Origin: Cryobacterium arcticum
Lineage (GTDB): Bacteria > Actinomycetota > Actinomycetes > Actinomycetales > Microbacteriaceae
NCBI RefSeq assembly: GCF_001679725.1
Contig: NZ_CP016282.1
Coordinates: forward strand, 310,001 to 374,000
Direction: 5' to 3'
DNA: 64,000 bases
The first letter of the stretch is position 1. Each line of letters begins with the position of its first letter. Positions 1-64,000 of the stretch are shown one piece after another. A program made the position numbers and the translations under genes. A model generated the notes under the pieces. That model ran no database searches. It saw only the letters and a list, made by a program, of their open reading frames with translations, and was not told the origin of the DNA.

Positions 1-1
1 G

Positions 2-1924
2 CTGATCGGCGGCTCGATGCGGCAGCTCGGCATCCATCAGGGCCTGGCGCCCGTGCTGGACGTCATCCGCGACCCGCGCTGGGGTCGGGTGGACGAGTGC
101 ATCGCCGAGGACCCCTACGTCGTCGGCACCATCGGGACCGCGTATGTGCGGGGGCTGCAGGCCGAGGGTGTGCACGCGACCCTCAAGCACTTCGTCGGGT
201 ATTCGGCGTCGCAGGCCGGTCGCAACCACGCCCCGGTGCACGCCGGCCGGCGCGAGATCAACGACGTGTTCCTGCCGCCGTTCGAGATGGCGGTACTGGA
301 CGGTGGGGTGCGGAGCGTGATGAACTCCTACGCCGAGATCGACGGTGCGCCCGTGGGCGCCACCCCTGAGTACCTCACCGAGATCCTCCGGGACCATTGG
401 GGCTTCGACGGTGTGGTCGTGTCCGACTACTTCTCGGTGGCGTTCCTGCAGCTGATGCACGCCGTCGCCGCCGACCGCGGTGAGGCCGCCGAGCTGGCGC
501 TGGCCGCCGGGATCGATGTGGAACTGCCGACCGGAGACGCCTTCCTCGCGCCGCTGATGGACCGGGTGCGCGCGGGCCTGACCGACGAGACGCTGATCGA
601 CCGTGCGGTGCTGCGGGTGCTCACGCAGAAGGAGGACCTGGGCCTCCTGGACGAGACCTTCACCATGGCGCCCACCGAGATCGACCTCGACTCGCCCGAG
701 CACCGCCGGGTGGCACGGGTACTGGCCGAGGAGTCCCTCGTGCTGCTCACCAACCAGGGTGTGCTGCCCCTGCGCGCAGCCGACGGCCGGGGGCCCCGCA
801 GCATCGCCGTGCTGGGGCCGAACGCGGACTCCACCGAGGCGCTGATGGGCTGCTATTCGTTCGTGAACCACGTTCTCGCACACCACCCCGACGTGCCCGC
901 CGAGCTGTCGATGCCCACCGTGCTCGAGTCGCTGCGGGAGGAATTCCCCGGCGCCGAGATCCGGTACGCCGCCGGCTGCGACGTCGAGGGCGACGATGAG
1001 TCGCTCCTGGCCGCCGCGGTGGACGCGGCCCGGCAGTCCGACGTGGCCGTGGTCGTCGTCGGCGACCGGGCCGGGCTGTTCGGCCGCGGCACCGTGGGCG
1101 AGGGCAACGATGTGGAGAGCCTGGAGCTGCCGGGTCTGCAGCGCCGGCTGGTGGAGGCCGTCACGGCGACCGGCACCCCGGTGGTCATGGTCTTGATGAC
1201 GGGCCGCCCCTATGCCGTGGCGTGGGCGGTCGACGGACCGGATGCCCCGGCGGCGGTTCTGCAGGCGTTCTTCCCCGGCGAGGCCGGCGGCGGCGCCATC
1301 GCGGCCGTGCTGGCCGGCACCGTCGCGCCGACCGGGCACCTGCCCGTGTCGTTGCCGCGGGCGGCGGGGGCCCAGCCGTACTCCTACCTGCACCCGATCC
1401 TCGGCGGGCCGAGCGACGTGACCAGCGTGGACAGCACCCCGGTGCTGCCGTTCGGGCACGGGCTGACCTATACGACCTTCGAACGCACGGCGCTCGAGGC
1501 CGACGCCACCGTCGACGCCGGCGGCACGTTCTCGGCGAGCGTACGCATCCGCAACACCGGGGTGAATGCGGGCACCGACCTGGTGCAGTTCTACGCCAGG
1601 GACGTGCACGCCAGCGTGACCCGGCCGGTCGCCCAGCTGCTGGGTTACCAGCGGGTCACTCTCGAGCCGGGCGAGGAAGCCGTGGTGCGCTTTGCGGTTC
1701 CGACGGCACGGCTGGCCTTCACCGGCCTGACCTTCGAACGCATCGTGGAGCCGGGCGAGGTGGAACTGTGGGTGGGCCCGTCCTGTGCCGTCAAGGAGAC
1801 CACCGGGAGCATCCGCATCACCGGCGCCGTGCATCGCGTGACGGTGGAGGACGCCCGCCTGGTGGCCACCGCGGTCGAGCGGATGGCCGAGCGGACGCGC
1901 GGCACCGAGGCGGTGCCCGCCTGA
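2..1924 (+). CDS. Glycoside hydrolase family 3 (beta-glucosidase/beta-xylosidase type), 5' truncated by window edge
   Basis: The reading frame is open from base 2, so the true start lies outside the window; the first internal ATG is at 17. The protein hydrolyses beta-linked glycosides from the non-reducing end. Visible from that ATG: the end of the TIM-barrel domain with a KHF motif near residue 58 and the block VVVSDYF with the probable nucleophile Asp137 (many relatives have SDW). An alpha/beta sandwich domain follows (about 230-460), then a fibronectin-like C-terminal domain (about 500-600). No signal peptide can be judged. Family is certain; substrate is not. GH3 members of this architecture include beta-glucosidases and beta-xylosidases. 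Confidence 0.93.
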   Translation: MIGGSMRQLGIHQGLAPVLDVIRDPRWGRVDECIAEDPYVVGTIGTAYVRGLQAEGVHATLKHFVGYSASQAGRNHAPVHAGRREINDVFLPPFEMAVLDGGVRSVMNSYAEIDGAPVGATPEYLTEILRDHWGFDGVVVSDYFSVAFLQLMHAVAADRGEAAELALAAGIDVELPTGDAFLAPLMDRVRAGLTDETLIDRAVLRVLTQKEDLGLLDETFTMAPTEIDLDSPEHRRVARVLAEESLVLLTNQGVLPLRAADGRGPRSIAVLGPNADSTEALMGCYSFVNHVLAHHPDVPAELSMPTVLESLREEFPGAEIRYAAGCDVEGDDESLLAAAVDAARQSDVAVVVVGDRAGLFGRGTVGEGNDVESLELPGLQRRLVEAVTATGTPVVMVLMTGRPYAVAWAVDGPDAPAAVLQAFFPGEAGGGAIAAVLAGTVAPTGHLPVSLPRAAGAQPYSYLHPILGGPSDVTSVDSTPVLPFGHGLTYTTFERTALEADATVDAGGTFSASVRIRNTGVNAGTDLVQFYARDVHASVTRPVAQLLGYQRVTLEPGEEAVVRFAVPTARLAFTGLTFERIVEPGEVELWVGPSCAVKETTGSIRITGAVHRVTVEDARLVATAVERMAERTRGTEAVPA

Positions 1925-1960
1925 GGCAGCAGAAACTGTTCGTGCCGGGTGGCTCGCGCG

Positions 1961-1966
1961 TACTAT
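1961..1966 (+). promoter_or_regulatory. -10 hexamer of a leaderless promoter
   Basis: TACTAT lies 7 nt before the ATG at 1974, so the transcript should begin at or next to the start codon. No Shine-Dalgarno sequence precedes that ATG. Confidence 0.55.
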
Positions 1967-1973
1967 CTGACCA

Positions 1974-2441
1974 ATGAGCTTCGATGACCGGCACCGGCAG
2001 ATGTACAGCGGGGGCCGCCCCGGCCGGGCGGCCCTGCGATCGAACCGTTTCATGGGTCGGCTCGCGGCGTCCGGCCTGTTGGGCTGGTGGCTGATCCGGC
2101 TGGACACCGTGAATCCGAAGTCGGGCACGCCCCTGCGCTTGCCTCTGGTGACCGCGCGGGTGGACCGGCGTCGCTATGTCGTCTCGATGCTCGGCCAGGG
2201 CGCACGATGGGTGCGCAACGTGCGGGCCGCCGACGGACGCGTGTCGATCCGGGCGGGCATGAGCCGGGCCGTGCAACTCACCGAGGTGGACGTGGGCCGC
2301 CGGCCCGCCATCATCAAGAACTACCTGCAGCGTGCCCCCGGCGCCCGCCCGCACATCCCGGTGGATAAGGATGCGCCGGTGGCGGAGTTCGCGGCGATCG
2401 CGGCGGATTACCCGGTCTTCGAGATCGGCCGGGTGCGCTGA
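1974..2441 (+). CDS. Deazaflavin-dependent nitroreductase/oxidoreductase family protein (Ddn-like, DUF385)
   Basis: A 155-residue protein of the split beta-barrel family that includes mycobacterial Ddn. Characterised members use cofactor F420 to reduce quinones or nitro compounds. The family pattern is visible: an N-terminal helix, a strand with 'NPKSGTPLRLPLVTARVDRRRY' split around residues 48-69, a GARWVRNVRA-type stretch at about 77-86 (usual family form is WVRNV/WYRNL), and a C-terminal F-x-x-IAADYPVF helix and strand. The ATG is immediately preceded by a -10 element, which suggests leaderless expression. It is monocistronic, 49 nt after the GH3 gene. Binding of F420 rather than FMN or heme is inferred from family resemblance only. 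Confidence 0.8.
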   Translation: MSFDDRHRQMYSGGRPGRAALRSNRFMGRLAASGLLGWWLIRLDTVNPKSGTPLRLPLVTARVDRRRYVVSMLGQGARWVRNVRAADGRVSIRAGMSRAVQLTEVDVGRRPAIIKNYLQRAPGARPHIPVDKDAPVAEFAAIAADYPVFEIGRVR

Positions 2442-2766
2442 CCGGGCCGCGGGGACACCGGGCAGAGGGCCGGCCGGACGGCCAGAAGGAAGGGGCGGGC
2501 CACCCCGATGACGGCCCACCCCAAGCGGGGATGCTTCTGGTGTGACCTCGGTCAGGCCCTATCAACGGTGCCTCAGGGCCACACTTCGGGGAACACCCCC
2601 GTTTGGGGGCAGTGTATCCCCGAATTCACCGGTTCGTAAGGCCCGGAGGGCGACGGATCTGTCCGGGTCGCCGGTTGATTTGGCAGGATGTTCTGACAGG
2701 TGTCGCAGCGATCGGGGAGCCGGCGCCGCGGAGTGGATGGCGCGGATGGCGCACCGGAGGAGAACA
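2442..2766. other. 325-bp intergenic region with a nested palindrome
   Basis: No convincing ORF. It contains an inverted repeat TTCGGGGA (2585-2592) / TCCCCGAA (2617-2624) enclosing a second hairpin CCCCC (2596-2600) GTTT GGGGG (2605-2609). GGAGGAGA just before 2767 is the ribosome binding site of the next gene. The promoter of the 2767-6208 operon should lie here, but I cannot place it firmly. Confidence 0.5.
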
Positions 2767-3978
2767 ATGGCAACGCAGTCAGGCACGGCGACGCAGGGGG
2801 CACCCGGGGCGCCGGTGGCGGCAGCTCCGGCGATGGATGCTGCGGCGTCGGCACCGGTTTCGGTGCGGGGCGTCCGACGCCGGGCCGGATCCGCGGTCGG
2901 AGCGGCCGGCGTGACCGCCGCGGGGCCGCACGAGCCCGGCAGCCCGGCCGCCGTGGCCGCCGCCGCGTGGGCGGTGGACGGCGACGCGGGCCGCGCCATC
3001 CGGTTCGCCGTGGACACGGCGCCCCTGCTGCCGCAGCCCGGTGCGGGGCAGACCCCGCTGCTCTTCGACGCCCTGGCCAGCGCGGCAGCGGCCGACCTCA
3101 CTGCGGCCCGCGTGCTGGAGGCGCACACCGATGCGCTGACCATCCTGCGGCAGGCTCGCGGTGACACGGATGCGCTCGGCTCGACTGGCGCCGGCACAGA
3201 GAGCTGGGGGGTCTTCGCCGCCGAAGGGCCCGGGGTGCGGCTGTCCGCCACCCGCGGCACCGGCGCGCCCGGCGACACCGGCTGGCAGCTGGACGGCACG
3301 AAGCCGTGGTGCTCGCTCGCGGGCTTGCTCAGCCACGCCCTGGTGACCGCCCACACCACCCCCGCCGGTGCCGATCCAGGGCACCGCCGGCTGTTCGCGG
3401 TCGACCTCGGCGATCCCGGGGTGCGGGTGCACGAGGGCAGCTGGGTCGCCACCGGACTGACCCAGGTGCCCAGCGGCCCCGTGGACTTCAGCGCGGTTCC
3501 CGCCGTGCCGGTGGGTGACGACGACTGGTATCTGAGCCGGCCCGGGTTCAGCTGGGGCGGTATCCAGGTGGCGGCCTGCTGGTGGGGCGGGGCCGTGGGG
3601 GTGGCCCGGCAGCTGCGCCGGGCCGCCGAGGGCCGTGCGCCCGACCAGATCATGCGCGCCCATCTCGGCGCGGTCGACCTGGCGCTACTCGGCGCCGGGG
3701 CCGCCCTCTTCGATGCCGCGACCGCGATCGACGCGGGCGAGGCCGTGGGGGCGGATGGCGTGCTGCTCGCCGCGCGGGTGCGCGGGGTCGTGGCCCGCAC
3801 GGTCGACGAGGTGCTGACCCGGGTTGGGCACGCGCTCGGCCCGGCGCCGCTCGCGCTCGATGCCCGGCACGCCCGACGGGTCGCCGACCTGACCCTGTAC
3901 GTGCGGCAGCACCACGCGGAGCGTGACGACGCGGCGCTCGGCGACCGCGTGCTCGGCGAGGAGTTCCCGGCATGGTGA
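2767..3978 (+). CDS. Acyl-CoA dehydrogenase family protein
   Basis: Flavoprotein of the acyl-CoA dehydrogenase fold, 403 residues from the ATG at 2767. That ATG is chosen because GGAGGAGA sits 4 nt upstream; the frame is also open further upstream to 2542. Visible: alanine-rich helical N-domain, a central beta-domain with the W-x-LDGTKPWCSLAG block (family form WxLxGxKxWxT), and a C-terminal helical domain. Its stop overlaps the next gene by 7 nt and the third gene follows with a 4-nt overlap, so it forms an operon with a PIG-L/methyltransferase fusion and a GT2 enzyme. That setting argues for a role in making a modified lipid or glycoconjugate, not general beta-oxidation. The catalytic Glu position is not evident by eye. 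Confidence 0.82.
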   Translation: MATQSGTATQGAPGAPVAAAPAMDAAASAPVSVRGVRRRAGSAVGAAGVTAAGPHEPGSPAAVAAAAWAVDGDAGRAIRFAVDTAPLLPQPGAGQTPLLFDALASAAAADLTAARVLEAHTDALTILRQARGDTDALGSTGAGTESWGVFAAEGPGVRLSATRGTGAPGDTGWQLDGTKPWCSLAGLLSHALVTAHTTPAGADPGHRRLFAVDLGDPGVRVHEGSWVATGLTQVPSGPVDFSAVPAVPVGDDDWYLSRPGFSWGGIQVAACWWGGAVGVARQLRRAAEGRAPDQIMRAHLGAVDLALLGAGAALFDAATAIDAGEAVGADGVLLAARVRGVVARTVDEVLTRVGHALGPAPLALDARHARRVADLTLYVRQHHAERDDAALGDRVLGEEFPAW

Positions 3979-5477
3979 CCTTCACTCACGACGGCGGCGG
4001 AACCAGCGAAGAGGTCTGGCAGGGCGCCGACTGGGCGGTGCGCGCCCGGCCGCTCACCCTGACCGGCTGTGACCGGCTCGTGGTTGTCGCGGCGCACCCC
4101 GACGACGAGTCCCTCGGTGCCGGCGGCCTGATCGTCGCGGCCGCGGCCCAGGGGATCCCGGTCACCGTGATCGTGGCCAGCAACGGTGAAGCCTCGCACC
4201 CGCACTCGCCCACCACCACACCCGCCGGCCTCGCGGTGGTGCGCCGTGCCGAGGTGGTGGCGGCCGTGCGCGCTCTGACGCCGGCGGCGCGCATCCGGCT
4301 GCTCGACCTGCCCGACGGCAGGCTCGCGGCCCACCGTACCGAGCTGGCCGACGCGATCGTGGCAGAGGCGACGGCAGATGCGCCCGCGGATGCCGGTGGG
4401 GTATGGCTGGTCGCCCCGTGGCGGAAGGATGGTCACCCCGACCACACCGCGGCCGGCGAGGCTGCGGCGCTCGTGGCCGCCCGTATCGGCGCCCGGCTGT
4501 TGGAGTACCCCATCTGGGCCTGGCACTGGTCGACCCCGGCGGATGATGTCTGGCCGGCCGGCGACGGCGTCGAGGTGCTGTATTCGATCGCCCTCGGCGC
4601 GGCGGGTCATGCGCGCAAGAGCGCCGCGATGGCCGCGCACGTCAGCCAGGTGCGCCCGCTCTCGGCCTACCCCGGCGACGAGGCCATCGTGCAGCCGGGC
4701 TTCGCCGCACACTTCGAACGCCCCTGGGAGATGTTCCTGGAGGCGACGTCATCGATCGTGCGTGCACCCGACGCCGCAGAAGCGCCCGGCGATGACGCGC
4801 TCGGCAGTCCGGCGCCCGACGCGCCCGATGCGCCCACGCCCGACCGCGCCGTGCCCGACACGCCGGCGCCAGGCAGCCTGACGGCCGAGTTCTTCGACGA
4901 CTTCTACTCCGGCTCGGCCGACCCGTGGGGCTTCGAGACCCGGTGGTACGAGTCGCGCAAGCGCGCCGCCACCCTGGCCGCGCTGCCGTTGGAACGCTAC
5001 GGTGCGGCGCTCGAACTGGGCTGCTCGATCGGCGTGCTCAGCCGCGAGCTCGCGGACCGCTGCGACACCCTCCTCGCCACCGACCTCGCCGAGCGGGCGC
5101 TCGACGTGGCCCGCCGCCGGCTGGCTGGGCTCCCCGGGGTCACGGTTGAACAACGCATCCTGCCCGCCGAGTGGCCGGAAGGCAGCTTCGACCTGGTGGT
5201 GCTGTCAGAGATCGGCTACTACTGCTCACCGGCCGACCTGGATGTGCTCCTCACGCGGTGCCGGGACAGCCTCGCGCCCGGCGGATCGCTCGTGGCCTGC
5301 CACTGGCGGCACCCGGTGGGCGAATACCCGCTCGGCGGCGACGACGTGCACGCCGCACTGGCCGCACTGCCGGGCCTGGAGCGCACCGTGCTGCATCTGG
5401 AGCGCGACTTCGTGCTCGAGGTCTACGAACCAGCCCCGGCCCGGTCGGTCGCCCAGCGTGAGGGCCTGGCGCCGTGA
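3972..5477 (+). CDS. PIG-L (LmbE) deacetylase fused to a NodS-like SAM methyltransferase
   Basis: A 501-residue two-domain protein. The N-terminal half carries the zinc motif AHPDDE at 41-46 and HPDH at 155-158, diagnostic of PIG-L/LmbE N-acetyl-sugar deacetylases. A linker of about 35 residues rich in Ala, Pro and Asp (266-300) leads to a Rossmann methyltransferase with LELGCSIG at 347-354 (SAM-binding glycine motif) and a following LLATDLAERAL acidic strand. The opening FFDDFYSGSADPWGF is typical of the NodS-type methyltransferases. It overlaps the acyl-CoA dehydrogenase by 7 nt and the glycosyltransferase by 4 nt. Together the operon could deacetylate, methylate and glycosylate one amino-sugar or lipid product; the product is unknown. 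Confidence 0.9.
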   Translation: MVTFTHDGGGTSEEVWQGADWAVRARPLTLTGCDRLVVVAAHPDDESLGAGGLIVAAAAQGIPVTVIVASNGEASHPHSPTTTPAGLAVVRRAEVVAAVRALTPAARIRLLDLPDGRLAAHRTELADAIVAEATADAPADAGGVWLVAPWRKDGHPDHTAAGEAAALVAARIGARLLEYPIWAWHWSTPADDVWPAGDGVEVLYSIALGAAGHARKSAAMAAHVSQVRPLSAYPGDEAIVQPGFAAHFERPWEMFLEATSSIVRAPDAAEAPGDDALGSPAPDAPDAPTPDRAVPDTPAPGSLTAEFFDDFYSGSADPWGFETRWYESRKRAATLAALPLERYGAALELGCSIGVLSRELADRCDTLLATDLAERALDVARRRLAGLPGVTVEQRILPAEWPEGSFDLVVLSEIGYYCSPADLDVLLTRCRDSLAPGGSLVACHWRHPVGEYPLGGDDVHAALAALPGLERTVLHLERDFVLEVYEPAPARSVAQREGLAP

Positions 5478-6208
5478 CCAGGCCGCTCGAGACTGCGCAT
5501 CGTGAGCCCGCGCGGATCGACGCCGTGCTCGTGGTGGTGCCCGCCAGGAATGAGGAGAGCCGGCTGCCGCGCTGCCTGGCCGCGCTGGGCGAGGCCGTTG
5601 CGGTGGTGCGGGAGGAGTTCGGCGCCGACGCCCCCGCCATTTCGGTGCTTGTCGTGCTCGACCGGTGCACCGACGGCTCGGCCGATGTCGTGGCCGAGTG
5701 GCCTTGGGCCCTGACGATGGAGAGCGACGCCGGTTCGGTCGGCACGGCCCGGCGCCTCGGGGTCGACCGGCTGCTGGCCGGCGCCGCACCCGCACACACC
5801 TGGGTGGCCACGACGGATGCCGACTCCGCCGTTCCCCGGCGCTGGCTGGCCGTGCAGTTGGCGCTCGCCGAGGCGGGCACGGAGCTGATGCTGGGCACGG
5901 TGCTGCCCGACGCCGATCTTCCGGCGGGGGAGCGCGCCCGCTGGCACGACGAGCACAGCCTGGTGGACGGGCATCCGCACGTGCACGGGGCCAACCTGGG
6001 CGTGCGGGCGGACCGTTACCTCGCCGCCGGCGGATTCAGTGACGTCGACTCCGACGAGGACGTGCTGCTGGTGGGGGAGTTGCGCCGCCTGGGCGTGCAC
6101 GAGTGCCGCACGGCCCTCATCCCCGTGATCACCTCCGGCCGGTTGGACGGCCGGGCGCCGGGCGGGTTCGGCGGATACCTGGCCGACCAGGTGGCCGCCA
6201 ACCGCTAA
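5474..6208 (+). CDS. Glycosyltransferase family 2
   Basis: A 244-residue GT-A fold enzyme starting with GTG, with its start codon overlapping the previous stop by 4 nt. The nucleotide-binding strand VLVVVPARNEESRLP is at about 18-32, the metal-binding DxD is DAD at 115-117 (TTDADSAVP), and an acceptor-side block ANLGVRADRYLAAGGF follows near 170-185. No membrane segments, so it is cytosolic or peripheral. Last gene of the three-gene operon, ending 3 nt from the convergent SGNH gene. Donor and acceptor are unknown. Confidence 0.88.
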   Translation: MTRPLETAHREPARIDAVLVVVPARNEESRLPRCLAALGEAVAVVREEFGADAPAISVLVVLDRCTDGSADVVAEWPWALTMESDAGSVGTARRLGVDRLLAGAAPAHTWVATTDADSAVPRRWLAVQLALAEAGTELMLGTVLPDADLPAGERARWHDEHSLVDGHPHVHGANLGVRADRYLAAGGFSDVDSDEDVLLVGELRRLGVHECRTALIPVITSGRLDGRAPGGFGGYLADQVAANR

Positions 6209-6211
6209 GGC

Positions 6212-7018
6212 CTAGGCGGACGGGACGACAACCTCGGTGAGCTCAGGGCGCTTGGGCGGGCGACCGTCGCCGGAGGACCGGCCGGTGAGCCGGCGCCCGA
6301 TCCAGGGCAACACGTAGGCGGCGTAGTACGCGGCGGTGTCCTGGATGCGCTCGCGCGGCGGGGCCTCGCCGGCCTCACCCTGCGCCCAACCGACCGGCAC
6401 CGGCACGCCGAGGGCGGTGAGCACGTTGGTGGCCACCCGGGTGTGCCCGCAGGCATTGAGGTGCAGCTTGTCGGCCGACCAGAACCGGCTCTGCATGAGT
6501 TCGGTGTCGATCCAGTTGTCGACCAGGGTGACGCCGGGCTTGCCGAAGGTCTCCCTGGCGGCCTCGGCGAGCCTGTCGCCGCGCTTCTGCATGAGCGAGC
6601 CGAGCGGCAGGTGCCGGGACGGGTTGCCGCCGCTGAGCACCACGACATGGATGCCGTCGGCCACCGCCTTGTCGACGACCCGGTCGAGCAGGTCGACAAC
6701 GTAGGAGATCTCCACCCGGGGCCGCATCATGTCGTTGCCGCCGCCGCACACCGTGAGCAGGTCGGGCTTCAACGCGAGGGCCGGCTCCAACTGGTCGTTC
6801 ACGATGGGGCCGAGCAGTTTGCCACGGATGGCGAGGTTGGCGTACGAGACCGGCTCGGGGCTCGCCGCGGCCAGTCCAAGCGCCACGAGGTCGGCCCATC
6901 CGCGCACCTGGCCGTCGGGCAGGTCGTCGCCGACGCCTTCGGTGAAGCTGTCGCCGATGGCCACGTACCGCCGGTACGGCTGCAGGTTCGACGGCTGAGG
7001 CGTCTGGGTGGCGTTCGT
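6212..7018 (-). CDS. SGNH/GDSL hydrolase
   Basis: Serine esterase/lipase-like enzyme of the SGNH fold. Block I is AIGDSFTEGVGDD, block III CGGGNDMMRP, and block V DKLHLNACGH with the Asp/His of the catalytic set. No ATG, GTG or TTG is available at the expected start. The best-placed codon is ACG (7018-7016), 5 nt after AAGGAG that overlaps the end of the HEAT-repeat gene; the first standard start is GTG at 6964, just before the GDS block. I give the ACG-based extent and treat the start as uncertain. Two nucleotides separate it from the upstream HEAT gene, so translation is probably coupled. Confidence 0.85.
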   Translation of the reverse strand, partial: TNATQTPQPSNLQPYRRYVAIGDSFTEGVGDDLPDGQVRGWADLVALGLAAASPEPVSYANLAIRGKLLGPIVNDQLEPALALKPDLLTVCGGGNDMMRPRVEISYVVDLLDRVVDKAVADGIHVVVLSGGNPSRHLPLGSLMQKRGDRLAEAARETFGKPGVTLVDNWIDTELMQSRFWSADKLHLNACGHTRVATNVLTALGVPVPVGWAQGEAGEAPPRERIQDTAAYYAAYVLPWIGRRLTGRSSGDGRPPKRPELTEVVVPSA

Positions 7019-7020
7019 GG

Positions 7021-7575
7021 TTACTCCTTGGGCAGGTTGAGACGGCTGACGATGGCGTCGCGGGCCTGCTGGGCGGCGCGACGAACGTCCTTGTCTGGGT
7101 CGCGCAGTCGCACGGTGATGGTGGGGATGTCCTGCTCGCGGCCCTGCACGGCGAGGGCGTTGAGGGCGGCGACGCGCACGCGCGGCACCTCGTCGGTGGT
7201 CGCCTTCACGAGCTTGGGCGCCACATCCAGGCCGCGCAGCAGCACGACCTTCGCGCACATTTCGCGGATGCGCCAAGCCTCGTTGTTGAGGCCGACGACG
7301 ACATACGGTGCGGCGGAGTCGTTCCACACGTGCAGCAGGGCGCGGGCGCCCCACAGCTCGGGCCAGTACAGCGCCGGGGCGCCCTCGAGGATGCCGAGCG
7401 CGTGCCGGCCGCCCACGTAGAGCAGGAAGTCCTTGCCGGCGTTCTTGCCGCGCATGAGGGCGACGGAGTGGTCGACGACGGTGGACTCGCCATAGTGTTC
7501 GACGGCCTTGGCGAGGCGCTCGGCCGTGGGCAGGTCGATCGGAAGATCGGGGTGGGGGGTCAATTTGTTATGCAT
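7021..7575 (-). CDS. HEAT-repeat protein
   Basis: A 184-residue soluble protein whose second half shows two HEAT-like helical pairs: AWRIREMCAKVVLLRG (about 104-120) and VPRVRVAALNALAVQG (about 131-146), followed by DPDKDVRRAAQQARDAI. Such repeats make protein-protein contacts; no catalytic motif is visible. It lies directly upstream of the SGNH hydrolase on the same strand with only 2 nt between them. Two overlapping palindromes cover its start codon and upstream region, suggesting repressor control. Specific function unknown. Confidence 0.8.
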   Translation of the reverse strand: MHNKLTPHPDLPIDLPTAERLAKAVEHYGESTVVDHSVALMRGKNAGKDFLLYVGGRHALGILEGAPALYWPELWGARALLHVWNDSAAPYVVVGLNNEAWRIREMCAKVVLLRGLDVAPKLVKATTDEVPRVRVAALNALAVQGREQDIPTITVRLRDPDKDVRRAAQQARDAIVSRLNLPKE

Positions 7576-7590
7576 AACGTGTCCACGTTA
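7567..7590. promoter_or_regulatory. Two overlapping palindromes at the start of the HEAT/SGNH operon
   Basis: GTTATGCATAAC (7567-7578) is a perfect 12-bp palindrome containing the ATG. TAACGTG-TC-CACGTTA (7575-7590) has perfect 7-bp arms. Both are AT-richer than the surroundings. Likely operator DNA; the regulator is unknown. Confidence 0.5.
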
Positions 7591-7669
7591 TCCCTCTACG
7601 GGGGTCGACGCGGCAAGGAGAGGCCACCCGACACATTCCGTAACACTGATTTGGCCCGCGGCGTTGCGG

Positions 7670-7699
7670 TTGACAGACTCGGAAGGACTGGGGTACAAG
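7670..7699 (+). promoter_or_regulatory. Candidate promoter of metNIQ
   Basis: TTGACA at 7670-7675 and TACAAG at 7694-7699 with an 18-bp spacer, about 48 bp before the metN GTG. No SAM riboswitch or T-box fold was recognised in the short leader. Confidence 0.5.
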
Positions 7700-7747
7700 C
7701 CGCCAGAACGCACCACCCGACCGTGCAGCCCTAACCTCAGGACCACC

Positions 7748-8734
7748 GTGATCTCCGTTCAGCACGTCTCCAAGACCTTCCGCTCCGGCGGGACGGTCAC
7801 CGCCGCCCTGCAGGACGTCTCTCTCGAGGTGGCAGAGGGCGAGATTTTCGGTGTGATCGGCCAGAGCGGTGCCGGCAAGAGCACCCTGATCCGGGCGGTC
7901 AACCTGCTCGAACGCCCCGACTCCGGCACCGTCACGGTGGACGGCGACGAGCTCACCGCCCTCGCGCCCGCCGAGCTGCGCCGGGCACGCCGCAAGATCG
8001 GCATGGTCTTCCAGCACTTCAACCTGCTCGCCGGGCGCACTGTGCGCGGCAACGTCGAACTGGGCCTGGAGATCATCGGAGTCGACGGTGAGCAGCGCCG
8101 CCGCCGGGCCCTGGAGATCCTCGACCTCGTCGGGCTCGACGACAAGGCCGGCGCCTACCCCGCCGAACTCTCCGGCGGACAGAAGCAGCGCGTGGGCATC
8201 GCCCGGGCGCTGGCCGGCAACCCCAAGGTGCTGCTCTCCGACGAGGCCACCAGCGCGCTCGACCCGGAGACCACCCGGTCGATCCTCGACCTGGTCAAGA
8301 AGATCAACACCGACCTGGGCCTCACTGTGCTGCTGATCACCCACGAGATGGATGTCGTCAAGCGCATCTGCGACTCCGCCGCGCTCATCGAGGGTGGCCG
8401 CATCGTCGAACAGGGCCGCATCGTCTCACTCATCTCCACCGCCGGCTCCCGCCTGGCGCACGAACTCTTCCCGCTCGGCGACGCCCCGTCGTTGCCGGGG
8501 GACACGGTGATCGACATCACCTTCAGCGGCGGATCGGCCGACCGGCCGGTGATCGCCCAGCTGGCGCGCACCTACGGGCTGGATGTGTCCATCCTCGGCG
8601 CGGCCATCGAGACCATCGGCGGCAACCAGGCCGGGCGCACCCGCCTGGCCTTGCCGGGGAGTCCGGCGGGCAACGCAAGGCCCATCGAGGACCTGCGCAG
8701 CCAGGGCATGCTCGTCGAAATCGTGGGGGAGTAA
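7748..8734 (+). CDS. metN: Methionine ABC transporter ATP-binding protein MetN
   Basis: ATPase of the D/L-methionine importer, on the cytoplasmic face. From the GTG at 7748 (AGGA upstream) it has 328 residues: Walker A GQSGAGKS at 38-45, Q-loop VFQHFN, signature LSGGQKQR, Walker B VLLSDEATSALD, H-loop LLITHEMD, then a C-terminal NIL domain (about 250-328) that binds methionine and gives feedback inhibition in MetN proteins. The frame extends upstream to 7508 but the sequence before 7748 has no ABC character. metI begins 2 nt after the stop and metQ follows, giving the standard metNIQ order. Confidence 0.95.
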   Translation: MISVQHVSKTFRSGGTVTAALQDVSLEVAEGEIFGVIGQSGAGKSTLIRAVNLLERPDSGTVTVDGDELTALAPAELRRARRKIGMVFQHFNLLAGRTVRGNVELGLEIIGVDGEQRRRRALEILDLVGLDDKAGAYPAELSGGQKQRVGIARALAGNPKVLLSDEATSALDPETTRSILDLVKKINTDLGLTVLLITHEMDVVKRICDSAALIEGGRIVEQGRIVSLISTAGSRLAHELFPLGDAPSLPGDTVIDITFSGGSADRPVIAQLARTYGLDVSILGAAIETIGGNQAGRTRLALPGSPAGNARPIEDLRSQGMLVEIVGE

Positions 8735-8736
8735 CC

Positions 8737-9504
8737 GTGCTTCTGGATCCATCACTGCCGCAGTTCTGGTCGGACCTGTTCCAGGTGCTGCTCATCGGCA
8801 CCGGTCAGACCCTCTATATGGTGGGCGTCTCGCTGCTCATCACGGTCATCGTGGGGCTGCCGTTGGGCATCCTGCTCGTCGGCACCGAACCCGGTGGCCT
8901 GTTCGAGAGCCCGTTCGGCTCGCGCCGGGCCGGCCGGGTGATAAACCGGGTGCTCGATTTCATCGTGAACCTCGGCCGCAGCGTGCCGTTCATCATCCTC
9001 ATGGTCGCGCTGATCCCGTTCACCCGCCTGGTCGTGGGCACCTTCATCGGCCCCACCGCCGCCATCGTGCCGTTGGCCGTGGTGGCGATCCCGTTCTTCG
9101 CCCGAATGGTGGAGATCGCGATCAAGGAGGTGGACACGGGCCTGATCGAGGCGGCCGAGTCGTTGGGCGCCACCCGCTGGCAGATCGTGTCGAAGGTGCT
9201 CGTGCCCGAGGCGCTCGCCCCGATGATCCTGGGGCTCTCCACGACGGTGACCTCCATCATCAACTTCTCCGCCATGGTCGGCACCGTTGCCGGCGGTGGC
9301 CTGGGCGATGTCGCCGTGCGGTACGGCTACCAGCGTTACAGCACCATCCACATGGTCGCCGTGATCATCGTGATCTTCGTGATCGTGATGCTGCTGCAGG
9401 GGCTGGCGACGATGCTGGCCAAGCGCTTCGCGCACCGCTCCCGGCCCAGCCGCGCGGAGAAGACGTCACCCGCGTTGCGTGCCGAGGTCGCCACCGGCGC
9501 CTGA
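8737..9504 (+). CDS. metI: Methionine ABC transporter permease MetI
   Basis: A 255-residue inner-membrane permease with about five hydrophobic segments and the ABC-coupling EAA loop near 130-150 (TGLIEAAESLGATRWQIV). Start is GTG, 2 nt after metN. Pairs with MetN and the lipoprotein MetQ. The stretch NFSAMVGTVAGGGLGDVAVRYG near the C-terminus is characteristic of MetI. Confidence 0.94.
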   Translation: MLLDPSLPQFWSDLFQVLLIGTGQTLYMVGVSLLITVIVGLPLGILLVGTEPGGLFESPFGSRRAGRVINRVLDFIVNLGRSVPFIILMVALIPFTRLVVGTFIGPTAAIVPLAVVAIPFFARMVEIAIKEVDTGLIEAAESLGATRWQIVSKVLVPEALAPMILGLSTTVTSIINFSAMVGTVAGGGLGDVAVRYGYQRYSTIHMVAVIIVIFVIVMLLQGLATMLAKRFAHRSRPSRAEKTSPALRAEVATGA

Positions 9505-9616
9505 GCTGCCACTCCCCACCCCCTGTCTCACCCGACCCCCTGTCTCACCCGGTCGCGCCGAAGTCAGCATGACGGCGCGGCTCTCACCACCCGCCACCCA
9601 CGAGAAGAGTCCTCCC

Positions 9617-10450
9617 ATGCAGTTCACCTCACGCAGCACGCGCCTTGCTGGTGCCGCCGTTGCCATCTCCGCCCTGTTCGCCCTCACGGCCTGCGCCGGC
9701 TCCTCCGACGAGCCGGCCGCCAGCGGTGGAGCCGATGACCTCGGCACCGTCACCGTGGGCGCCCTGGCCACCCCGGCCGGCGACATCCTCAAGTTCGTGC
9801 AGGACAACCTCGCCGCCGACGCGGGCCTGGAGATCAAGTTCCAGGACTTCACCGACTACAACACCCCCAACGTGGCCCTGTCCGACGGCTCGATCGACGC
9901 GAACCTGTTCCAGAACGCCACGTTCCTCAAGACCTACAACGAGCAGGCCGGCGGCAGCCTGGTGAGCGTCGGCGAGATCTACCTGCCCAGCGCCGCGTTC
10001 TACAGCAACACCGTGAAGTCGCTCGACGACCTCAAGAACGGCGCCACCATCGCCATCCCGAACGACCCGACCAACGAGGGCCGCGCCCTCAAGATCCTGG
10101 CCGGCGAAGGCCTGATCGAGACGACGGATGAGCCCACCTCGCTCGCCGACATCACCGAGAACCCGAACAAGTACGAGTTCCGCGAGATCGAGAACGCCAC
10201 CCTGCCGCAGGCCGTGCAGGACGTCGACGCGGCGTTCGTGACCATCTCGTTCGCGCTGCCGGCCGGCCTTACCGCCGACCAGGCGATCCTGATCGAGGGC
10301 AAGGACAGCCCCTACGCCAACGTGCTGGCCACCACGCCCGAGCTCGAGAACGACCCGCGCATCGTCAAGCTCAAGGAACTGCTGCTCTCCCCGGAGACCC
10401 AGCAGTACATGCTCGACACCTGGGGCGGCCTGGTCATCCCGTCCGTCTGA
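9617..10450 (+). CDS. metQ: Methionine-binding lipoprotein MetQ (NlpA family)
   Basis: Substrate-binding lipoprotein of the methionine importer, 277 residues from ATG 9617. The signal peptide ends in a lipobox LTAC, so Cys about 25 would be lipidated. The family block VTVGALATPAGDILKFVQ follows, then DYNTPNVALSDGSIDANLFQ, which is typical of NlpA/MetQ proteins. An upstream in-frame ATG at 9569 would give a less normal signal sequence. It is 112 nt after metI and is followed by a hairpin terminator. Confidence 0.94.
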   Translation: MQFTSRSTRLAGAAVAISALFALTACAGSSDEPAASGGADDLGTVTVGALATPAGDILKFVQDNLAADAGLEIKFQDFTDYNTPNVALSDGSIDANLFQNATFLKTYNEQAGGSLVSVGEIYLPSAAFYSNTVKSLDDLKNGATIAIPNDPTNEGRALKILAGEGLIETTDEPTSLADITENPNKYEFREIENATLPQAVQDVDAAFVTISFALPAGLTADQAILIEGKDSPYANVLATTPELENDPRIVKLKELLLSPETQQYMLDTWGGLVIPSV

Positions 10451-10488
10451 GCAGGCTGAGCCGTTTCGGTCAGCGCGTCCGAACGTCC

Positions 10489-10530
10489 ACGCCCCGTCCT
10501 TCCGCCCTAGTGGCGGGAGTGGCGGGGCGT
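10489..10530. terminator. Bidirectional terminator-like hairpin between metQ and the GNAT gene
   Basis: ACGCCCC (10489-10495) pairs with GGGGCGT (10524-10530), and inner arms around a CTAG centre also pair. The stop codon of the convergent GNAT gene lies in the loop region. Confidence 0.65.
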
Positions 10531-10992
10531 TGTCGTGACGGCGTCGACGCCGAACTCGAACGCTGCGGCGTGCTCGTAGGGCCCGTAGCTGTCGATCTCG
10601 GTGAAGCCGAGACCGCGGTACAGGGCGAGCGCCTCGGGCTGGGCGTGCCCGGTCTCCAGACGCACGGTCGCGTAGCCGAGCTGCTCGGCGAGGCCGGCCA
10701 GCTCGCGCAGCAGCCGCAGGGCATGGCCCTGGCGGCGGTAGTCCGGGTTGGTCCACATCCGCTTGATCTCAACGGTCTCATCGTCGATCCGGCGGAGGCC
10801 GCCGCCCGCGACGGTGCGGTCCCCGTCCATCAGCACCACGAAGGCGCCGGTGGGGGCCTCGAACTCCTGCGGCTCCACATCCAGCACCGAGTCGCCGGCG
10901 CCGGCACCATAGCGTGTCTCATACTCCTGACGGAGGCCGGTGAGCAGGGGTTCGACCTCGGGGGCGGTCAGGGCCACTTGTTGGTAATCCAC
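10507..10992 (-). CDS. GNAT family N-acetyltransferase
   Basis: A 161-residue acetyl-CoA-dependent acetyltransferase. Motif A reads RMWTNPDYRRQGHALRLL with the acetyl-CoA pyrophosphate loop R-R-x-G-H-A (usual R/Q-x-x-G-x-G/A) at about 95-105, followed by the motif B strand ALALYRGLGFTEID near 130-145. Start is GTG at 10992. Monocistronic, divergent from the dehydratase operon. Substrate unknown. Confidence 0.87.
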   Translation of the reverse strand: MDYQQVALTAPEVEPLLTGLRQEYETRYGAGAGDSVLDVEPQEFEAPTGAFVVLMDGDRTVAGGGLRRIDDETVEIKRMWTNPDYRRQGHALRLLRELAGLAEQLGYATVRLETGHAQPEALALYRGLGFTEIDSYGPYEHAAAFEFGVDAVTTTPRHSRH

Positions 10993-11075
10993 TGGGCCAA
11001 TCCTGCCCTAACGCCCAGCTTCCGACAATTCCTCAGCGGGGGCCGTCGCGCGGGCCGGCCGGCGCCCGGCGCAAG

Positions 11076-11081
11076 TACACT
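11076..11081 (+). promoter_or_regulatory. -10 hexamer of a leaderless promoter
   Basis: TACACT, then 6 nt, then the GTG at 11088. The next gene therefore likely has no 5' untranslated region. Confidence 0.55.
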
Positions 11082-11087
11082 CGGTAC

Positions 11088-11534
11088 GTGTCTGTGAATC
11101 CAGCAATCCAGGGCCGGGTCTTTCCCGCTGTGCCGCCGTATCTCGTGGGCCGGGAGAAGGTGCGCGAGTTCTCGCGGGCCGTTTTCGCGACCAACCCGAT
11201 CAACTTCGACCCCGAGGCCGCGCAAGCCGCCGGCTACGCCGACGTCGTGGCGCCGCCCACCTTCGCCGTGGTCGTGCAGGAGGCCACCCTGGCCCAGCTG
11301 CTCGCCGAACCCGACGCGGGCATCGACTTCACCCGGGTGGTGCACGGCGACCAGCGCTTCAGCTTCAGCCGGCCGATCGTGGCCGGTGACGAGCTCACCG
11401 CCACGCTCACCGTCGCCAGCGTGAAGAGCCTCGGCGGCCACTCGATGGTCACAGCGGAGTCGACGATCGTCGACGCATCCGGCGCCCACGTGGTCACCGC
11501 CACCTCCACCCTCGTCGTCAGGGGAGACGAATGA
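11088..11534 (+). CDS. MaoC-fold dehydratase, N-terminal (FAS1-like) type, HadA/HadC-like subunit
   Basis: A 148-residue single hot-dog domain of the FAS1-like dehydratase family. Visible: YLVGREKVREFSRAVFATNP near 17-36 and the paired region VVHGDQRFSFSRPIVAGDEL. In mycobacteria HadA and HadB together form a beta-hydroxyacyl-ACP dehydratase, with the catalytic residues on HadB. Here the partner follows with a 4-nt overlap and murB 5 nt later. Starts with GTG directly after a -10 element. The specific acyl pathway in this organism is inferred. Confidence 0.85.
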   Translation: MSVNPAIQGRVFPAVPPYLVGREKVREFSRAVFATNPINFDPEAAQAAGYADVVAPPTFAVVVQEATLAQLLAEPDAGIDFTRVVHGDQRFSFSRPIVAGDELTATLTVASVKSLGGHSMVTAESTIVDASGAHVVTATSTLVVRGDE

Positions 11535-11974
11535 CCAACAAGACAGTGCCGACCACGCCCAGCCTCGACTCCCTCTCGGTCGGCGACATCGTCGCCGAGA
11601 GCAGCTTCCCGCTCACCAGGGATTCCCTGGTGCGCTACGCGGGCGCCTCGGGCGACTTCAACCCGATCCACTACCGTGACGACGTCGCGGAGTCGGTGGG
11701 ACTGCCCGGCGTGCTCGCCCACGGCATGCTGACCATGGGTCTGGCCATCCAGCCCGTCGTCGACTGGGCCGGCGACCCGGCGCGCGTTGTGGACTACCAG
11801 GTGCGGTTCACCCGTCCGGTACCCGTCGACCCCGACCTCGGCGCGGTCGTGACCGTTCTGGCCAAGGTCGGCGCCCTCGACGCCGAGGCCGGCGTGGCCC
11901 GCATCGACCTCACCGTCACCTTCAACAACACCACCGTCCTGGGCAAGGCGCAGGCGCGCGTCAGCCTCGTCTGA
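11531..11974 (+). CDS. MaoC family dehydratase, HadB-like catalytic subunit
   Basis: A 147-residue hot-dog protein carrying the hydratase motif SGDFNPIHYRDDVAESVG with the catalytic Asp and His (about residues 43 and 48), followed by GVLAHGMLTMG. It overlaps the upstream HadA-like gene by 4 nt and is 5 nt from murB. The two subunits probably act as a heterodimer in (3R)-hydroxyacyl dehydration. Confidence 0.88.
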   Translation: MTNKTVPTTPSLDSLSVGDIVAESSFPLTRDSLVRYAGASGDFNPIHYRDDVAESVGLPGVLAHGMLTMGLAIQPVVDWAGDPARVVDYQVRFTRPVPVDPDLGAVVTVLAKVGALDAEAGVARIDLTVTFNNTTVLGKAQARVSLV

Positions 11975-11979
11975 TCCCC

Positions 11980-13155
11980 ATGACCGAGCCTGTGCCCGTG
12001 AACCTGTCCGAGCTGACCACGCTGCGCGTCGGCGGCGCCCCCACGCAGCTGGTGGCCCCGCCCGACGAGGCCGGTCTGATCGCGGCGGCTCTGGAGGCCT
12101 GGGCGGGTGACGAGCCGTGGGCGCTCGTCGGTGGCGGCTCCAACACCGTGGCCGCGGATGCCGGCTTCGACGGCGTGGTCATCCTGGTGCGCACGCGCGG
12201 CATTGAGCGGCTCGACCCAGTGCCGGAGTCGGCAACCGACGACGACCTCGACGGGCGGCCCGTGCGCATCCGTGTGCAGGCCGGCGAACCGTGGGACGAG
12301 CTGGTGGCCCACACTGTCGCGAACGGCTGGGCGGGCATTGAAGCGCTGTCGGGCATCCCGGGCACCAGTGGTGCGGCGCCCGTGCAGAACATCGGCGCGT
12401 ACGGTCAGGAGCTCTCCAGCAGCCTGGCCGCCATCGACTTCCTGGACTACGAGTCCGGCGAGGTGGAACGGCTCAGCGCCGCCGACCTCCGGCTGGACTA
12501 CCGCACCTCGGTGCTCAAGCAGGGGCGCCGCGGCGTGGTGCTTGCCATCGAACTCGAGCTGCGCGACATGACCCCGCAGGCCGAGGTGCTCGGCACGCCG
12601 CTGAGCCGGCCGGTGGGGTACCCGCAGCTGGCCCAGGCCCTCGGCGTGCAGGTGGGCGACCGGGTGCCTCTGACCGATCTGCGCCAGAGCGTGCTGGGCC
12701 TGCGGGCCGGCAAGGGCATGGTGCTCGACGCGGCCGACCCCGACACCTACAGCGCCGGGTCGTTCTTCACCAACCCGATCGTGACCGAGAGCTTCGCCCG
12801 CACCCTGCCCACGGATGCGCCGCGCTGGAAACAGGCCGAGGTCGAACTGCCCGACCGCGTGATCCCGCTCGACGAGTACGCCGGCGTCGGGCCCGTCCCC
12901 GGCAGCCAGGTGCTCCGCACCGTGAAGCTCAGCGCAGCCTGGCTGATCGAGAACGCCGGCATCCACCGCGGGTTCCGGCTGCCCGGGTCGCGCGCCGCGA
13001 TCTCGAGCAAGCACACCCTGGCGATCACCAACACCGGCGGGGCCACCGCCGACGAGATCGGGCAGCTCGCCCGCTTCGTGCAGCAGCGGGTGCAGAGCGA
13101 CTTCGGTGTGATCCTGCAGCCCGAACCGGTGTTCGTCGGTTTCTCGCTGCTTTAG
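11980..13155 (+). CDS. murB: UDP-N-acetylmuramate dehydrogenase MurB
   Basis: NADPH-dependent FAD enzyme that reduces UDP-GlcNAc-enolpyruvate to UDP-MurNAc in peptidoglycan synthesis, cytosolic. 391 residues. Motifs: FAD-binding VGGGSNTVAADAGF near 47-60, GIPGTSGAAPVQNIGAYGQE near 126-145, and AGSFFTNPI (about 258-266) with the active-site Ser. Third gene after the HadA/HadB-like pair; this hadA-hadB-murB order is common in Actinobacteria. Confidence 0.95.
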   Translation: MTEPVPVNLSELTTLRVGGAPTQLVAPPDEAGLIAAALEAWAGDEPWALVGGGSNTVAADAGFDGVVILVRTRGIERLDPVPESATDDDLDGRPVRIRVQAGEPWDELVAHTVANGWAGIEALSGIPGTSGAAPVQNIGAYGQELSSSLAAIDFLDYESGEVERLSAADLRLDYRTSVLKQGRRGVVLAIELELRDMTPQAEVLGTPLSRPVGYPQLAQALGVQVGDRVPLTDLRQSVLGLRAGKGMVLDAADPDTYSAGSFFTNPIVTESFARTLPTDAPRWKQAEVELPDRVIPLDEYAGVGPVPGSQVLRTVKLSAAWLIENAGIHRGFRLPGSRAAISSKHTLAITNTGGATADEIGQLARFVQQRVQSDFGVILQPEPVFVGFSLL

Positions 13156-13363
13156 CCCGCCACCGCCGCAACTCGGGCGTTCGCCGCTCGCACGCCCGCC
13201 GCTCGGGCGTTCGGAAACGAGCGTTCTCGCTCGCCGGATCAGCGCGCCCGCGACTTGCGGCAAAAGTGCCTGCGGGAGGGGCTGCAGGTGCGACCTGTCG
13301 CAACTCGGCTTCAAGTGTGCTCGTGCCGGCCGCGGAGCCTGCCGCCGAGCCGGGCGGAGCGGG
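13156..13363. repeat. Convergent intergenic region with short direct and inverted repeats
   Basis: The word CTCGGGCGTTCG occurs twice (about 13176 and 13203), followed by palindromic words around ACTTGCGGCAAAAGTGCC and a degenerate GCAACTCGG repeat. Likely termination and hairpin-rich spacer between murB and the response regulator. Confidence 0.4.
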
Positions 13364-13987
13364 CTAGAGCAGGCGCAGCTCCATGGCCAGGGTGACCGCG
13401 CGGGTGCGGTCGCTCACGCCGAGCTTCTCGAACACGTGCAGCAGGTGGGTCTTGACGGTTGCCTCGCCGATGAAGAGCGACCGGGCGATCTGCGGGTTGC
13501 TCTCACCCGTCGCCACGAGGCGGAGCACCTGGAGTTCGCGGGCCGACAGTCGGGGCGCCGGCGCGGCATCCGCCCGCACCCGCTGCACCAGCCTGGCGGC
13601 GATCACGGGCGCGAGCACCGTCTGGCCGCCGGCGACCGAGCGCACACCCTCGATGATCTCGGCCTGCGGTGCGGCCTTGAGCAGGTAGCCGCTCGCCCCG
13701 GCCGCGATGGCGCCCAGGATCTGGTCGTCGGTTTCGTACGTGGTGAGCACCAGCACCCGGGTGTCCGGGTTGTGCGCCAGGATCTGGGCGGTGGCCGCCG
13801 CGCCGTCCAGCTGGGGCATCCGCAGGTCCATCAGCACCAGGTCGGGCCGCAGCTCGGCGGCCAGGAGCACGGCTGCAGCGCCATCAGCCGCTTCGCCGAC
13901 CACCTCGATGTCGTCGGCCGTGCCGAGCAGGCCGACGATGCCTCCGCGCACGATCGGATGGTCATCGGCCACCAGCACCCGGATCAT
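13364..13987 (-). CDS. NarL/FixJ-family response regulator (LuxR-type HTH)
   Basis: A 207-residue two-domain regulator. The receiver has the acidic pair DD at 8-9 and phosphoacceptor Asp54 in VLMDLRMP. The C-terminal LuxR HTH runs from about 143 to 200 (LSARELQVLRLVATGESNPQ start). Its start overlaps the end of the histidine kinase gene by 4 nt. It is last in a minus-strand operon of ABC ATPase, permease, kinase and regulator, so it probably controls the upstream exporter, as in DesKR-like systems. Confidence 0.93.
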   Translation of the reverse strand: MIRVLVADDHPIVRGGIVGLLGTADDIEVVGEAADGAAAVLLAAELRPDLVLMDLRMPQLDGAAATAQILAHNPDTRVLVLTTYETDDQILGAIAAGASGYLLKAAPQAEIIEGVRSVAGGQTVLAPVIAARLVQRVRADAAPAPRLSARELQVLRLVATGESNPQIARSLFIGEATVKTHLLHVFEKLGVSDRTRAVTLAMELRLL

Positions 13988-15291
13988 CCGCGGGCCCCCA
14001 CACCGGTGGGTAATGCCGGCCCCGTCGACACAGCCGGCGCGGAGACGGGCAGGGTCACCCGAAGGGTGGTGCCGTGCCCGCCGCCGGCGCCCTCGGCCGC
14101 ACTGTCGGTGACCTCGAGCCTCCCGCCGACGAGGGCGAGCCTGTCGCGCATCCCGGCCAGGCCGAAGCCGTGCTCGGTGTCGGGGGTGTAGTCGCCCAGC
14201 CCCCGGCCGCTGTCGGACACGGTGAGGACGATGTCGTGGCCGGTCCGCGCGACACCGACATGGGCGGCTCCCGCGCCGGAGTGCTTGCGTACGTTGGCCA
14301 GGCCCTCCTGGGCGCAGCGCAGCAAAACCACCTCGAGGGCCCGGTCGAGTGCGGGCGCGGTGCCGTCGCCGGTGGTGCCGAGTCCGGCGAGGTCGACGCC
14401 CACCTGAATCCCGGTTTCGCGTTCGAAGCGCTCGGTCAGCCGGGCCAGGGTGTGGGCGAGATCACCGTCACCCACCCGGGCCGGTGCCATCGAGGCCACC
14501 AGTGCGCGCGCCTCGGCCAGGGCGTCCCGCCCGGTGGCCTCGATGAGATCGACGCTGTCCGCGGCAACGGATGTGTCGACCGGCAACGCGTCGAGCTCGC
14601 GGCGGGTGCGCTGGGCGAGCATCACCAGGCTGGTCAGGCTCTGCGCGATGGTGTCGTGAATCTCGCGGGCCAGGTGCTCCCGCTCGCTGGCGCTGCCGGC
14701 ATCCCGGTGCAGCACGGCAAGTTCGTCCTGGGCCAGGGTGAGCTTCTCCACGAGCCGGCGCTGCTCGGCGCCGGCGGTGGCGATGCGCGTGATCCAGATG
14801 CCCATGGCCAGGGCGAACACGAGTGAGATCGTCTCGATGGCCACCGCTTGGGCGGCGGCGTCCGGTGTGCGCCCGCTGCCGACCCAGAGGCCCACGCCGG
14901 TGACGACGGTCAGGCTCGTGCTGAGCACGACGGCGTGCCGGCATGAGTCGGCCAGGGCCCAGATCAGCGGGAAGACCAGCGTCTGGAGGGTGGCCATGTT
15001 CGGGTCGAAGGAGGTGGCGACACCGCAGCCGACGATGATGGCGATGCGCAGCATCCGGGCGGAGCCGGGATAGGTCACATGATCGAAGCCGGAAGAACCG
15101 CGGTCGCCGGGTATGGGTCGGGGTCGCAGCATGCGCCGGCCCCACACGATGTAGGCCAGCCCGACCGCCGTCAGCGACAGCACCGCTCCGGCGGCGCTCA
15201 CGGGGTGCCTCTCTGAGCCTTCCACCGCTATCGCGGCCAGGACTGTCAGGGAGCCGGCCACGATCAGGTCCCACCAGCGCCGAGCGTTCAT
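13984..15291 (-). CDS. Sensor histidine kinase, HisKA_3 (DesK/NarX-like) type
   Basis: 435 residues. About six hydrophobic segments occupy residues 8-170, followed by a short coiled helix and the dimerisation/phosphoacceptor motif REIHDTIAQSL with His212. The HATPase domain ends in SDSGRGLGDYTPDTEHGFGLAGMRDRL (given here in part of the G1/G2 boxes near 370-395). No periplasmic domain of note, so it likely senses a membrane or cytosolic signal. Partner regulator overlaps by 4 nt downstream; ABC exporter genes lie upstream. Confidence 0.92.
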   Translation of the reverse strand: MNARRWWDLIVAGSLTVLAAIAVEGSERHPVSAAGAVLSLTAVGLAYIVWGRRMLRPRPIPGDRGSSGFDHVTYPGSARMLRIAIIVGCGVATSFDPNMATLQTLVFPLIWALADSCRHAVVLSTSLTVVTGVGLWVGSGRTPDAAAQAVAIETISLVFALAMGIWITRIATAGAEQRRLVEKLTLAQDELAVLHRDAGSASEREHLAREIHDTIAQSLTSLVMLAQRTRRELDALPVDTSVAADSVDLIEATGRDALAEARALVASMAPARVGDGDLAHTLARLTERFERETGIQVGVDLAGLGTTGDGTAPALDRALEVVLLRCAQEGLANVRKHSGAGAAHVGVARTGHDIVLTVSDSGRGLGDYTPDTEHGFGLAGMRDRLALVGGRLEVTDSAAEGAGGGHGTTLRVTLPVSAPAVSTGPALPTGVGARG

Positions 15292-15343
15292 GCGCCAAGC
15301 ATCCCACGCCCCGGCGGGGCCTGCGGCCGCGACGGGCGGGGCA

Positions 15344-16204
15344 CTAGGCGTCCTTACGGATCCAGCGGAAGGTGAGCCGGCTGCCGACCAGGCCCACCAC
15401 CAGCCAGATCAGCAGTGCCAGTGCCACCAGACCGAGCTCCCACGCCCCGTTCTGCTCCTGTGACGCGAAGGAGTCGGGCAGGAAGACCGACCGCATACCC
15501 TGCGCCATCCACTTGAGCGGGAACAGGCCGGCGACGTTCTGCATCCACTCGGGCAGCGCGTTGAACTGCAGGTACACCCCCGAGATGAACTGCAGCACCA
15601 GAACGATGGGAATCACGACCGCGGAGGCGCTGCGGCCCGAACGCGGCAGGGCCGACAGGGCGATGCCCAGGAAGGCGCAGGTGATCACGCCGAGCAGAAA
15701 CACCCAGGCGAAGGTGAGCCATTTCTCGGGCTCGGTGGGCAGGGCGATGTCAAAGGCGAACCGTGCCACGAGGAGCAGCAGCACGGCTTGCAGGATGCCC
15801 GTGACGAGCACCTGACCGATCTTGCCGATGAAGTAGCTCAGCGGTGACAGCGGTGTGCCGCCGAGGCGCTTGAGGGTGCCGTCACCCTTCTCCCCGGCGA
15901 TGTCGATGGCGAGGTTCTGCAGCCCCGAGAGCAGCATGCCCGCGGCCAGCATCCCCGGCAGGTAGTAGGCGCCCACGCTGATGCCGCCGGAGCCGTCGGG
16001 GTTGGTCCCGATGTTGCCCTGCGCGCTGAACGCCGCCGTGAAGATGCCCAGCATGATGAACGGGAAGAGGAACGTGAAGAAGACCGTGTCCGTGGAGCGG
16101 AAGTACAGCCGGATCTCGAAGCCGATGCGCGCCACACCGAGTTTGAACAACCCGTGCCGGGCGGTGCGCGGCCGAGCGGTCGAGGCGGTCAGGGTCGTGC
16201 TCAT
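15344..16204 (-). CDS. ABC-2 type transporter permease
   Basis: 286-residue membrane protein with six predicted hydrophobic segments and the ABC-2 pattern: YFRSTDTVFFTFLFPFIMLG early, then G-D-GTLKRLGGTPLSP between segments 2 and 3, and YLQFNALPEWMQNVAGLFPLKW before the last segment. Exporter permease of the DrrB/NodJ family. Its start overlaps the ATPase stop by 4 nt. Substrate unknown. Confidence 0.92.
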   Translation of the reverse strand: MSTTLTASTARPRTARHGLFKLGVARIGFEIRLYFRSTDTVFFTFLFPFIMLGIFTAAFSAQGNIGTNPDGSGGISVGAYYLPGMLAAGMLLSGLQNLAIDIAGEKGDGTLKRLGGTPLSPLSYFIGKIGQVLVTGILQAVLLLLVARFAFDIALPTEPEKWLTFAWVFLLGVITCAFLGIALSALPRSGRSASAVVIPIVLVLQFISGVYLQFNALPEWMQNVAGLFPLKWMAQGMRSVFLPDSFASQEQNGAWELGLVALALLIWLVVGLVGSRLTFRWIRKDA

Positions 16205-17127
16205 GCGAGCACCTCCGTGCTGTCGGTCGTGGAGCTCGCTGTCGTGGGGGACTCGGACGTGCTGGCGTTGCCGGCGGCGTGCCCGCGCACCAGGCCGAGG
16301 TAGATGTCTTCGAGGCTGGGGCGGATCACCTGCAGCTCGGCCGGTTCACCGCCTGCGGCACCGGCCAGCTCGGCCACCAGCCGTGCCGGGGTGTCGGTGC
16401 GCACCTCCTGAATCGTGCCGGAGGCGTCGCGCCAGCGCACCTTCGGCGTGCGGGCGGACGGGCCGCCGAGTTCGCCGATCGCACCGATGTCGATCAGGCG
16501 GCCGCCCACGATGATGCCGGCCCGGTCGCTGAGCTCCGCGGCTTCGTCGAGATTGTGGGTGGTGAGCAGGATGGTGGTGCCCTCGGCCTTGAGCTGCCGG
16601 ATGAGGTCCCAGAACTGGTGCCGGGCCTCGGGGTCGAAGCCCGTGGTGGGTTCGTCCAGGAAGAGCAGTTCCGGCCGTCCGATGATGCCGAGCGCAACAT
16701 CCACCCGGCGCTGCTGCCCGCCGGAGAGCCGGTGGATGCGAGTCTTGGCCTTCTCCTCGAGTCCGACCGCGGCCAACACCTCGTCGACTGAGCGGGGATT
16801 CGGGTACAGCCCGGCGAAGTGCTTGAGCTGCTCGAGCACGGTGGCGTTGCCGCTCTCGCCGCTGGATTGCAGCACGATGCCGATGCGCGCCTTCCAGTCC
16901 AGGCCGGCGTGCTGGGGATCTTCGCCGAGCACCGTGACATCGCCCTCTGAGCGATCCCGGTAGCCCTCGAGGATCTCGATGGTGCTGCTCTTGCCCGCAC
17001 CGTTCGGGCCGAGCAGGGCGAAGGTCTCGCCCGGCCGGATGTCGAAGCTGATGTCGGTGACGGCGTCGAACGGCCCGTAGGACTTGCTCAGCCGCGCCAC
17101 GCGCACGGCAGGAGGGGAAGTTGTCAT
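16201..17127 (-). CDS. ABC-2 type transporter ATP-binding protein (DrrA-like)
   Basis: 308 residues from ATG 17127; the frame extends to 17190 but that part lacks family character. Walker A GPNGAGKS (about 39-46), Q-loop VLQSSG, signature LSGGQQRR, Walker B ELLFLDEPTTGFDP, H-loop LTTHNLDEA, and a C-terminal extension with an acidic Ser/Thr-rich tail. It pairs with the permease at 15344. GAGTGT, 6 nt before the ATG, resembles the leaderless -10 pattern seen elsewhere in the window. Confidence 0.94.
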   Translation of the reverse strand: MTTSPPAVRVARLSKSYGPFDAVTDISFDIRPGETFALLGPNGAGKSSTIEILEGYRDRSEGDVTVLGEDPQHAGLDWKARIGIVLQSSGESGNATVLEQLKHFAGLYPNPRSVDEVLAAVGLEEKAKTRIHRLSGGQQRRVDVALGIIGRPELLFLDEPTTGFDPEARHQFWDLIRQLKAEGTTILLTTHNLDEAAELSDRAGIIVGGRLIDIGAIGELGGPSARTPKVRWRDASGTIQEVRTDTPARLVAELAGAAGGEPAELQVIRPSLEDIYLGLVRGHAAGNASTSESPTTASSTTDSTEVLA

Positions 17128-17181
17128 GCTTCCACACTCGTCCCAGAACCCGCCCCGGGCAACACCCGTCTGGCCGACCTG

Positions 17182-17205
17182 GGCATCCACCGACTGGTGG
17201 ATGCC
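17182..17205. promoter_or_regulatory. Perfect 10-bp inverted repeat upstream of the ABC/two-component operon
   Basis: GGCATCCACC (17182-17191), GACT, GGTGGATGCC (17196-17205). Its centre is about 66 bp upstream of the probable start of transcription near 17127, a position compatible with an activator site for the operon's own NarL-type regulator. It could also be a hairpin. Confidence 0.45.
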
Positions 17206-17206
17206 A

Positions 17207-17267
17207 CGAACTGTGAGATAAGCCCCAGAAATCCGGATTGGATTTCTGGGGCTCAGGTCACAGTTCG
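17207..17267. terminator. Long palindrome downstream of the aminotransferase gene (dispersed CGCGAACTGTGA family, copy A)
   Basis: Perfect 14-bp arms AGCCCCAGAAATCC (17221-17234) and the complement (17240-17253) sit inside outer arms CGAACTGTGA (17207-17216) and TCACAGTTCG (17258-17267). On the minus strand it directly follows the aminotransferase stop, so it probably terminates that transcript. Related elements occur at 34376, 51793 and 61895. Confidence 0.7.
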
Positions 17268-17271
17268 CGGA

Positions 17272-18474
17272 CTAGGCGAAGAGGGTTTGCAGGCGGCGGA
17301 TGCCCTCGAGGAGCGCATCGTCGCCCAGCGCGTAAGACAGGCGCAGGAAGCCGCTCGGGCCGAAGGCCTCGCCGGGCACCGCCGCGACCTCGGCCTGGTC
17401 GAGGATGAGGTCGGCCAGCTCGAGCGACGTCGTGGGGGTCACGCCGCCCCAGGTGCGGCCGAGCAGACCGGTCACGTCGGGGTAGACGTAGAACGCCCCT
17501 TGCGGGGTGGGGGTGAGGATGCCGGGGATCTTGTTGAGCTCGGCGACGATGAGCTTGCGGCGGCGGTCGAAGGCGACCCGCATGGCCTCGGCGTCATCCT
17601 GCGGGCCGTTCAGGGCGGCGATGCCCGCGCGCTGCGAGATGTTCGACACGTTGGAGGTGAGGTGCGACTGCAGATTCGCCGCGGCGGTGATCGCATCCTG
17701 CGGTCCCACCATCCAGCCCAGCCGCCAGCCGGTCATGGCATAGGTCTTCGCGACGCCGTTGACCAGGATGGTGCGGTCGGCGAGGGCCGGGACGGCCTCG
17801 ACGATGGAGACCGCACGCACGCCGTCATAGGTGAGGTTCTGGTAGATCTCGTCGCTGATCACCCAGAGGCCGTGTTCCTCGGCCCATTCCCCGATGGCCC
17901 GGGTCTGCTCCTCGGAGTAGACCGCGCCGGTGGGGTTGGACGGGGAGACGAAGAGGAGCACCTTGGTCTTCTCGGTGCGGGCGGCCTCGAGCTGCTCGAC
18001 CGTGACGAGGTACCCCTGGTCGCTGCCGGCGAAGACGTCGACAGGTACGCCGCCGGCCAGGCGGATGGCCTCGGGGTAGGTGGTCCAGTACGGGGTGGGC
18101 AGCAGCACCTCGTCGCCCGGGTCGAGCAGGGTGGCGAAGGCCTGGTAGACGGCCTGCTTGCCGCCGTTGGTGACGAGCACCCGCGACGGGCCGACCTCGA
18201 GGCCGCTGTCCCGCAGCGTCTTGGCGGCGATCGCCTCGCGGAGGTCCGGCAGGCCGGCCGCCGGGGTATAGCGGTGATTGCGCGGATCCTTCACGGCCGC
18301 CAGGGCCGCCTCCACGATGTGCGCGGGAGTGGGGAAGTCAGGCTCACCCGCCGCGAAGCTGATGACCGGCCGGCCGGCTGCTTGCAGCGCCTTGGCCTTG
18401 CCGTCGACCTTGAGGGTCGCGGACTCCGCAATGGAGCCGATTCTGGTGGAGATCCGTTTGATGTCGTGTGCCAC
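17272..18474 (-). CDS. Pyridoxal-phosphate aminotransferase, class I (aspartate/aromatic type)
   Basis: 400 residues from the GTG at 18474. Fold type I aminotransferase moving the alpha-amino group of aspartate or similar amino acids to 2-oxoglutarate. Motifs: [11 protein letters not shown] (about 34-44), the substrate/PLP block [12 protein letters not shown], and the PLP-lysine segment [16 protein letters not shown] with Lys at its KTYAM; the final RLSYALGDD carries the carboxylate-binding Arg. An N-terminal extension to 18618 in the same frame overlaps the tRNA promoter side and is unlikely to be coding. TATGCT, 6 nt before the GTG, suggests a leaderless transcript. Confidence 0.92.
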
Positions 18475-18480
18475 GCTTCG

Positions 18481-18486
18481 AGCATA
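18481..18486 (-). promoter_or_regulatory. -10 hexamer of a leaderless promoter
   Basis: On the minus strand TATGCT (18486-18481), then CGAAGC, then the GTG start at 18474. Confidence 0.55.
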
Positions 18487-18643
18487 CGGGGGCGGCCATG
18501 CCCTGGGAACAGGCGCTGGCTTTACAGGGCACCCGACGTGACCTAGACTTGGTCCGGTAGTTGAAATCTGCCAAGCTTTTTTGCGCCTATTTTGGTCGTT
18601 TGACCGAAAGAAGCACACAGGAAGCCGACGGGTTTCGCTTCAT

Positions 18644-18716
18644 AGGGTGGTGGCTCAATTGGTAGAGCAGCGGTCTCCAAAACCGCAGGTTGCAGGTTCG
18701 AGTCCTGTCCGCCCTG
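18644..18716 (+). tRNA. tRNA-Trp (anticodon CCA)
   Basis: A 73-nt cloverleaf: acceptor arms AGGGTGG/CCGCCCT (one G-U pair), D-arm GCTC...GAGC, anticodon stem GCGGT/ACCGC with loop CTCCAAA giving anticodon CCA, and T-arm GCAGG-TTCGAGT-CCTGT. Discriminator base is G and CCA is not encoded. Placement just before secE is the usual actinobacterial order. Confidence 0.96.
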
Positions 18717-18758
18717 CAAGTCGGTGGTCTTTCCGCCGGCCCACGAAAGGTGTAACAG

Positions 18759-19031
18759 GTGGCCCGAAAAGTTATCGACGAACCCAGCGAGGAAATCGTC
18801 GCGAACGCCAGAGTGGCCCGCGAAACCAAGCGCGGTCCGTTCGCTCGGGTGTCCCTGTTTATCAAGCAGGTCCTGGCCGAACTCCGTAAGGTCGTCACCC
18901 CGACCCGCAAGGAACTGCTCAGCTACACCGGAGTGGTTCTGATTTTCGTGGTGATCATGATGGCGCTGGTATCGGCACTCGACTGGGTGTTCGCGCTCGT
19001 CGTCACGTACGTATTCGGCACTCCCAGTTGA
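18759..19031 (+). CDS. secE: Preprotein translocase subunit SecE
   Basis: 90 residues, GTG start. Small essential subunit of the SecYEG channel with an amphipathic helix (FIKQVLAELRKVVTPTRKEL, about 39-58) followed by one membrane span. Lies between tRNA-Trp and nusG, the conserved position. Confidence 0.95.
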   Translation: MARKVIDEPSEEIVANARVARETKRGPFARVSLFIKQVLAELRKVVTPTRKELLSYTGVVLIFVVIMMALVSALDWVFALVVTYVFGTPS

Positions 19032-19137
19032 GCCGTGCCGCAGAAGCGGCACCCCGACTGATCATGAACGCAGGATCGGTGAGTGAGCACCACGGTGCAG
19101 CCTCACGCCCGCGCAATAGAAGAAGGATTGATATTTA

Positions 19138-20082
19138 GTGACTGAGACCAATCGCGACGACGTCGACTGGGCCACCGCCGCAGAACAGTCCTCCAACGAC
19201 GATGAGGCGCAGGAGGGCAACACCCTCGCCGCCGACGAGACGTCGGTCGAAGCCGCCGAGCAGGTCGCCCTGCACGTAGAAGACGAGAACGCCGACATCG
19301 AAGACGATCTCGACGCCGCACTGGATGCCCTCGCCGAGTCGACCGATCCCGAAGCCGACGCCATCGTCGAAGACGCGCTCGACATCGACTCCGCCGACGA
19401 GGCAGAGGCTGCCGCTGAGGCCGTCGAGGACGAAGAAGAGGTCGACGCCGAGGCCGAGGCCGAAGACGAGGACCCGTACGAAGCCTTCCGCAAGGAACTG
19501 CGCTTCCAGCCCGGCAAGTGGTTCGTCATCCACTCCTACGCCGGCTTCGAACGTCGCGTGAAGTCGAACATCGAGAACCGCAAGCAGTCGATGGCCATGG
19601 AAGATTTCATCTACCAGGTCGAGGTTCCGATGGAAGACGTCGTCGAGATCAAGAACGGCCAGCGCAAGATGGTCACCCGTGTGCGCATCCCCGGCTACGT
19701 CCTGGTGCGCATGGACCTCAACGAAGACAGCTGGTCTGTCGTGCGTCACACCCCCGGGGTCACCGGCTTCGTGGGCAACGCGCACAACCCGACCCCGCTG
19801 CGTTTCGAAGAAGCCTTCGGCATGCTCAAGGGCCTCGTTGAGATCAAGGATGTCCCGGTCACCAAGTCCGGCGCTCCCGGCAAGGCCGCGCAGCGCGTTC
19901 TGCCCGCCGAGATCGACTACGAAATCGGCGAGACCATCACGATCAAGGAAGGCTCGTTCGCGGGCCTGCCCGGTTCGATCAGCGAGATCAAGCCCGAGAG
20001 CGGCAAGCTCATCGTGCTCGTGTCGCTCTTCGAGCGTGAGACCCCGGTCGAGCTCAGCTTCGACCAGGTCACCAAGCTTTAA
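19138..20082 (+). CDS. nusG: Transcription termination/antitermination protein NusG
   Basis: 314 residues from GTG 19138, with GAAGAAGGA upstream. The first 115 residues are strongly acidic (runs of Glu and Asp) and are an actinobacterial addition. The NGN domain starts at about 122 ([16 protein letters not shown]), and the KOW domain [17 protein letters not shown] is near 265-281. NusG binds RNA polymerase and couples it to Rho or the ribosome. Followed by rplK. Confidence 0.96.
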
Positions 20083-20133
20083 CCTCCCCCAACCACCGCC
20101 CCCCGGAAATGCCGGGGACGCGGGAGAACCACG

Positions 20134-20178
20134 GATCTCGACAGGCTCGATCACCGAGCAGGCTCGAAGTGCGAGATC
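20134..20178. repeat. Dispersed repeat with inverted ends in the nusG-rplK spacer
   Basis: GATCTCG (20134-20140) and CGAGATC (20172-20178) flank a unit TCTCGACAGGCTCGATCACC (from 20136) and a second AGGCTCGA. The same word, with C for T, occurs at the start of the aceB tandem array near 31826. Confidence 0.55.
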
Positions 20179-20207
20179 TGGGTTCGATCACTGAAAAGGA
20201 ATAGAAC

Positions 20208-20639
20208 ATGGCACCGAAGAAGAAGGTTACTGGTCTGATCAAGCTTCAGATCAAGGCCGGCGCCGCCAACCCCGCACCCCCCATCGGGCCGGCGCTGGGT
20301 CAGCACGGCGTGAACATCATGGAATTCTGCAAGGCCTACAACGCCCAGACCGAATCCCAGCGCGGCAACGTCATCCCGGTTGAGATCACCGTGTACGACG
20401 ACCGTTCCTTCACCTTCATCCTGAAGACCCCGCCCGCAGCGGAGCTCATCAAGAAGGCCGCAGGAGTTGCCAAGGGCAGCGGAACCCCGCACACCGTCAA
20501 GGTTGCCAAGCTCACCAAGGCGCAGGTTCGCGAAATCGCCGAGGCCAAGATGGTTGACCTCAACGCCAATGACCTCGACGCCGCGTCGAAGATCATCGCC
20601 GGAACCGCTCGCTCCATGGGCATCACGGTCGAGGGCTAA
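20208..20639 (+). CDS. rplK: 50S ribosomal protein L11
   Basis: 143 residues, normal length. N-terminal [20 protein letters not shown] block and the C-terminal rRNA-binding domain with [20 protein letters not shown]. Forms the GTPase-associated centre. AAAGGA ribosome binding site precedes the ATG; rplA follows after 135 nt. Confidence 0.98.
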
Positions 20640-20774
20640 CACCCTTTCGTTCGATTCGTCGAACACCCGCCGACAGGCATGGTCTTTCCGACCTGCCGAC
20701 TGGCACCAAGTGGAAGAGCCAGCCAGGCTCACGAAAACCACGCTCTCAGCACATGCATCTACAGGAGATTCAAA

Positions 20775-21464
20775 ATGGCACCCAAGTCAAAGGCCTACCG
20801 CGCTGCGGTCGAGAAGATCGAAGCCGATAAGTTCTACACCCCCACCGAAGCCGTCACCCTCGCTCGCGAGACCGGCTCCGTCAAGTTCAACTCCACCGTC
20901 GAGGTCGCGCTCAAGCTCGGCGTCGACCCCCGCAAGGCAGACCAGATGGTCCGCGGCACCGTGATTCTTCCCCACGGCACCGGTAAGACCGCCCGCGTCA
21001 TCGTCTTCGCAACGGGCCCCGCGGCTGAGGCAGCCATCGCTGCCGGCGCCGACGAGGTCGGTGGCGATGAGCTCATCGAGAAGGTAGCCGCCGGCTACAC
21101 CTCGTTCGACTCCGCCGTCTCGACCCCCGAGCTCATGGGCAAGGTCGGTCGTCTCGGTAAGGTCCTCGGCCCGCGCGGTCTCATGCCCAACCCGAAGACC
21201 GGAACCGTGACGCCTGACGTCGCCAAGGCCGTGTCCGACATCAAGGGCGGAAAGATCGAATTCCGCGTCGACAAGCACTCCAACGTGCACTTCGTCGTTG
21301 GCAAGGCATCCTTCTCGGCTGACCAGCTCAACGAGAACATCGGTGCAGCACTCGAGGAGATCGTTCGCCTCAAGCCGAGCTCCTCCAAGGGCCGCTACAT
21401 CACCAAGGGCGCCGTCTCGACCACCTTCGGTCCCGGCATCCCGCTCGATGTGAACAGCATCTAA
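20775..21464 (+). CDS. rplA: 50S ribosomal protein L1
   Basis: 229 residues from ATG 20775 (AGGAG 7 nt upstream); the open frame upstream to 20679 is not L1-like. Family signature [19 protein letters not shown] near 128-146. L1 stalk protein. The rplJ-rplL genes, usually next, are 29 kb away here. Ends in a strong terminator. Confidence 0.98.
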
Positions 21465-21498
21465 GCATTTGCAGTAACCGCTTCGCCAGAAGCATCTG

Positions 21499-21528
21499 AA
21501 AGGGCCCGTCGGAAGACGGGCCCTTTTT
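21499..21528 (+). terminator. Rho-independent terminator of rplKA
   Basis: AAAGGGCCCGTC, GGAA loop, GACGGGCCC followed by five T. Stem 21499-21510 / 21515-21526. Confidence 0.93.
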
Positions 21529-21653
21529 GTGCGCCGGCACCCCCAGTGCGCGCGACCCGGCACCGGTTTCGCCCGAGGATCCCCCATTGACGCGGGGAGT
21601 GTGTAAAGCTCGGTGGTACGGGTGGGGTGCGCCCGGAGTCGAGGGAGGGCACT

Positions 21654-22292
21654 GTGGTCTCCACCGGCGGTGAAAAGGTCTATCTGGCGTTGCGTGCGCG
21701 CATCCTCTCGGGCGAGCTGGGCCCGCACTCGACGCTCCGCGAACAAGCACTCGCCGAGGAACTCGGTGTGAGCCGCACGCCCGTGCGGGAGGCGTTGCGG
21801 CGCCTCGACGAGGCCGGACTGGTGACGTTCGTGCCCAACCGCGGCGCGACTGTCGTGGCCTGGACCATCGAGCAGGTACGCGAGACATATTTCGTGCGGG
21901 CTTCACTGGAAAGCCGGGCCGCGGCCCTGGCGGCAACCCGGATCTCGGTGGCGGAGCTCGACCTCCTCGCCGAGTTGATCGACGCCATGGAGCCCGTGCT
22001 CACCTCGGTCGACGACGCCGGTCTGGCCGAGCTCAGCCGGTTGAACGCCGAGTTCCACCGCATCGTCGTGGCGGCCTCCCGCAGCCCCCAACTCGTGGCC
22101 CTAACCTCGTCCATTTCGCGGGTGCCGCTCATGGCGGCCGCGTTCCGGCGGGGCGGCGGGGACTTCCGCGCCCGCAGCAACCACCAGCACCGGGATATCC
22201 TGACCGCCCTGCGCACCGGCGACACCCTGTGGGCCGAAGTGGCGATGCGCTCGCATGTGCTCGGCGCACGCAATGCGGTGACCGAGGACTGA
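21654..22292 (+). CDS. GntR family transcriptional regulator, FadR/FCD subfamily
   Basis: 212 residues from GTG 21654, chosen because AGGGAGG lies 5-6 nt upstream. N-terminal winged helix (ILSGELGPHSTLREQALAEE then LGVSRTPVREALRRLDEAGLV) and an all-helical FCD ligand domain with the metal-ligand pattern D/E...H: FHRIVVAASRS and NHQHRDILTAL. Convergent with the permease/pseudo-ATPase fusion gene. It may bind the two TGTATGCA words upstream of that gene. Ligand unknown. Confidence 0.9.
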   Translation: MVSTGGEKVYLALRARILSGELGPHSTLREQALAEELGVSRTPVREALRRLDEAGLVTFVPNRGATVVAWTIEQVRETYFVRASLESRAAALAATRISVAELDLLAELIDAMEPVLTSVDDAGLAELSRLNAEFHRIVVAASRSPQLVALTSSISRVPLMAAAFRRGGGDFRARSNHQHRDILTALRTGDTLWAEVAMRSHVLGARNAVTED

Positions 22293-22340
22293 GCGACCGG
22301 CCTCAGCGCTTGGCCTGAGCGGCCGTGCGGTCGACGCCGG

Positions 22341-24023
22341 TCAGCGACCGATCGGGGCCGGTCCCGAGGCTGTCCCGTTGAATAACCGGCGGGTGTGCGG
22401 ATGCTGCGGCGCGGTGAGGATCTCACCGGCCGAGGCATGCTCGATGACGGTTCCGGCCTGCAGCACGGCGACGCGGTCGCACCGTGCGACGATCACCGGA
22501 CGGGCCGAGGCGACGATCAGCGTGAGCTCTCGTTCCCGGTGCAGGTCGTGAAGCAGGTCAAGGAGGTCGGCCTCTTCGTGCGGATCGAACCCGGCGGCCG
22601 GGTCGAGTGCGATGAGGAGTTGCGGGTTGCGCGCCAGCGCGCTGGCCAGCAGCACCCGCTGCAGGGTGACCGCGCTCAGATCGCGCGGCCGCGCATCCAG
22701 GATGGCCTCGGGGGTCTCCACGCCCACCCGCTGCAGCAGGTCGAGAGCGTTCCGGCGCGTGTTGCGGGTGTCGGCCGGGGGGAGCACGGTGCTCAGGTGC
22801 CGGGCGATGCGCCAGTCGCGGCCGAAGCGGTCGGGTGCTGGGCGGTCGAGGAAGCCGATCTTCCGTCCGCGCAGTTTCCGGAAGTGGTGTTCGGGCAGTC
22901 CGACGAGTTCCGTGCCCTCGAAGAGAACCGACCCCGACGTGATCACCGTGGTGGGGGGCAGGAGCCCGGCGATGGCCAGGCACAGGGGTATGGCGCCCGA
23001 GCCCTCGTCGCCGATCACCGCGAGCGCCTGCGCCCGGGACACGGTGAGGCTGATGCCGGTACCGGCTGCGAGCTCGCTCCCGGCACCGTGCGGCCGGATC
23101 TGCAGGTCGCGGATGTCCAGGATGTCAGAGGCCCGGAAGGTTGTCGACGCCCGGGTGGGGCCGGGGGAGGGAGAGCTGGTATCGGACAGGATCACGGCCA
23201 GGCTCCCGATGGCGCCCGAACGGCGGCGAGGGGCGGGAGGGCGCGGTTCGAGGGTCGGGTCGCCCGGTGCGGCGGTGGCGATCATCACTCCGCCGATGAC
23301 GATGGCGACCGTGACGAACAGTGCGGCACCGAGCACAACCGGCAGGCTCTCGGGTGGAAGCAGCGTTGGCAGCTGCGCACTGAGCGCGGGCCGGGTCAAC
23401 ACCGCCTGCAGGAGGAGGGCACAGCCGTAGATCAACACCACCTCGGCGACCAGAACGCTGAGAACTGCGGCGAGGGTACGGCGGAGAGCCGTGCGGACCA
23501 CCAGGCGCGAGATCGGCAAGCCGTGGCTGCGAGCGGTCTGAACGAACGGCTCGAGGGCCACCCGTCGGGCGGCCTCGCGCACGTGCACGGCCACGGCCAC
23601 GGCGGCGCCGAAGACCACGGCGGTACCCGGCAGGACGAGAGTGCTCAACACCCCCAGACCCGCCCGTGCGAGCGGTCCATCCGTGAGCACGGGCATCACC
23701 TCGGTCTGTACGGCGAACCAGAAGGCGCACGCCATCGCGACCCACACCGCGCACAGGGCGCTACCGACGAACGCCAGGGTACGCAGGGACCGACCGGCCC
23801 ACGGGCTCCGTTGGGCGGCGAGGAGGCCGAGCCCCACCCCGAGGATTGCGGAGAGGACCGGTGTCGCCGCCGCGGCCGCGGTGGTGAGCGGCAGGCGAGC
23901 GGACAGGATGGACAGGAGGGCGTCGGCGGGACCGGCCAGGCGAGCCACCAGGAGCACGGCGCTGATCAGCAGCGATGCCGGAATCAGAAATCCCAGCCAT
24001 CGGGGCCCTGCAACTGCGCGCAT
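22341..24023 (-). CDS. ABC permease fused to a degenerate (pseudo) ABC ATPase domain
   Basis: 560 residues. Residues 1-250 form a Dpp/Opp-like permease with about six spans and an EAA-type loop (EPFVQTARSHGLPISRLV, 158-175). A proline-rich linker leads to a Dpp-type ATPase fold at about 302-550. The catalytic motifs are altered: Walker A is GDEGSGAI (339-345 region; Lys lost), the signature is LSAVTLQ (LSGGxxQ expected), Walker B is LLIALDPAAGFD (Asp-Glu lost), the Q-loop Gln is not present in KIGFLDRPAP, and the switch His is replaced in LIVASARPV. ATP hydrolysis is therefore unlikely. No binding protein is adjacent. Function unknown; the reading is high quality without frameshifts or stops, so it looks maintained. 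Confidence 0.85.
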   Translation of the reverse strand: MRAVAGPRWLGFLIPASLLISAVLLVARLAGPADALLSILSARLPLTTAAAAATPVLSAILGVGLGLLAAQRSPWAGRSLRTLAFVGSALCAVWVAMACAFWFAVQTEVMPVLTDGPLARAGLGVLSTLVLPGTAVVFGAAVAVAVHVREAARRVALEPFVQTARSHGLPISRLVVRTALRRTLAAVLSVLVAEVVLIYGCALLLQAVLTRPALSAQLPTLLPPESLPVVLGAALFVTVAIVIGGVMIATAAPGDPTLEPRPPAPRRRSGAIGSLAVILSDTSSPSPGPTRASTTFRASDILDIRDLQIRPHGAGSELAAGTGISLTVSRAQALAVIGDEGSGAIPLCLAIAGLLPPTTVITSGSVLFEGTELVGLPEHHFRKLRGRKIGFLDRPAPDRFGRDWRIARHLSTVLPPADTRNTRRNALDLLQRVGVETPEAILDARPRDLSAVTLQRVLLASALARNPQLLIALDPAAGFDPHEEADLLDLLHDLHRERELTLIVASARPVIVARCDRVAVLQAGTVIEHASAGEILTAPQHPHTRRLFNGTASGPAPIGR

Positions 24024-24091
24024 GCGTGCTCACATCTGGTCGGTGCGGTCGATGAAACCTGACGGTGTCGTCAGCGTCGAACTGGACTAAC

Positions 24092-24173
24092 TGTATGCAA
24101 CAAACCGAAAGCCTCGCAGCGTTTCGGCAATATTGTCTGGTCACAGGGAAAATGTGCAGTGAGGTTGTATGCA
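24092..24173. promoter_or_regulatory. Two TGTATGCA words 74 bp apart in a divergent intergenic region
   Basis: TGTATGCA at 24092-24099 and 24166-24173, spaced about seven helical turns. FadR-type GntR proteins often bind TNGTANNA-like sites, so the neighbouring GntR protein is the natural candidate. The 24024-24296 spacer is AT-richer than its surroundings and has no ORF. Confidence 0.4.
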
Positions 24174-24284
24174 TTCTCACGGGTTCGGTGCTCGATTGGA
24201 CGTGCACCGCCGGGCCGCGCGGCGGCTCTGCCCGATCGGGTCGCCACGCCGGTGCCAGGAAACAATCCGGCAACACCCCTCGAC

Positions 24285-24290
24285 TAACAT
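24285..24290 (+). promoter_or_regulatory. -10 hexamer of a leaderless promoter
   Basis: TAACAT, 6 nt, then ATG at 24297. Drives the ATP-grasp/alpha-E/transglutaminase operon. Confidence 0.55.
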
Positions 24291-24296
24291 CCAGTC

Positions 24297-25991
24297 ATGG
24301 TTGACCTATTCAGTGGCTACGGCGCTACCTCCGCACCACCGCGCGAACGCGGACAGGCCTCGGCGTGGGACGAGATGTTCCCCGATCCGTCGTCCTTGTC
24401 GCCCTCCGAGGCACGTGCGGCCTATAAGGATGTCTATGGCGCGCTCGCCCGGATGACCCAGGAGGAGCTGCGCGGTCGGACCGACGCGCTGGCGAGTTCG
24501 TACCTGGCGCAGGGTGTCACGTTCGACTTCGCCGGGGAGGAGCGGCCGTTCCCGCTCGACGCGGTGCCCCGAGTGATCGAGCAGCCCGAGTGGGTGAACG
24601 TCGAGGCCGGCATCAAGCAGCGGGTGCTGGCGCTCGAGGCGTTCCTGGCCGACATCTACGGCCCCCAGGCCGCGGTGCGGGATGGCGTCATCCCGGCCGG
24701 ACTGATCACCTCCTCCAAGCACTTCCACCGCCAGGCGGCCGGAATCGTGTCGGCGAACAACGTGCGCATCCAGGTGTCCGGGATCGACCTCATCCGTGAC
24801 GAGGTGGGTGCCTGGCGGGTGCTCGAAGACAATGTGCGCGTGCCCAGCGGCGTCAGTTACGTCATCTCGAACCGGCGGGTGATGGCGCAGACCCTGCCGG
24901 AGCTCTTCGTCTCGATGCGGGTGCGCCCGGTCGGCGACTACCCCAACAAGCTCTTGCAGGCCCTACGCGCGTCCGCGCCGGCCGGGGTCGACGACCCCAA
25001 CATCGTGGTGCTCACGCCGGGCGTTTTCAACTCGGCCTACTTCGAGCACACCCTGCTGGCCCGGCTGATGGGCGTCGAGCTCGTCGAGGGCCGCGACCTG
25101 TTCTGCTCCGGCGGCCGGGTGTGGATGCGCACCACGGCAGGTCCGACCCGGGTCGACGTGATCTACCGCCGGGTCGACGACGAGTTCCTGGACCCGCTGC
25201 AGTTCCGCGCCGATTCCCAGCTGGGCTCGCCGGGCATCCTGATGGCGGCACGCCTGGGCAACGTCACGATCGCCAACGCCGTGGGCAACGGCGTCGCGGA
25301 CGACAAGCTCGTCTACACCTACCTGCCCGATCTGATCAAGTACTACCTGGGCGAGGAGGCGATCATCCCGAACGTCGACACCTGGCGCCTGGAGGACCCG
25401 CTTGCGCTCGAGGAGGTGCTCGACCGGCTCGACCAGCTTGTGGTCAAGCCCGTGGACGGCTCCGGCGGGAAGGGCCTCGTGGTGGGCCCGGCCGCGTCGA
25501 AGGCCGAGCTGGAGACCCTGCGGCAGCAGTTGCTTAAGGACCCGCGCGGCTGGATCGCGCAGCCCGTGGTGCAGTTGTCCACAATCCCGACCCTCGTCGA
25601 AGACGGCATGCGGCCGCGGCACGCGGACCTCCGCCCGTTCGCGGTCAACGACGGCACGGATGTCTGGGTGCTGCCCGGCGGCCTCACCCGGGTGGCGCTG
25701 CCCGAGGGCGAGCTCGTGGTCAACTCCAGCCAGGGCGGCGGGTCCAAGGACACCTGGGTGATCGGCCTTGAGCCCGACTTCCATACCCGCACCTCGGCGC
25801 ACGACATCCAGGGACTCGTGGCCGACCAGGCCGCGAACACCCAGTCGATCTCGATCATCCCCACCCGGAGCGTCGACCACAATCCGCAGGACACCCCGCC
25901 GGGCGGCGACCAGGACCAGGAACAACAGCAACAACAGCAACGCACCACGCCCACGGCATCCACCACGGTAGAAGGGACCCTCGAATGCTGA
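24297..25991 (+). CDS. Circularly permuted type 2 ATP-grasp protein
   Basis: 564 residues. Carries the permuted ATP-grasp domains formerly DUF404/DUF407: RQAAGIVSANNVRIQVSGID, then LEDNVRVPSGVSYVISNR, and the ATP-binding strand KPVDGSGGKGLVVGP. The family is predicted to ligate amino acids or peptides (amidoligase). The C-terminus (about 528-564) is a Gln/Thr-rich tail with six Gln in a row, unlike the core. The next gene overlaps by 7 nt. The three-gene set with alpha-E and transglutaminase proteins recurs widely in bacteria; its product is not known. Confidence 0.92.
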   Translation: MVDLFSGYGATSAPPRERGQASAWDEMFPDPSSLSPSEARAAYKDVYGALARMTQEELRGRTDALASSYLAQGVTFDFAGEERPFPLDAVPRVIEQPEWVNVEAGIKQRVLALEAFLADIYGPQAAVRDGVIPAGLITSSKHFHRQAAGIVSANNVRIQVSGIDLIRDEVGAWRVLEDNVRVPSGVSYVISNRRVMAQTLPELFVSMRVRPVGDYPNKLLQALRASAPAGVDDPNIVVLTPGVFNSAYFEHTLLARLMGVELVEGRDLFCSGGRVWMRTTAGPTRVDVIYRRVDDEFLDPLQFRADSQLGSPGILMAARLGNVTIANAVGNGVADDKLVYTYLPDLIKYYLGEEAIIPNVDTWRLEDPLALEEVLDRLDQLVVKPVDGSGGKGLVVGPAASKAELETLRQQLLKDPRGWIAQPVVQLSTIPTLVEDGMRPRHADLRPFAVNDGTDVWVLPGGLTRVALPEGELVVNSSQGGGSKDTWVIGLEPDFHTRTSAHDIQGLVADQAANTQSISIIPTRSVDHNPQDTPPGGDQDQEQQQQQQRTTPTASTTVEGTLEC

Positions 25992-26914
25992 GCCGCATCG
26001 CCGAGAGCCTGTTCTGGATCGGCCGCTACATCGAACGCAGTGACGGCACCGCGCGCATCCTGGATGTGCACCTGCAGTTGCTGCTGGAGGACCCGTGGAT
26101 CGAGGAGAACCTCGCCTGCCGGTCGCTGCTGCACCTGATGGGCAGCCCCGTGCCGCCGGACCGGGACCTCACCCGCAAGGACGTGCTGGCGACCCTCGCG
26201 GCCGACCGCACGCATCCGGCCTCGATCGCGTACTCGCTCGGCGCCGCCCGGGAGAATGCCCGGCGGGCCAGGGAGATCGTCTCGACCGAGCTGTGGGAGT
26301 GCCTGAACACCACCTACACGAAGATGCCCAAGAACATCGCCAGCGCCAAGACGCACGACTTCTTCGGCTGGGTGCGCGAGCGAGCCGCGCTGGCCGTGGG
26401 CATCGTCGAGTCCAGCGCCAGCCGGGACGACGCCTGGCACTTCTTCACCCTCGGCCGCAGCCTCGAACAGGCCGATATGACCGCCCGGCTGCTCGCGACC
26501 CGCTCGCTGACCGAGAACAGCGGGCCGTCGTGGACCACGATCCTGCGCTCCTGCGGGGCCTACGAGTCGTACCTGCGCACCTACCGCGGTGTGCCGTCGG
26601 CCCGGAACGCGGCCGAATTCCTGCTGCTGGACAGGCTGTTCCCCCGGTCGATCGTCTTCTCGATCTCCCGGGCCGAGCAGTGCATGCAGGAGCTCGAGCC
26701 ACGCACCGACCGGGTGGGTGTGTCCGACTCGTCGCAGCGCATCCTCGGCCAGATCCGCAGCCAGCTGGAGTACCGGCCGATCATGGAAATCCTGAACGAC
26801 CTGCCGAAACACATGGACATGGTCCTGGACGCCACCAGCACCGCCAGCGAATCGATCGGGCAACGCTACTTCCCGACCAGTGCGGTGCCGACCTGGACAG
26901 GAGAGGCCTCATGA
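25985..26914 (+). CDS. Alpha-E domain protein (DUF403)
   Basis: 309 residues, nearly all helical. Opens with MLSRIAESLFWIGRYIERSD, the hallmark of the family, and ends in the SIGQRYF motif. Partner of the permuted ATP-grasp enzyme (7-nt overlap) and of the transglutaminase-like protein (4-nt overlap). Proposed to bind or scaffold a peptide substrate; no enzymatic motif is apparent. Confidence 0.92.
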   Translation: MLSRIAESLFWIGRYIERSDGTARILDVHLQLLLEDPWIEENLACRSLLHLMGSPVPPDRDLTRKDVLATLAADRTHPASIAYSLGAARENARRAREIVSTELWECLNTTYTKMPKNIASAKTHDFFGWVRERAALAVGIVESSASRDDAWHFFTLGRSLEQADMTARLLATRSLTENSGPSWTTILRSCGAYESYLRTYRGVPSARNAAEFLLLDRLFPRSIVFSISRAEQCMQELEPRTDRVGVSDSSQRILGQIRSQLEYRPIMEILNDLPKHMDMVLDATSTASESIGQRYFPTSAVPTWTGEAS

Positions 26915-27753
26915 AGCGCCTGCGCATTCGCCACACCACCGGCTACCGCTATAACGGTGAGGTGGCCACCTCCTACAACGAGGCCCGGATGCTGCCGGTC
27001 ACGTCTCCGGACCAGTTCGTGCTCTACTCCAACCTCGATATCAGCCCGGTGTCGAGCAACCACAACTACCTGGACTATTGGGGCACCCGGGTGTCGTCGT
27101 TCGAGGTGCTCACCCCGCACGCCGAACTCACCCTCACTGCCAACAGCCTCGTGGAGGTGTCGCCGCGGGAGCACCCGGCGCATCCGGTGAGCTGGGACGA
27201 ACTGGCCACCGCGGTGGCCCGGTCGACCTCATCGGTCGAGCACTCCTGGCAGACGCCGCTGACCGAGCCGCCGGAGGATGTGGTCGCGAGCGCCCAGGAG
27301 ATCGCCGGGCGCCTGGACCCGTGCGACGCCGCCCTGGCGATCTGCCGCTTCGTGGGCGAGAACATGGCGTACGTGCAGGGTGTCACCGGAGTGAAGACCA
27401 ACGCCAGGGAGGCCTGGGCCGACAAACGCGGCGTCTGCCAGGACATCACCCATGTGGCGCTCGGGGCGCTGCGCGCGGTGGGCATCCCCGCCCGGTACGT
27501 CTCCGGCTACCTGCACCCCAAGCCGTTGGCCGAGATCGGCGAGACCGTGACAGGGGAATCGCACGCCTGGGTGGAGTGGTTCTGCGGCGACTGGCGCGGT
27601 TACGACCCCACCAACCTCATCGACATCGGCGACCGGCACGTGGGCGTCGGGCGAGGCCGCGACTACAACGACATCGCGCCGCTGCGCGGGGTGTACGCCG
27701 GCACCGGCGGGTCACAGCTCTTCGTGAAGGTGGAGATCACCCGGGAGTCCTGA
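26911..27753 (+). CDS. Transglutaminase-like cysteine peptidase family protein
   Basis: 280 residues from ATG 26911 (GGAGAGG upstream). N-terminal beta-domain RIRHTTGYRYNGEVATSYNEAR, then the transglutaminase core with the triad: Cys in KRGVCQDITHVALGALRA, His in GESHAWVEWF and Asp in YDPTN. Likely cleaves or crosslinks the peptide made by the operon. The gene ends the operon. Confidence 0.93.
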   Translation: MKRLRIRHTTGYRYNGEVATSYNEARMLPVTSPDQFVLYSNLDISPVSSNHNYLDYWGTRVSSFEVLTPHAELTLTANSLVEVSPREHPAHPVSWDELATAVARSTSSVEHSWQTPLTEPPEDVVASAQEIAGRLDPCDAALAICRFVGENMAYVQGVTGVKTNAREAWADKRGVCQDITHVALGALRAVGIPARYVSGYLHPKPLAEIGETVTGESHAWVEWFCGDWRGYDPTNLIDIGDRHVGVGRGRDYNDIAPLRGVYAGTGGSQLFVKVEITRES

Positions 27754-27795
27754 CACTGCGCGGCATCGGGCCGCCGCCCTGCCTAGACTGGTAGT

Positions 27796-27816
27796 TGCAA
27801 GCGCGTTGTACTTGCA
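27796..27816. promoter_or_regulatory. Inverted repeat TGCAAG-N9-CTTGCA upstream of MarR gene
   Basis: TGCAAG at 27796-27801 and CTTGCA at 27811-27816, 37 bp before the ATG at 27853. Candidate autoregulatory operator. Confidence 0.5.
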
Positions 27817-27852
27817 CCTTTCACGAGTGACCAGGGCAGGGGAGCTGTACGG

Positions 27853-28314
27853 ATGAGCATCGAAGACGACGCCGTCGAGATTCGCGCCCAGGGCTGGCGC
27901 ACGCTGGCGGCTCTGCACGGCCGCATCGAGACCGTGCTCGAGCGCGCCCTGCAGGGCGGGTTCGACCTCTCGGTGGTCGAGTTCACGGTGCTCGACGCCC
28001 TCAGCCGCCAGCACGGCTGGCACATGCGGATGCAGCAGCTCGCCCGCGCCGCTGCACTCTCCAGCAGCGCCACGACCCGGCTGGTGAACCGGCTGGAGGA
28101 CCGGGCGCTGCTCACCCGCATCCTCTGCGCCGACGACCGCCGCGGCATCTACACCGAACTCACCGAAGCCGGAAAGGCGCTGCTCGCCCGCGCCCGCCCG
28201 GTCTATGACGAGGCCCTAGCTGATGCGCTGGCCGACGCCGAGGAGGAGCCGGAACTCGGCCCGCTCGTCGACGCCCTGCACCGCCTGCCCGACCCGGCCC
28301 GCGCCACCGTCTGA
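27853..28314 (+). CDS. MarR family transcriptional regulator
   Basis: 153 residues with AGGGGAG 8 nt before the ATG. Winged-helix core: MQQLARAAALSSSATTRLVNR as recognition helix region (about 57-77) and wing DRALLTRILCADDRRGIYTELT. It stands alone, so the target beyond itself is not evident. Its last codons and the following 40 bases are duplicated in tandem downstream. Confidence 0.93.
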   Translation: MSIEDDAVEIRAQGWRTLAALHGRIETVLERALQGGFDLSVVEFTVLDALSRQHGWHMRMQQLARAAALSSSATTRLVNRLEDRALLTRILCADDRRGIYTELTEAGKALLARARPVYDEALADALADAEEEPELGPLVDALHRLPDPARATV

Positions 28315-28420
28315 CCCGGCGCGCGCGACCGCTTCACCCGGCACGCCCTCCCGGCCGCCCGACCTGGCCCGCGCCACCGTCTGACCTGGCCCGCGCGACC
28401 GCCTGACCTGGCCCGCCCTC
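28281..28420. repeat. 70-bp tandem duplication covering the 3' end of the MarR gene
   Basis: Bases 28281-28350 recur at 28351-28420 with few changes; for example GACCCGGCCCGCGCCACCGT at 28291 and GACCTGGCCCGCGCCACCGT at 28361. The duplicated stop codon lies in the second copy. Confidence 0.8.
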
Positions 28421-28641
28421 CCCGCATCCGCCCCGAGGCCGAGACTTGCCCATTTTCGCTAGTGTGCGACCCCTCGCGACGAGCAAAAGTGGGCCACCCT
28501 CGTCAGACGCCGTGGTGACTTGCCCGAATCTGCTAGTGCAGGGGGCTGCGCACTAGCGAAAACGGGCCAGTCATGGTTGCCAGGCGAGGGCAGGCGGCGG
28601 GGCGAGGTCCGGTGGGGCGAGGTCCGGTGGGGTGGGGTGCG
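28421..28641. repeat. Palindrome-rich convergent spacer
   Basis: Contains TTTTCGCTAGTG (about 28453) and its inverted copy CACTAGCGAAAA (about 28551), each part of wider inverted units beginning TTGCCC or ending GGGCC. A local hairpin CTAGTGC-AGGGGGCT-GCGCACTAG occurs near 28533-28556. No ORF. Confidence 0.55.
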
Positions 28642-30156
28642 TTAGTCGGGGGCGTGCGCCTCGAGGAACTGGTAGACCTCGGTAGGGTCCACGCCGGGGA
28701 AGGTGCCCGTGGGCAGTGCCGCGAGCAGGCTCGTGGGGGTGCGGGCCACGGGCCAGGACTGGCCTTCCCAGCGGCCGGACAACTCGTCGGGCGCCCGCCG
28801 GCAGCAGGACTCGTCCGGACAGCGGGACACGGCCCGGTTCGCAGTCTCCCGGCCGCGGAACCAGTTGACGTGGGTGAACGGCACCCCCACGCTCACGGAG
28901 TAGTCGCCCTCCTTGGCCTTCTCGATGCGGGAGGTGCACCAGAAGGTGCCGGCCGGCGTATCCGTGTACTGGTACCAGGGGCTGAACCGGTCGGGCACAT
29001 CGAAGACCGTGCGCGCGGTCCAGCTGCGGCAGACCGTGCTGCCCTCGACCGCGCCCAGGGCATCGCTGGGGAATTGCACGTCGTCGTTCTCGTAGGCCTT
29101 GATGATGGTGCCGGACTCGTGCACCTTCATGAAATGCACCGGGATGCCCAGGCGTGCGGTGGCCAGGTTGGTGAAGCGGTGCGCCGCCGTCTCATAGGAG
29201 ACCGAGAAGGCATCCCGCAGGTCCTCGAGTGAGATGCGGCGGGCGGCCTTGGCGTCGCTGAGCATCCGCAGGGTGTCGGTCTCGGGCAGCAGGATGGCTG
29301 CGGTGAGGTAATTGGTCTCCACCCGCTGTCGCAGAAAATCGGCGTAATTTCCGGGCTCGGAGTGGCCGCAGAGGTGGCTGGCGAAGGCTTGCAGGATCGG
29401 CGAGCGGCTGTCGCGGGAGGCGGCCTGCTCGGTGGGCAGATAAATTCGGCCGTTGCGCTTATCGGTGACCGACCGGGTGGAGTGCGGCAGGTCGCCCACG
29501 TAGTGCAGGCTGAAGCCGAGGTGGGCGGCCATGTCGGCCACCACCTGGTGCGACACCGGGCCGCCGGAATGCCCCACCGCGGTGAGCAGCTCGAGCGCCT
29601 GGGCCTCGAGTTCGGGGAAGTAGTTGTCGCGCGCCCGCATCTCGGCGCGGAGCTGGGCGTTGGCCCGCCTGGCTTCCTCGGGCGTCGCGGCGCGCTCGCG
29701 GTGCAGCCGCTCGATCTCGTTGTGCAGGGTGAGGATGGTCTGCAGGGTGTCGTCGGGCTGGCCGGGGCCGACCCGGAACCGGGGCAGGCCCAACGCCGTG
29801 AACACCGGCCCGCGCTGGGCACGCTCCACGGCGATCTCCAGGGCCGCCCGCGGGCTGGGCGCGTCGGCGCGCAACAGCTCGTCAACCGTGGTGTCGAGCG
29901 CGGCGGCGATCAGCCGCAGCATCGACAGCCGGGGTTCGCGCTTGCCGTTCTCGATCATGGAGATCTGCGACGGCGCCCGGTCGACGGCCGCGGCCAGGGT
30001 GTCCAGGGTGAGGCCGAGCCTGTGCCGGCGGTCGCGAACCCGGCGGCCCAGGGTGAGCGCGTCGATCCCCGCCTCGGCGTCTGCGGTGCCGGCCGGCCCC
30101 GCGGGCAGGTCGGCTGAGGGGGTGGTTGGGCGGGCGGGGCGATCGACGGTGACCAT
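28642..30156 (-). CDS. ramB: RamB-type XRE regulator of acetate/glyoxylate metabolism (ScfR family)
   Basis: 504 residues. N-terminal XRE helix-turn-helix ([20 protein letters not shown] to [10 protein letters not shown], about 36-80), a middle domain resembling ImmA/IrrE-type peptidase folds, and the C-terminal DUF2083-like domain with clustered Cys ([11 protein letters not shown]). In Corynebacterium glutamicum RamB represses aceA and aceB; here the gene is directly divergent from aceA and aceB, which supports the assignment. A palindrome lies in the shared promoter region. Confidence 0.87.
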
Positions 30157-30184
30157 GTGCTCATGCTCACACGCGGTGATTGTT

Positions 30185-30221
30185 CACACAACCGGAAGAA
30201 CTCAGTTTCTTCTTTCGTGTG
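30185..30221. promoter_or_regulatory. Palindromic operator between ramB and aceA
   Basis: GAAGAA-CTCAGT-TTCTTC (30195-30212) is framed by CACAC (30185-30189) and GTGTG (30217-30221) on nearly the same axis. Candidate RamB site; it does not match the published C. glutamicum RamB consensus closely. Confidence 0.45.
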
Positions 30222-30360
30222 GGCAGCCGATGAGCCTCCGATCGGGACTCAGAGTGGGTGCAGGCAGCAACTGGGAAGGACTTTCCCGGGGAGCCACCGA
30301 TCCGCAATCCGTGAATCCGCAATCCGTAAATCCGCAATGTCGCAGACCGAGGAGAACACC

Positions 30361-31734
30361 ATGACGAACCCCACCGCAACCGGCCCCGCATCCGGCCGCC
30401 CCGCATCCCGCCCCGGCGACCAGACCCAGACGGCCGCCGAGCTCGCCCTGGAGTGGGCCGCCGACCCCCGCTGGGAGGGCGTGCGCCGGGACTACACCGC
30501 CGAAGACGTGATCGCCCTGCGCGGCGCCGTGCGGGAAGAGCGCACCTTGGCCCGCCGCGGCGCCGAGAAGCTCTGGGACCTCATCCACGAGAACGGCACC
30601 CCGGAGAACCCCGAGTGGGTGGCCGCGCTCGGCGCCCTCACCGGCAACCAGGCCGTGCAGCAGGTGCGGGCCGGGCTCAAGGCCATCTACCTGTCCGGCT
30701 GGCAGGTCGCCGCCGACGCCAACCTGTCCGGCCAGACCTACCCCGACCAGTCGCTCTACCCGGCGAACTCGGTTCCGGCTGTGGTGCGGCGGATCAACAA
30801 CGCGCTACTGCGGGCCGGCCAGATCGAGGGTGCGGAAGCCGTCGCATCCGGTGCCGACGCCACGAACAACGGCACCGGTATCGACTGGATGGCGCCGATC
30901 GTCGCCGATGCAGAGGCCGGCTTCGGCGGCCCGCTGAACGCCTACGAGCTGATGGCCTCGATGATCGAGGCCGGCGCCGCGGGCGTGCACTGGGAAGACC
31001 AGCTGGCCAGCGAGAAGAAGTGCGGCCACATGGGCGGCAAGGTGCTGGTGCCCACCGGCCAGCACATCCGCACCCTCAACGCGGCCCGGCTGGCGGCGGA
31101 TGTCGCGGGGGTGCCCACCATCATCATCGCCCGCACCGACTCGCTCGCCGCCACCCTCATCACGAGCGACATCGACGAGCGCGACCAGGCGTTCCTCACC
31201 GGTTCCCGCACCGCCGAGGGGTTCTACGACACCGCCAACGGCGCCGACGTGGTGATCATGCGCGGCCTGGCCTACGCGCCGTACGCCGACCTGCTCTGGG
31301 TGGAAAGCAGCGAGCCCGACCTCGAACTCGCCCAGCGCTTCGCCCGGGAGATCCACGCGCAGTTCCCCGGCAAGAAGCTCGCCTACAACTGCTCGCCGTC
31401 GTTCAATTGGAAATCCCACCTCGACGACGACCAGATCGCCGCGTTCCAGCGCGAACTCGCGGCCTGCGGTTACGCCTTCCAGTTCATCACCCTGGCCGGC
31501 TTCCACGCCCTCAACCACTCCATGTTCACCCTGGCCAAGGACTACTCCGAGCGTCAGATGAGCGCCTACGTCGACCTGCAGGAGGCCGAATTCGCCTCCG
31601 AAGCCGACGGATATACCGCCACCCGCCACCAGCGGGAGGTGGGCACCGGCTACTTCGACCGGATCGCCACCGCGCTCAACCCCACCAGCGCCACCCTCGC
31701 GCTGGCCGGATCCACCGAGGCCGAGCAGTTCTAG
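30361..31734 (+). CDS. aceA: Isocitrate lyase
   Basis: 457 residues from ATG 30361 with GAGGAG 7 nt upstream; another in-frame ATG is at 30337. Splits isocitrate into succinate and glyoxylate. The catalytic loop [14 protein letters not shown] (around residue 220) contains the active Cys. NCSPSFNW is also conserved. Followed by malate synthase, so the full glyoxylate shunt is present. Confidence 0.97.
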
Positions 31735-31780
31735 CCGGCCCCGCCCCGACATTCGCATCGTTTCGAAGGAGAAACCGATC

Positions 31781-33664
<1,884 letters not shown>

Positions 33665-33682
33665 GCGTCCGGCACCCGCACC

Positions 33683-33714
33683 CGGCCCCGTCGGCACCCG
33701 CGACGGGGCCGTTT
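33683..33714 (+). terminator. Terminator of aceB
   Basis: CGGCCCCGTC (33683-33692), 9-nt loop, GACGGGGCCG (33702-33711), then TTT. Confidence 0.75.
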
Positions 33715-33747
33715 GCGTGCCGGGAAACCTGCTGCGAAGCTGGGATC

Positions 33748-34347
33748 GTGACCGACACCACCCCGCCCGAAGCCGCCCAGCCCGCCGTGCCGCCCGCTGC
33801 CGCGCCATCCGCTGCCGGGGCGCGCATTCGCCCCGCCCGCTCTGATGAGGCCGCAGCGCTCGCCGAGCTGGCCGCGGCGACGTTCGCGTTGGCCTGCCCG
33901 CCGCACACCAGCGCCGACGCCATCGCCGCATTCCTCCGCGACGTGCTCGCCCCGGCCAACTTCGAGGCCTTCCTCGCCGACCCCGACCGGCTCCTGCTCG
34001 TCGCGGAAACCGGCGCGAGCACGCTCGTGGGATACACGATGCTCGTCTTCGGCGAACCACACGACGCGGATGCCGCCGGTGCGATCCGCATCCGCCCCAC
34101 CGCCGAACTGAGCAAGTGTTACGTGCGCGCCGAGGCGCACGGCAGCGGCACGGCAGCCGCCCTGATGGCGGCCACTCTCGACGCCGCCCGCCAGGGTGGG
34201 GCGGCCGGCTCCTGGCTCGGCGTGAACCAGGAGAACGTGCGGGCCCTGCGCTTCTACGGCAAGCACGGTTTCGAGCAGGTGGGCATCAAGCGGTTCCTCG
34301 TGGGCGAGCGCTACGAAGACGACTACGTCCTGGAGCGCTCCCTCTAG
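33748..34347 (+). CDS. GNAT family N-acetyltransferase
   Basis: 199 residues from GTG 33748. After a Pro/Ala-rich N-terminus the domain starts at RIRPARSDEAAALAELAA. Acetyl-CoA loop: KCYVRAEAHGSGTAAALMAA (about 130-149, with G-S-G), then LGVNQENVRALRFYGKHGFEQVG. The frame is open far upstream but that sequence overlaps aceB out of phase. Substrate unknown. Confidence 0.88.
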   Translation: MTDTTPPEAAQPAVPPAAAPSAAGARIRPARSDEAAALAELAAATFALACPPHTSADAIAAFLRDVLAPANFEAFLADPDRLLLVAETGASTLVGYTMLVFGEPHDADAAGAIRIRPTAELSKCYVRAEAHGSGTAAALMAATLDAARQGGAAGSWLGVNQENVRALRFYGKHGFEQVGIKRFLVGERYEDDYVLERSL

Positions 34348-34375
34348 CCCCCACCCCACCCGCGAGGTGCTGAAG

Positions 34376-34389
34376 TCACAGTTCGCGGG
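34376..34389. repeat. CGCGAACTGTGA family, half copy B
   Basis: TCACAGTTCGCGGG between convergent GNAT and phrB genes; pairs weakly with CCCGCGA near 34359. Confidence 0.5.
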
Positions 34390-34402
34390 AGGGGCGGGAG
34401 GG

Positions 34403-35833
34403 CTAGTCGGGGGTGGGGCGGGCGGACTTGACCTGCTCATAGGCGGCGAGGGCGGCGCGGCGGGTCTCGCCGAGGTCCACGATCGGCGCCGGGTAGGCAT
34501 CTGTGCCCCACTCGGGCACGTACTGGCGCACGTACTCGTTGTGCGGGTCGAACTTGGTCGCCTGCAGTTCGGGGTTGAACACCCGGAAGTACGGCGCCGC
34601 ATCCGCCCCGGAGCCGGCCACCCACTGCCAGTTGAACGGGTTGCTGGCCTGATCGGCATCGACCAAGGTGTCCCAGAACCACTGCTCGCCGAGTCGCCAG
34701 TCGATGAGCAGGTTCTTGATGAGGAAGGACGCCGTGACCATGCGCACCCGGTTGTGCATGGTGCCGGTGCGCCACAGCTCACGCATACCGGCGTCGACCA
34801 GACGGATGCCGGTGCGGCCCTGCTGCCAGGCGGCCAGAGCCCGCACGTCGAGCGGCGGCCAGGGGAAGGCGTCGAAGCCGGGGCGCAGGTTGACGGTGGC
34901 CAGATCCGGCGCGTGGAAGAGCACGTGGTGCGCGAACTCCCGCCAGCCGACCTCGGTGAGGAACCGGGTGGCGCTGGTGGCGGCCGCGCCGGTGAGCCCA
35001 CGGCGGGCGACGTCGGTGGTGTGCCAGATCTGGTGTGGGCTGATTTGACCCCAGCGCAGGTACGGCGACAGCCTGGAGGTGACCTGCTGCGCGGGCAGGT
35101 CCCGCTCGGTGCCGTACGTCGGCAAGGACTCGTCGAGGAAGTCCGCGAGCAGCTCCTGCGCCGCGCTCTCGCCGGGCGTCCAGGCCTCACGCAGCCCGCC
35201 GGCCCAGTCGGGTCGGCTTGGCTCCAACTCCCACGAGGGGAGGTCGTCGCTGTCGAGGTCCGGGTCGGCGTCGCTGAGTTCGGCCGGAGCTGGATAGGGG
35301 GCACGCGGCGGCGGCCCGGACGTGCACGCCCGCCAGAACGGGGTGAACACCGTGTACGGGGTGCCGCCGCCGGTGCGGATGGTCCACGGTTCGAACAAAA
35401 GCGACCCGGCGAAGCTGTGCGCCACGACGCCGGCATCGGTGAGGCTGGTCTTGATGCGGGTGTCCAACTCGCGCTCCGCGGCACCGTACCGGCGGTTCCA
35501 GAACACCGCGCCAGCACCGAGCTCCTCGACGAGTTCGCCGATCATGGCCTCGGCCGCGCCGCGCCGCAGCACCAGACGACCGCCGAGCGCCGCAGCATCC
35601 GCGGCCAGCGAGACCAGGCTCTGGTGCAGCCACCAGCGCGAGGCACCACCGAGCGGGCGGATGCCGGGGGAGACCTCGTCAAGCAGGTAGAGCAGGGTGA
35701 TCGGCCGGCCGCGTTCGACCGCAGCGGTGAGGGCCGGGTTGTCGCCGAGGCGGAGGTCGTCGCGCAGCCAGACCAGCGAGGGCCCGTCGGGCCGGGCCGG
35801 TCCCGGCTCGGCAGCGGCCTCCGTGCCGCTCAC
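34403..35833 (-). CDS. phrB: Deoxyribodipyrimidine photolyase (cryptochrome/photolyase family)
   Basis: 476 residues, GTG start. Light-driven repair of cyclobutane pyrimidine dimers. N-terminal antenna domain (SLVWLRDDLRLGDNPAL, then RYGAAERELD) and C-terminal FAD domain with YLRWGQISPHQIWH, GWREFAHHVLFH, PFNWQWVAGSGADAAPYFRVFNP. Its start overlaps the upstream oxidoreductase stop by 4 nt. Confidence 0.95.
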   Translation of the reverse strand: MSGTEAAAEPGPARPDGPSLVWLRDDLRLGDNPALTAAVERGRPITLLYLLDEVSPGIRPLGGASRWWLHQSLVSLAADAAALGGRLVLRRGAAEAMIGELVEELGAGAVFWNRRYGAAERELDTRIKTSLTDAGVVAHSFAGSLLFEPWTIRTGGGTPYTVFTPFWRACTSGPPPRAPYPAPAELSDADPDLDSDDLPSWELEPSRPDWAGGLREAWTPGESAAQELLADFLDESLPTYGTERDLPAQQVTSRLSPYLRWGQISPHQIWHTTDVARRGLTGAAATSATRFLTEVGWREFAHHVLFHAPDLATVNLRPGFDAFPWPPLDVRALAAWQQGRTGIRLVDAGMRELWRTGTMHNRVRMVTASFLIKNLLIDWRLGEQWFWDTLVDADQASNPFNWQWVAGSGADAAPYFRVFNPELQATKFDPHNEYVRQYVPEWGTDAYPAPIVDLGETRRAALAAYEQVKSARPTPD

Positions 35834-36828
35834 GCGGCGCTCTCGTCGGCGTCGGACACCCGGAGCACGATCTTGCCGCGGGTATGCCCGCCCTCGAGGG
35901 CCCGGTGCGCGGCGGCACCGTCGGCCAGGTCGAAGACCTGATCGATGTTGACCCGCACCGTGCCGTTGTCGATCAGGGTGGTGATCTTCTCGAGCACCCG
36001 GGCGTCGGCGGCGACCTTGTAGCCGGTGACGCGCACGCCGGCGGCAGCGGCTTCAGCCTGCATGGTCGGCCAGCTGCCGGTGGGCGCATTGACGAGCAGC
36101 CCGTCCGGCCGGAGCACGGTCAACGAACGCGTCCCGGTCTGATCGTGCACGTTGCCGATCAGGTCGATCACGCTGTCGATGTCCCGCAGTTCGTCGTCGA
36201 ACCGGGTGGTGCTGTAGTCGATCACGGCGTGGGCGCCCAGGCGTTGCAGAAACTCGACCGACGCCGTGGACCCCGTGGCGGTGACGTGGGCGCCCAGGTG
36301 CCGGGCGAACTGCACCGCGAAGTGGCCGACGCCGCCGCTGCCGGCGTGCACGAGCATCCGCTGACCGGGAGCCGCGCCGGCCAGGGTCACCATGCCCCAC
36401 GCGGTCAGAGCGGCGAGGGGGATGCCCGCGGCCTCCACATGGCTCACCGCGGCGGGTTTGCGGGCCACCGACATGCTCGACACGACCACGTACTCGGCGT
36501 AGGTTCCGGCGATGCGCGGCGGCCGGGCCATGCCGTAGACCGCGTCACCGGGCTGCAAGGGGAAGGTGTCATAGGGGGAGCGCACGACGATGCCGCTGAA
36601 GTCGTTGCCGAGCACCACGGGGAAACCCGGGATCGCGGCGGCGGCGCCCGACCCGGCCCGAGTCTTGGCGTCGATGGGGTTGATGCCGGCGGCGAGCACC
36701 CGGATGAGCAGCTCGTCGCTGACCGGGACGGGGACGGGCAGCTCGGTGAGGTGCAGTTCCTCCGCACCGCCGGTGCGGTCGATCACGAGGGCGCGCATGT
36801 GCGGGGGCAGGGCCGGGGAAACAGACAT
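35830..36828 (-). CDS. NADP-dependent quinone oxidoreductase (zeta-crystallin type MDR)
   Basis: 332 residues from ATG 36828. Medium-chain dehydrogenase without zinc ligands. GroES-like N-domain with AAGINPIDAKTRAG; Rossmann site VHAGSGGVGHFAVQFARHLG near 150-170. Reduces quinones or enones with NADPH. Overlaps phrB by 4 nt. CAGAAT 6 nt before the start suits a leaderless transcript. The frame extends to 37011 but that part is not family-like. Confidence 0.9.
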   Translation of the reverse strand: MSVSPALPPHMRALVIDRTGGAEELHLTELPVPVPVSDELLIRVLAAGINPIDAKTRAGSGAAAAIPGFPVVLGNDFSGIVVRSPYDTFPLQPGDAVYGMARPPRIAGTYAEYVVVSSMSVARKPAAVSHVEAAGIPLAALTAWGMVTLAGAAPGQRMLVHAGSGGVGHFAVQFARHLGAHVTATGSTASVEFLQRLGAHAVIDYSTTRFDDELRDIDSVIDLIGNVHDQTGTRSLTVLRPDGLLVNAPTGSWPTMQAEAAAAGVRVTGYKVAADARVLEKITTLIDNGTVRVNIDQVFDLADGAAAHRALEGGHTRGKIVLRVSDADESAA

Positions 36829-37263
36829 AGTCCTATTCTGCGTCACCGACGGGCGAGTGCGCGGGTGCTGCCGCCCGCGCGGGTCGGCCAGACGGGGGGT
36901 GGCTGCGGGCGCAACGATCGGCCGGTCTGGCCCGTCAGTTAGCGGTTGTGACTCAATTTGGGGGTGGAAAACCGGCCAATGTGCCCTCTGCTGGGGGAGC
37001 GTTACACGCACCGAGTGCGCCGGGCGAATCTAGTGTGGGAACAGGAAGAGAAGCCGGGTGTCACCGTGGCCTCGACCTCTACCCGCTGCAACTCATCGTC
37101 AGTTGCCCCGTTCGGTTTTTCAGGTATTCCGAGCCCACCGACCCCGACGCCCGCGTGCGCCGAGGCCGGCCGATTCGTCGTGCCCGCAGGCCGGGAGGTG
37201 CTGCGCGCCCGCCGAATGGCAGGCGGAACCCGACGCCCGGACGGCCGTCGTGAAAGGGAAATC
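36829..37263. other. 435-bp intergenic region before the alternate-signal-peptide locus
   Basis: No supported ORF. The promoter of the 37264-40506 operon should lie here. GAATCTAGTGTGGG near 37030 contains a TAGTGT -10-like word, which would leave a leader of about 220 nt. GAAAGGGAA before 37264 is a plausible ribosome site. No known riboswitch was recognised. Confidence 0.4.
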
Positions 37264-37833
37264 ATGAACAAGCTCCTGAAAGGCACCATCGCCGGTGTCG
37301 CCGGTGTGGTGCTCCTGCTCGGTGGTGCGGGCTCCTTCGCCCTCTGGAATTCCGCCGGGACCATCGGCGGCGGCACCATCGTCGCCGGAACCCTCGAGCT
37401 GGCCTCCTCGACCACCGCCGGATCCTGGACCGTCAACGGCGGCGCTCCCCGGGCCAGCATGACGGGGTTCAAGATCGTGCCCGGGGACGTGCTCGTCTAC
37501 ACGAAGGGGCTGAGCATCACGGCCACGGGCGACAACCTCGTGGCAACGCTGGCTGTGGACCCGGCTTCCATCACCGCCACCTCGACAGCGCCCGCGGACG
37601 TCGCACTGGCCGCCTACCTCGGCAAGACCGCCGTGCTGACCGCTACCGGAACCGGGATCTCGACGGGTGCGGCGCCCTTCACGGTCACCGCCGGAACCGC
37701 GGGAGTGGCACAGGACGTGACCGTGAGCATCACGATCACCTACCCGAAGAGCGCCACCGCCGGCCTCGAGAACTCCTCGAAGCTGGGCTCGGTCAACCTC
37801 GCCGCCCTGGCGGTCACGCTCACCCAGAAGTAG
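37264..37833 (+). CDS. Alternate-type signal peptide (TasA/SipW-dependent-like) exported protein
   Basis: 189 residues from ATG 37264. The N-terminus MNKLLKGTIAGVAGVVLLLG then GAGSFALWNSAGTI is the alternate-type signal peptide recognised by SipW-like signal peptidases. The rest is Thr/Ser/Ala-rich beta-strand sequence like TasA/camelysin and RER_14450-type proteins. First of four adjacent genes ending in a dedicated signal peptidase. Likely a small secreted or surface fibre subunit; not shown experimentally here. Confidence 0.85.
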   Translation: MNKLLKGTIAGVAGVVLLLGGAGSFALWNSAGTIGGGTIVAGTLELASSTTAGSWTVNGGAPRASMTGFKIVPGDVLVYTKGLSITATGDNLVATLAVDPASITATSTAPADVALAAYLGKTAVLTATGTGISTGAAPFTVTAGTAGVAQDVTVSITITYPKSATAGLENSSKLGSVNLAALAVTLTQK

Positions 37834-37887
37834 CGCCGACCGGCGCGGCCGACACCGGCAACACCGGAGAAACGAAGGGCGGTTCGA

Positions 37888-38541
37888 ATGCCTCCGACAG
37901 CGGACCAGAGCGAACCGCGGGTGCGGATGCGCCGACCTCACCCCGGCCACCGGATGGCACGGCCCGGCCGGCCGCGCCGCTCGCCCCGGGCACACCGGGC
38001 GCCCGTCCTCGCGCTGACCGTCGGGGCACTGGCGGCAGCCCTGCTCGGGGCGTCGGCGGCGGGCGGCACCGGTGCCTTCCTCACCGCGCGGGCGTCGACG
38101 CCCGCGGCGCCCACCGTGATCACCTCGGGAACGGCGGCGCTGACCCTGACCGCGCTGACCCTTCCCGGCACGGCCCTCTACCCCGGGCTCACCCTGTATG
38201 GCGCCGTCACTGCGACCAACACCGGTGATGTGCCCCTGCTGCTCGGCGTGGCCGGGCTCACTCCGCCGAGCGTCGCCACGGCGTCCAACGCCCTGTCCCA
38301 GGCGCTCAGTGTGGGCCTCGGCGCGGCCGACTCCAGCGCCGCGTGCACCGCCGGAACCGCGACACCGACCTGGCGGGGTTCCTTCGCCCAGGCCCCGGCC
38401 GGGCTGCTGGGGGTGACCCTGGCCGTGGGGGCGTCCCGCACGCTGTGCGTGTCGGTGTCCCTGCCGGCCAGCGCCCCGGCGTCGAGCCAGGGCCAGTCGG
38501 CGACCGGCTTCGCACTGCGCGTCACCGGGACGCAGGCCTGA
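37888..38541 (+). CDS. Exported TasA-like protein, second subunit
   Basis: 217 residues. A basic, Arg-rich N-terminus (about 1-38) precedes a hydrophobic segment VLALTVGALAAALLGASAAG, then GTGAFLTARAST as probable processing region. The mature part is Thr/Ala/Ser/Leu-rich beta-sequence with two Cys (SAACTAG and RTLCVSV) possibly forming a disulfide. Similar in size and style to its neighbours. No catalytic motif. Confidence 0.75.
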   Translation: MPPTADQSEPRVRMRRPHPGHRMARPGRPRRSPRAHRAPVLALTVGALAAALLGASAAGGTGAFLTARASTPAAPTVITSGTAALTLTALTLPGTALYPGLTLYGAVTATNTGDVPLLLGVAGLTPPSVATASNALSQALSVGLGAADSSAACTAGTATPTWRGSFAQAPAGLLGVTLAVGASRTLCVSVSLPASAPASSQGQSATGFALRVTGTQA

Positions 38542-38546
38542 CGACC

Positions 38547-39869
38547 GTGACCAGCCGGGCAGCGTCGACCGCCGAGCACCGGACCGTCCGGCCCGGCGGG
38601 CGTGCCGTGCTGTCCCTCAGCATGGTGTTGGCCTTCCTCGGTGCCGGGCTCGGCGCAGGGGCGGGCGAGGCCCAGGCCGGGTGGACGACGCCGGAGAGCC
38701 CGGCGACAGCATCCGTGACGGCAGGCACCCTCGGTGTCACCCTGACCGGTTTCCCCGCCCTGCAAGCGGTCTACTCCTCCGCCGCGCTCGCCGTGACGGC
38801 GCCCGTCAGCGTCACCAACACCGGCACCGTTCCCGCGCCGTACACCCTCACTCTCGCGGCCCAGACGGCCACGGCCCTCGCGAGTGCGGTGGAGGTGCGC
38901 GCCTGGTCCGTCGCCTCCGCTACGAACTGCACCGCGACCACCACGACGGCCGGTACGCCCGGCCGCACCTGGGTCACCGTCGGACCGCTGACCGGCACGC
39001 TGGCGCCGGGCGCGAGCGCCGTCTATTGCGTGCGCAGTTCGGTGACCCAGGCCCAACGGTTCGCCCTGGTGGCCGGCAGCGTCACGGCAACGGCGACGCT
39101 CACCGCCGCGCAGGGCAACTGGACCGGAACAGCCACCGCGAGCGCTCCACAATCCATGGCCGACACGCTCACGCCGGGGGCACCGACCGCGGCGGCAGCC
39201 ACCGACTCGAGCATCACCCTGGCCTGGACGGCTCCGGCCGACACTGCAGCGGTCACCGGGTACCGCATCCTGCGCGACTCGGTCGTGATCGCGACGGTGC
39301 CGGCCGCGAACAGGACCTTCACCGACCTGGCCCTCACCGTGGCCACCCGGCACAGCTACACAGTGCAGGCCGTCGACTCGGCCTCCCCGGTCGACGTCTC
39401 GCCGGCGTCACCGGCCGGCATCCTCAGCACGACGGGCCGCACCGCGACGGGCTGGTACTCGATCCGGAACACGACCAGCCAGCTCTGCGTGGACGGGGAG
39501 GCGGCGGCCACCGCGGAGGGCACCGCGCTGATCAGCTTCCCCTGCAAGACCGCGGGTGCCGGCAACCAGAACTGGCAGTTCGTCGCCACCGGGGCGTATG
39601 TGCGGGTCGCGGCACGCTACGCCCCCACCCTGTTCTGGGACAGCGCGAACACCACTGCGTCCATCCTGCGCGGCACGGCCAGGACCAATTCGCAGCAGTG
39701 GACCGTCGTGGAGATCGCGCCGGGCAGCGGAACCTTCCTGTTCCGCAACCGCAACAACATGTGCCTGGATGTGGCAGGCGGCACGACGGCGACGGGCAAC
39801 CCCCAGCTGCGGGTGGCCGCCTGCGACGGTTCGGCCCTTCAGGCGTTCACCCTGACGAATGGAGGCTGA
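38547..39869 (+). CDS. Exported TasA-like protein with fibronectin III and ricin-type lectin domains
   Basis: 440 residues from GTG 38547, 5 nt after the previous gene. N-terminal signal region VLSLSMVLAFLGAGLGAGAG, TasA-like beta domain (about 45-205), fibronectin type III domain (about 208-292, SITLAWTAPADTAAVTGYRI) and a C-terminal beta-trefoil (302-440) with ricin-type signatures: LCVDG, QNWQF, MCLDVAGG. The lectin part suggests binding to a carbohydrate surface. Two signal-peptidase-linked relatives precede it. Confidence 0.85.
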   Translation: MTSRAASTAEHRTVRPGGRAVLSLSMVLAFLGAGLGAGAGEAQAGWTTPESPATASVTAGTLGVTLTGFPALQAVYSSAALAVTAPVSVTNTGTVPAPYTLTLAAQTATALASAVEVRAWSVASATNCTATTTTAGTPGRTWVTVGPLTGTLAPGASAVYCVRSSVTQAQRFALVAGSVTATATLTAAQGNWTGTATASAPQSMADTLTPGAPTAAAATDSSITLAWTAPADTAAVTGYRILRDSVVIATVPAANRTFTDLALTVATRHSYTVQAVDSASPVDVSPASPAGILSTTGRTATGWYSIRNTTSQLCVDGEAAATAEGTALISFPCKTAGAGNQNWQFVATGAYVRVAARYAPTLFWDSANTTASILRGTARTNSQQWTVVEIAPGSGTFLFRNRNNMCLDVAGGTTATGNPQLRVAACDGSALQAFTLTNGG

Positions 39870-39870
39870 G

Positions 39871-40506
39871 ATGACGGTGCACAGCGCGCAGCGCCCGGCC
39901 CGGGTCCACGCCCGGGTCCGTCGCAGCGCCGAGCCGGCCGAGCTCAGTGCGTGGCACTATCTGGGCCGCGGGTTGAGTGCGGGGCTGCTCCTGCTGGTGA
40001 TCGCCCTGGCCGCGCTCGTGATCGTGGTGCCCCAGCTCACGGGGGCGATCCCCCTCACCGTGCTCACCAGCTCGATGGAGCCCGGCCTGCCACCCGGCAC
40101 CCTCATCGTGGTGCGTCCGGTACCCAGCGACAGCCTTGCCATCGGGGACGTGGTCACGTATCAAATCCGTTCGGGTGAACCGGCCGTCGTCACCCACCGC
40201 ATCGTGGGCATCAGCGTGGCCGCCGACGGTGTCCGCACCTTCACCCTGCGCGGGGACAACAACAGCGTCCCCGACGTCGATCCGGTCGTGGCCGCCCAGG
40301 TGCGCGGCCGGCTCTGGTACTCCGTGCCGCTGATCGGCCTGGTCAACACCGTGCTGACCGGCCCGGTGAAGGCCTGGGTCGTGCCGCTCGCCGCGCTCGG
40401 ACTCTTCGGCTATGCGGGAGTGATGGTCGTCGGCGGCCTCATCGAGGCGCGTGCCCGGCGCCCAGCACGGACGGCCGGGTCGGACCGGGACGCTCAGCGA
40501 CCGTAG
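39871..40506 (+). CDS. SipW-like (ER-type) signal peptidase I
   Basis: 215 residues. Transmembrane anchor near 35-56, catalytic Ser68 in VLTSSMEPG and general base His109 in VVTHRIVGI, the Ser-His dyad typical of SipW/archaeal-eukaryotic type. A second span occurs near 190. It is 1 nt after the lectin gene and closes the locus, so it probably processes the three proteins upstream. Its 3' end overlaps the convergent YqaJ gene by 13 nt. Confidence 0.92.
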   Translation: MTVHSAQRPARVHARVRRSAEPAELSAWHYLGRGLSAGLLLLVIALAALVIVVPQLTGAIPLTVLTSSMEPGLPPGTLIVVRPVPSDSLAIGDVVTYQIRSGEPAVVTHRIVGISVAADGVRTFTLRGDNNSVPDVDPVVAAQVRGRLWYSVPLIGLVNTVLTGPVKAWVVPLAALGLFGYAGVMVVGGLIEARARRPARTAGSDRDAQRP

Positions 40507-41243
40507 TCGTAGGGCGGCGGGGCGTCGGCGCGCTCACGCTCACGCTGGTGGTTGAGCAGGTCGATCAGCTGGTCGGCGAACCGCACCAGGATGCTGATCT
40601 GGTCGTCGTCCCGGTCGATCCACCGGCACTCGGGCACGGCGGAACGCGGCACGAAGTTGTCGTGTTCTTCCCAGACCAGCAGGGTGCGGTCGGCGCCCAG
40701 CACATACTGCTGCCACCAGATCTGTCGCAGGTACGAGCGTGGGATGCTGCGCCACGGCTTGCTCGTGGTCTTGATCTCGGCGAGCTCGAAGACGCCGTTT
40801 CCGCCCAAGCCCAGGCCGTCGGGCGTGGCCAGGTGGCGCGGCTGCCCCGCCGCGTGGAAGAGGTTGGTGCTCGGTTCGATGCCGTAGTTCGCCAGCACCC
40901 AGGCCGCGATCTCGGGCTCCCTGGCCCGGCCGTGGTCGGTGTACGGGTTGCCGCCGAAGCCGCTGCCGTTGATTTTCTCCCTGGCCGCGGCGTGCACCGA
41001 TTTCTCGGTGGCGAGCTTGGCGACATCCGTTGCCGTGATGCCCTGGCTGCGCGCCCGGAGCCACGCGACCCGGTCGGTGGAGTCGGCGACGATGCGGCTG
41101 AGATGGGTCAGGCCCGGTACGGCGACGGCCGGTGCGGGGGCCGTGGCGGATGCGCCGGCCGGGACACCCCCGCGGTGCAGGGAGACCGGGATCTGCTCGT
41201 CCAGCTCGAAGAGGGACAGCAGGGAATCGGACACGTCTTCCAT
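40494..41243 (-). CDS. YqaJ-type viral recombinase / lambda-exonuclease-like nuclease domain protein
   Basis: 249 residues from ATG 41243. Residues about 55-240 match the YqaJ exonuclease pattern: R-SQGITATDVAKLAT, GNPYTDHGRAREPEIAAWVL, with catalytic Glu/Asp in ATPDGLGLG and FELAEIKTT(S)K. Such proteins digest dsDNA in phage-type recombination. Here no phage genes surround it, so it is an orphan. Function in the host is unknown. Confidence 0.8.
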   Translation of the reverse strand: MEDVSDSLLSLFELDEQIPVSLHRGGVPAGASATAPAPAVAVPGLTHLSRIVADSTDRVAWLRARSQGITATDVAKLATEKSVHAAAREKINGSGFGGNPYTDHGRAREPEIAAWVLANYGIEPSTNLFHAAGQPRHLATPDGLGLGGNGVFELAEIKTTSKPWRSIPRSYLRQIWWQQYVLGADRTLLVWEEHDNFVPRSAVPECRWIDRDDDQISILVRFADQLIDLLNHQRERERADAPPPYDYGR

Positions 41244-41304
41244 TCTGCTCCGTGCGGGCGGCGCCGGCGGACACCCCGCCGCGCTTCGACGGCACAACTG
41301 GGCA

Positions 41305-41337
41305 AACCCGCCGGATCCACGGGGGATCCGGCGGGTT
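41305..41337 (-). terminator. Terminator downstream of the MacB-like ABC operon
   Basis: AACCCGCCGGATCC (41305-41318), 5-nt loop, perfect 14-bp complement (41324-41337). On the minus strand it follows the ATPase stop and ends in TTTG. Confidence 0.8.
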
Positions 41338-41370
41338 CGCGCGTCACTCGACCGGGATGCGCCGGTCGGG

Positions 41371-42042
41371 TCAGCCGATTTCCTTGACCACGCCCTGCTT
41401 GATCAGGAGGCGGCGCTGCGCCCGCTTGGCCACGGCGGTGTCGTGGGTGACCACGATCAGGGTGAGGCCACGGTCGCGCCAGAGCCCCTCGAGCAACTCC
41501 ATGATCTCGTCGCGCGTCTGCTCGTCGAGGTTGCCGGTGGGCTCGTCGGCCAGCAGCACGGCCGGTTCCTTCACCAGGGCGCGCGCGATGGCGACGCGCT
41601 GCTGCTGCCCGCCGGAGAGTTCGGCCGGCAGGTGGCTGCCGCGCTCGCCGAGCCCCACCGAGGCCAGTGCCGCGGTGGCCCGGGACGTGCGCTCGGCCGC
41701 GGGGACGCCCAACGGGGCGAGGGCGGTCTCCACGTTTTCCTGCGCCGTGAGGGTGGGGATCAGGTTGAAGCCCTGGAACACGAAGCCGATTTCCTGCGCC
41801 CGGATCTTGCCGAGGGGGCCGTCACCGAGCTTGGAGAGGTTCGAGCTGCCGAGTTCCACGGTTCCGTCGGTGGGGCGGTCGAGCGCTCCGAGCATCTGCA
41901 GCAGCGTGGACTTGCCGCCGCCGGTGGGGCCCTGGATGGCGACCATCTGGCCGTCGGGAATGGACAGGGTGACATTGTTGAGGGCCGTCACGGAGCGTTT
42001 GCCCTGGTCGTACTTCTTGGTGACGTTGGTCAGTTGATACAT
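41371..42042 (-). CDS. ABC transporter ATP-binding protein, LolD/MacB type
   Basis: 223 residues. Walker A GPTGGGKS (about 37-44), signature LSGGQQQR, Walker B AVLLADEPTGNLD, H-loop VVTHD. Typical of MacB/LolD exporters that act with FtsX-type permeases; the permease gene lies 47 nt upstream on the same strand. Membrane-associated, cytoplasmic face. Confidence 0.94.
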   Translation of the reverse strand: MYQLTNVTKKYDQGKRSVTALNNVTLSIPDGQMVAIQGPTGGGKSTLLQMLGALDRPTDGTVELGSSNLSKLGDGPLGKIRAQEIGFVFQGFNLIPTLTAQENVETALAPLGVPAAERTSRATAALASVGLGERGSHLPAELSGGQQQRVAIARALVKEPAVLLADEPTGNLDEQTRDEIMELLEGLWRDRGLTLIVVTHDTAVAKRAQRRLLIKQGVVKEIG

Positions 42043-42089
42043 GGCTACGTGGTTCCTTCTCTAGGCTTGAGAAAACGTGGATGGGCGCA

Positions 42090-43565
42090 TCAGGCGATGC
42101 TGCGGAGGGCTTCGGCCGGGCGCAGCCGTGAGGCGCGCCAGCCGCCGATGGCGCCGGCCAACAGGCCGCCGAGCACGGCCAGTCCCACGGCGATGAGGAT
42201 GACCGAGAGGGTCACCGGAACCTGCAGGACGATGTCGCTGGTCGCGGCTTCCGCGGCTTGCTGGCCGAAGCCGCCGCCGCCCGGCATTCCCATGGGGCCG
42301 GCCTCGGTGGCCGCCGCTCCGGCGGTGAGTGTCGGAGCGACCAGATTGATCACGAAGATGCCGATCAGGCCGATAACGATGCCGACGACGCCGCCGATCA
42401 GGCCCTGCACGAGGGACTCGCCGGCCACCTGGCGCACGATCCGGCCATTCGACCAGCCGATCGCCTTGAGGGTGCCGAACTCACGGGTGCGCCGGGTGAC
42501 GCCGGAGATGGTGAAGAGAATGGCGATCAGGAACGCGGCGGCCAGCACGATGAGCGACAGCCACAGGCCGAGGTTCTTCACCAGGTCGGAGGCGCTGGAG
42601 AGCGAACCGGACACGCTCGACGCGAGGTCGGACTGGGTCTGCACGGTGGCATCCGGCAGGGCGGTCTCGATGTCGGTCTGGATCTGGTCGATATCGGTGG
42701 ACGAGGCGGCCTGCACGTAGACGTCGGTCACCTGGCCGTCGAGGCCGGAGAGCGACTGGGCCACGTCGAGCGGGATATACACGTTGGAGGCCGTGGCGGC
42801 ATCCGCGCTGGACGCGCTGACCAGGCCGACGACGGTGAAGTCGGTGCCGGCGATGGCGACGGTGTCGCCCACGACGAGCTCGGCGGTGGTGGCGTAGCTG
42901 GCGTCGAGCACGGCGACATTGGTACCTGCATCGGTGCTTTCGAGGCTGCGGCCGTCGGTGAGGCTCACGGCAGACAGCGGGCCGACGGCCTCATTGGCCG
43001 GGTCGAGGCCGAGCACGGTGAACGAGTCGACGCTGAACGAGCTGCCGCCGGCGCCGTCCGGGCCGCCGCTGGGCGGGGTGCCGCCGGCCGCGGCGTCGCC
43101 GCCGGTGGGCATGCCGCCGCTCTCGGAGAAGTCGGGCAGGGCCCCGTCGAAGGTGGTGTTGCTCAGCGACAGGGTGGCCGCGGCGGCGGTCACGTTGTCG
43201 ATGCCGCTCACGGTGTCGAGGGCGGTGGAGTCGAAGGAGGTGGTGCCGCGGTCGACCGAGAGCCGGGCCTGGCTGACGGTGGTGGTGCCGTCGGTGGTGG
43301 CGCCGTCATCCGCGCCGAAGTCGAAGTTCTGCGGTCCGCCCGCGCCGGCCTCACCCTCGGTGGGCGCCGTGGGGGTCTGGCTCACCGTGATGTCGGTGCC
43401 CACGCCGTAGACCGAGGCGAGCACGGTGGACTGCGCCAGTTGCACGCCGCTCGAGACGGCGTTGACGATAATGACCAGGGCGATGGCGAGCGCCATGCCG
43501 ATGGCGACGATGGCGGTCTGCTTGCGGCGACCCGCCAGTTCTCGTCGCAAATAGGTGACAAACAT
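42090..43565 (-). CDS. FtsX/MacB-type ABC permease
   Basis: 491 residues from ATG 43565 (TGGAGA upstream). One N-terminal span (TAIVAIGMALAIALVIIVNA), a large extracytoplasmic domain rich in Gly, Ser, Thr and Asp, then three spans near 355-475 ending with GLLAGAIGGWRASRLRPAEAL, the FtsX C-terminal signature. Exporter or mechanotransmission complex with the ATPase 42042-41371. Divergent from the two-component system at 43759, whose likely boxes lie upstream of this gene. Confidence 0.93.
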   Translation of the reverse strand: MFVTYLRRELAGRRKQTAIVAIGMALAIALVIIVNAVSSGVQLAQSTVLASVYGVGTDITVSQTPTAPTEGEAGAGGPQNFDFGADDGATTDGTTTVSQARLSVDRGTTSFDSTALDTVSGIDNVTAAAATLSLSNTTFDGALPDFSESGGMPTGGDAAAGGTPPSGGPDGAGGSSFSVDSFTVLGLDPANEAVGPLSAVSLTDGRSLESTDAGTNVAVLDASYATTAELVVGDTVAIAGTDFTVVGLVSASSADAATASNVYIPLDVAQSLSGLDGQVTDVYVQAASSTDIDQIQTDIETALPDATVQTQSDLASSVSGSLSSASDLVKNLGLWLSLIVLAAAFLIAILFTISGVTRRTREFGTLKAIGWSNGRIVRQVAGESLVQGLIGGVVGIVIGLIGIFVINLVAPTLTAGAAATEAGPMGMPGGGGFGQQAAEAATSDIVLQVPVTLSVILIAVGLAVLGGLLAGAIGGWRASRLRPAEALRSIA

Positions 43566-43627
43566 CGATTCTCCAGTCCGGGGCAGGGAGGATCCCGCCT
43601 TCATGAGTTCGAAGTTAGGCAGCGCCG

Positions 43628-43735
43628 TTATGGCCGGACTATGGCGCGCCTATGAATCTGCCCAGGGATTCGGCGGCGTCCGCCCGCGCGGGTGGTTCAC
43701 AGAGTCACCGTGGACAACACATAGACGGTTCATAG
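43628..43735. promoter_or_regulatory. CTATGR direct repeats at 11-bp period in a divergent promoter
   Basis: Plus strand: TTATGG 43628, CTATGG 43639, CTATGA 43650 (11-bp steps). Minus strand: CTATGA (43735-43730) and CTATGT (43724-43719), again 11 bp. OmpR-type regulators bind tandem half-sites at about this period, so the response regulator gene next door is the likely reader. Confidence 0.6.
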
Positions 43736-43758
43736 GAACGACATGGATACTTCTTCTC

Positions 43759-44505
43759 ATGACACCACGAGCGAACGAGCAGTCGGCCCACGGACCCCGC
43801 CTTCACAAGGCCGATGGTTCCCCCATCCGGGTGCTCGTCGTCGACGACGAACCCACGCTCACCGATCTGCTCTCGATGGCTCTGCGCTACGAGGGCTGGG
43901 AGGTGCGCACCGCTGGTGAGGGCCGTGCAGCACTCACCCTGGCGCGCGAATTCCGGCCCGATGCCATCGTGCTCGACATCATGCTGCCCGACATCGACGG
44001 TCTGCAGGTGCTGCAGCGGGTGCGGGCGGATGGCTATGAGACGCCGGTGCTCTTCCTCACCGCCAAGGACTCCCTCGACGACCGCATCGCCGGTCTCACC
44101 GCCGGTGGCGACGACTACGTGACCAAGCCGTTCAGCCTGGAGGAGGTCGTGGCCCGGTTGCGCGGCCTCATCCGCCGGTCCACCCTCGCGGTCTCCGACT
44201 CCACCGACCCCCGAATTACCGTGGGCGACCTCACCCTCGACGAGGACAGCTACGAGGTGTTCCGCGCCGGCGAGCAGATCGAACTGACCGCCACCGAGTT
44301 CGAGCTGCTCCGGTTCCTGATGCGCAACCCCCGCCGGGTGCTCAGCAAGGCCCAGATCCTCGACCGGGTCTGGAGCTACGACTTCGGCGGCAAGTCGTCG
44401 GTGGTCGAGATCTACATCTCTTATCTGCGCAAGAAGGTGGACGCCGGCCGGGAGCCGATGATCCACACCGTGCGCGGCGCCGGATACATGCTGAAGATCG
44501 CCTGA
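43759..44505 (+). CDS. OmpR/PhoB family response regulator
   Basis: 248 residues from ATG 43759; the frame extends to 43555 but that part covers the repeats. Receiver domain with DDE at 29-31, phosphoacceptor Asp73 in VLDIMLPD, Lys in VTKPFSLEEV; winged-helix C-domain (about 148-245) with ELLRFLMRNPRRVLSKAQIL. Stop and next start overlap (TGATG). Divergent from the MacB-like operon. Confidence 0.95.
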   Translation: MTPRANEQSAHGPRLHKADGSPIRVLVVDDEPTLTDLLSMALRYEGWEVRTAGEGRAALTLAREFRPDAIVLDIMLPDIDGLQVLQRVRADGYETPVLFLTAKDSLDDRIAGLTAGGDDYVTKPFSLEEVVARLRGLIRRSTLAVSDSTDPRITVGDLTLDEDSYEVFRAGEQIELTATEFELLRFLMRNPRRVLSKAQILDRVWSYDFGGKSSVVEIYISYLRKKVDAGREPMIHTVRGAGYMLKIA

Positions 44506-46013
44506 TGAACGTTCGTTCCACCCGGCCGCCGGCGCCGATCATCCCCACGGCGAGCGGCCGGGCACCCTGGACCCTGCGCCGCCGCCTGGTGGTGGCGGTG
44601 GTGGGACTGCTCGCCCTGGTCAGTCTCGTGATCGGTGTCGTGAGCGTCGCCATCCTGAGCGCCAACCTGATGGACGGGCTCGACAGCCAGCTGAAGAACA
44701 CCGCCGACCGCTCGATCAACCTGTTCGACCGTCCCCCGAGCGGGGTGTCACCCTCCGCCAGCTATGTGCTGAACGGCCCGTCGCAGCAGTCCGGCACGCT
44801 TGCGCTGGTCTACGACGGCAGCACGGTCACGGCCGGGTACACCGACCAGGCCGGCACCATCGTGGGGCTCACCAACGACCAGGTCACCCAGCTGGTGACC
44901 GAGCTGGACACGGCCGTGCGGAACGGGCAGACCTCGGAGCCGTTCAGCGTCGACCTCGGCGGCGACGTGGGGGAGTACCGGGTGATGGCCGAGACCGCCC
45001 GCTCCGGAACGCTCTTCCTGGTGGGCCTGCCGGTCTCGTCGGTCACGGGAACGGCCACCCAACTGGCCGTCATCATCGCGCTGGTCTCCCTGGCCGGCAT
45101 CGTGCTGGTGGCCTTCCTGGCCACCGCCATCGTGCGGCTGGCCCTGCGCCCGCTGCAGCGGGTGACCGAGACCGCGACACGGGTCTCCGAACTGCCGCTG
45201 GACCGCGGCGAGGTGCTCCTGGTCGAGCGGGTGCCCGCCGCCGACACCGATCCGCGCACCGAGGTGGGCCGGGTGGGCTCGGCGCTCAACCGCATGCTCG
45301 ACCATGTCGACATCGCCCTGGAGACCCGGCAGGCCAGCGAGAACAAGGTGCGCCAGTTCGTCGCGGATGCCAGCCACGAGTTGCGCACCCCGCTCGCGTC
45401 GATCCGTGGCTATTCGGAGCTCACCCGGCGCAGCGGCCAGGACCTGCCGGACGACACCAAGCACGCCATCGGCCGCATCGAGAGTGAGTCCATCCGGATG
45501 ACCGGTCTCGTCGAGGACCTGCTCTTGCTCGCCCGGCTCGATGAGGGCCGCGAGCTGGAGCGCGAACCCGTGGACCTCACGAGCCTGCTCGTGGACGTGG
45601 TCAGCGACGCCCATGCGGCCGGCCGCGACCACGTCTGGGACCTGGACCTGCCCGAGGAGCCCGTGCTGGCGGCCGGCGACGGCCCGCGCCTGCACCAGGT
45701 CTTCGCGAACCTGCTGGCCAACGCCCGCGTCCACACCGACCCCGGCACCCGGGTGGAGGTCGCGCTCGCCACCGAGGGCGACCGGGCCGTGGTGACGGTG
45801 ACGGATGACGGCCCCGGCATCCCCGAGAACCTCCGGGCCACCCTGTTCGAGCGGTTCGCCCGCGGCGACAGCTCCCGGTTCCGGGGCACCGGCGGCAGCA
45901 CGGGCCTCGGCCTGGCGATCGTGCAGGCCGTCGTTCAGGCGCACCACGGTGAGGTCACGGTGGACAGCCGGCCGGGCCGCACGAGCTTCCGGGTGGAGCT
46001 GCCGCTGGCCTGA
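44505..46013 (+). CDS. Sensor histidine kinase (HAMP-HisKA-HATPase)
   Basis: 502 residues. Two spans (about 29-52 and 187-212) enclose an extracytoplasmic sensor of about 130 residues. HAMP follows (RPLQRVTETATRVSEL), then HisKA with His291 in SHELRTPLASIRGYSEL and HATPase with DDGPGIPENLRATLFERFARG. Partner of the upstream regulator. Probably senses an envelope signal and controls the divergent ABC exporter. Confidence 0.95.
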   Translation: MNVRSTRPPAPIIPTASGRAPWTLRRRLVVAVVGLLALVSLVIGVVSVAILSANLMDGLDSQLKNTADRSINLFDRPPSGVSPSASYVLNGPSQQSGTLALVYDGSTVTAGYTDQAGTIVGLTNDQVTQLVTELDTAVRNGQTSEPFSVDLGGDVGEYRVMAETARSGTLFLVGLPVSSVTGTATQLAVIIALVSLAGIVLVAFLATAIVRLALRPLQRVTETATRVSELPLDRGEVLLVERVPAADTDPRTEVGRVGSALNRMLDHVDIALETRQASENKVRQFVADASHELRTPLASIRGYSELTRRSGQDLPDDTKHAIGRIESESIRMTGLVEDLLLLARLDEGRELEREPVDLTSLLVDVVSDAHAAGRDHVWDLDLPEEPVLAAGDGPRLHQVFANLLANARVHTDPGTRVEVALATEGDRAVVTVTDDGPGIPENLRATLFERFARGDSSRFRGTGGSTGLGLAIVQAVVQAHHGEVTVDSRPGRTSFRVELPLA

Positions 46014-46097
46014 GCGGGCCCGGCCTGGCGTGGCCGGACCGGGCGCTGACTGGGCGTTGACCGTGTCGGGCCGCGCACCGGTCAGCCCGGTGACGGC

Positions 46098-48059
46098 TCA
46101 CGCCGGCGGCGGCTCACTGGTGGGCCCGGGGTGCTTCCGGTCGATGATCGCGCGCAGCCGCGCCAGCGGCGCCTTGGGCGTGCGGGTCTCGTCGACCAGT
46201 CCGTTGGTCTCCTGCAGCGTGTCGGTCAGCTGCGTGTAACAGAAACCCGCGAGCACCGTGCTCGCCTCCACGGCCGCGAACAGGTTGTCGAGCCGGGCGA
46301 GGAAATCATCCGTCGTCGTGGCGGTGGAGTAGCCCCAGCCGGCCGCGTCGGCGGCGTCGTCGTCGTCGTCGGCGGTGCGGTGCCCGGCGAAGGAAATGCC
46401 GCCGAACTCGGTGAGCATCACCGGCGGGCCCGGCGTCTCCGAGCCCGGCACCTCGGTGGTCGGGTCGGTGCCCGGCCCCGCCTGGCCCGGCAGCACGAGG
46501 CGTCGCCCGGCCGGCCCCGGCCCGGCGACCAGGCGGGCCACGGCCGCGGCGTCGTGGTAGCGGGCGAGCAGGGTGGCGCCGTCGGCGGCGTAGTCGTGCA
46601 CAGTGAGGATGTCGGAGCCCACGTGCTCCCAGCCGTCGTTGGACACGACCGGACGGGACGGATCGAGCGCCCGGGTGAGCTCCGTCAGGGACCGGGCGAA
46701 GGCGGCCTGGGCCGGGTCCCGGGCAATCTGCGGCACGCCCCAACTCTCGTTCACCGGCACCCAGGTGACGATCGACGGATGCGAGTGGTCCCGCTCCAGC
46801 GCCGCCGTCCACTCCGAGAGCGTGCGCAGCATGGCCGTGGCGCTGAATTCGAAGGCGCCGGGGGCCTCGCCCCAGATGAGGAGGCCCAGCCGGTCGGCCC
46901 AGTACAGGAACCGGGGATCTTCGATCTTCTGGTGCACCCTGGCGGCGGTGAAACCGAGCTGTTTGATCAGCTCCACTTCGCGCCGGAGGGCCGAGGGCGC
47001 GGGACTGGCCAGGTGCGACTCGGGCCAGTAGCCCTGCTGCAGCACCGAGCGCACGAAGTAGGGGTGCCCGTTCAACAGGAAGCGGCCCTGGCCCACTCCG
47101 GCTGAACGGAGGCCCAGGTAGGAGTGCACCTCGTCCAGGGCCTGGCCCCCTGCGCTGAGCGTGACGGTGGCGTCCAGCAGCCGGGGCTCCTCCGGGCTCC
47201 AGTACAACTCGTGGGCGGCCTGGCCGTTCCGCTGGGCCGGCAGGGTGAGGATGCTGGTGCAGGAGGTGTCCGAGACCGTGTGGCTGGCCTCCAGCACCGG
47301 TTCGCCCTCGAAGCTCAGGGCATAACTGAGCCTGCTTCCGGCCGGCGGGCGGCGGCTGAGGTCGACCCGCACCGTGACGGTGCCGGCCACCAAATCCGGT
47401 GTCCAATGCAGCACGGTCACGCTGGTGCTGCCGGTCACCTCCAGCCAGACGGGCTGCCAGATACCGCTGGTGCGGTGGTACCAGATGGAGTGCGGGTCGA
47501 GCCGCCAGTCCTGCTTGCCGCGCGGTTGGGCGGCGTCGAGCGGATCATCGGCCGCGCGCACGACCACGGTGTGTTCCGGTGCGGTGCGGTGGGTGAGGTC
47601 GAGCACATCCGTGATGTCGAACGAGAACGGGGTCTGCCCGCCCTCGTGTTCGCCGACGAACCGGCCGTCGATCCACACCCTGGCCCGGTAGTCCACGGCG
47701 CCGAAATGCAGGTGCACCCGCTGCCCCGCATCCGTCGACGGGTTGAGGCCGGCCGCGCGCAGCTCCGTGGCGCCGAACCGGCGCGAGTACCAGACCACGG
47801 GGTGGAACCCGGTGTCGTGGATGCCCGAGGCCGCCGATTCGAACGGGAAGGGGACCTGGATCGTGCGCTCGAAACGCGCCTCGACGTACCACCGGGCGGC
47901 CTCGCCCGCATCGGTGTCGTCGAAGGCGAAGTCCCATTCGCCGGCCAGCTCGTGCCAGTGCGGGCGCACGAGCTGGGGCCGGGGATAGTCGCCGGTCTGA
48001 CGACTGGCCCGCACGATGTACGGATGAGCCGCTGCGCTGCTGGTCATGGCCTCCATCAT
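46098..48059 (-). CDS. Glycoside hydrolase family 2
   Basis: 653 residues from the first ATG at 48059; ATG 48047 is also possible. Jelly-roll domain (about 20-205), Ig-like domain (210-320) and TIM barrel (325-640). Catalytic acid/base Glu438 in VPVNES and nucleophile Glu551 in MLTEFGG. No signal peptide, so cytosolic. Substrate may be a beta-galactoside, beta-mannoside or related glycoside. It follows MarR by 22 nt on the same strand and may be in the same transcript as the DHA2 exporter. Confidence 0.93.
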   Translation of the reverse strand: MMEAMTSSAAAHPYIVRASRQTGDYPRPQLVRPHWHELAGEWDFAFDDTDAGEAARWYVEARFERTIQVPFPFESAASGIHDTGFHPVVWYSRRFGATELRAAGLNPSTDAGQRVHLHFGAVDYRARVWIDGRFVGEHEGGQTPFSFDITDVLDLTHRTAPEHTVVVRAADDPLDAAQPRGKQDWRLDPHSIWYHRTSGIWQPVWLEVTGSTSVTVLHWTPDLVAGTVTVRVDLSRRPPAGSRLSYALSFEGEPVLEASHTVSDTSCTSILTLPAQRNGQAAHELYWSPEEPRLLDATVTLSAGGQALDEVHSYLGLRSAGVGQGRFLLNGHPYFVRSVLQQGYWPESHLASPAPSALRREVELIKQLGFTAARVHQKIEDPRFLYWADRLGLLIWGEAPGAFEFSATAMLRTLSEWTAALERDHSHPSIVTWVPVNESWGVPQIARDPAQAAFARSLTELTRALDPSRPVVSNDGWEHVGSDILTVHDYAADGATLLARYHDAAAVARLVAGPGPAGRRLVLPGQAGPGTDPTTEVPGSETPGPPVMLTEFGGISFAGHRTADDDDDAADAAGWGYSTATTTDDFLARLDNLFAAVEASTVLAGFCYTQLTDTLQETNGLVDETRTPKAPLARLRAIIDRKHPGPTSEPPPA

Positions 48060-48081
48060 GCCGGAGACCTGCCGGGCAGAA

Positions 48082-48600
48082 CTAGGCCTGGGCCGACGGC
48101 TCTCCGTCGGGGGAGTTCAGCTTCTCCAGGAGGCGAGCGAACTCCTGCAGCTCGTCTTCGGGCCAGGCGGCCAGCCGGGAATGCAGGAGGCTCTTGTCGC
48201 CGCCGGGAACCTCGTTCATACGCTGGATCGCGAGCGGGGTCGCCGCGAGGAACCGGGCCCGCCCGTCGGCCGGGTCCGCCGCGAGTTCGAGCAGACCCAG
48301 GTCCTGGAGCAGCCGAGCCTGCCGGCTGATCACGCTGCGGTCCACGTCGAGCGATTCGGCCAGCGCACTGGCGTGTGTGGGGCCGCAGCGCCGCAGCATT
48401 CGCAGGATCTTGAGGCCGAAGGGCTGCAGCGCTGGGTCGATCCGGGTGGCCGCCTCGCGGATGGCGCCGCGCACATACGCCGCCAGCACCATCATCTGCT
48501 CCTCCACCTCGGCCAGCGCCTCGGTGACGTCGGCCGAGGGGGCCGCGCCGCCGGGGGCGCCGGTGACCGGGGGGAGTGCGCCGTGGTCGGTCATGACCAT
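48082..48600 (-). CDS. MarR family transcriptional regulator
   Basis: 172 residues from ATG 48600 (ATG 48594 also possible). Winged helix: PTHASALAESLDVDRSVISRQARLLQDLGLL (here cut to the core DVDRSVISRQARLLQ) and wing DPADGRARFLAATP. Located 4 nt after the DHA2 exporter gene. A pair of palindromes upstream of that exporter (50432-50473) is its likely operator. Confidence 0.92.
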   Translation of the reverse strand: MVMTDHGALPPVTGAPGGAAPSADVTEALAEVEEQMMVLAAYVRGAIREAATRIDPALQPFGLKILRMLRRCGPTHASALAESLDVDRSVISRQARLLQDLGLLELAADPADGRARFLAATPLAIQRMNEVPGGDKSLLHSRLAAWPEDELQEFARLLEKLNSPDGEPSAQA

Positions 48601-48604
48601 CAGA

Positions 48605-50413
48605 CTAGCGACCTGTGCCGTGCTGTCCGAGCGTCTCGTCGGCGCCCGGCTGCACGCGAATCGAGCCCGTCGGGTGGGCCAGGCCCACCGGGGTCAGGCC
48701 GGCGGATGCCGCACCCACCTCGATGAGAATGTCTTCGGCGTCTTCGAGCTCGCGCAGGTCGGCGTCTTCGAGGCTCTCGACCGCGGCGCTGTCCGGTGCC
48801 ACGGCGGGCGTTGCGGACGAGTCGATCTCGGCCTTAGCCTTGGCCAGCGAGATCGCATTCTGGGTGCCGAGCGAGGCGTTGGGCATCAGCGCGACCATGA
48901 GGAGCGTGATCAGGGCCAGCGGAACACCGAGCAGGAACACGGTGCCGACGCCCGAGCCGTAGGCGGACTCGACCACGACGCGGATCGCGCCGGGCAGGTC
49001 GCTAATGTGCGGGATGGCGCCGGAGCCCAGCGTCTGCACGGCGACGGCCTGGTCGGCCGGGGCGAGGTCCGCGATGCCGTCCTTGATGTGCTGGGCAACG
49101 ACGGTGCCGAGCACCGAACCGAGCACCGAAACGCCCACCGTGCCGCCGAGGCTGCGGAAGAACGTGACAGCGCTGGTGGCGACGCCGAGGTTCTGCACCT
49201 CGATCGAGTTCTGCACCACGAGAACGAGGTTCTGCATGAGCATGCCGAGGCCCGCGCCGAGGATGGCCATGAAGATGCCCACCAGCACCAGGTTGGTGTC
49301 GTACTGCAGGGTGCCGAGCAGCAGCAGCCCGGCGACCACGAGGACCGCACCGGAGACCATGATGGCCTTCCACTTGCCCGTGCGGCTGATCAGGGTGCCG
49401 AACAGGGTCGACGAGATGAGCAGGCCGCCCATCATCGGAATGGTCAGCAGGCCGGACTGAGTGGGCGTGGCGCCCCGCGCCAGCTGCATGTACTGGCTGA
49501 GGAACACCGAGGTGCCGAACATCGAGACGCCCACCGAGATGCTGGCGATCGTGGCCAGGGTGAAGGTGCGGTTCTTGAAGAGCGTGAGCGGGATGATGGG
49601 CTCGGGGACCTTGAACTCCACGATCACGGCCGCGATGAGCAGCACGGCGGCCGCGGCGACCATGATGAACGAGGTGAGGGACGCCCACTCGAAGTCGTTG
49701 CCGGCCAGGGTGACCCAGATCATCAGCAGCGACACGCCGCCGGCGATGAGTGCAGCGCCGAGGTAGTCGATCTTCACCACGCGCTTGACGCGGGCGGGGA
49801 GGTGCAGGGTGCGCTGCAGCAGCACGATCGCCACGATCGCGATGGGCAGGGCGATGAAGAAGTTCCAGCGCCAGCCGAACGCATCCGTCACTACGCCGCC
49901 GAGCAGCGGGCCACCGACGGTGCCGAGGGCCATGACGCCGCCGAAGAGGCCGGCGTACTTGCCGCGGTCACGCGGGCTGATGATGTCGGCCATGATGATC
50001 TGGCTGAGCGCGGCCAGGCCGCCGGCGCCGAGGCCCTGCAGCACGCGGAAGCCGATGAGCGTTCCGGTGTCCTGCGAGAAGCCGGCCAGGGCCGAGCCGA
50101 TCACGAAGGTGGCCAGGGCGAGCTGGATGAGCAGCTTGCGGTTGAAGAGGTCGGCGAACTTGCCCCAGATGGGCGTGGAGACCGTGGTGGCCAGCAGCGT
50201 CGCGGTGATGACCCAGGTGTACGCGGACTGGTCACCTTTGAGGTCGGAGATGATGATCGGCAGCGACGTGCTGACGACGGTTCCGGCGAGGATCGAGACG
50301 AACATGCCCAGCAGCAGGCCGGACAGGGCTTCGAGCACTTGGCGCTTGGACATTGAACCGTCGGCCGAGATGGCACGTTTCGGTGTGGGGGTGGTGCGAG
50401 AGCGGCGAGGCAT
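48605..50413 (-). CDS. MFS drug exporter, DHA2 (EmrB/QacA) family, 14 spans
   Basis: 602 residues with about 14 hydrophobic segments and the DHA2 signatures: LDxT-like LAGTVVSTSLPIIISDL in span 1 region, WVITATLLATTVSTPIWGKFADLFNRK (here cut to STPIWGKFADLFNRK, motif A) and RVLQGLGAGGLAAL. Proton-driven efflux of drugs or metabolites. C-terminal tail is acidic. First gene of the exporter-MarR-GH2 string; operator palindromes lie before its start. Confidence 0.95.
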   Translation of the reverse strand: MPRRSRTTPTPKRAISADGSMSKRQVLEALSGLLLGMFVSILAGTVVSTSLPIIISDLKGDQSAYTWVITATLLATTVSTPIWGKFADLFNRKLLIQLALATFVIGSALAGFSQDTGTLIGFRVLQGLGAGGLAALSQIIMADIISPRDRGKYAGLFGGVMALGTVGGPLLGGVVTDAFGWRWNFFIALPIAIVAIVLLQRTLHLPARVKRVVKIDYLGAALIAGGVSLLMIWVTLAGNDFEWASLTSFIMVAAAAVLLIAAVIVEFKVPEPIIPLTLFKNRTFTLATIASISVGVSMFGTSVFLSQYMQLARGATPTQSGLLTIPMMGGLLISSTLFGTLISRTGKWKAIMVSGAVLVVAGLLLLGTLQYDTNLVLVGIFMAILGAGLGMLMQNLVLVVQNSIEVQNLGVATSAVTFFRSLGGTVGVSVLGSVLGTVVAQHIKDGIADLAPADQAVAVQTLGSGAIPHISDLPGAIRVVVESAYGSGVGTVFLLGVPLALITLLMVALMPNASLGTQNAISLAKAKAEIDSSATPAVAPDSAAVESLEDADLRELEDAEDILIEVGAASAGLTPVGLAHPTGSIRVQPGADETLGQHGTGR

Positions 50414-50431
50414 GAATCTCCATAGATCTGA

Positions 50432-50473
50432 TTGACAGAAGTCAACTATAAATACTTAGTGGACTTCTGTCAA
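50432..50473. promoter_or_regulatory. MarR-type operators before the DHA2 exporter
   Basis: TTGACAGAAGTC (50432-50443) and its inverse GACTTCTGTCAA (50462-50473). The first extends to TTGAC-AGAA-GTCAA, itself a palindrome, so there are two sites 30 bp apart. Confidence 0.7.
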
Positions 50474-50507
50474 CTACTTTTCTGGGATTGCGGGCGCAGC
50501 CGTCGAT

Positions 50508-50537
50508 TTGCGCCGGGCCCCGCGCATCCCGTAGTGT
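50508..50537 (+). promoter_or_regulatory. Promoter of rplJL
   Basis: TTGCGC at 50508-50513 and TAGTGT at 50532-50537, 18-bp spacer. Transcription would start near 50544, giving a leader of about 185 nt. Confidence 0.6.
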
Positions 50538-50543
50538 GGGGAA

Positions 50544-50686
50544 CAGCCAAAGACCGCCGGTTGTCGCTGCCCAGAAATGGAAAAGCGATCGAAGGTTCAT
50601 TCACGTGAACGGCCCGCGCAGGTGTTCGAAGTTAGCCAGTCCAACTGGCCTCAGCTCCGGCGCTTGCGCTGGGGCTTTTTTCATGT
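50544..50686 (+). ncRNA. L10 leader (autoregulatory mRNA leader of rplJL)
   Basis: Contains the conserved AAAGACCGCCGGTTGTCGC box (about 50550-50569) typical of L10-leader RNAs, where the L10(L12)4 complex binds. It ends in an intrinsic hairpin: AGCTCCGGCG/CGCTGGGGCT (50653-50662 / 50667-50676) followed by TTTTT, a possible attenuation site. Confidence 0.75.
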
Positions 50687-50729
50687 CTGCGCCCCGGGCT
50701 ACCGGCACATGAATATTTAGAGGAGCGCC

Positions 50730-51245
50730 ATGGCGAACAAGGAAGCAACGGTCGCCGAGCTGCAGGACAAGTTCCAGAGCTCGACCGCCGTTCTGCTCAC
50801 CGAGTACCGCGGTCTCACTGTTGCGAAGCTCAAGGAGCTGCGCACGTCCATCAGTGAGGACGCCACGTACGCCGTGGTAAAGAACACGCTGACCAAGATT
50901 GCGGCCAACAACGCCGGCATCACGTCTTTTGACGAGGAGCTCGTTGGCCCGTCCGCAATCGCTTTCGTGCACGGTGACCCTGTCACCGTCGCAAAGAAGC
51001 TGCGTGCCTTTACCAAGGCAAACCCTCTCCTGGTTGTCAAGGGTGGTTACTTCGACGGTAACCCCCTGACCGCCGCAGAGGTAGGCAAGCTCGCCGACCT
51101 CGAGTCCCGTGAAGTTCTGCTCGGCAAGCTTGCCGGCGCCTTCAAGGCCTCGCTGTTCGGAGCCGCATATCTGTTCAACGCACCGCTGTCGAAGGCTGTT
51201 CGCACCATCGACGCGCTGCGTGAAAAGCAGGAGTCCGCGAACTAG
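50730..51245 (+). CDS. rplJ: 50S ribosomal protein L10
   Basis: 171 residues, normal length. N-terminal rRNA-binding domain with [17 protein letters not shown] and [17 protein letters not shown]; the C-terminal helix binds L7/L12 dimers. GAGGAG precedes the ATG. It is separated from rplA by 29 kb. Confidence 0.98.
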
Positions 51246-51297
51246 GCATCTGCCTGTACCGCGGTGAGTAACTTTAGAAACTAATAGGAGAAAAATC

Positions 51298-51681
51298 ATG
51301 GCAAAGCTTTCCACTGAAGAGCTGCTCGAGCAGTTCAAGGGCCTCACCCTCATCGAGCTCTCCGAGTTCGTCAAGGCATTCGAGGAGACCTTCGAGGTCA
51401 CCGCCGCTGCCCCCGTCGCCGTCGCCGGAGCCGCTGGCCCCGCCGCCGCTGCCGAAGAGGTCGAAGAGCAGAGCGCGTTCGACGTCATCCTCGACGCCGT
51501 TGGCGACAAGAAGATCCAGGTCATCAAGGTTGTGCGCGAGCTCACCAGCCTGGGCCTCGGCGAGGCCAAGGCCGTTGTCGATGGCGCGCCGAAGGCCGTC
51601 CTCGAGGGCGTTGCGAAGGAAGCTGCCGAGAAGGCAAAGGCTTCCCTCGAGGCCGCTGGCGCCACCGTCACCCTCAAGTAA
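51298..51681 (+). CDS. rplL: 50S ribosomal protein L7/L12
   Basis: 127 residues: helical dimerisation domain, Ala-rich hinge (about 38-52) and globular C-domain with [20 protein letters not shown] and [12 protein letters not shown]. 52 nt after rplJ. Followed by a strong terminator. Confidence 0.98.
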
Positions 51682-51737
51682 TCACGCCCCGCAAGGGGTT
51701 GGTTCTTCAGGTGTAACGGCTTAGCCGCATCACTCGC

Positions 51738-51777
51738 GAAACGGGCGTCGCATCCACACGGATGCGGCGCCCGTTTC
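51738..51777 (+). terminator. Terminator of rplJL
   Basis: GAAACGGGCGTCGCATCC (51738-51755), ACAC loop, near-perfect complement ending CCCGTTTC (51760-51777). One mismatch in 18. Confidence 0.85.
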
Positions 51778-51792
51778 CGTTCCCCGCCCCTT

Positions 51793-51856
51793 CCGCGAAC
51801 TGTGAGAAAAGCCACAAAAAGCTTGAGTTTCCGGGGCTTTACTCGAGGTTCGCGGG
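51793..51856. repeat. CGCGAACTGTGA family, copy C
   Basis: CCGCGAACTGTGAG (51793-51806), then AAAAGCC, a spacer, GGGGCTTTACTCGAGG and TTCGCGGGG. Arms are degenerate relative to copy A at 17207. Confidence 0.6.
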
Positions 51857-51869
51857 GGAGGCGGGCTGG

Positions 51870-51895
51870 ATATATAGCTTGGCTATGTATATAGT
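51870..51895. promoter_or_regulatory. Palindromic operator overlapping the -10 of the MarR-MFS operon
   Basis: ATATATAG (51870-51877), CTTGG, CTATGTAT (51883-51890), with TATAGT (51890-51895) as the -10 lying 6 nt before ATG 51902. A bound MarR would cover the promoter. Confidence 0.6.
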
Positions 51896-51901
51896 TGGCG
51901 G

Positions 51902-52381
51902 ATGCCTGCTGATCTACATTCCATCCTCGGGGACCTGGTCTCCGTCAACCACCGTCTCACCCGGGTCGCCGCCCGCGCCGCCCGCGGCACCGAGTCGCCC
52001 GCCCTCTGGCGCACGCTCAGCGTGTTGCTCACGAGCGGCCCCATCCGCCTCGGCGAACTGGCCGAGCTGAGCCGCGTCTCGCAGCCCACCGTCACCAAAC
52101 TCGTGGGAGGCCTGCTCGCCCGCGGCTGGATCGCGCGGACCAGCGACGCCGCCGACGCACGCGTCAGCCTCATCGCGATCACCCCGGACGGCGAGGCCGC
52201 CCTGCTGGCCTGGCGCACCGAGCTGGCCGCCGCCCTGCTGCCCTACTTCGCCGACCTGCCCGCATCCGATGTCGACACGCTCGAGCGGGCCGTCGCCATT
52301 CTCCGCGATCGGGTCGAGGCCACCGAGCGCCAGGCGGCGCCCGGGCGCCGCGCTGCGACGGTGTCGGAGGTCGCCCGATGA
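51902..52381 (+). CDS. MarR family transcriptional regulator
   Basis: 159 residues, apparently leaderless. Recognition region LGELAELSRVSQPTVTKLVG (about 58-77), wing TSDAADARVSLIAITPDG. Overlaps the MFS gene by 4 nt, so likely a repressor of that transporter and of itself. Confidence 0.93.
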   Translation: MPADLHSILGDLVSVNHRLTRVAARAARGTESPALWRTLSVLLTSGPIRLGELAELSRVSQPTVTKLVGGLLARGWIARTSDAADARVSLIAITPDGEAALLAWRTELAAALLPYFADLPASDVDTLERAVAILRDRVEATERQAAPGRRAATVSEVAR

Positions 52382-53709
52382 GCCGCCGCACGTCAGCGTC
52401 CACCTCGACCGCCCCGGCCGGCTCGGCCTCACGCGGATCGGTCTCGACAGCCCCAGTCGGCCAGAGTGGCGGCCACGGCTCGGCCGCGGGAGCGAGCATC
52501 CTGCACCAGCCCAAGGCCGTCTGGGCCGTCGCCTTCGCCTGCGTGATCGCGTTCATGGGCATCGGCCTGGTCGACCCGATCCTGCCGGCCATCGCCGCCG
52601 ACCTCGCCGCGACGCCCACCGAGACCGAGATGCTCTTCACGAGCTACCTGCTCATCACGGGCGTGGCCATGTTCTTCACCAGCTGGATCTCCAGCCGCAT
52701 CGGCGCCAAACGCACCCTGCTGATCGGCCTGGCCCTGATCGTGGTGTTCGCCCTCGCCGCCGGCCTCTCCCAGGACGTCGAATCCATCATCGGCTTCCGC
52801 GCCGGCTGGGGCCTGGGCAATGCCCTGTTCATCTCCACCGCGCTGGCCACCATCGTGGGGGCCGCGGCCGGAGGCACTTCCTCCGCGATCATCCTCTACG
52901 AGGCCGCGCTGGGCCTGGGCATCGCCATCGGCCCGCTGCTGGGCGGACTGCTGGGCAGCATCAGCTGGCGCGGACCGTTCTTCGGCAGCGCCACCCTCAT
53001 GGCCGTCGGCTTCATCGCCATCGTCGTGCTGCTCAAGACCGAGGGGCCGCGCCCCGTGCCCACCCACGTGTCCGCCCCGTTCCGGGCGCTCGCCCGGCCT
53101 GGCCTGGGGATCCTCGCCGGCGCCGCCCTGTTCTACAACATCGGCTTCTTCGTGCTGCTGGCCTGCACCCCGTTCGCCCTGGTTCCGCTGGGCCTCGGCA
53201 GCGCCGTCAGCCTCGGCCTGGTCTTCTTCGGCTGGGGACTCTCGCTCGCCATCACCTCGGTGTGGGTCGCCCCGCTGCTCACCCGCCGGATGCGCCGCAG
53301 CCGGGTGCTCTGGCTCGTGCTGCCGCTGCTCGCGGCGGATCTGGTCGCGGCCGGACTGCTGATCGGCTCGGCCGTTGGCCTGGTGCTCTGCGTGATCGTG
53401 GGCGGACTGCTGCTCGGCGTGCTCAACACCGTGCTGACCGAGAGCGTGATGGAGGCCACCGACCTGCCCCGCAGCGTGGCGTCCTCGGCGTACTCCGGGG
53501 TCCGGTTCCTCGGCGGCGCGATCGCGCCCCCTGCGGCCACCCTGCTGGCCGACGGGTTCACCTCGGCCACGCCGTTCTTCGCCGCGGGCGCATCCGTTCT
53601 GGTGGCCCTGCTCGTGATCGTTCTGGGCCGGCACCACCTGGCCCGCGCCGACGGCGGCGTCGAGAGCTCCCTCGAAGAGGCCGAGGCCATCGGCGCCGGC
53701 GACAGCTGA
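52378..53709 (+). CDS. MFS transporter (drug efflux-like, 12 spans)
   Basis: 443 residues. After a Ser/Thr/Gly-rich cytosolic N-terminus of about 40 residues there are 12 hydrophobic segments; motif A-like SWISSRIGAKRTLLIGLAL between spans 2 and 3 and LGIAIGPLLGGLLGSISWR (motif C-like) in span 5. Export of a small toxic compound is likely. Translationally coupled to the MarR gene. Confidence 0.92.
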   Translation: MSRRTSASTSTAPAGSASRGSVSTAPVGQSGGHGSAAGASILHQPKAVWAVAFACVIAFMGIGLVDPILPAIAADLAATPTETEMLFTSYLLITGVAMFFTSWISSRIGAKRTLLIGLALIVVFALAAGLSQDVESIIGFRAGWGLGNALFISTALATIVGAAAGGTSSAIILYEAALGLGIAIGPLLGGLLGSISWRGPFFGSATLMAVGFIAIVVLLKTEGPRPVPTHVSAPFRALARPGLGILAGAALFYNIGFFVLLACTPFALVPLGLGSAVSLGLVFFGWGLSLAITSVWVAPLLTRRMRRSRVLWLVLPLLAADLVAAGLLIGSAVGLVLCVIVGGLLLGVLNTVLTESVMEATDLPRSVASSAYSGVRFLGGAIAPPAATLLADGFTSATPFFAAGASVLVALLVIVLGRHHLARADGGVESSLEEAEAIGAGDS

Positions 53710-53998
53710 CCGCCGCAGGCCCTCGGCCGGTGCGCTCGTGGCGCAGGTGTGCAGTCGTGGCGCAGGTTTGACCTGGTGGCGCAGGTTACGCGGACGTTTT
53801 ACCTGCGCCGCGACACTTTTCCTGCGCCGCGGGCTTTTTTCCTGCGCCGCGAGCCACTTCCTCGCCACGAAGCAGCCGTGGCGAAACGTGCGTGGTGCTC
53901 GGAGCGTGCGTTTGTGCTCGCAGCGTGCGCTATTCGCCCGAATATCCCACGCCGCGAGCATTTTCCCACGCTGCGAGCGCGTTCCCACGCGGCGACCG
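53710..53998. repeat. Mosaic of short direct and inverted modules between convergent genes
   Basis: GTGGCGCAGG occurs three times on the plus strand (near 53738, 53757, 53775) and three times as CCTGCGCCGC (53801, 53820, 53842). A second set, CTCG-AGCGTG and its inverse CACGC-GCGAG, follows to about 53995. The modules are irregularly spaced at about 18-25 bp. No ORF. Possible multi-hairpin terminator or unknown repeat array. Confidence 0.7.
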
Positions 53999-55090
53999 TC
54001 AGTGCCAGCGGTGGTCCTGGATGGTCATCCGCGGGCCGTGGCGGGGTGCCCGGTACCCGCTGCCCAGGATGAGCCGCACCACCCGTTGCCGGTGGCCGAG
54101 GAAGGGTTCGAGCAACTCGAGCATGCCGTCGTCGTCGACGGGTGTGCCGGTGAGGGCCCAGCCCACCTGGGCGGCGAGGTGGTAGTCGCCGACGCTCACC
54201 GCATCCGGGTCGCCGTGCGAGCGCTGGGTGACCTCGGCGGCCGTCCACCGGCCGACGCCCGGCAGCGACTGCAGCCGGCGCCCGGCGGTGACGGCGTCGA
54301 CCGGGCGGTCGAGGGATGCCGCGACGGCGGCGACCGTGACGGCCGTGCGCGAGCGCCGCGGGTCGACGCCGGCGCGGTGCCAGTCCCACGACGGCACGAG
54401 CCGCCAGCGTTCGGGGCCGGGCGAGACCATCATGCCCGTGGGCGCCGGCCCTGGAGCCGGTTCGCCGTGCTGCCGGATGAGCCGGTACCAGGCGCGGTGC
54501 GCCTCCAGCACGGTCACCTTCTGTTCGATGATCGCCGGGATGAGGGACTCGAACACGAGCCCTGAGCTGCCCAGCCACACGCCGGGCGCCCGGCGGCGCA
54601 CCTCCGCGATGGCCGGATGCGCGCTCAGGTCGAGGCTGCTCCAGTCGTCCTCTGCGCCGAGCAGGGCCGGCACCCGGTCGATGCACCATGCGGCGCCCGG
54701 GCCCCAGGCCTGCGCGTGGATGTCGCCGCCGGCGCTCTGACGGAGCAGCAGCGTCGCCGGTCCGAGCGGGGTGCGCTGGGTGCGCCAGATGCCCGAGGCG
54801 TCGGTGCGGCAGGTGGGATCCCCCCGGCCGCGGCAGTGCGGTGCCATCGTGGCGGCCAGGTCAACGGGACGGGCGGGCGCGTACCGTGTGGTCACGGTGG
54901 AGGAATCCGCTGCGTCGGCCGCGGCCTCCTGCGGGTCTGCCGCTGGCCCTGTTCCCGCTGCGCCGCTGTGCCCCGCTGCGCCGCCGTGCCCTGCCGCGCC
55001 GCCGTACCCCGCGGCGGCGCTCCCGGCGTCGGCTGCAAGGTGGTTGCGCACGGGCGCATCCGTCTGCTCGGCGGTCGGTTCGGGAATCAT
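53999..55090 (-). CDS. AlkA-like DNA-3-methyladenine glycosylase (HhH-GPD family)
   Basis: 363 residues from ATG 55090 (ORF reaches 55129). The first 60 residues are low complexity (Gly-Ala-His repeats, 28-46). The conserved part has an N-terminal AlkA-like domain and the HhH-GPD motif LPGVGRWTAAEVTQR with catalytic Asp in SVGDYHLAAQ. Excises alkylated purines. Probably monocistronic. Confidence 0.88.
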   Translation of the reverse strand: MIPEPTAEQTDAPVRNHLAADAGSAAAGYGGAAGHGGAAGHSGAAGTGPAADPQEAAADAADSSTVTTRYAPARPVDLAATMAPHCRGRGDPTCRTDASGIWRTQRTPLGPATLLLRQSAGGDIHAQAWGPGAAWCIDRVPALLGAEDDWSSLDLSAHPAIAEVRRRAPGVWLGSSGLVFESLIPAIIEQKVTVLEAHRAWYRLIRQHGEPAPGPAPTGMMVSPGPERWRLVPSWDWHRAGVDPRRSRTAVTVAAVAASLDRPVDAVTAGRRLQSLPGVGRWTAAEVTQRSHGDPDAVSVGDYHLAAQVGWALTGTPVDDDGMLELLEPFLGHRQRVVRLILGSGYRAPRHGPRMTIQDHRWH

Positions 55091-55153
55091 CCCCACGAGG
55101 CTAACCCGAGGCGGCGACACGGTGCACACCGGCGGCGCATCCGGTGCCCTCGA

Positions 55154-56164
55154 TCAGCGCGGCGCGCTCGTGCTGGAGCGCATCACCAGGTTCGTCGGCA
55201 CCCGGGTCAGCTGCGCCGTGCCGACGGTCGACGGCTGTTCGAGGGCGCTGAGCAGCCAGTCGACGGCCATCCGGGCCTGGTGGCGCGGATGCTGTTCGAT
55301 GGTCGTGAGCCGGAACATCTCGGCGTATGGATGCCCGTCGATGCCGATCACCGAAAGCTCGGTGGGGATCTGGATGCCGAGTTCCCTGGCGGCGATGATG
55401 AGCCCGACGGCGATCTCGTCGCTCGCGGCGAACACGGCCGTGGGTCGGCGGCGCGGGTCGCCGAACAGGGCGAGGCCCGCCTCGTATCCGCCGGGGACCG
55501 TGAAGGCGCAGGCGGAGAATCCGTCGTCGGTCGAGTGGCCGGCGGCCCGCATGGCCGCATTGAAGCCGGTCAGCCGCTTGGTGTGCACGGCGAAGTCCAT
55601 CTGGTCGATCTGGTCGCCGCCGACGTGACGGATGTCGGTGTGCCCGAGGCTGAGCAGGTGCTCCGTAGCCAGGCGTGCGGTGGCGACATCGTCGATCGCG
55701 ATGGTGTGCACGCCCGGGATCTCGCCGCCGATGCCCACCAGTGGGCGGCCGAGACGGTGCAGCTGAGTCACCTCGTCGTCGCTGAGTTCGACGCCCACCG
55801 AGATGACGCCGTCGAACCGCTTGCGGGCGAGAAAGAAATCGAAGACCCGTTCCCGCTCGACGGAGTGCGTGGGCAGGTTGTACAGCGTCATGTCGTACCC
55901 CTGGGCGAGCAGCGACTGCTCGAGGCTCTCCAGGATCTCGGAGAAGAACCAGCGGCTGATGAACGGGATGATCACCCCCACGCTCTGCGTGCGGCCGGTG
56001 ACGAGGCTCGCGGCATTGGGGGAGGCGACGTAACCGATCAGGGCCGCGGCGGCGACGACCTTTTGTCGGGTTTCGTCCGAGACGTAGCCCCGGCCGCTGA
56101 GGGCGCGGGACGCCGTGGCCTTGGCAACTCCCGCGAGGCGCGCGACATCGGCTATTGCGCTCAT
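55154..56164 (-). CDS. LacI family transcriptional regulator
   Basis: 336 residues from ATG 56164 (CTGAG upstream; frame open to 56299). N-terminal HTH IADVARLAGVAKATASRALS with hinge, then a periplasmic-binding-like ligand domain. Divergent from a sugar ABC importer and flanked by palindromes TGGAACCGGTTCCA, classical LacI-type sites. Likely a repressor released by the transported sugar. Confidence 0.95.
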   Translation of the reverse strand: MSAIADVARLAGVAKATASRALSGRGYVSDETRQKVVAAAALIGYVASPNAASLVTGRTQSVGVIIPFISRWFFSEILESLEQSLLAQGYDMTLYNLPTHSVERERVFDFFLARKRFDGVISVGVELSDDEVTQLHRLGRPLVGIGGEIPGVHTIAIDDVATARLATEHLLSLGHTDIRHVGGDQIDQMDFAVHTKRLTGFNAAMRAAGHSTDDGFSACAFTVPGGYEAGLALFGDPRRRPTAVFAASDEIAVGLIIAARELGIQIPTELSVIGIDGHPYAEMFRLTTIEQHPRHQARMAVDWLLSALEQPSTVGTAQLTRVPTNLVMRSSTSAPR

Positions 56165-56220
56165 CTCAGCCTCCGTCCTTGGAAACGCTAGTGCACACCT
56201 TAGCGGTTCCCTCCCAGCAG

Positions 56221-56382
56221 TGGAACCGGTTCCATAAAGTCGGGACCGGAGCGTGATGCTCGTCTGCGCGATTTGCCGTGAGAGCGCGATCTTTGCCAAT
56301 CCGTAATCATTTTGGGCTTGTGGCGAAGCAATCAGTGCCGTACTTTGTGGTGTGGAACCGGTTCCTTATGCAACCGTTTCCA
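56221..56382. promoter_or_regulatory. Three LacI operators
   Basis: TGGAACCGGTTCCA (56221-56234), TGGAACCGGTTCCT (56353-56366) and TGCAACCGTTTCCA (56369-56382). The two downstream sites are 16 bp apart centre to centre; the first lies near the LacI gene start. Looping between the sites is possible. Confidence 0.75.
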
Positions 56383-56473
56383 GATGTGTGACCCAGAGCA
56401 CCTGCAGTACACATTCGGTCGGTTCCGGAGAAGCCGGAGCGACCACAAGCAACACTCAACGAGGAGGATTTGC

Positions 56474-57835
56474 ATGAGCGTGAAACAGCATCGCCGGCTT
56501 TTCGTCCCGGTCGCTGCAGCTGCAGTGATGGGACTCGCCCTGACCGGCTGTACCGGCGACATCGCCGCCCAGGACGCGGCCGACACCGACTGCTCCGCCT
56601 ACACCGACTACGGAACCTTCGAGGGCAACCCCGAGGTCAGCATCGGTGGAACCATTCAGGATGACGAGGCCGACCGCCTCGTGCAGTCCTGGGCCGACTT
56701 CCAGGCCTGCACCGGTATCACCGTGAACTACACCGGCACCAAGGAGTTCGAGGCTCAGATCGCCGTTCTCGCCGAGGGTGGCAGCGCGCCGGACATCGGG
56801 ATCATCCCGCAGCCGGGCCTGTTCAACAAGCTTGCCGACGCCGGCTTCCTCAAGCCCGCTCCCGAGGCCGTCGAGGCCAACGTTGACAAGTGGTGGTCGA
56901 CGGACTGGAAGGGCTACGGCACCGCGTCCGACGGCACCTTCTACGCCGCACCGCTGATGGCCAGCGTCAAGGGCTACGTCTGGTACTCGCCGTCGATGTT
57001 CGAGGAAAAGGGCTACGAAGTCCCCACCTCGCTCGACGAGATGATGACCCTCACCGCCAAGATCGCCGCCGACGGCACCGTGCCGTGGTGTGCGGGTGTC
57101 GGATCGGGTGACGCCACGGGTTGGCCGGGAACGGACTGGGTCGAGGACTACGTCCTCCGCCAGGCCGGAGCGGACACCTACGACAAGTGGGTCAAGCACG
57201 AGATCCCGTTCAATGACCCCGCGATCGTCAAGGCGTTTGACTCGGTCGGCGAGATCCTGAAGAACCCGGAGTACGTCAACGGCGGACTCGGCGACGTGTC
57301 CTCGATCATCTCCACGGAGTTCGGCGACGCCGGCCTCCCGATCCTCGACGGCTCCTGTGCCCTCCACCACCAGGCCTCGTTCTACGAGGGCTTCTGGAAG
57401 AAGGCCGACGGTTCCGCCGTCACGGTCGCGCCTGACGGCGACGTCTACGCGTTCCTGCTGCCGCCCGCCGAGGCCGGCGGAGAGCAGGCCGTCACCGGTG
57501 GTGGCGAGCTGGTCAGCGCGTTCAACGAGAGCGACGAGATCACCGCAGTGCTCAGCTACCTCTCGAGCGACACCTGGGCGAACAACCGCGTTGAGCTGGG
57601 CGGCGTCATCAGCGCCAACACCGGCCTGGACGCCTCGCTCGCATCCAGCGACATCCTGAAGCAGAGCGTCGAGATCCTGCAGGACCCGAACACGGTCTTC
57701 CGTTTCGACGGCTCTGACCTGATGCCGGGTGCCGTGGGCACCGACTCCTTCTGGAAGGGCATCGTGAACTGGCTCAGTGGCGACGACACCCAGAAGGTTG
57801 TCGACACCATCGAGTCCAGCTGGCCGAAGAGCTAG
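56474..57835 (+). CDS. Sugar ABC transporter substrate-binding lipoprotein (AglE-like)
   Basis: 453 residues from ATG 56474 (GAGGAGG 8 nt upstream). Signal peptide MSVKQHRRLFVPVAAAAVMG with lipobox LTGC (about Cys26). Family 1 solute-binding fold: VNYTGTKEFEAQIAVLAEGG, DIGIIPQPG and a C-terminal DTIESSWP. Probably binds an alpha-glucoside or similar oligosaccharide, based on likeness to AglE. First gene of a three-gene importer with no ATPase encoded nearby. Confidence 0.93.
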   Translation: MSVKQHRRLFVPVAAAAVMGLALTGCTGDIAAQDAADTDCSAYTDYGTFEGNPEVSIGGTIQDDEADRLVQSWADFQACTGITVNYTGTKEFEAQIAVLAEGGSAPDIGIIPQPGLFNKLADAGFLKPAPEAVEANVDKWWSTDWKGYGTASDGTFYAAPLMASVKGYVWYSPSMFEEKGYEVPTSLDEMMTLTAKIAADGTVPWCAGVGSGDATGWPGTDWVEDYVLRQAGADTYDKWVKHEIPFNDPAIVKAFDSVGEILKNPEYVNGGLGDVSSIISTEFGDAGLPILDGSCALHHQASFYEGFWKKADGSAVTVAPDGDVYAFLLPPAEAGGEQAVTGGGELVSAFNESDEITAVLSYLSSDTWANNRVELGGVISANTGLDASLASSDILKQSVEILQDPNTVFRFDGSDLMPGAVGTDSFWKGIVNWLSGDDTQKVVDTIESSWPKS

Positions 57836-57933
57836 CACCAGCGTGACCGGGTGGGTCCGCCGCGAGGCGGACCCAGCCGCATACCTCCCACTCTTCGCAG
57901 CTTCTTCCTCGACACCATAGAAGGGTCCGGCCA

Positions 57934-58905
57934 ATGACGACCGCGGATCTACTCGGCAAGATAATTCAGGTGGTGGCAGCTCTCGCCGCCTTCTCGCTCG
58001 TCATCGGGCTCATTCTCTTTTTGATCGACAGAGCGCCCAAACGCGGGCGCGACTACTGGCAACTCGCCTTCTTCCTGCTTCCCGCGCTGCTGCTGCTGCT
58101 TGTCGGGCTCATCTACCCGGCCATCCGCACCTCCCTGCTGGCCTTCAGCAACAGCGCCGGCGACTGGGTGGGTGCAGACAACTTCGTCTGGATGTTCACC
58201 CAGCCGGCCGCCCTCGTCACCCTGGGCAACACCGTGATCTGGGTGGTCGTGGTGCCGATCCTCTCCACCGCCATCGGCCTCGCCTACGCGATGTTCATCG
58301 ACAAGTCCCGCGGTGAGAAGTACTTCAAGGCACTGGTCTTCATGCCCATGGCCATCTCCTTCGTCGGCGCCGGCATCATCTGGCGGTTCGTCTACGACTA
58401 CAAGTCGGGCGACAACGCCCAGATCGGCCTGCTCAACCAGATCCTGGTCTGGTTCGGCGCCGAGCCCGTGCAGTGGTTGCAGACCTCGCCCATCAACACC
58501 TTCCTGTTGATCGTCGTGATGATCTGGATCCAGACCGGTTTCGCCATGGTCATCTGCTCCGCCGCGATCAAGGGCGTGCCCACCGAGCAGATCGAGGCGG
58601 CTCAGCTCGACGGCACCAACCCCTGGCAGCGGTTCACCAACGTGACGCTGCCGGGCATCCGTGGCTCGCTGGTTGTGGTCATCACCACGATCTCGATCGC
58701 CACCCTCAAGGTGTTCGACATCGTGCGCACCATGACCGCCGGTAACTTCAACACCAGCGTCATCGCCAACGAGATGTACACCCAGGCCTTCCGGGCCGGC
58801 GAGCAGGGCCGTGGCGCCGCGCTCGCGATCGTGTTGTTCCTCCTGGTGCTGCCGATCGTCATCTACAACGTACGAATCCTGCGTCAGCAGAGGGAGATCC
58901 GATGA
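57934..58905 (+). CDS. Sugar ABC transporter permease (AglF-like)
   Basis: 323 residues, about seven spans. EAA loop region: GVPTEQIEAAQLDGTNPWQRFTNV split near 225-245. First permease of the importer. 98 nt after the binding protein; overlaps the second permease by 4 nt. Confidence 0.94.
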   Translation: MTTADLLGKIIQVVAALAAFSLVIGLILFLIDRAPKRGRDYWQLAFFLLPALLLLLVGLIYPAIRTSLLAFSNSAGDWVGADNFVWMFTQPAALVTLGNTVIWVVVVPILSTAIGLAYAMFIDKSRGEKYFKALVFMPMAISFVGAGIIWRFVYDYKSGDNAQIGLLNQILVWFGAEPVQWLQTSPINTFLLIVVMIWIQTGFAMVICSAAIKGVPTEQIEAAQLDGTNPWQRFTNVTLPGIRGSLVVVITTISIATLKVFDIVRTMTAGNFNTSVIANEMYTQAFRAGEQGRGAALAIVLFLLVLPIVIYNVRILRQQREIR

Positions 58906-59885
58906 GCGACAACGTAGTCGACCTGCCCATCCCGGGTGCCACCACGTCGAAGGCGAACACGACCGCCGAGGTCGTCGGCAAGTCCGAGCGGGTCAAGCGC
59001 CGGCTCACCTCGCGCACCGCAACGGTGGTGGCCCTCGTCATCGCCGTGCTGTGGACGCTGCCCACCTTCGGCCTGTTCATCTCGTCGTTCCGTCCGGCCG
59101 GGCTGATCAGCACCACCGGTTGGTGGACGATCTTCCAGAACCCCGGCTTCACCCTGGACAACTACAAGGAGGTGCTGTTCAGCACCTCGCAGTCGTCGCC
59201 GCAGCTGGGCGCCTACTTCGTCAACTCGCTGGCCATCGCGATCCCGGCCACGCTGTTCCCGCTCGTGATCGCCGCGATGGCCGCATACGCCTTCGCCTGG
59301 ATCAAGTTCAAGTGGAGCGGCGCCCTGTTCGTGCTGATCTTCGCCCTGCAGATCGTGCCGCTGCAGCTGGCCCTGATCCCGCTGCTGCAGATGTTCACGC
59401 AGTTCCTGCGCCCCGGCCAAGCCTGGGTGCACGACCTGATCCCGATGATCCCCGAGCAGGGCTACCTGCCGGTGTGGATCGCGCACACGATCTTCGCGCT
59501 GCCACTGGCGATCTTCCTGTTGCACAACTTCATCTCCGAGATCCCCGGCGAGGTCATCGAGGCGGCGCGAGTGGATGGCGCCACCCACGGCCAGGTCTTC
59601 TTCCGTATCGTGCTGCCGCTGGCCGTTCCGGCGCTGGCGTCCTTCGCGATCTTCCAGTTCCTCTGGGTCTGGAACGACCTGCTCGTGGCGCTGATCTTCT
59701 CCGGCGGCACACAAGACGTGGCGCCGCTCACCCAGAGGCTGGCGGAGCTCACCGGTACCAGAGGCCAGGACTGGCAGAGGCTGACGGCCGCGGCGTTCGT
59801 GTCGCTCGTGGTGCCGCTGATCGTGTTCTTCAGCCTGCAGCGTTACTTCGTGCGCGGCCTGCTGGCGGGCTCGACCAAGGGATAG
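58902..59885 (+). CDS. Carbohydrate ABC transporter permease (AglG-like)
   Basis: 327 residues, six spans. EAA loop EIPGEVIEAARVDGATHGQVFF near 205-226. Heterodimerises with the upstream permease. The ATPase is expected elsewhere (multi-sugar MsmK type). Confidence 0.94.
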   Translation: MSDNVVDLPIPGATTSKANTTAEVVGKSERVKRRLTSRTATVVALVIAVLWTLPTFGLFISSFRPAGLISTTGWWTIFQNPGFTLDNYKEVLFSTSQSSPQLGAYFVNSLAIAIPATLFPLVIAAMAAYAFAWIKFKWSGALFVLIFALQIVPLQLALIPLLQMFTQFLRPGQAWVHDLIPMIPEQGYLPVWIAHTIFALPLAIFLLHNFISEIPGEVIEAARVDGATHGQVFFRIVLPLAVPALASFAIFQFLWVWNDLLVALIFSGGTQDVAPLTQRLAELTGTRGQDWQRLTAAAFVSLVVPLIVFFSLQRYFVRGLLAGSTKG

Positions 59886-59961
59886 ACCCCCGGCCAGGCC
59901 AGAGGTTATGCTCTGAGTCACCTTTCAGACGTGGTCGATGCCGGCACTGGCATTACCGCGA

Positions 59962-59993
59962 CGGACCGGCCCCGAATCTTCGGGGTCGGTCCG
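59962..59993 (+). terminator. Terminator of the sugar importer operon
   Basis: CGGACCGGCCCCGAA (59962-59976), TC, TTCGGGGTCGGTCCG (59979-59993); one G-T wobble in 15 bp. Confidence 0.8.
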
Positions 59994-59999
59994 CTGACT

Positions 60000-60005
60000 T
60001 AGAGT
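60000..60005 (+). promoter_or_regulatory. -10 hexamer of a leaderless promoter
   Basis: TAGAGT, 6 nt, then ATG at 60012. Lies 6 nt past the importer terminator. Confidence 0.55.
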
Positions 60006-60011
60006 GAAGCA

Positions 60012-61904
60012 ATGAGCGGAATGCACGGCGGGGGAGCACGTCCCGCAGAACAATTCCGGGGGCGCCGCAATCGCGTCAGCGGCGACGACCCGCAGGCACA
60101 GAAGGCCGAGAACGCCGCAGCGCCCGTGATCCCGAACCTGTTGGGACGCATCCGGGCCCTCTTCGCACCACACGGCCGCAAGCTCACCGTCACGGTGATC
60201 CTGGTGTTCGTCTCCGCCGGCCTGTCGGTGTTGCCGCCGCTGTTGATCCAGCGGGCGTTCGACCAGGGCCTCTTCCCCGAATCGGGCGGACCCGACCTGC
60301 AGCGGTTGACCGTGCTCGTGGTCCTCATGATCGCCGCGTACGTGACCACGGCCCTGCTGGGCGTCTGGCAGACCTGGCTCACCGCCACGGTGGGTAACTC
60401 GGTGATGGGCGAGCTGCGGGTGCGGCTGTTCAGCCACCTGCAGGCGATGGAGCTCAGCTTCTTCACCCGCACCAAGACCGGCGTGATCCAGTCCAGGCTG
60501 CAGAACGACGTCGGCGGGGTGGCCGGCGTGCTCACCAACACGGTCTCCAGCGTGCTCGGTAACGCCGTCACCGTGATCGCGGCGTTCGTGGCCATGCTCC
60601 TGCTCAACTGGCAGTTGGCGATCGTCGCGGTGATCCTGATGCCGATCCTAGTGTTCGCCCAGCGACGGGTCGGCCAGGTGCGCGCCCGCATCGCGTCGAA
60701 GACGCAGGAGTCGCTCTCCGACATGACCGCGATCACGCAGGAAACCCTGAGTGTGTCGGGCATCCTGCTGTCCAAGAGCTTCACCCGGCAGAACGCCGAG
60801 ATCGCCCGGTATTCGCACGAGAACGACAACCAGGTGCGGCTGCAGGTCAGCCAGCAGATGAGCGGCCAGTGGTTCTTCGCTATGGTCAGCATTTTCCTGT
60901 CCAGTATCCCCGCCATCGTCTACCTGGTGGCCGGACTGCTGCTCACCAACGGCGCCACCGACATCACCGCGGGCACCGTCGTGGCGTTCACCACCGTGCA
61001 GGCGCGGCTACTCTTCCCGCTGCTCGGCCTGATGCGCGTGGCCCTGGACCTGCAGACCTCCAGCGCCCTCTTCGCGCGCATCTTCCAGTACCTCGACCTC
61101 ACCCCGGCGATCAGTGACGCCCCGGACGCCAAGCCGGTGCCCGCGGTGACCGGGCGGGTGCAGTTCGATGCCGTCACCTTCGCGTACCCGGATGCGTCCG
61201 CCGAGTCGCGACCCACCCTCGACGCCGTCTCCTTCACGATCGAACCCGGCGCGTTCGCTGCCTTCGTGGGGCCCAGCGGGGCGGGCAAGACCACGGTCTC
61301 CTACCTGATCCCACGGTTCTACGAGGCAACCGGCGGCCGGGTGCTGTTCTCCGGCGTGGACGTGCGCGACCTCCAGCAGGAGTCCCTCGTCTCGCACATC
61401 GGCATCGTCAGCCAGGAGACCTACCTCTTCCACGCCACCATCGCCGAGAACCTGCGGTACGCCAAGCCCGAGGCGACGGATGCCGAACTCGAGACGGCGG
61501 CGCGGGCCGCGAACATCCACGACACCATCGCGTCGTTCCCGGCCGGATACGACACCGTCGTCGGCGAACGCGGCTACCGGCTTTCCGGCGGCGAGAAGCA
61601 GCGGGTGGCGATCGCCCGGGTGCTGCTCAAGGACCCCGAAGTGCTGATCCTCGACGAGGCCACGAGCGCCCTCGACGCGATCTCGGAGCGCGTCGTGCAG
61701 GCCGCCCTGGACACCGCGTCGCGCGGACGCACCACCATCGCCATCGCGCACCGCCTGTCGACCATCGTGACCGCCGACGTGATCTTCGTGGTCGACGCAG
61801 GCCGGGTGGTCGAGTCGGGCACCCATCAGGAGCTGCTCGCCGCTGGCGGCACCTACGCGGAGCTCTATGCCGAGCAGGCCCCCGAACGGCTCCCCGGACT
61901 GTGA
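60012..61904 (+). CDS. ABC exporter, fused permease/ATPase
   Basis: 630 residues. N-terminal six-span type I exporter domain (about 45-345), then nucleotide-binding domain with Walker A GPSGAGKT, signature LSGGEKQR, Walker B VLILDEATSALD, H-loop AIAHRLS. Homodimer exporting a lipid, peptide or drug; the substrate is not evident. Its last two codons and stop lie within a CGCGAACTGTGA-family palindrome. Confidence 0.94.
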   Translation: MSGMHGGGARPAEQFRGRRNRVSGDDPQAQKAENAAAPVIPNLLGRIRALFAPHGRKLTVTVILVFVSAGLSVLPPLLIQRAFDQGLFPESGGPDLQRLTVLVVLMIAAYVTTALLGVWQTWLTATVGNSVMGELRVRLFSHLQAMELSFFTRTKTGVIQSRLQNDVGGVAGVLTNTVSSVLGNAVTVIAAFVAMLLLNWQLAIVAVILMPILVFAQRRVGQVRARIASKTQESLSDMTAITQETLSVSGILLSKSFTRQNAEIARYSHENDNQVRLQVSQQMSGQWFFAMVSIFLSSIPAIVYLVAGLLLTNGATDITAGTVVAFTTVQARLLFPLLGLMRVALDLQTSSALFARIFQYLDLTPAISDAPDAKPVPAVTGRVQFDAVTFAYPDASAESRPTLDAVSFTIEPGAFAAFVGPSGAGKTTVSYLIPRFYEATGGRVLFSGVDVRDLQQESLVSHIGIVSQETYLFHATIAENLRYAKPEATDAELETAARAANIHDTIASFPAGYDTVVGERGYRLSGGEKQRVAIARVLLKDPEVLILDEATSALDAISERVVQAALDTASRGRTTIAIAHRLSTIVTADVIFVVDAGRVVESGTHQELLAAGGTYAELYAEQAPERLPGL

Positions 61905-61954
61905 GCCAAGCCCCGAAAATCGCGGCTTGTGGGGCCCAAGTTACAGTTCGCGGG
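61895..61954. repeat. CGCGAACTGTGA family, copy D, forming both convergent gene ends
   Basis: CGGACTGTGAGCCAAGCCCC (61895-61914) on the left and GGGGCCCAAGTTACAGTTCG (61931-61950) on the right. It contains the stop of the ABC exporter and the last codons and stop of the DUF305 gene. Confidence 0.65.
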
Positions 61955-62603
61955 CGGCGAGCATCGACTCCATCAGGTTGATCTCGGACTCCTGGGAGAC
62001 GATGACGGAGTTGGCGAAGCCGAGGATCGACGGGTTGTTGGCGCGGTCCTGCACGGCCTCGGCCATGTCGACGGCACCCCTGTGGTGCGCGATCATCAGG
62101 GTGAGGAACATCCGCTCGGCGTCGGCACCCGTGGATGCGGTGAGGGCGGCGATCTGCTCGTCGGTGGCCAGTCCGGGCATCCGCTGCCCAGGGGTGTGCG
62201 CCCCGCCGGTGTGGCCGTGGCCTTCGTCGGAGCGGCCGGGCCGGGTCATCCAGGTCATCGACGGCTCGGGGCCGGCCTGGGTGAGGTTCCACTCGGTGAG
62301 CCAGCCGTAGAGCTGGCCGGCCTGCTGCGACTGGGTGAGGGCGATGTCATAAGCGAGCCGGCGCACCTCCTCGTCGGTGGTGCGGTCACGGATGATCATG
62401 GCCAGCTCGGCCCCCTGCAGATGGTGCACCTGCATATCGCGGGCGAATCCAGCCTCGGCACTCGTCGCGGTGGGAGCGGGGCTGTCGCCCGCGCTCAGAC
62501 GGCCCACTGAGTAGCCGACGAGCGCGACCATCGCGACCGCGATCGCGGCCGCGATGATCAGGGTGACGCGCCTGGCGCCGACGCTACGCCTTGCCGGGGC
62601 CAT
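61941..62603 (-). CDS. DUF305 domain protein with one N-terminal membrane span
   Basis: 220 residues. Span at about 13-35, then an extracytoplasmic ferritin-like helical domain carrying His pairs: MQVHHLQGAEL and MIAHHRGAVDMA, with a Met/His-rich loop between. Family members are linked to copper or other metal handling. Start lies inside the end of the DUF3105 gene (20-nt overlap), so the two are coupled. Confidence 0.9.
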   Translation of the reverse strand: MAPARRSVGARRVTLIIAAAIAVAMVALVGYSVGRLSAGDSPAPTATSAEAGFARDMQVHHLQGAELAMIIRDRTTDEEVRRLAYDIALTQSQQAGQLYGWLTEWNLTQAGPEPSMTWMTRPGRSDEGHGHTGGAHTPGQRMPGLATDEQIAALTASTGADAERMFLTLMIAHHRGAVDMAEAVQDRANNPSILGFANSVIVSQESEINLMESMLAAREL

Positions 62604-63306
62604 CGATGCCGCCGGTGCACGGTGAACCGGGCTCGGGCACCGAGTTGCTCTGCCAGTACTCCTGGATGAAGGTCGGGATGCGCTCGTCGTCGACCGAGTC
62701 GACCGCCAGCTGCGAGTTCCAGCCGCTGAGCACGATGGGGGAGTCGAGTCCCTCGAACGGCGAGAGGATCACGTAGGTGGAGGGCAACAGTCCGCGCAGG
62801 GTGGCCAGGTCGTCGTCGCTGAGCGAGGAGTCATAGGTGATCCAGAGGGCGCCGTGCTCCTGGGAGTGCACGGCGTTCTCCGACGGAACCTGCTCGGTGT
62901 ACACACCGCAGTTCAGCCAGGCCGGGTTGTGTTCGCCGCCGGCCGGCGGGGTCTGCGGGTACGTCACGGCGGTCTGCACGTGGGCGGCCGTGTTCTGGAA
63001 CGTCTGCACGCCCTCGATCTCGGCGCCCGTGCCACCGCCGGCGGTGTAGCTGGCGCTCTTGGGGGTGAGGACCACGGACGTGATGACCAGGCCCACCACG
63101 GCGACCACGGCCGTGATGCCCGCGATCAGGCCGATGCGCCGGTTGCGTGCACTGCGCTTCTGCTCGCGGTGGTACTGCTCGAGCTTGGCGGACCGTTGCG
63201 CCGCGCGCTGAGCCTTGACGCCGGGCTTGGGGGTGGACGATCCGGCGGAGGGGCCGGTGGGCGGGGCAGGGGTCACGAGGGCCTCTTTCGGTTGCTGTTC
63301 TCTCAT
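62584..63306 (-). CDS. DUF3105 domain membrane protein
   Basis: 240 residues from ATG 63306; the frame is open to 63348. Basic N-terminus, one span (RIGLIAGITAVVAVVGLVIT, about 59-78), then a DUF3105 extracytoplasmic domain with NCGVYTEQVPSENAVHSQEH and a C-terminal Cys in GSPCTGG. Function unknown. The 20-nt overlap with DUF305 suggests they act together, perhaps in metal or redox homeostasis at the envelope. Confidence 0.88.
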   Translation of the reverse strand: MREQQPKEALVTPAPPTGPSAGSSTPKPGVKAQRAAQRSAKLEQYHREQKRSARNRRIGLIAGITAVVAVVGLVITSVVLTPKSASYTAGGGTGAEIEGVQTFQNTAAHVQTAVTYPQTPPAGGEHNPAWLNCGVYTEQVPSENAVHSQEHGALWITYDSSLSDDDLATLRGLLPSTYVILSPFEGLDSPIVLSGWNSQLAVDSVDDERIPTFIQEYWQSNSVPEPGSPCTGGIDGPGKA

Positions 63307-63393
63307 TCGAACGTATGGACCGCCGCCCGCGCTTCCCGAGCGGGGCATCTCACAGTTGGTTCACAGGCTGGTCGGGACTCACGGGCGGCGACT

Positions 63394-63399
63394 AGAGTG
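63394..63399 (+). promoter_or_regulatory. -10 hexamer of a leaderless promoter before the leader peptide
   Basis: TAGAGT, then 6 nt, then GTG at 63406. Confidence 0.6.
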
Positions 63400-63405
63400 A
63401 AACCG

Positions 63406-63447
63406 TGATCATCCTGACGTCGTGTCCCTGTTGCTGCTTTCGCTAGC
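63406..63447 (+). CDS. Cysteine-rich leaderless leader peptide (13 codons)
   Basis: GTG ATC ATC CTG ACG TCG TGT CCC TGT TGC TGC TTT CGC TAG encodes V-I-I-L-T-S-C-P-C-C-C-F-R, with 4 Cys in 13 residues. It starts 6 nt after TAGAGT, so it should be translated leaderless. It lies 100 nt before the cystathionine beta-synthase start. In mycobacteria, poly-Cys leaderless short ORFs act as cysteine-responsive attenuators of downstream genes (established for that group); the same role here is inferred. Confidence 0.75.
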
Positions 63448-63548
63448 CGACTCGCACACCCGTATTCACCGGTTTCAGACCGCCACCAGGCCAGCGGCCA
63501 CGCCGGCATCGCTCCGCGCCACGTCACTCACGTTCGAAGGATCCCTTC

Positions 63549-64000
63549 ATGAAAATCGCTGACACCATCCTCGACCTCATCGGCAACACGCCCCTGGTCA
63601 AGCTGCACAAGGTCACGGAGGGCATCTCCGCCACCGTGCTCGTGAAGCTCGAATACTTGAATCCCGGTGGGTCCTCCAAGGACCGCATCGCCACCCGCAT
63701 CATCGACGCCGCCGAGCGTGACGGGCACCTATTGCCCGGCGGCACCATCGTGGAGCCCACCTCCGGCAACACCGGCGTGGGCCTGGCCCTGGTGGCCCAG
63801 CAGCGCGGCTACAAGTGCGTCTTCGTGCTGCCGGACAAGGTCGGCGAGGACAAACGCAATGTGCTCACCGCGTACGGCGCCGAGATCGTCGTGACCCCGA
63901 CATCCGTGGCCCCCGACGACCCCGAGTCCTACTACAGCGTCTCCGACCGGCTCGCCCGCGAGATCCCGGGCGCTTTCAAGCCCAACCAGTACTCCAACCC
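63549..64000 (+). CDS. cbs: Cystathionine beta-synthase (PLP-dependent), 3' truncated by window edge
   Basis: First 150 residues only. Fold type II PLP enzyme joining serine and homocysteine, or a close cysteine synthase. Start ATG 63549 with GAAGGAT upstream. PLP lysine Lys44 in GGSSKDR, phosphate loop TSGNTG at 71-76, and VLPDKVGEDKRNVLTAYGAE then VAPDDPESYYSVSDRLA, which resembles cystathionine beta-synthase more than CysK. It follows the poly-Cys leader. Confirming the CBS C-terminal domain needs the sequence beyond the window. Confidence 0.88.
   Translation, partial: MKIADTILDLIGNTPLVKLHKVTEGISATVLVKLEYLNPGGSSKDRIATRIIDAAERDGHLLPGGTIVEPTSGNTGVGLALVAQQRGYKCVFVLPDKVGEDKRNVLTAYGAEIVVTPTSVAPDDPESYYSVSDRLAREIPGAFKPNQYSN

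Follow-up and report, generated by a model that had tools for sequence, protein, structure and literature searches.

In mycobacteria, cysteine-dependent attenuation was reportedly shown by Canestrari and colleagues in 2020, as related in the papers that cite their work, and the speed of the ribosome on the Cys codons of such leaders is said to affect translation of the downstream gene. Leaderless Cys-rich upstream ORFs (uORFs) have been described before cysA2, Rv0485 and nirA in mycobacteria (Shell et al. 2015, PMC4633059). In the text considered here, Seliverstov et al. 2005 (PMC1262725) predicted Cys leaders for cys operons in Mycobacterium and in Propionibacterium acnes; for Bifidobacterium longum, they predicted one of poly-Cys type upstream of cbs. 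They found that the mycobacterial regions lacked conserved terminator hairpins and suggested the involvement of Rho. In Rhodobacterales, the uORFC-8-2 motif lies before cysS, and ribosome-mediated attenuation has been proposed for it (PMC8632094).

Here, we describe a short Cys-rich ORF upstream of cbs in a 64-kb stretch of Cryobacterium arcticum DNA, referred to below as the window. As in the mycobacterial poly-Cys leaderless ORFs of Canestrari and colleagues, in so far as citing papers describe them, the start is predicted to be leaderless, the Cys codons form a run and the gene downstream belongs to sulfur metabolism. The mycobacterial leaders have been tested by experiment, whereas the Cryobacterium leader is known from its sequence and stands before cbs. 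Judged on its place before cbs and its retention in many relatives, the leader very likely acts as a cysteine gauge for cbs.

The cbs locus of C. arcticum

The cbs gene begins at position 63549 on the forward strand, runs to the end of the window (63549..64000) and continues beyond it to contig position 374913. Its 454 aa product, cystathionine beta-synthase, scores 593 bits against the equivalog model TIGR01137 (cut-off 510.25), and the closest named relatives by cbs are Cryobacterium and Glaciibacter superstes, with identities of 88–95% for most. The gene that follows encodes a 386 aa protein of the cystathionine gamma-synthase family (NF005871, 648.8 bits, cut-off 513). The initial annotation had cbs making cysteine, which needs correction: the product of Cbs is cystathionine, and the next gene, being of the cystathionine gamma-synthase/lyase kind, would complete cysteine synthesis. 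Together, cbs and the next gene of C. arcticum contain a single Cys codon in 840. A Shine-Dalgarno (SD)-like GAAGGA precedes cbs (63536..63541, +), and its GAAGG can alternatively pair locally with CCTTC at 63544–63548. On the other side, cbs is adjoined by a divergent pair of genes at 61941–63348 (−) for a DUF305 protein and a DUF3105 protein, whose frames overlap by 20 nt; the DUF305 protein matches the CopM model below its cut-off.

The leader ORF, VIILTSCPCCCFR, comprises 13 codons plus TAG (63405..63446, +), as the initial annotation had it, and four of the 13 encode Cys. It opens with GTG ATC ATC CTG ACG TCG, continues with the Cys run TGT CCC TGT TGC TGC (63423..63437, +; Cys codons starting at 63423, 63429, 63432 and 63435) and closes with TTT CGC and the stop codon (63444–63446), 102 nt 5' of the cbs ATG. 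Upstream of the GTG at 63405 is the hexamer TAGAGT, read from the sequence as the −10 element of a leader promoter. The spacing of 6 nt between the end of the hexamer and the GTG was given correctly in the initial annotation; the coordinate 63394 was one off, as the hexamer occupies 63393–63398 (+). This spacing suggests that the GTG is itself the transcription start (+1) and that the leader is translated from a leaderless start. Consensus sigma-70 sites are absent from 63300–63700, and TAGAGT has no consensus −35 partner.

Recurrence of the leader upstream of cbs

A leader was defined by rule as an ORF of at most 30 codons that starts with ATG or GTG 5–8 nt after TANNNT and includes three or more Cys in a span of six residues. 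The rule was applied to the 350 nt upstream of cbs in several sets of loci, with expectations drawn from mononucleotide shuffles. Of 57 genomes of the genus, 56 were read, one (G024) being left out as it gave a match of just 25 nt. The family set comprised 87 of the 113 genomes from other genera with a match, and the order set 17 of 29 new loci, the remainder being short or cysK-like matches plus L173, whose genome is represented through L254. The class set was confined to places with a locus; one of its loci (L224) gave no start, and one in the set of named loci (L139) was too short.

The window as a whole, both strands together, contains one match to the rule. Within Cryobacterium, 37/56 cbs upstream regions match against an expectation of 0.06, and in the other genera of Microbacteriaceae 10/87 match, again with 0.06 expected. 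With such excesses over shuffled sequence in both sets, we conclude that the leader is no accident. The order search returned 1/17 and the class search 0/26 (0.00 expected in each). Among the named loci, a set that overlaps those of the genus and family, 7/79 match (0.02 expected): three from Cryobacterium, two from Occultella and one each from Promicromonospora and Propionicicella, the last of these more doubtful, with its ORF 310 nt upstream of cbs. On the reverse strand, no match was found in the 56 genus sequences or in any other set, save one in the named set. When another residue was put in place of Cys, there were 0–3 matches among the 56 genus sequences; among the 87 family sequences from outside the genus, Arg gave seven and Ser two as compared with ten for Cys, and in the named set Arg gave two, Ser two and Leu one of 79. 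Without the −10 requirement, the counts were 39/56 for the genus (0.8 expected), 11/87 for the rest of the family (0.5), 2/17 for the order (0.0), 0/26 for the class (0.1) and 5/74 for the named loci (0.5).

The order search contains a further case, L189, in which MQIFSCCCR starts 7 nt after TATGGT and 346 nt upstream of a cbs-like gene; the rule missed it owing to its position on the edge of the 350-nt region examined. This leader, from a different family of the order, is followed by TAA CCGAC, which is close to the end of the Cryobacterium leader.

The placement of the start recurs along with the Cys codons. In 46 of 61 combinations of −10-like hexamer and start, counted over overlapping sets, the two are separated by 6 nt (36 times) or 7 nt (10 times), in agreement with the leaderless geometry first proposed for C. 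arcticum. The leaders of other genera, which include VSTVKSCCCCR, MRLRLSCSCCPR, VFALNLCCCR and VLAPLSCCCR, are dissimilar in sequence, yet they share the same start placement and Cys run. Conservation of the Cys codons was a test that the initial annotation had named beforehand, and its proposal survived it, the leader being kept in roughly two-thirds of the genus sequences (the 37/56 above). What the sequences themselves show is an ORF that is present, recurs in the same placement and retains its Cys codons. It has the form of the poly-Cys leader-peptide attenuators of Actinobacteria, in which Cys codons cluster in a small ORF ahead of a cysteine or sulfur gene.

Conservation and loss within Cryobacterium

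Five sequence groups in the genus retain the placement and the Cys run. The leaders are VIILTSCPCCCFR and variants in clade 1, which includes the C. arcticum window, VLVRLKCPCCPGR and variants in clade 2, VPVHSSCCCCR and variants in clade 3, VLVLMSCPRCGCR and variants in clade 4, and VPVLTSCSCCCCLQPTL and variants in clade 5. All 11 clade-3 sequences have Cys at the same four positions, one of which shows a synonymous TGT/TGC change, whereas variation is seen at five of the six residues that are neither Cys nor the start. In clade 1, the number of Cys stays at three or four in 11/11 despite changes in codons 10–12. The Cys codon TGT makes up 95/143 of the Cys codons in the 37 genus leaders and 35/41 in 12 leaders from outside the genus; among mechanically chosen ORFs of the window it accounts for 23/163. 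A Cys run, then Arg and the stop codon (CCCR*), forms the end of many leaders; those of the genus often have CCGAC directly after the stop, and no compensating changes are seen there.

Variation by codon position was compared with that in cbs, in tests that count sites and ignore the tree (in clade 1, n=11 sequences, set against the initial 450 nt of the gene). Third positions of the clade-1 leader are variable at 1/12 as opposed to 100/149 in cbs (Fisher p 9e-5), and first and second positions are more variable than in cbs (6/24 versus 29/298, p 0.03). The scarcity of third-position changes indicates that selection on the clade-1 leader acts on its nucleotides. A role of the peptide alone would not require this, whereas it is to be expected if the leader strand pairs. 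No such constraint is seen in clade 3 (5/10 versus 55/75, p 0.15) or in clade 4 (3/12 versus 39/149, p 1.0).

The remaining 19/56 genus sequences fail the leader rule. Two of them (L025 and L036) have two Cys only, and in five (L049, L052, L053, L054 and L058) the GTG at the leader place, or the frame, has been lost, with CCCR still present in an ATG frame in L049 and L052. These five decaying leaders form a natural series in which the loss of a leader can be followed. In further sequences, for example L032, L033, L037, L039 and L056, the region upstream of cbs is different or shorter.

The C. arcticum genome has no match to PF01507 (APS/PAPS reductase or CysD) and has two NIR_SIR matches. In the genus, 18/57 genomes, some of them incomplete assemblies, are without a PF01507 match, and the pattern of these matches points to patchy loss of sulfate reduction. 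We considered whether presence of the leader tracks the lack of sulfate reduction and rejected this, as the clade-1 species with a leader include both kinds with respect to PF01507, and the species whose locus is without a leader likewise do and do not have PF01507. One record titled Sporosarcina (L144, NZ_JADHDY010000002.1) has a cbs match of the length and identity band seen in Arthrobacter records; perhaps, and this is a guess, it is mislabelled or contaminated.

Search for further leaders

Of the 38 leader segments collected, 21 were used to build a sequence-only model of the leader. In the C. arcticum genome, it scored 43.7 bits at the cbs leader and at most 15.9 bits elsewhere, and none of the 19 examined from the 22 other matches conforms to the leader rule. 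There is no Cys leader within 400 nt of C. arcticum cysK, at the two C. arcticum NIR_SIR loci, or in seven stretches of 9–9.5 kb, five from relatives and two from C. arcticum. Nor was a leader found at 30 loci around PF01507 genes (from 30 of 39 matching genomes), where the 1500 nt taken on each side may miss operon starts. A leader of different make-up could escape both the sequence-only model and the rule.

RNA structure and accessibility of the cbs ribosome-binding site

Within the leader, just 5' of the Cys run, complementarity and folding point to a candidate anti-RBS strand at 63411..63420 (+). Here ATCCT (63411–63415) is complementary to AGGAT (63538–63542), which overlaps the SD of cbs, and TGACGT (63415–63420) is complementary to ACGTCA (63521–63526). 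A first accessibility model, in which the entire RNA 5' of the ribosome was unrealistically hidden, gave no consistent effect. It was superseded by footprint-limited folding, in which only the ribosome footprint is masked and each leader is compared with 30 shuffled leaders. Three sequences were left out of the pairing and folding comparisons, namely L007 and L008 (near copies of L006) and L025 (two Cys only); for the clade-4 fold, the leader coordinates of L025 were set by hand, and one clade-3 analysis took in 9/11 sequences of that clade.

With the ribosome stalled at the first Cys codon, the predicted cost of opening the RBS falls in 10/10 clade-1 sequences (by 0.7–3.1 kcal/mol) and in 6/6 clade-4 sequences (by 1.1–4.4 kcal/mol), and in all 16 the gain exceeds both that with the ribosome at the stop codon and the shuffle mean. 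Taken singly, 5/10 clade-1 leaders and 2/6 clade-4 leaders stand out from their shuffles at 0.07 or less. For clades 2, 3 and 5, stalling at the first Cys yields a gain above zero in 2/4, 9/11 and 2/4 sequences and one above the shuffle mean in 3/4, 4/11 and 2/4, respectively. The gain often fades when the ribosome is at later Cys codons, for example in L012, L016, L017 and L026. For the C. arcticum leader it amounts to 1.1, a value reached by 30% of shuffles, and the SD also lies within a local hairpin, with an unpaired probability of 0.17 in every state under the first accessibility model.

Of 29 foreign RBSs, 28–29 are poorer pairing partners for a clade-4 leader than its cognate site; from the RBS side, 7/29 foreign leaders fit the RBS of the clade-4 sequence L019 as well as its own. 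Clades 1, 2, 3 and 5 show no general preference for the cognate leader–RBS pair, although individual sequences, L016 and L043 among them, do. Two-sided changes were found in 1/28 and 0/22 pairs in the consensus folds of two groups. A strong hairpin that precedes the SD in clade 3 has none. The fold of 186 nt of the C. arcticum region is no better than those of shuffles (z 1.1). A hairpin around the leader stop (GUCG...CGAC) was rejected, since its pairs break without compensation and so reflect shared sequence rather than a supported structure. A consensus scan of 63300–63700 found no intrinsic terminator, the hairpin with a U run that a classical trp-type attenuator has between leader and gene, and two Rfam matches in 63200–64000 are both far below their gathering scores.

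Proposed mechanism and alternatives

We favour, with moderate confidence, a ribosome-mediated cysteine sensor for cbs and the next gene that switches by release of the RBS. The leader would lie at the 5' end of the mRNA for these two genes of reverse transsulfuration, with transcription starting at or beside the GTG and translation of the leader beginning from a leaderless start. Under a shortage of Cys-tRNA, a ribosome would stall on the Cys run and cover the strand of the leader immediately 5' of it. That strand, if left free, would pair with the ribosome-binding region of cbs; with it covered, cbs would be translated. When cysteine is plentiful, the ribosome would reach the stop codon and depart, the leader strand would pair again and translation of cbs would drop. 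The start site, the translation of the leader, its response to cysteine and RBS release as the switch are inferred from the features set out above. Release of the RBS by a Cys-stalled ribosome has folding support in clades 1 and 4, that of C. arcticum included, and is favoured rather than proved. More tentatively, as a possibility to which we give somewhat less than even weight, leaderless Cys attenuators dedicated to cbs may span several families of the order, with the leader mRNA itself serving as the anti-RBS strand and hence under double selection, for Cys codons and as a pairing partner. If true, double selection would explain the near-frozen third codon positions of clade 1.

The same Cys-sensing leader could be coupled to another switch, in which Rho terminates transcription on the C-rich spacer once the ribosome has left and is prevented from doing so by a Cys-stalled ribosome. 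The spacer, a possible Rho-loading region (63447..63535, +), is rich in C and poor in G (0.46 and 0.23 over 63447–63536), its C minus G being at the 99.3rd percentile of 98-nt stretches of the 64-kb window; in 12/12 clade-1 sequences it is at the 97th percentile or above. Given this composition, Rho-dependent termination remains a candidate switch, and the absence of an intrinsic terminator from 63300–63700 is in keeping with it, as is the earlier proposal of Rho for Cys leaders (Seliverstov et al. 2005, PMC1262725). However, several other sequences that carry a leader, for example L020, L043, L045 and L057, show little or no such skew, and a ribosome stalled on the Cys codons would leave most of the spacer uncovered. 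We rank termination by Rho second to RBS release, as its main rival, and regard it as rather unlikely.

Explanations that dispense with cysteine sensing fare less well. The conserved piece might be a promoter and mRNA 5' element in which the Cys codons are incidental and any regulation is exerted by a protein or by RNA structure. That would suit the clade-1 leader, where conservation is of the nucleotides and not the peptide (third positions 1/12 variable, first and second 6/24), but the dissimilar leaders of other genera have the start placement and the Cys run in common, no residue other than Cys exceeds 3/56 in the genus, and in the family only Arg approaches Cys (7/87 as against 10), many leaders having Arg beside the Cys run. 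We consider this explanation improbable. An action of the small peptide itself, for instance through the binding of metals or thiols, is more improbable still: the CPCC and CCCC runs of the leaders could bind metal, but between clades the Cys run and its position are kept while length and other residues differ. That the leader is a chance ORF is hardly credible, with 37/56 matches facing a shuffle expectation of 0.06 and nothing found in its favour.

Comparison with known systems

The initial annotation had set the leader apart by its position before a gene other than those known in mycobacteria, and in this it was anticipated: a poly-Cys leader before B. longum cbs was predicted in 2005 (PMC1262725), and the position upstream of cbs is shared by that predicted leader and the one in C. 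arcticum. The leaders of Seliverstov et al. and that of C. arcticum are alike in being short ORFs with a Cys run near the stop and no conserved terminator hairpin. They differ in that the earlier cases come from other families, include one cbs case and, in the text of that paper examined here, are presented with no mention of leaderless starts. The uORFs of Shell et al., which are conserved in mycobacteria, likewise have leaderless geometry and clustered Cys codons, but the downstream genes are different. In contrast to mycobacteria, no Cys leader was found at C. arcticum cysK or in the cysH and sir stretches of the genus that were examined. With the uORFC-8-2 motif (in the text available for it) the Cryobacterium leader shares tandem Cys codons in a uORF; the two stems, the terminal U run, the alphaproteobacterial host and the position before cysS belong to uORFC-8-2 only.

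A search of titles and passages, with most subscription literature outside it, returned no published report of a Cys leader peptide in Microbacteriaceae. What is new here is the set of Microbacteriaceae cases, their losses and the constraint at the nucleotide level in one clade. A single genus with leaders that are present, altered or lost offers a natural set for comparing mechanism and loss, and with the Cryobacterium leader a form of regulation that has been reported for mycobacteria would reach another family, and reverse transsulfuration as well.
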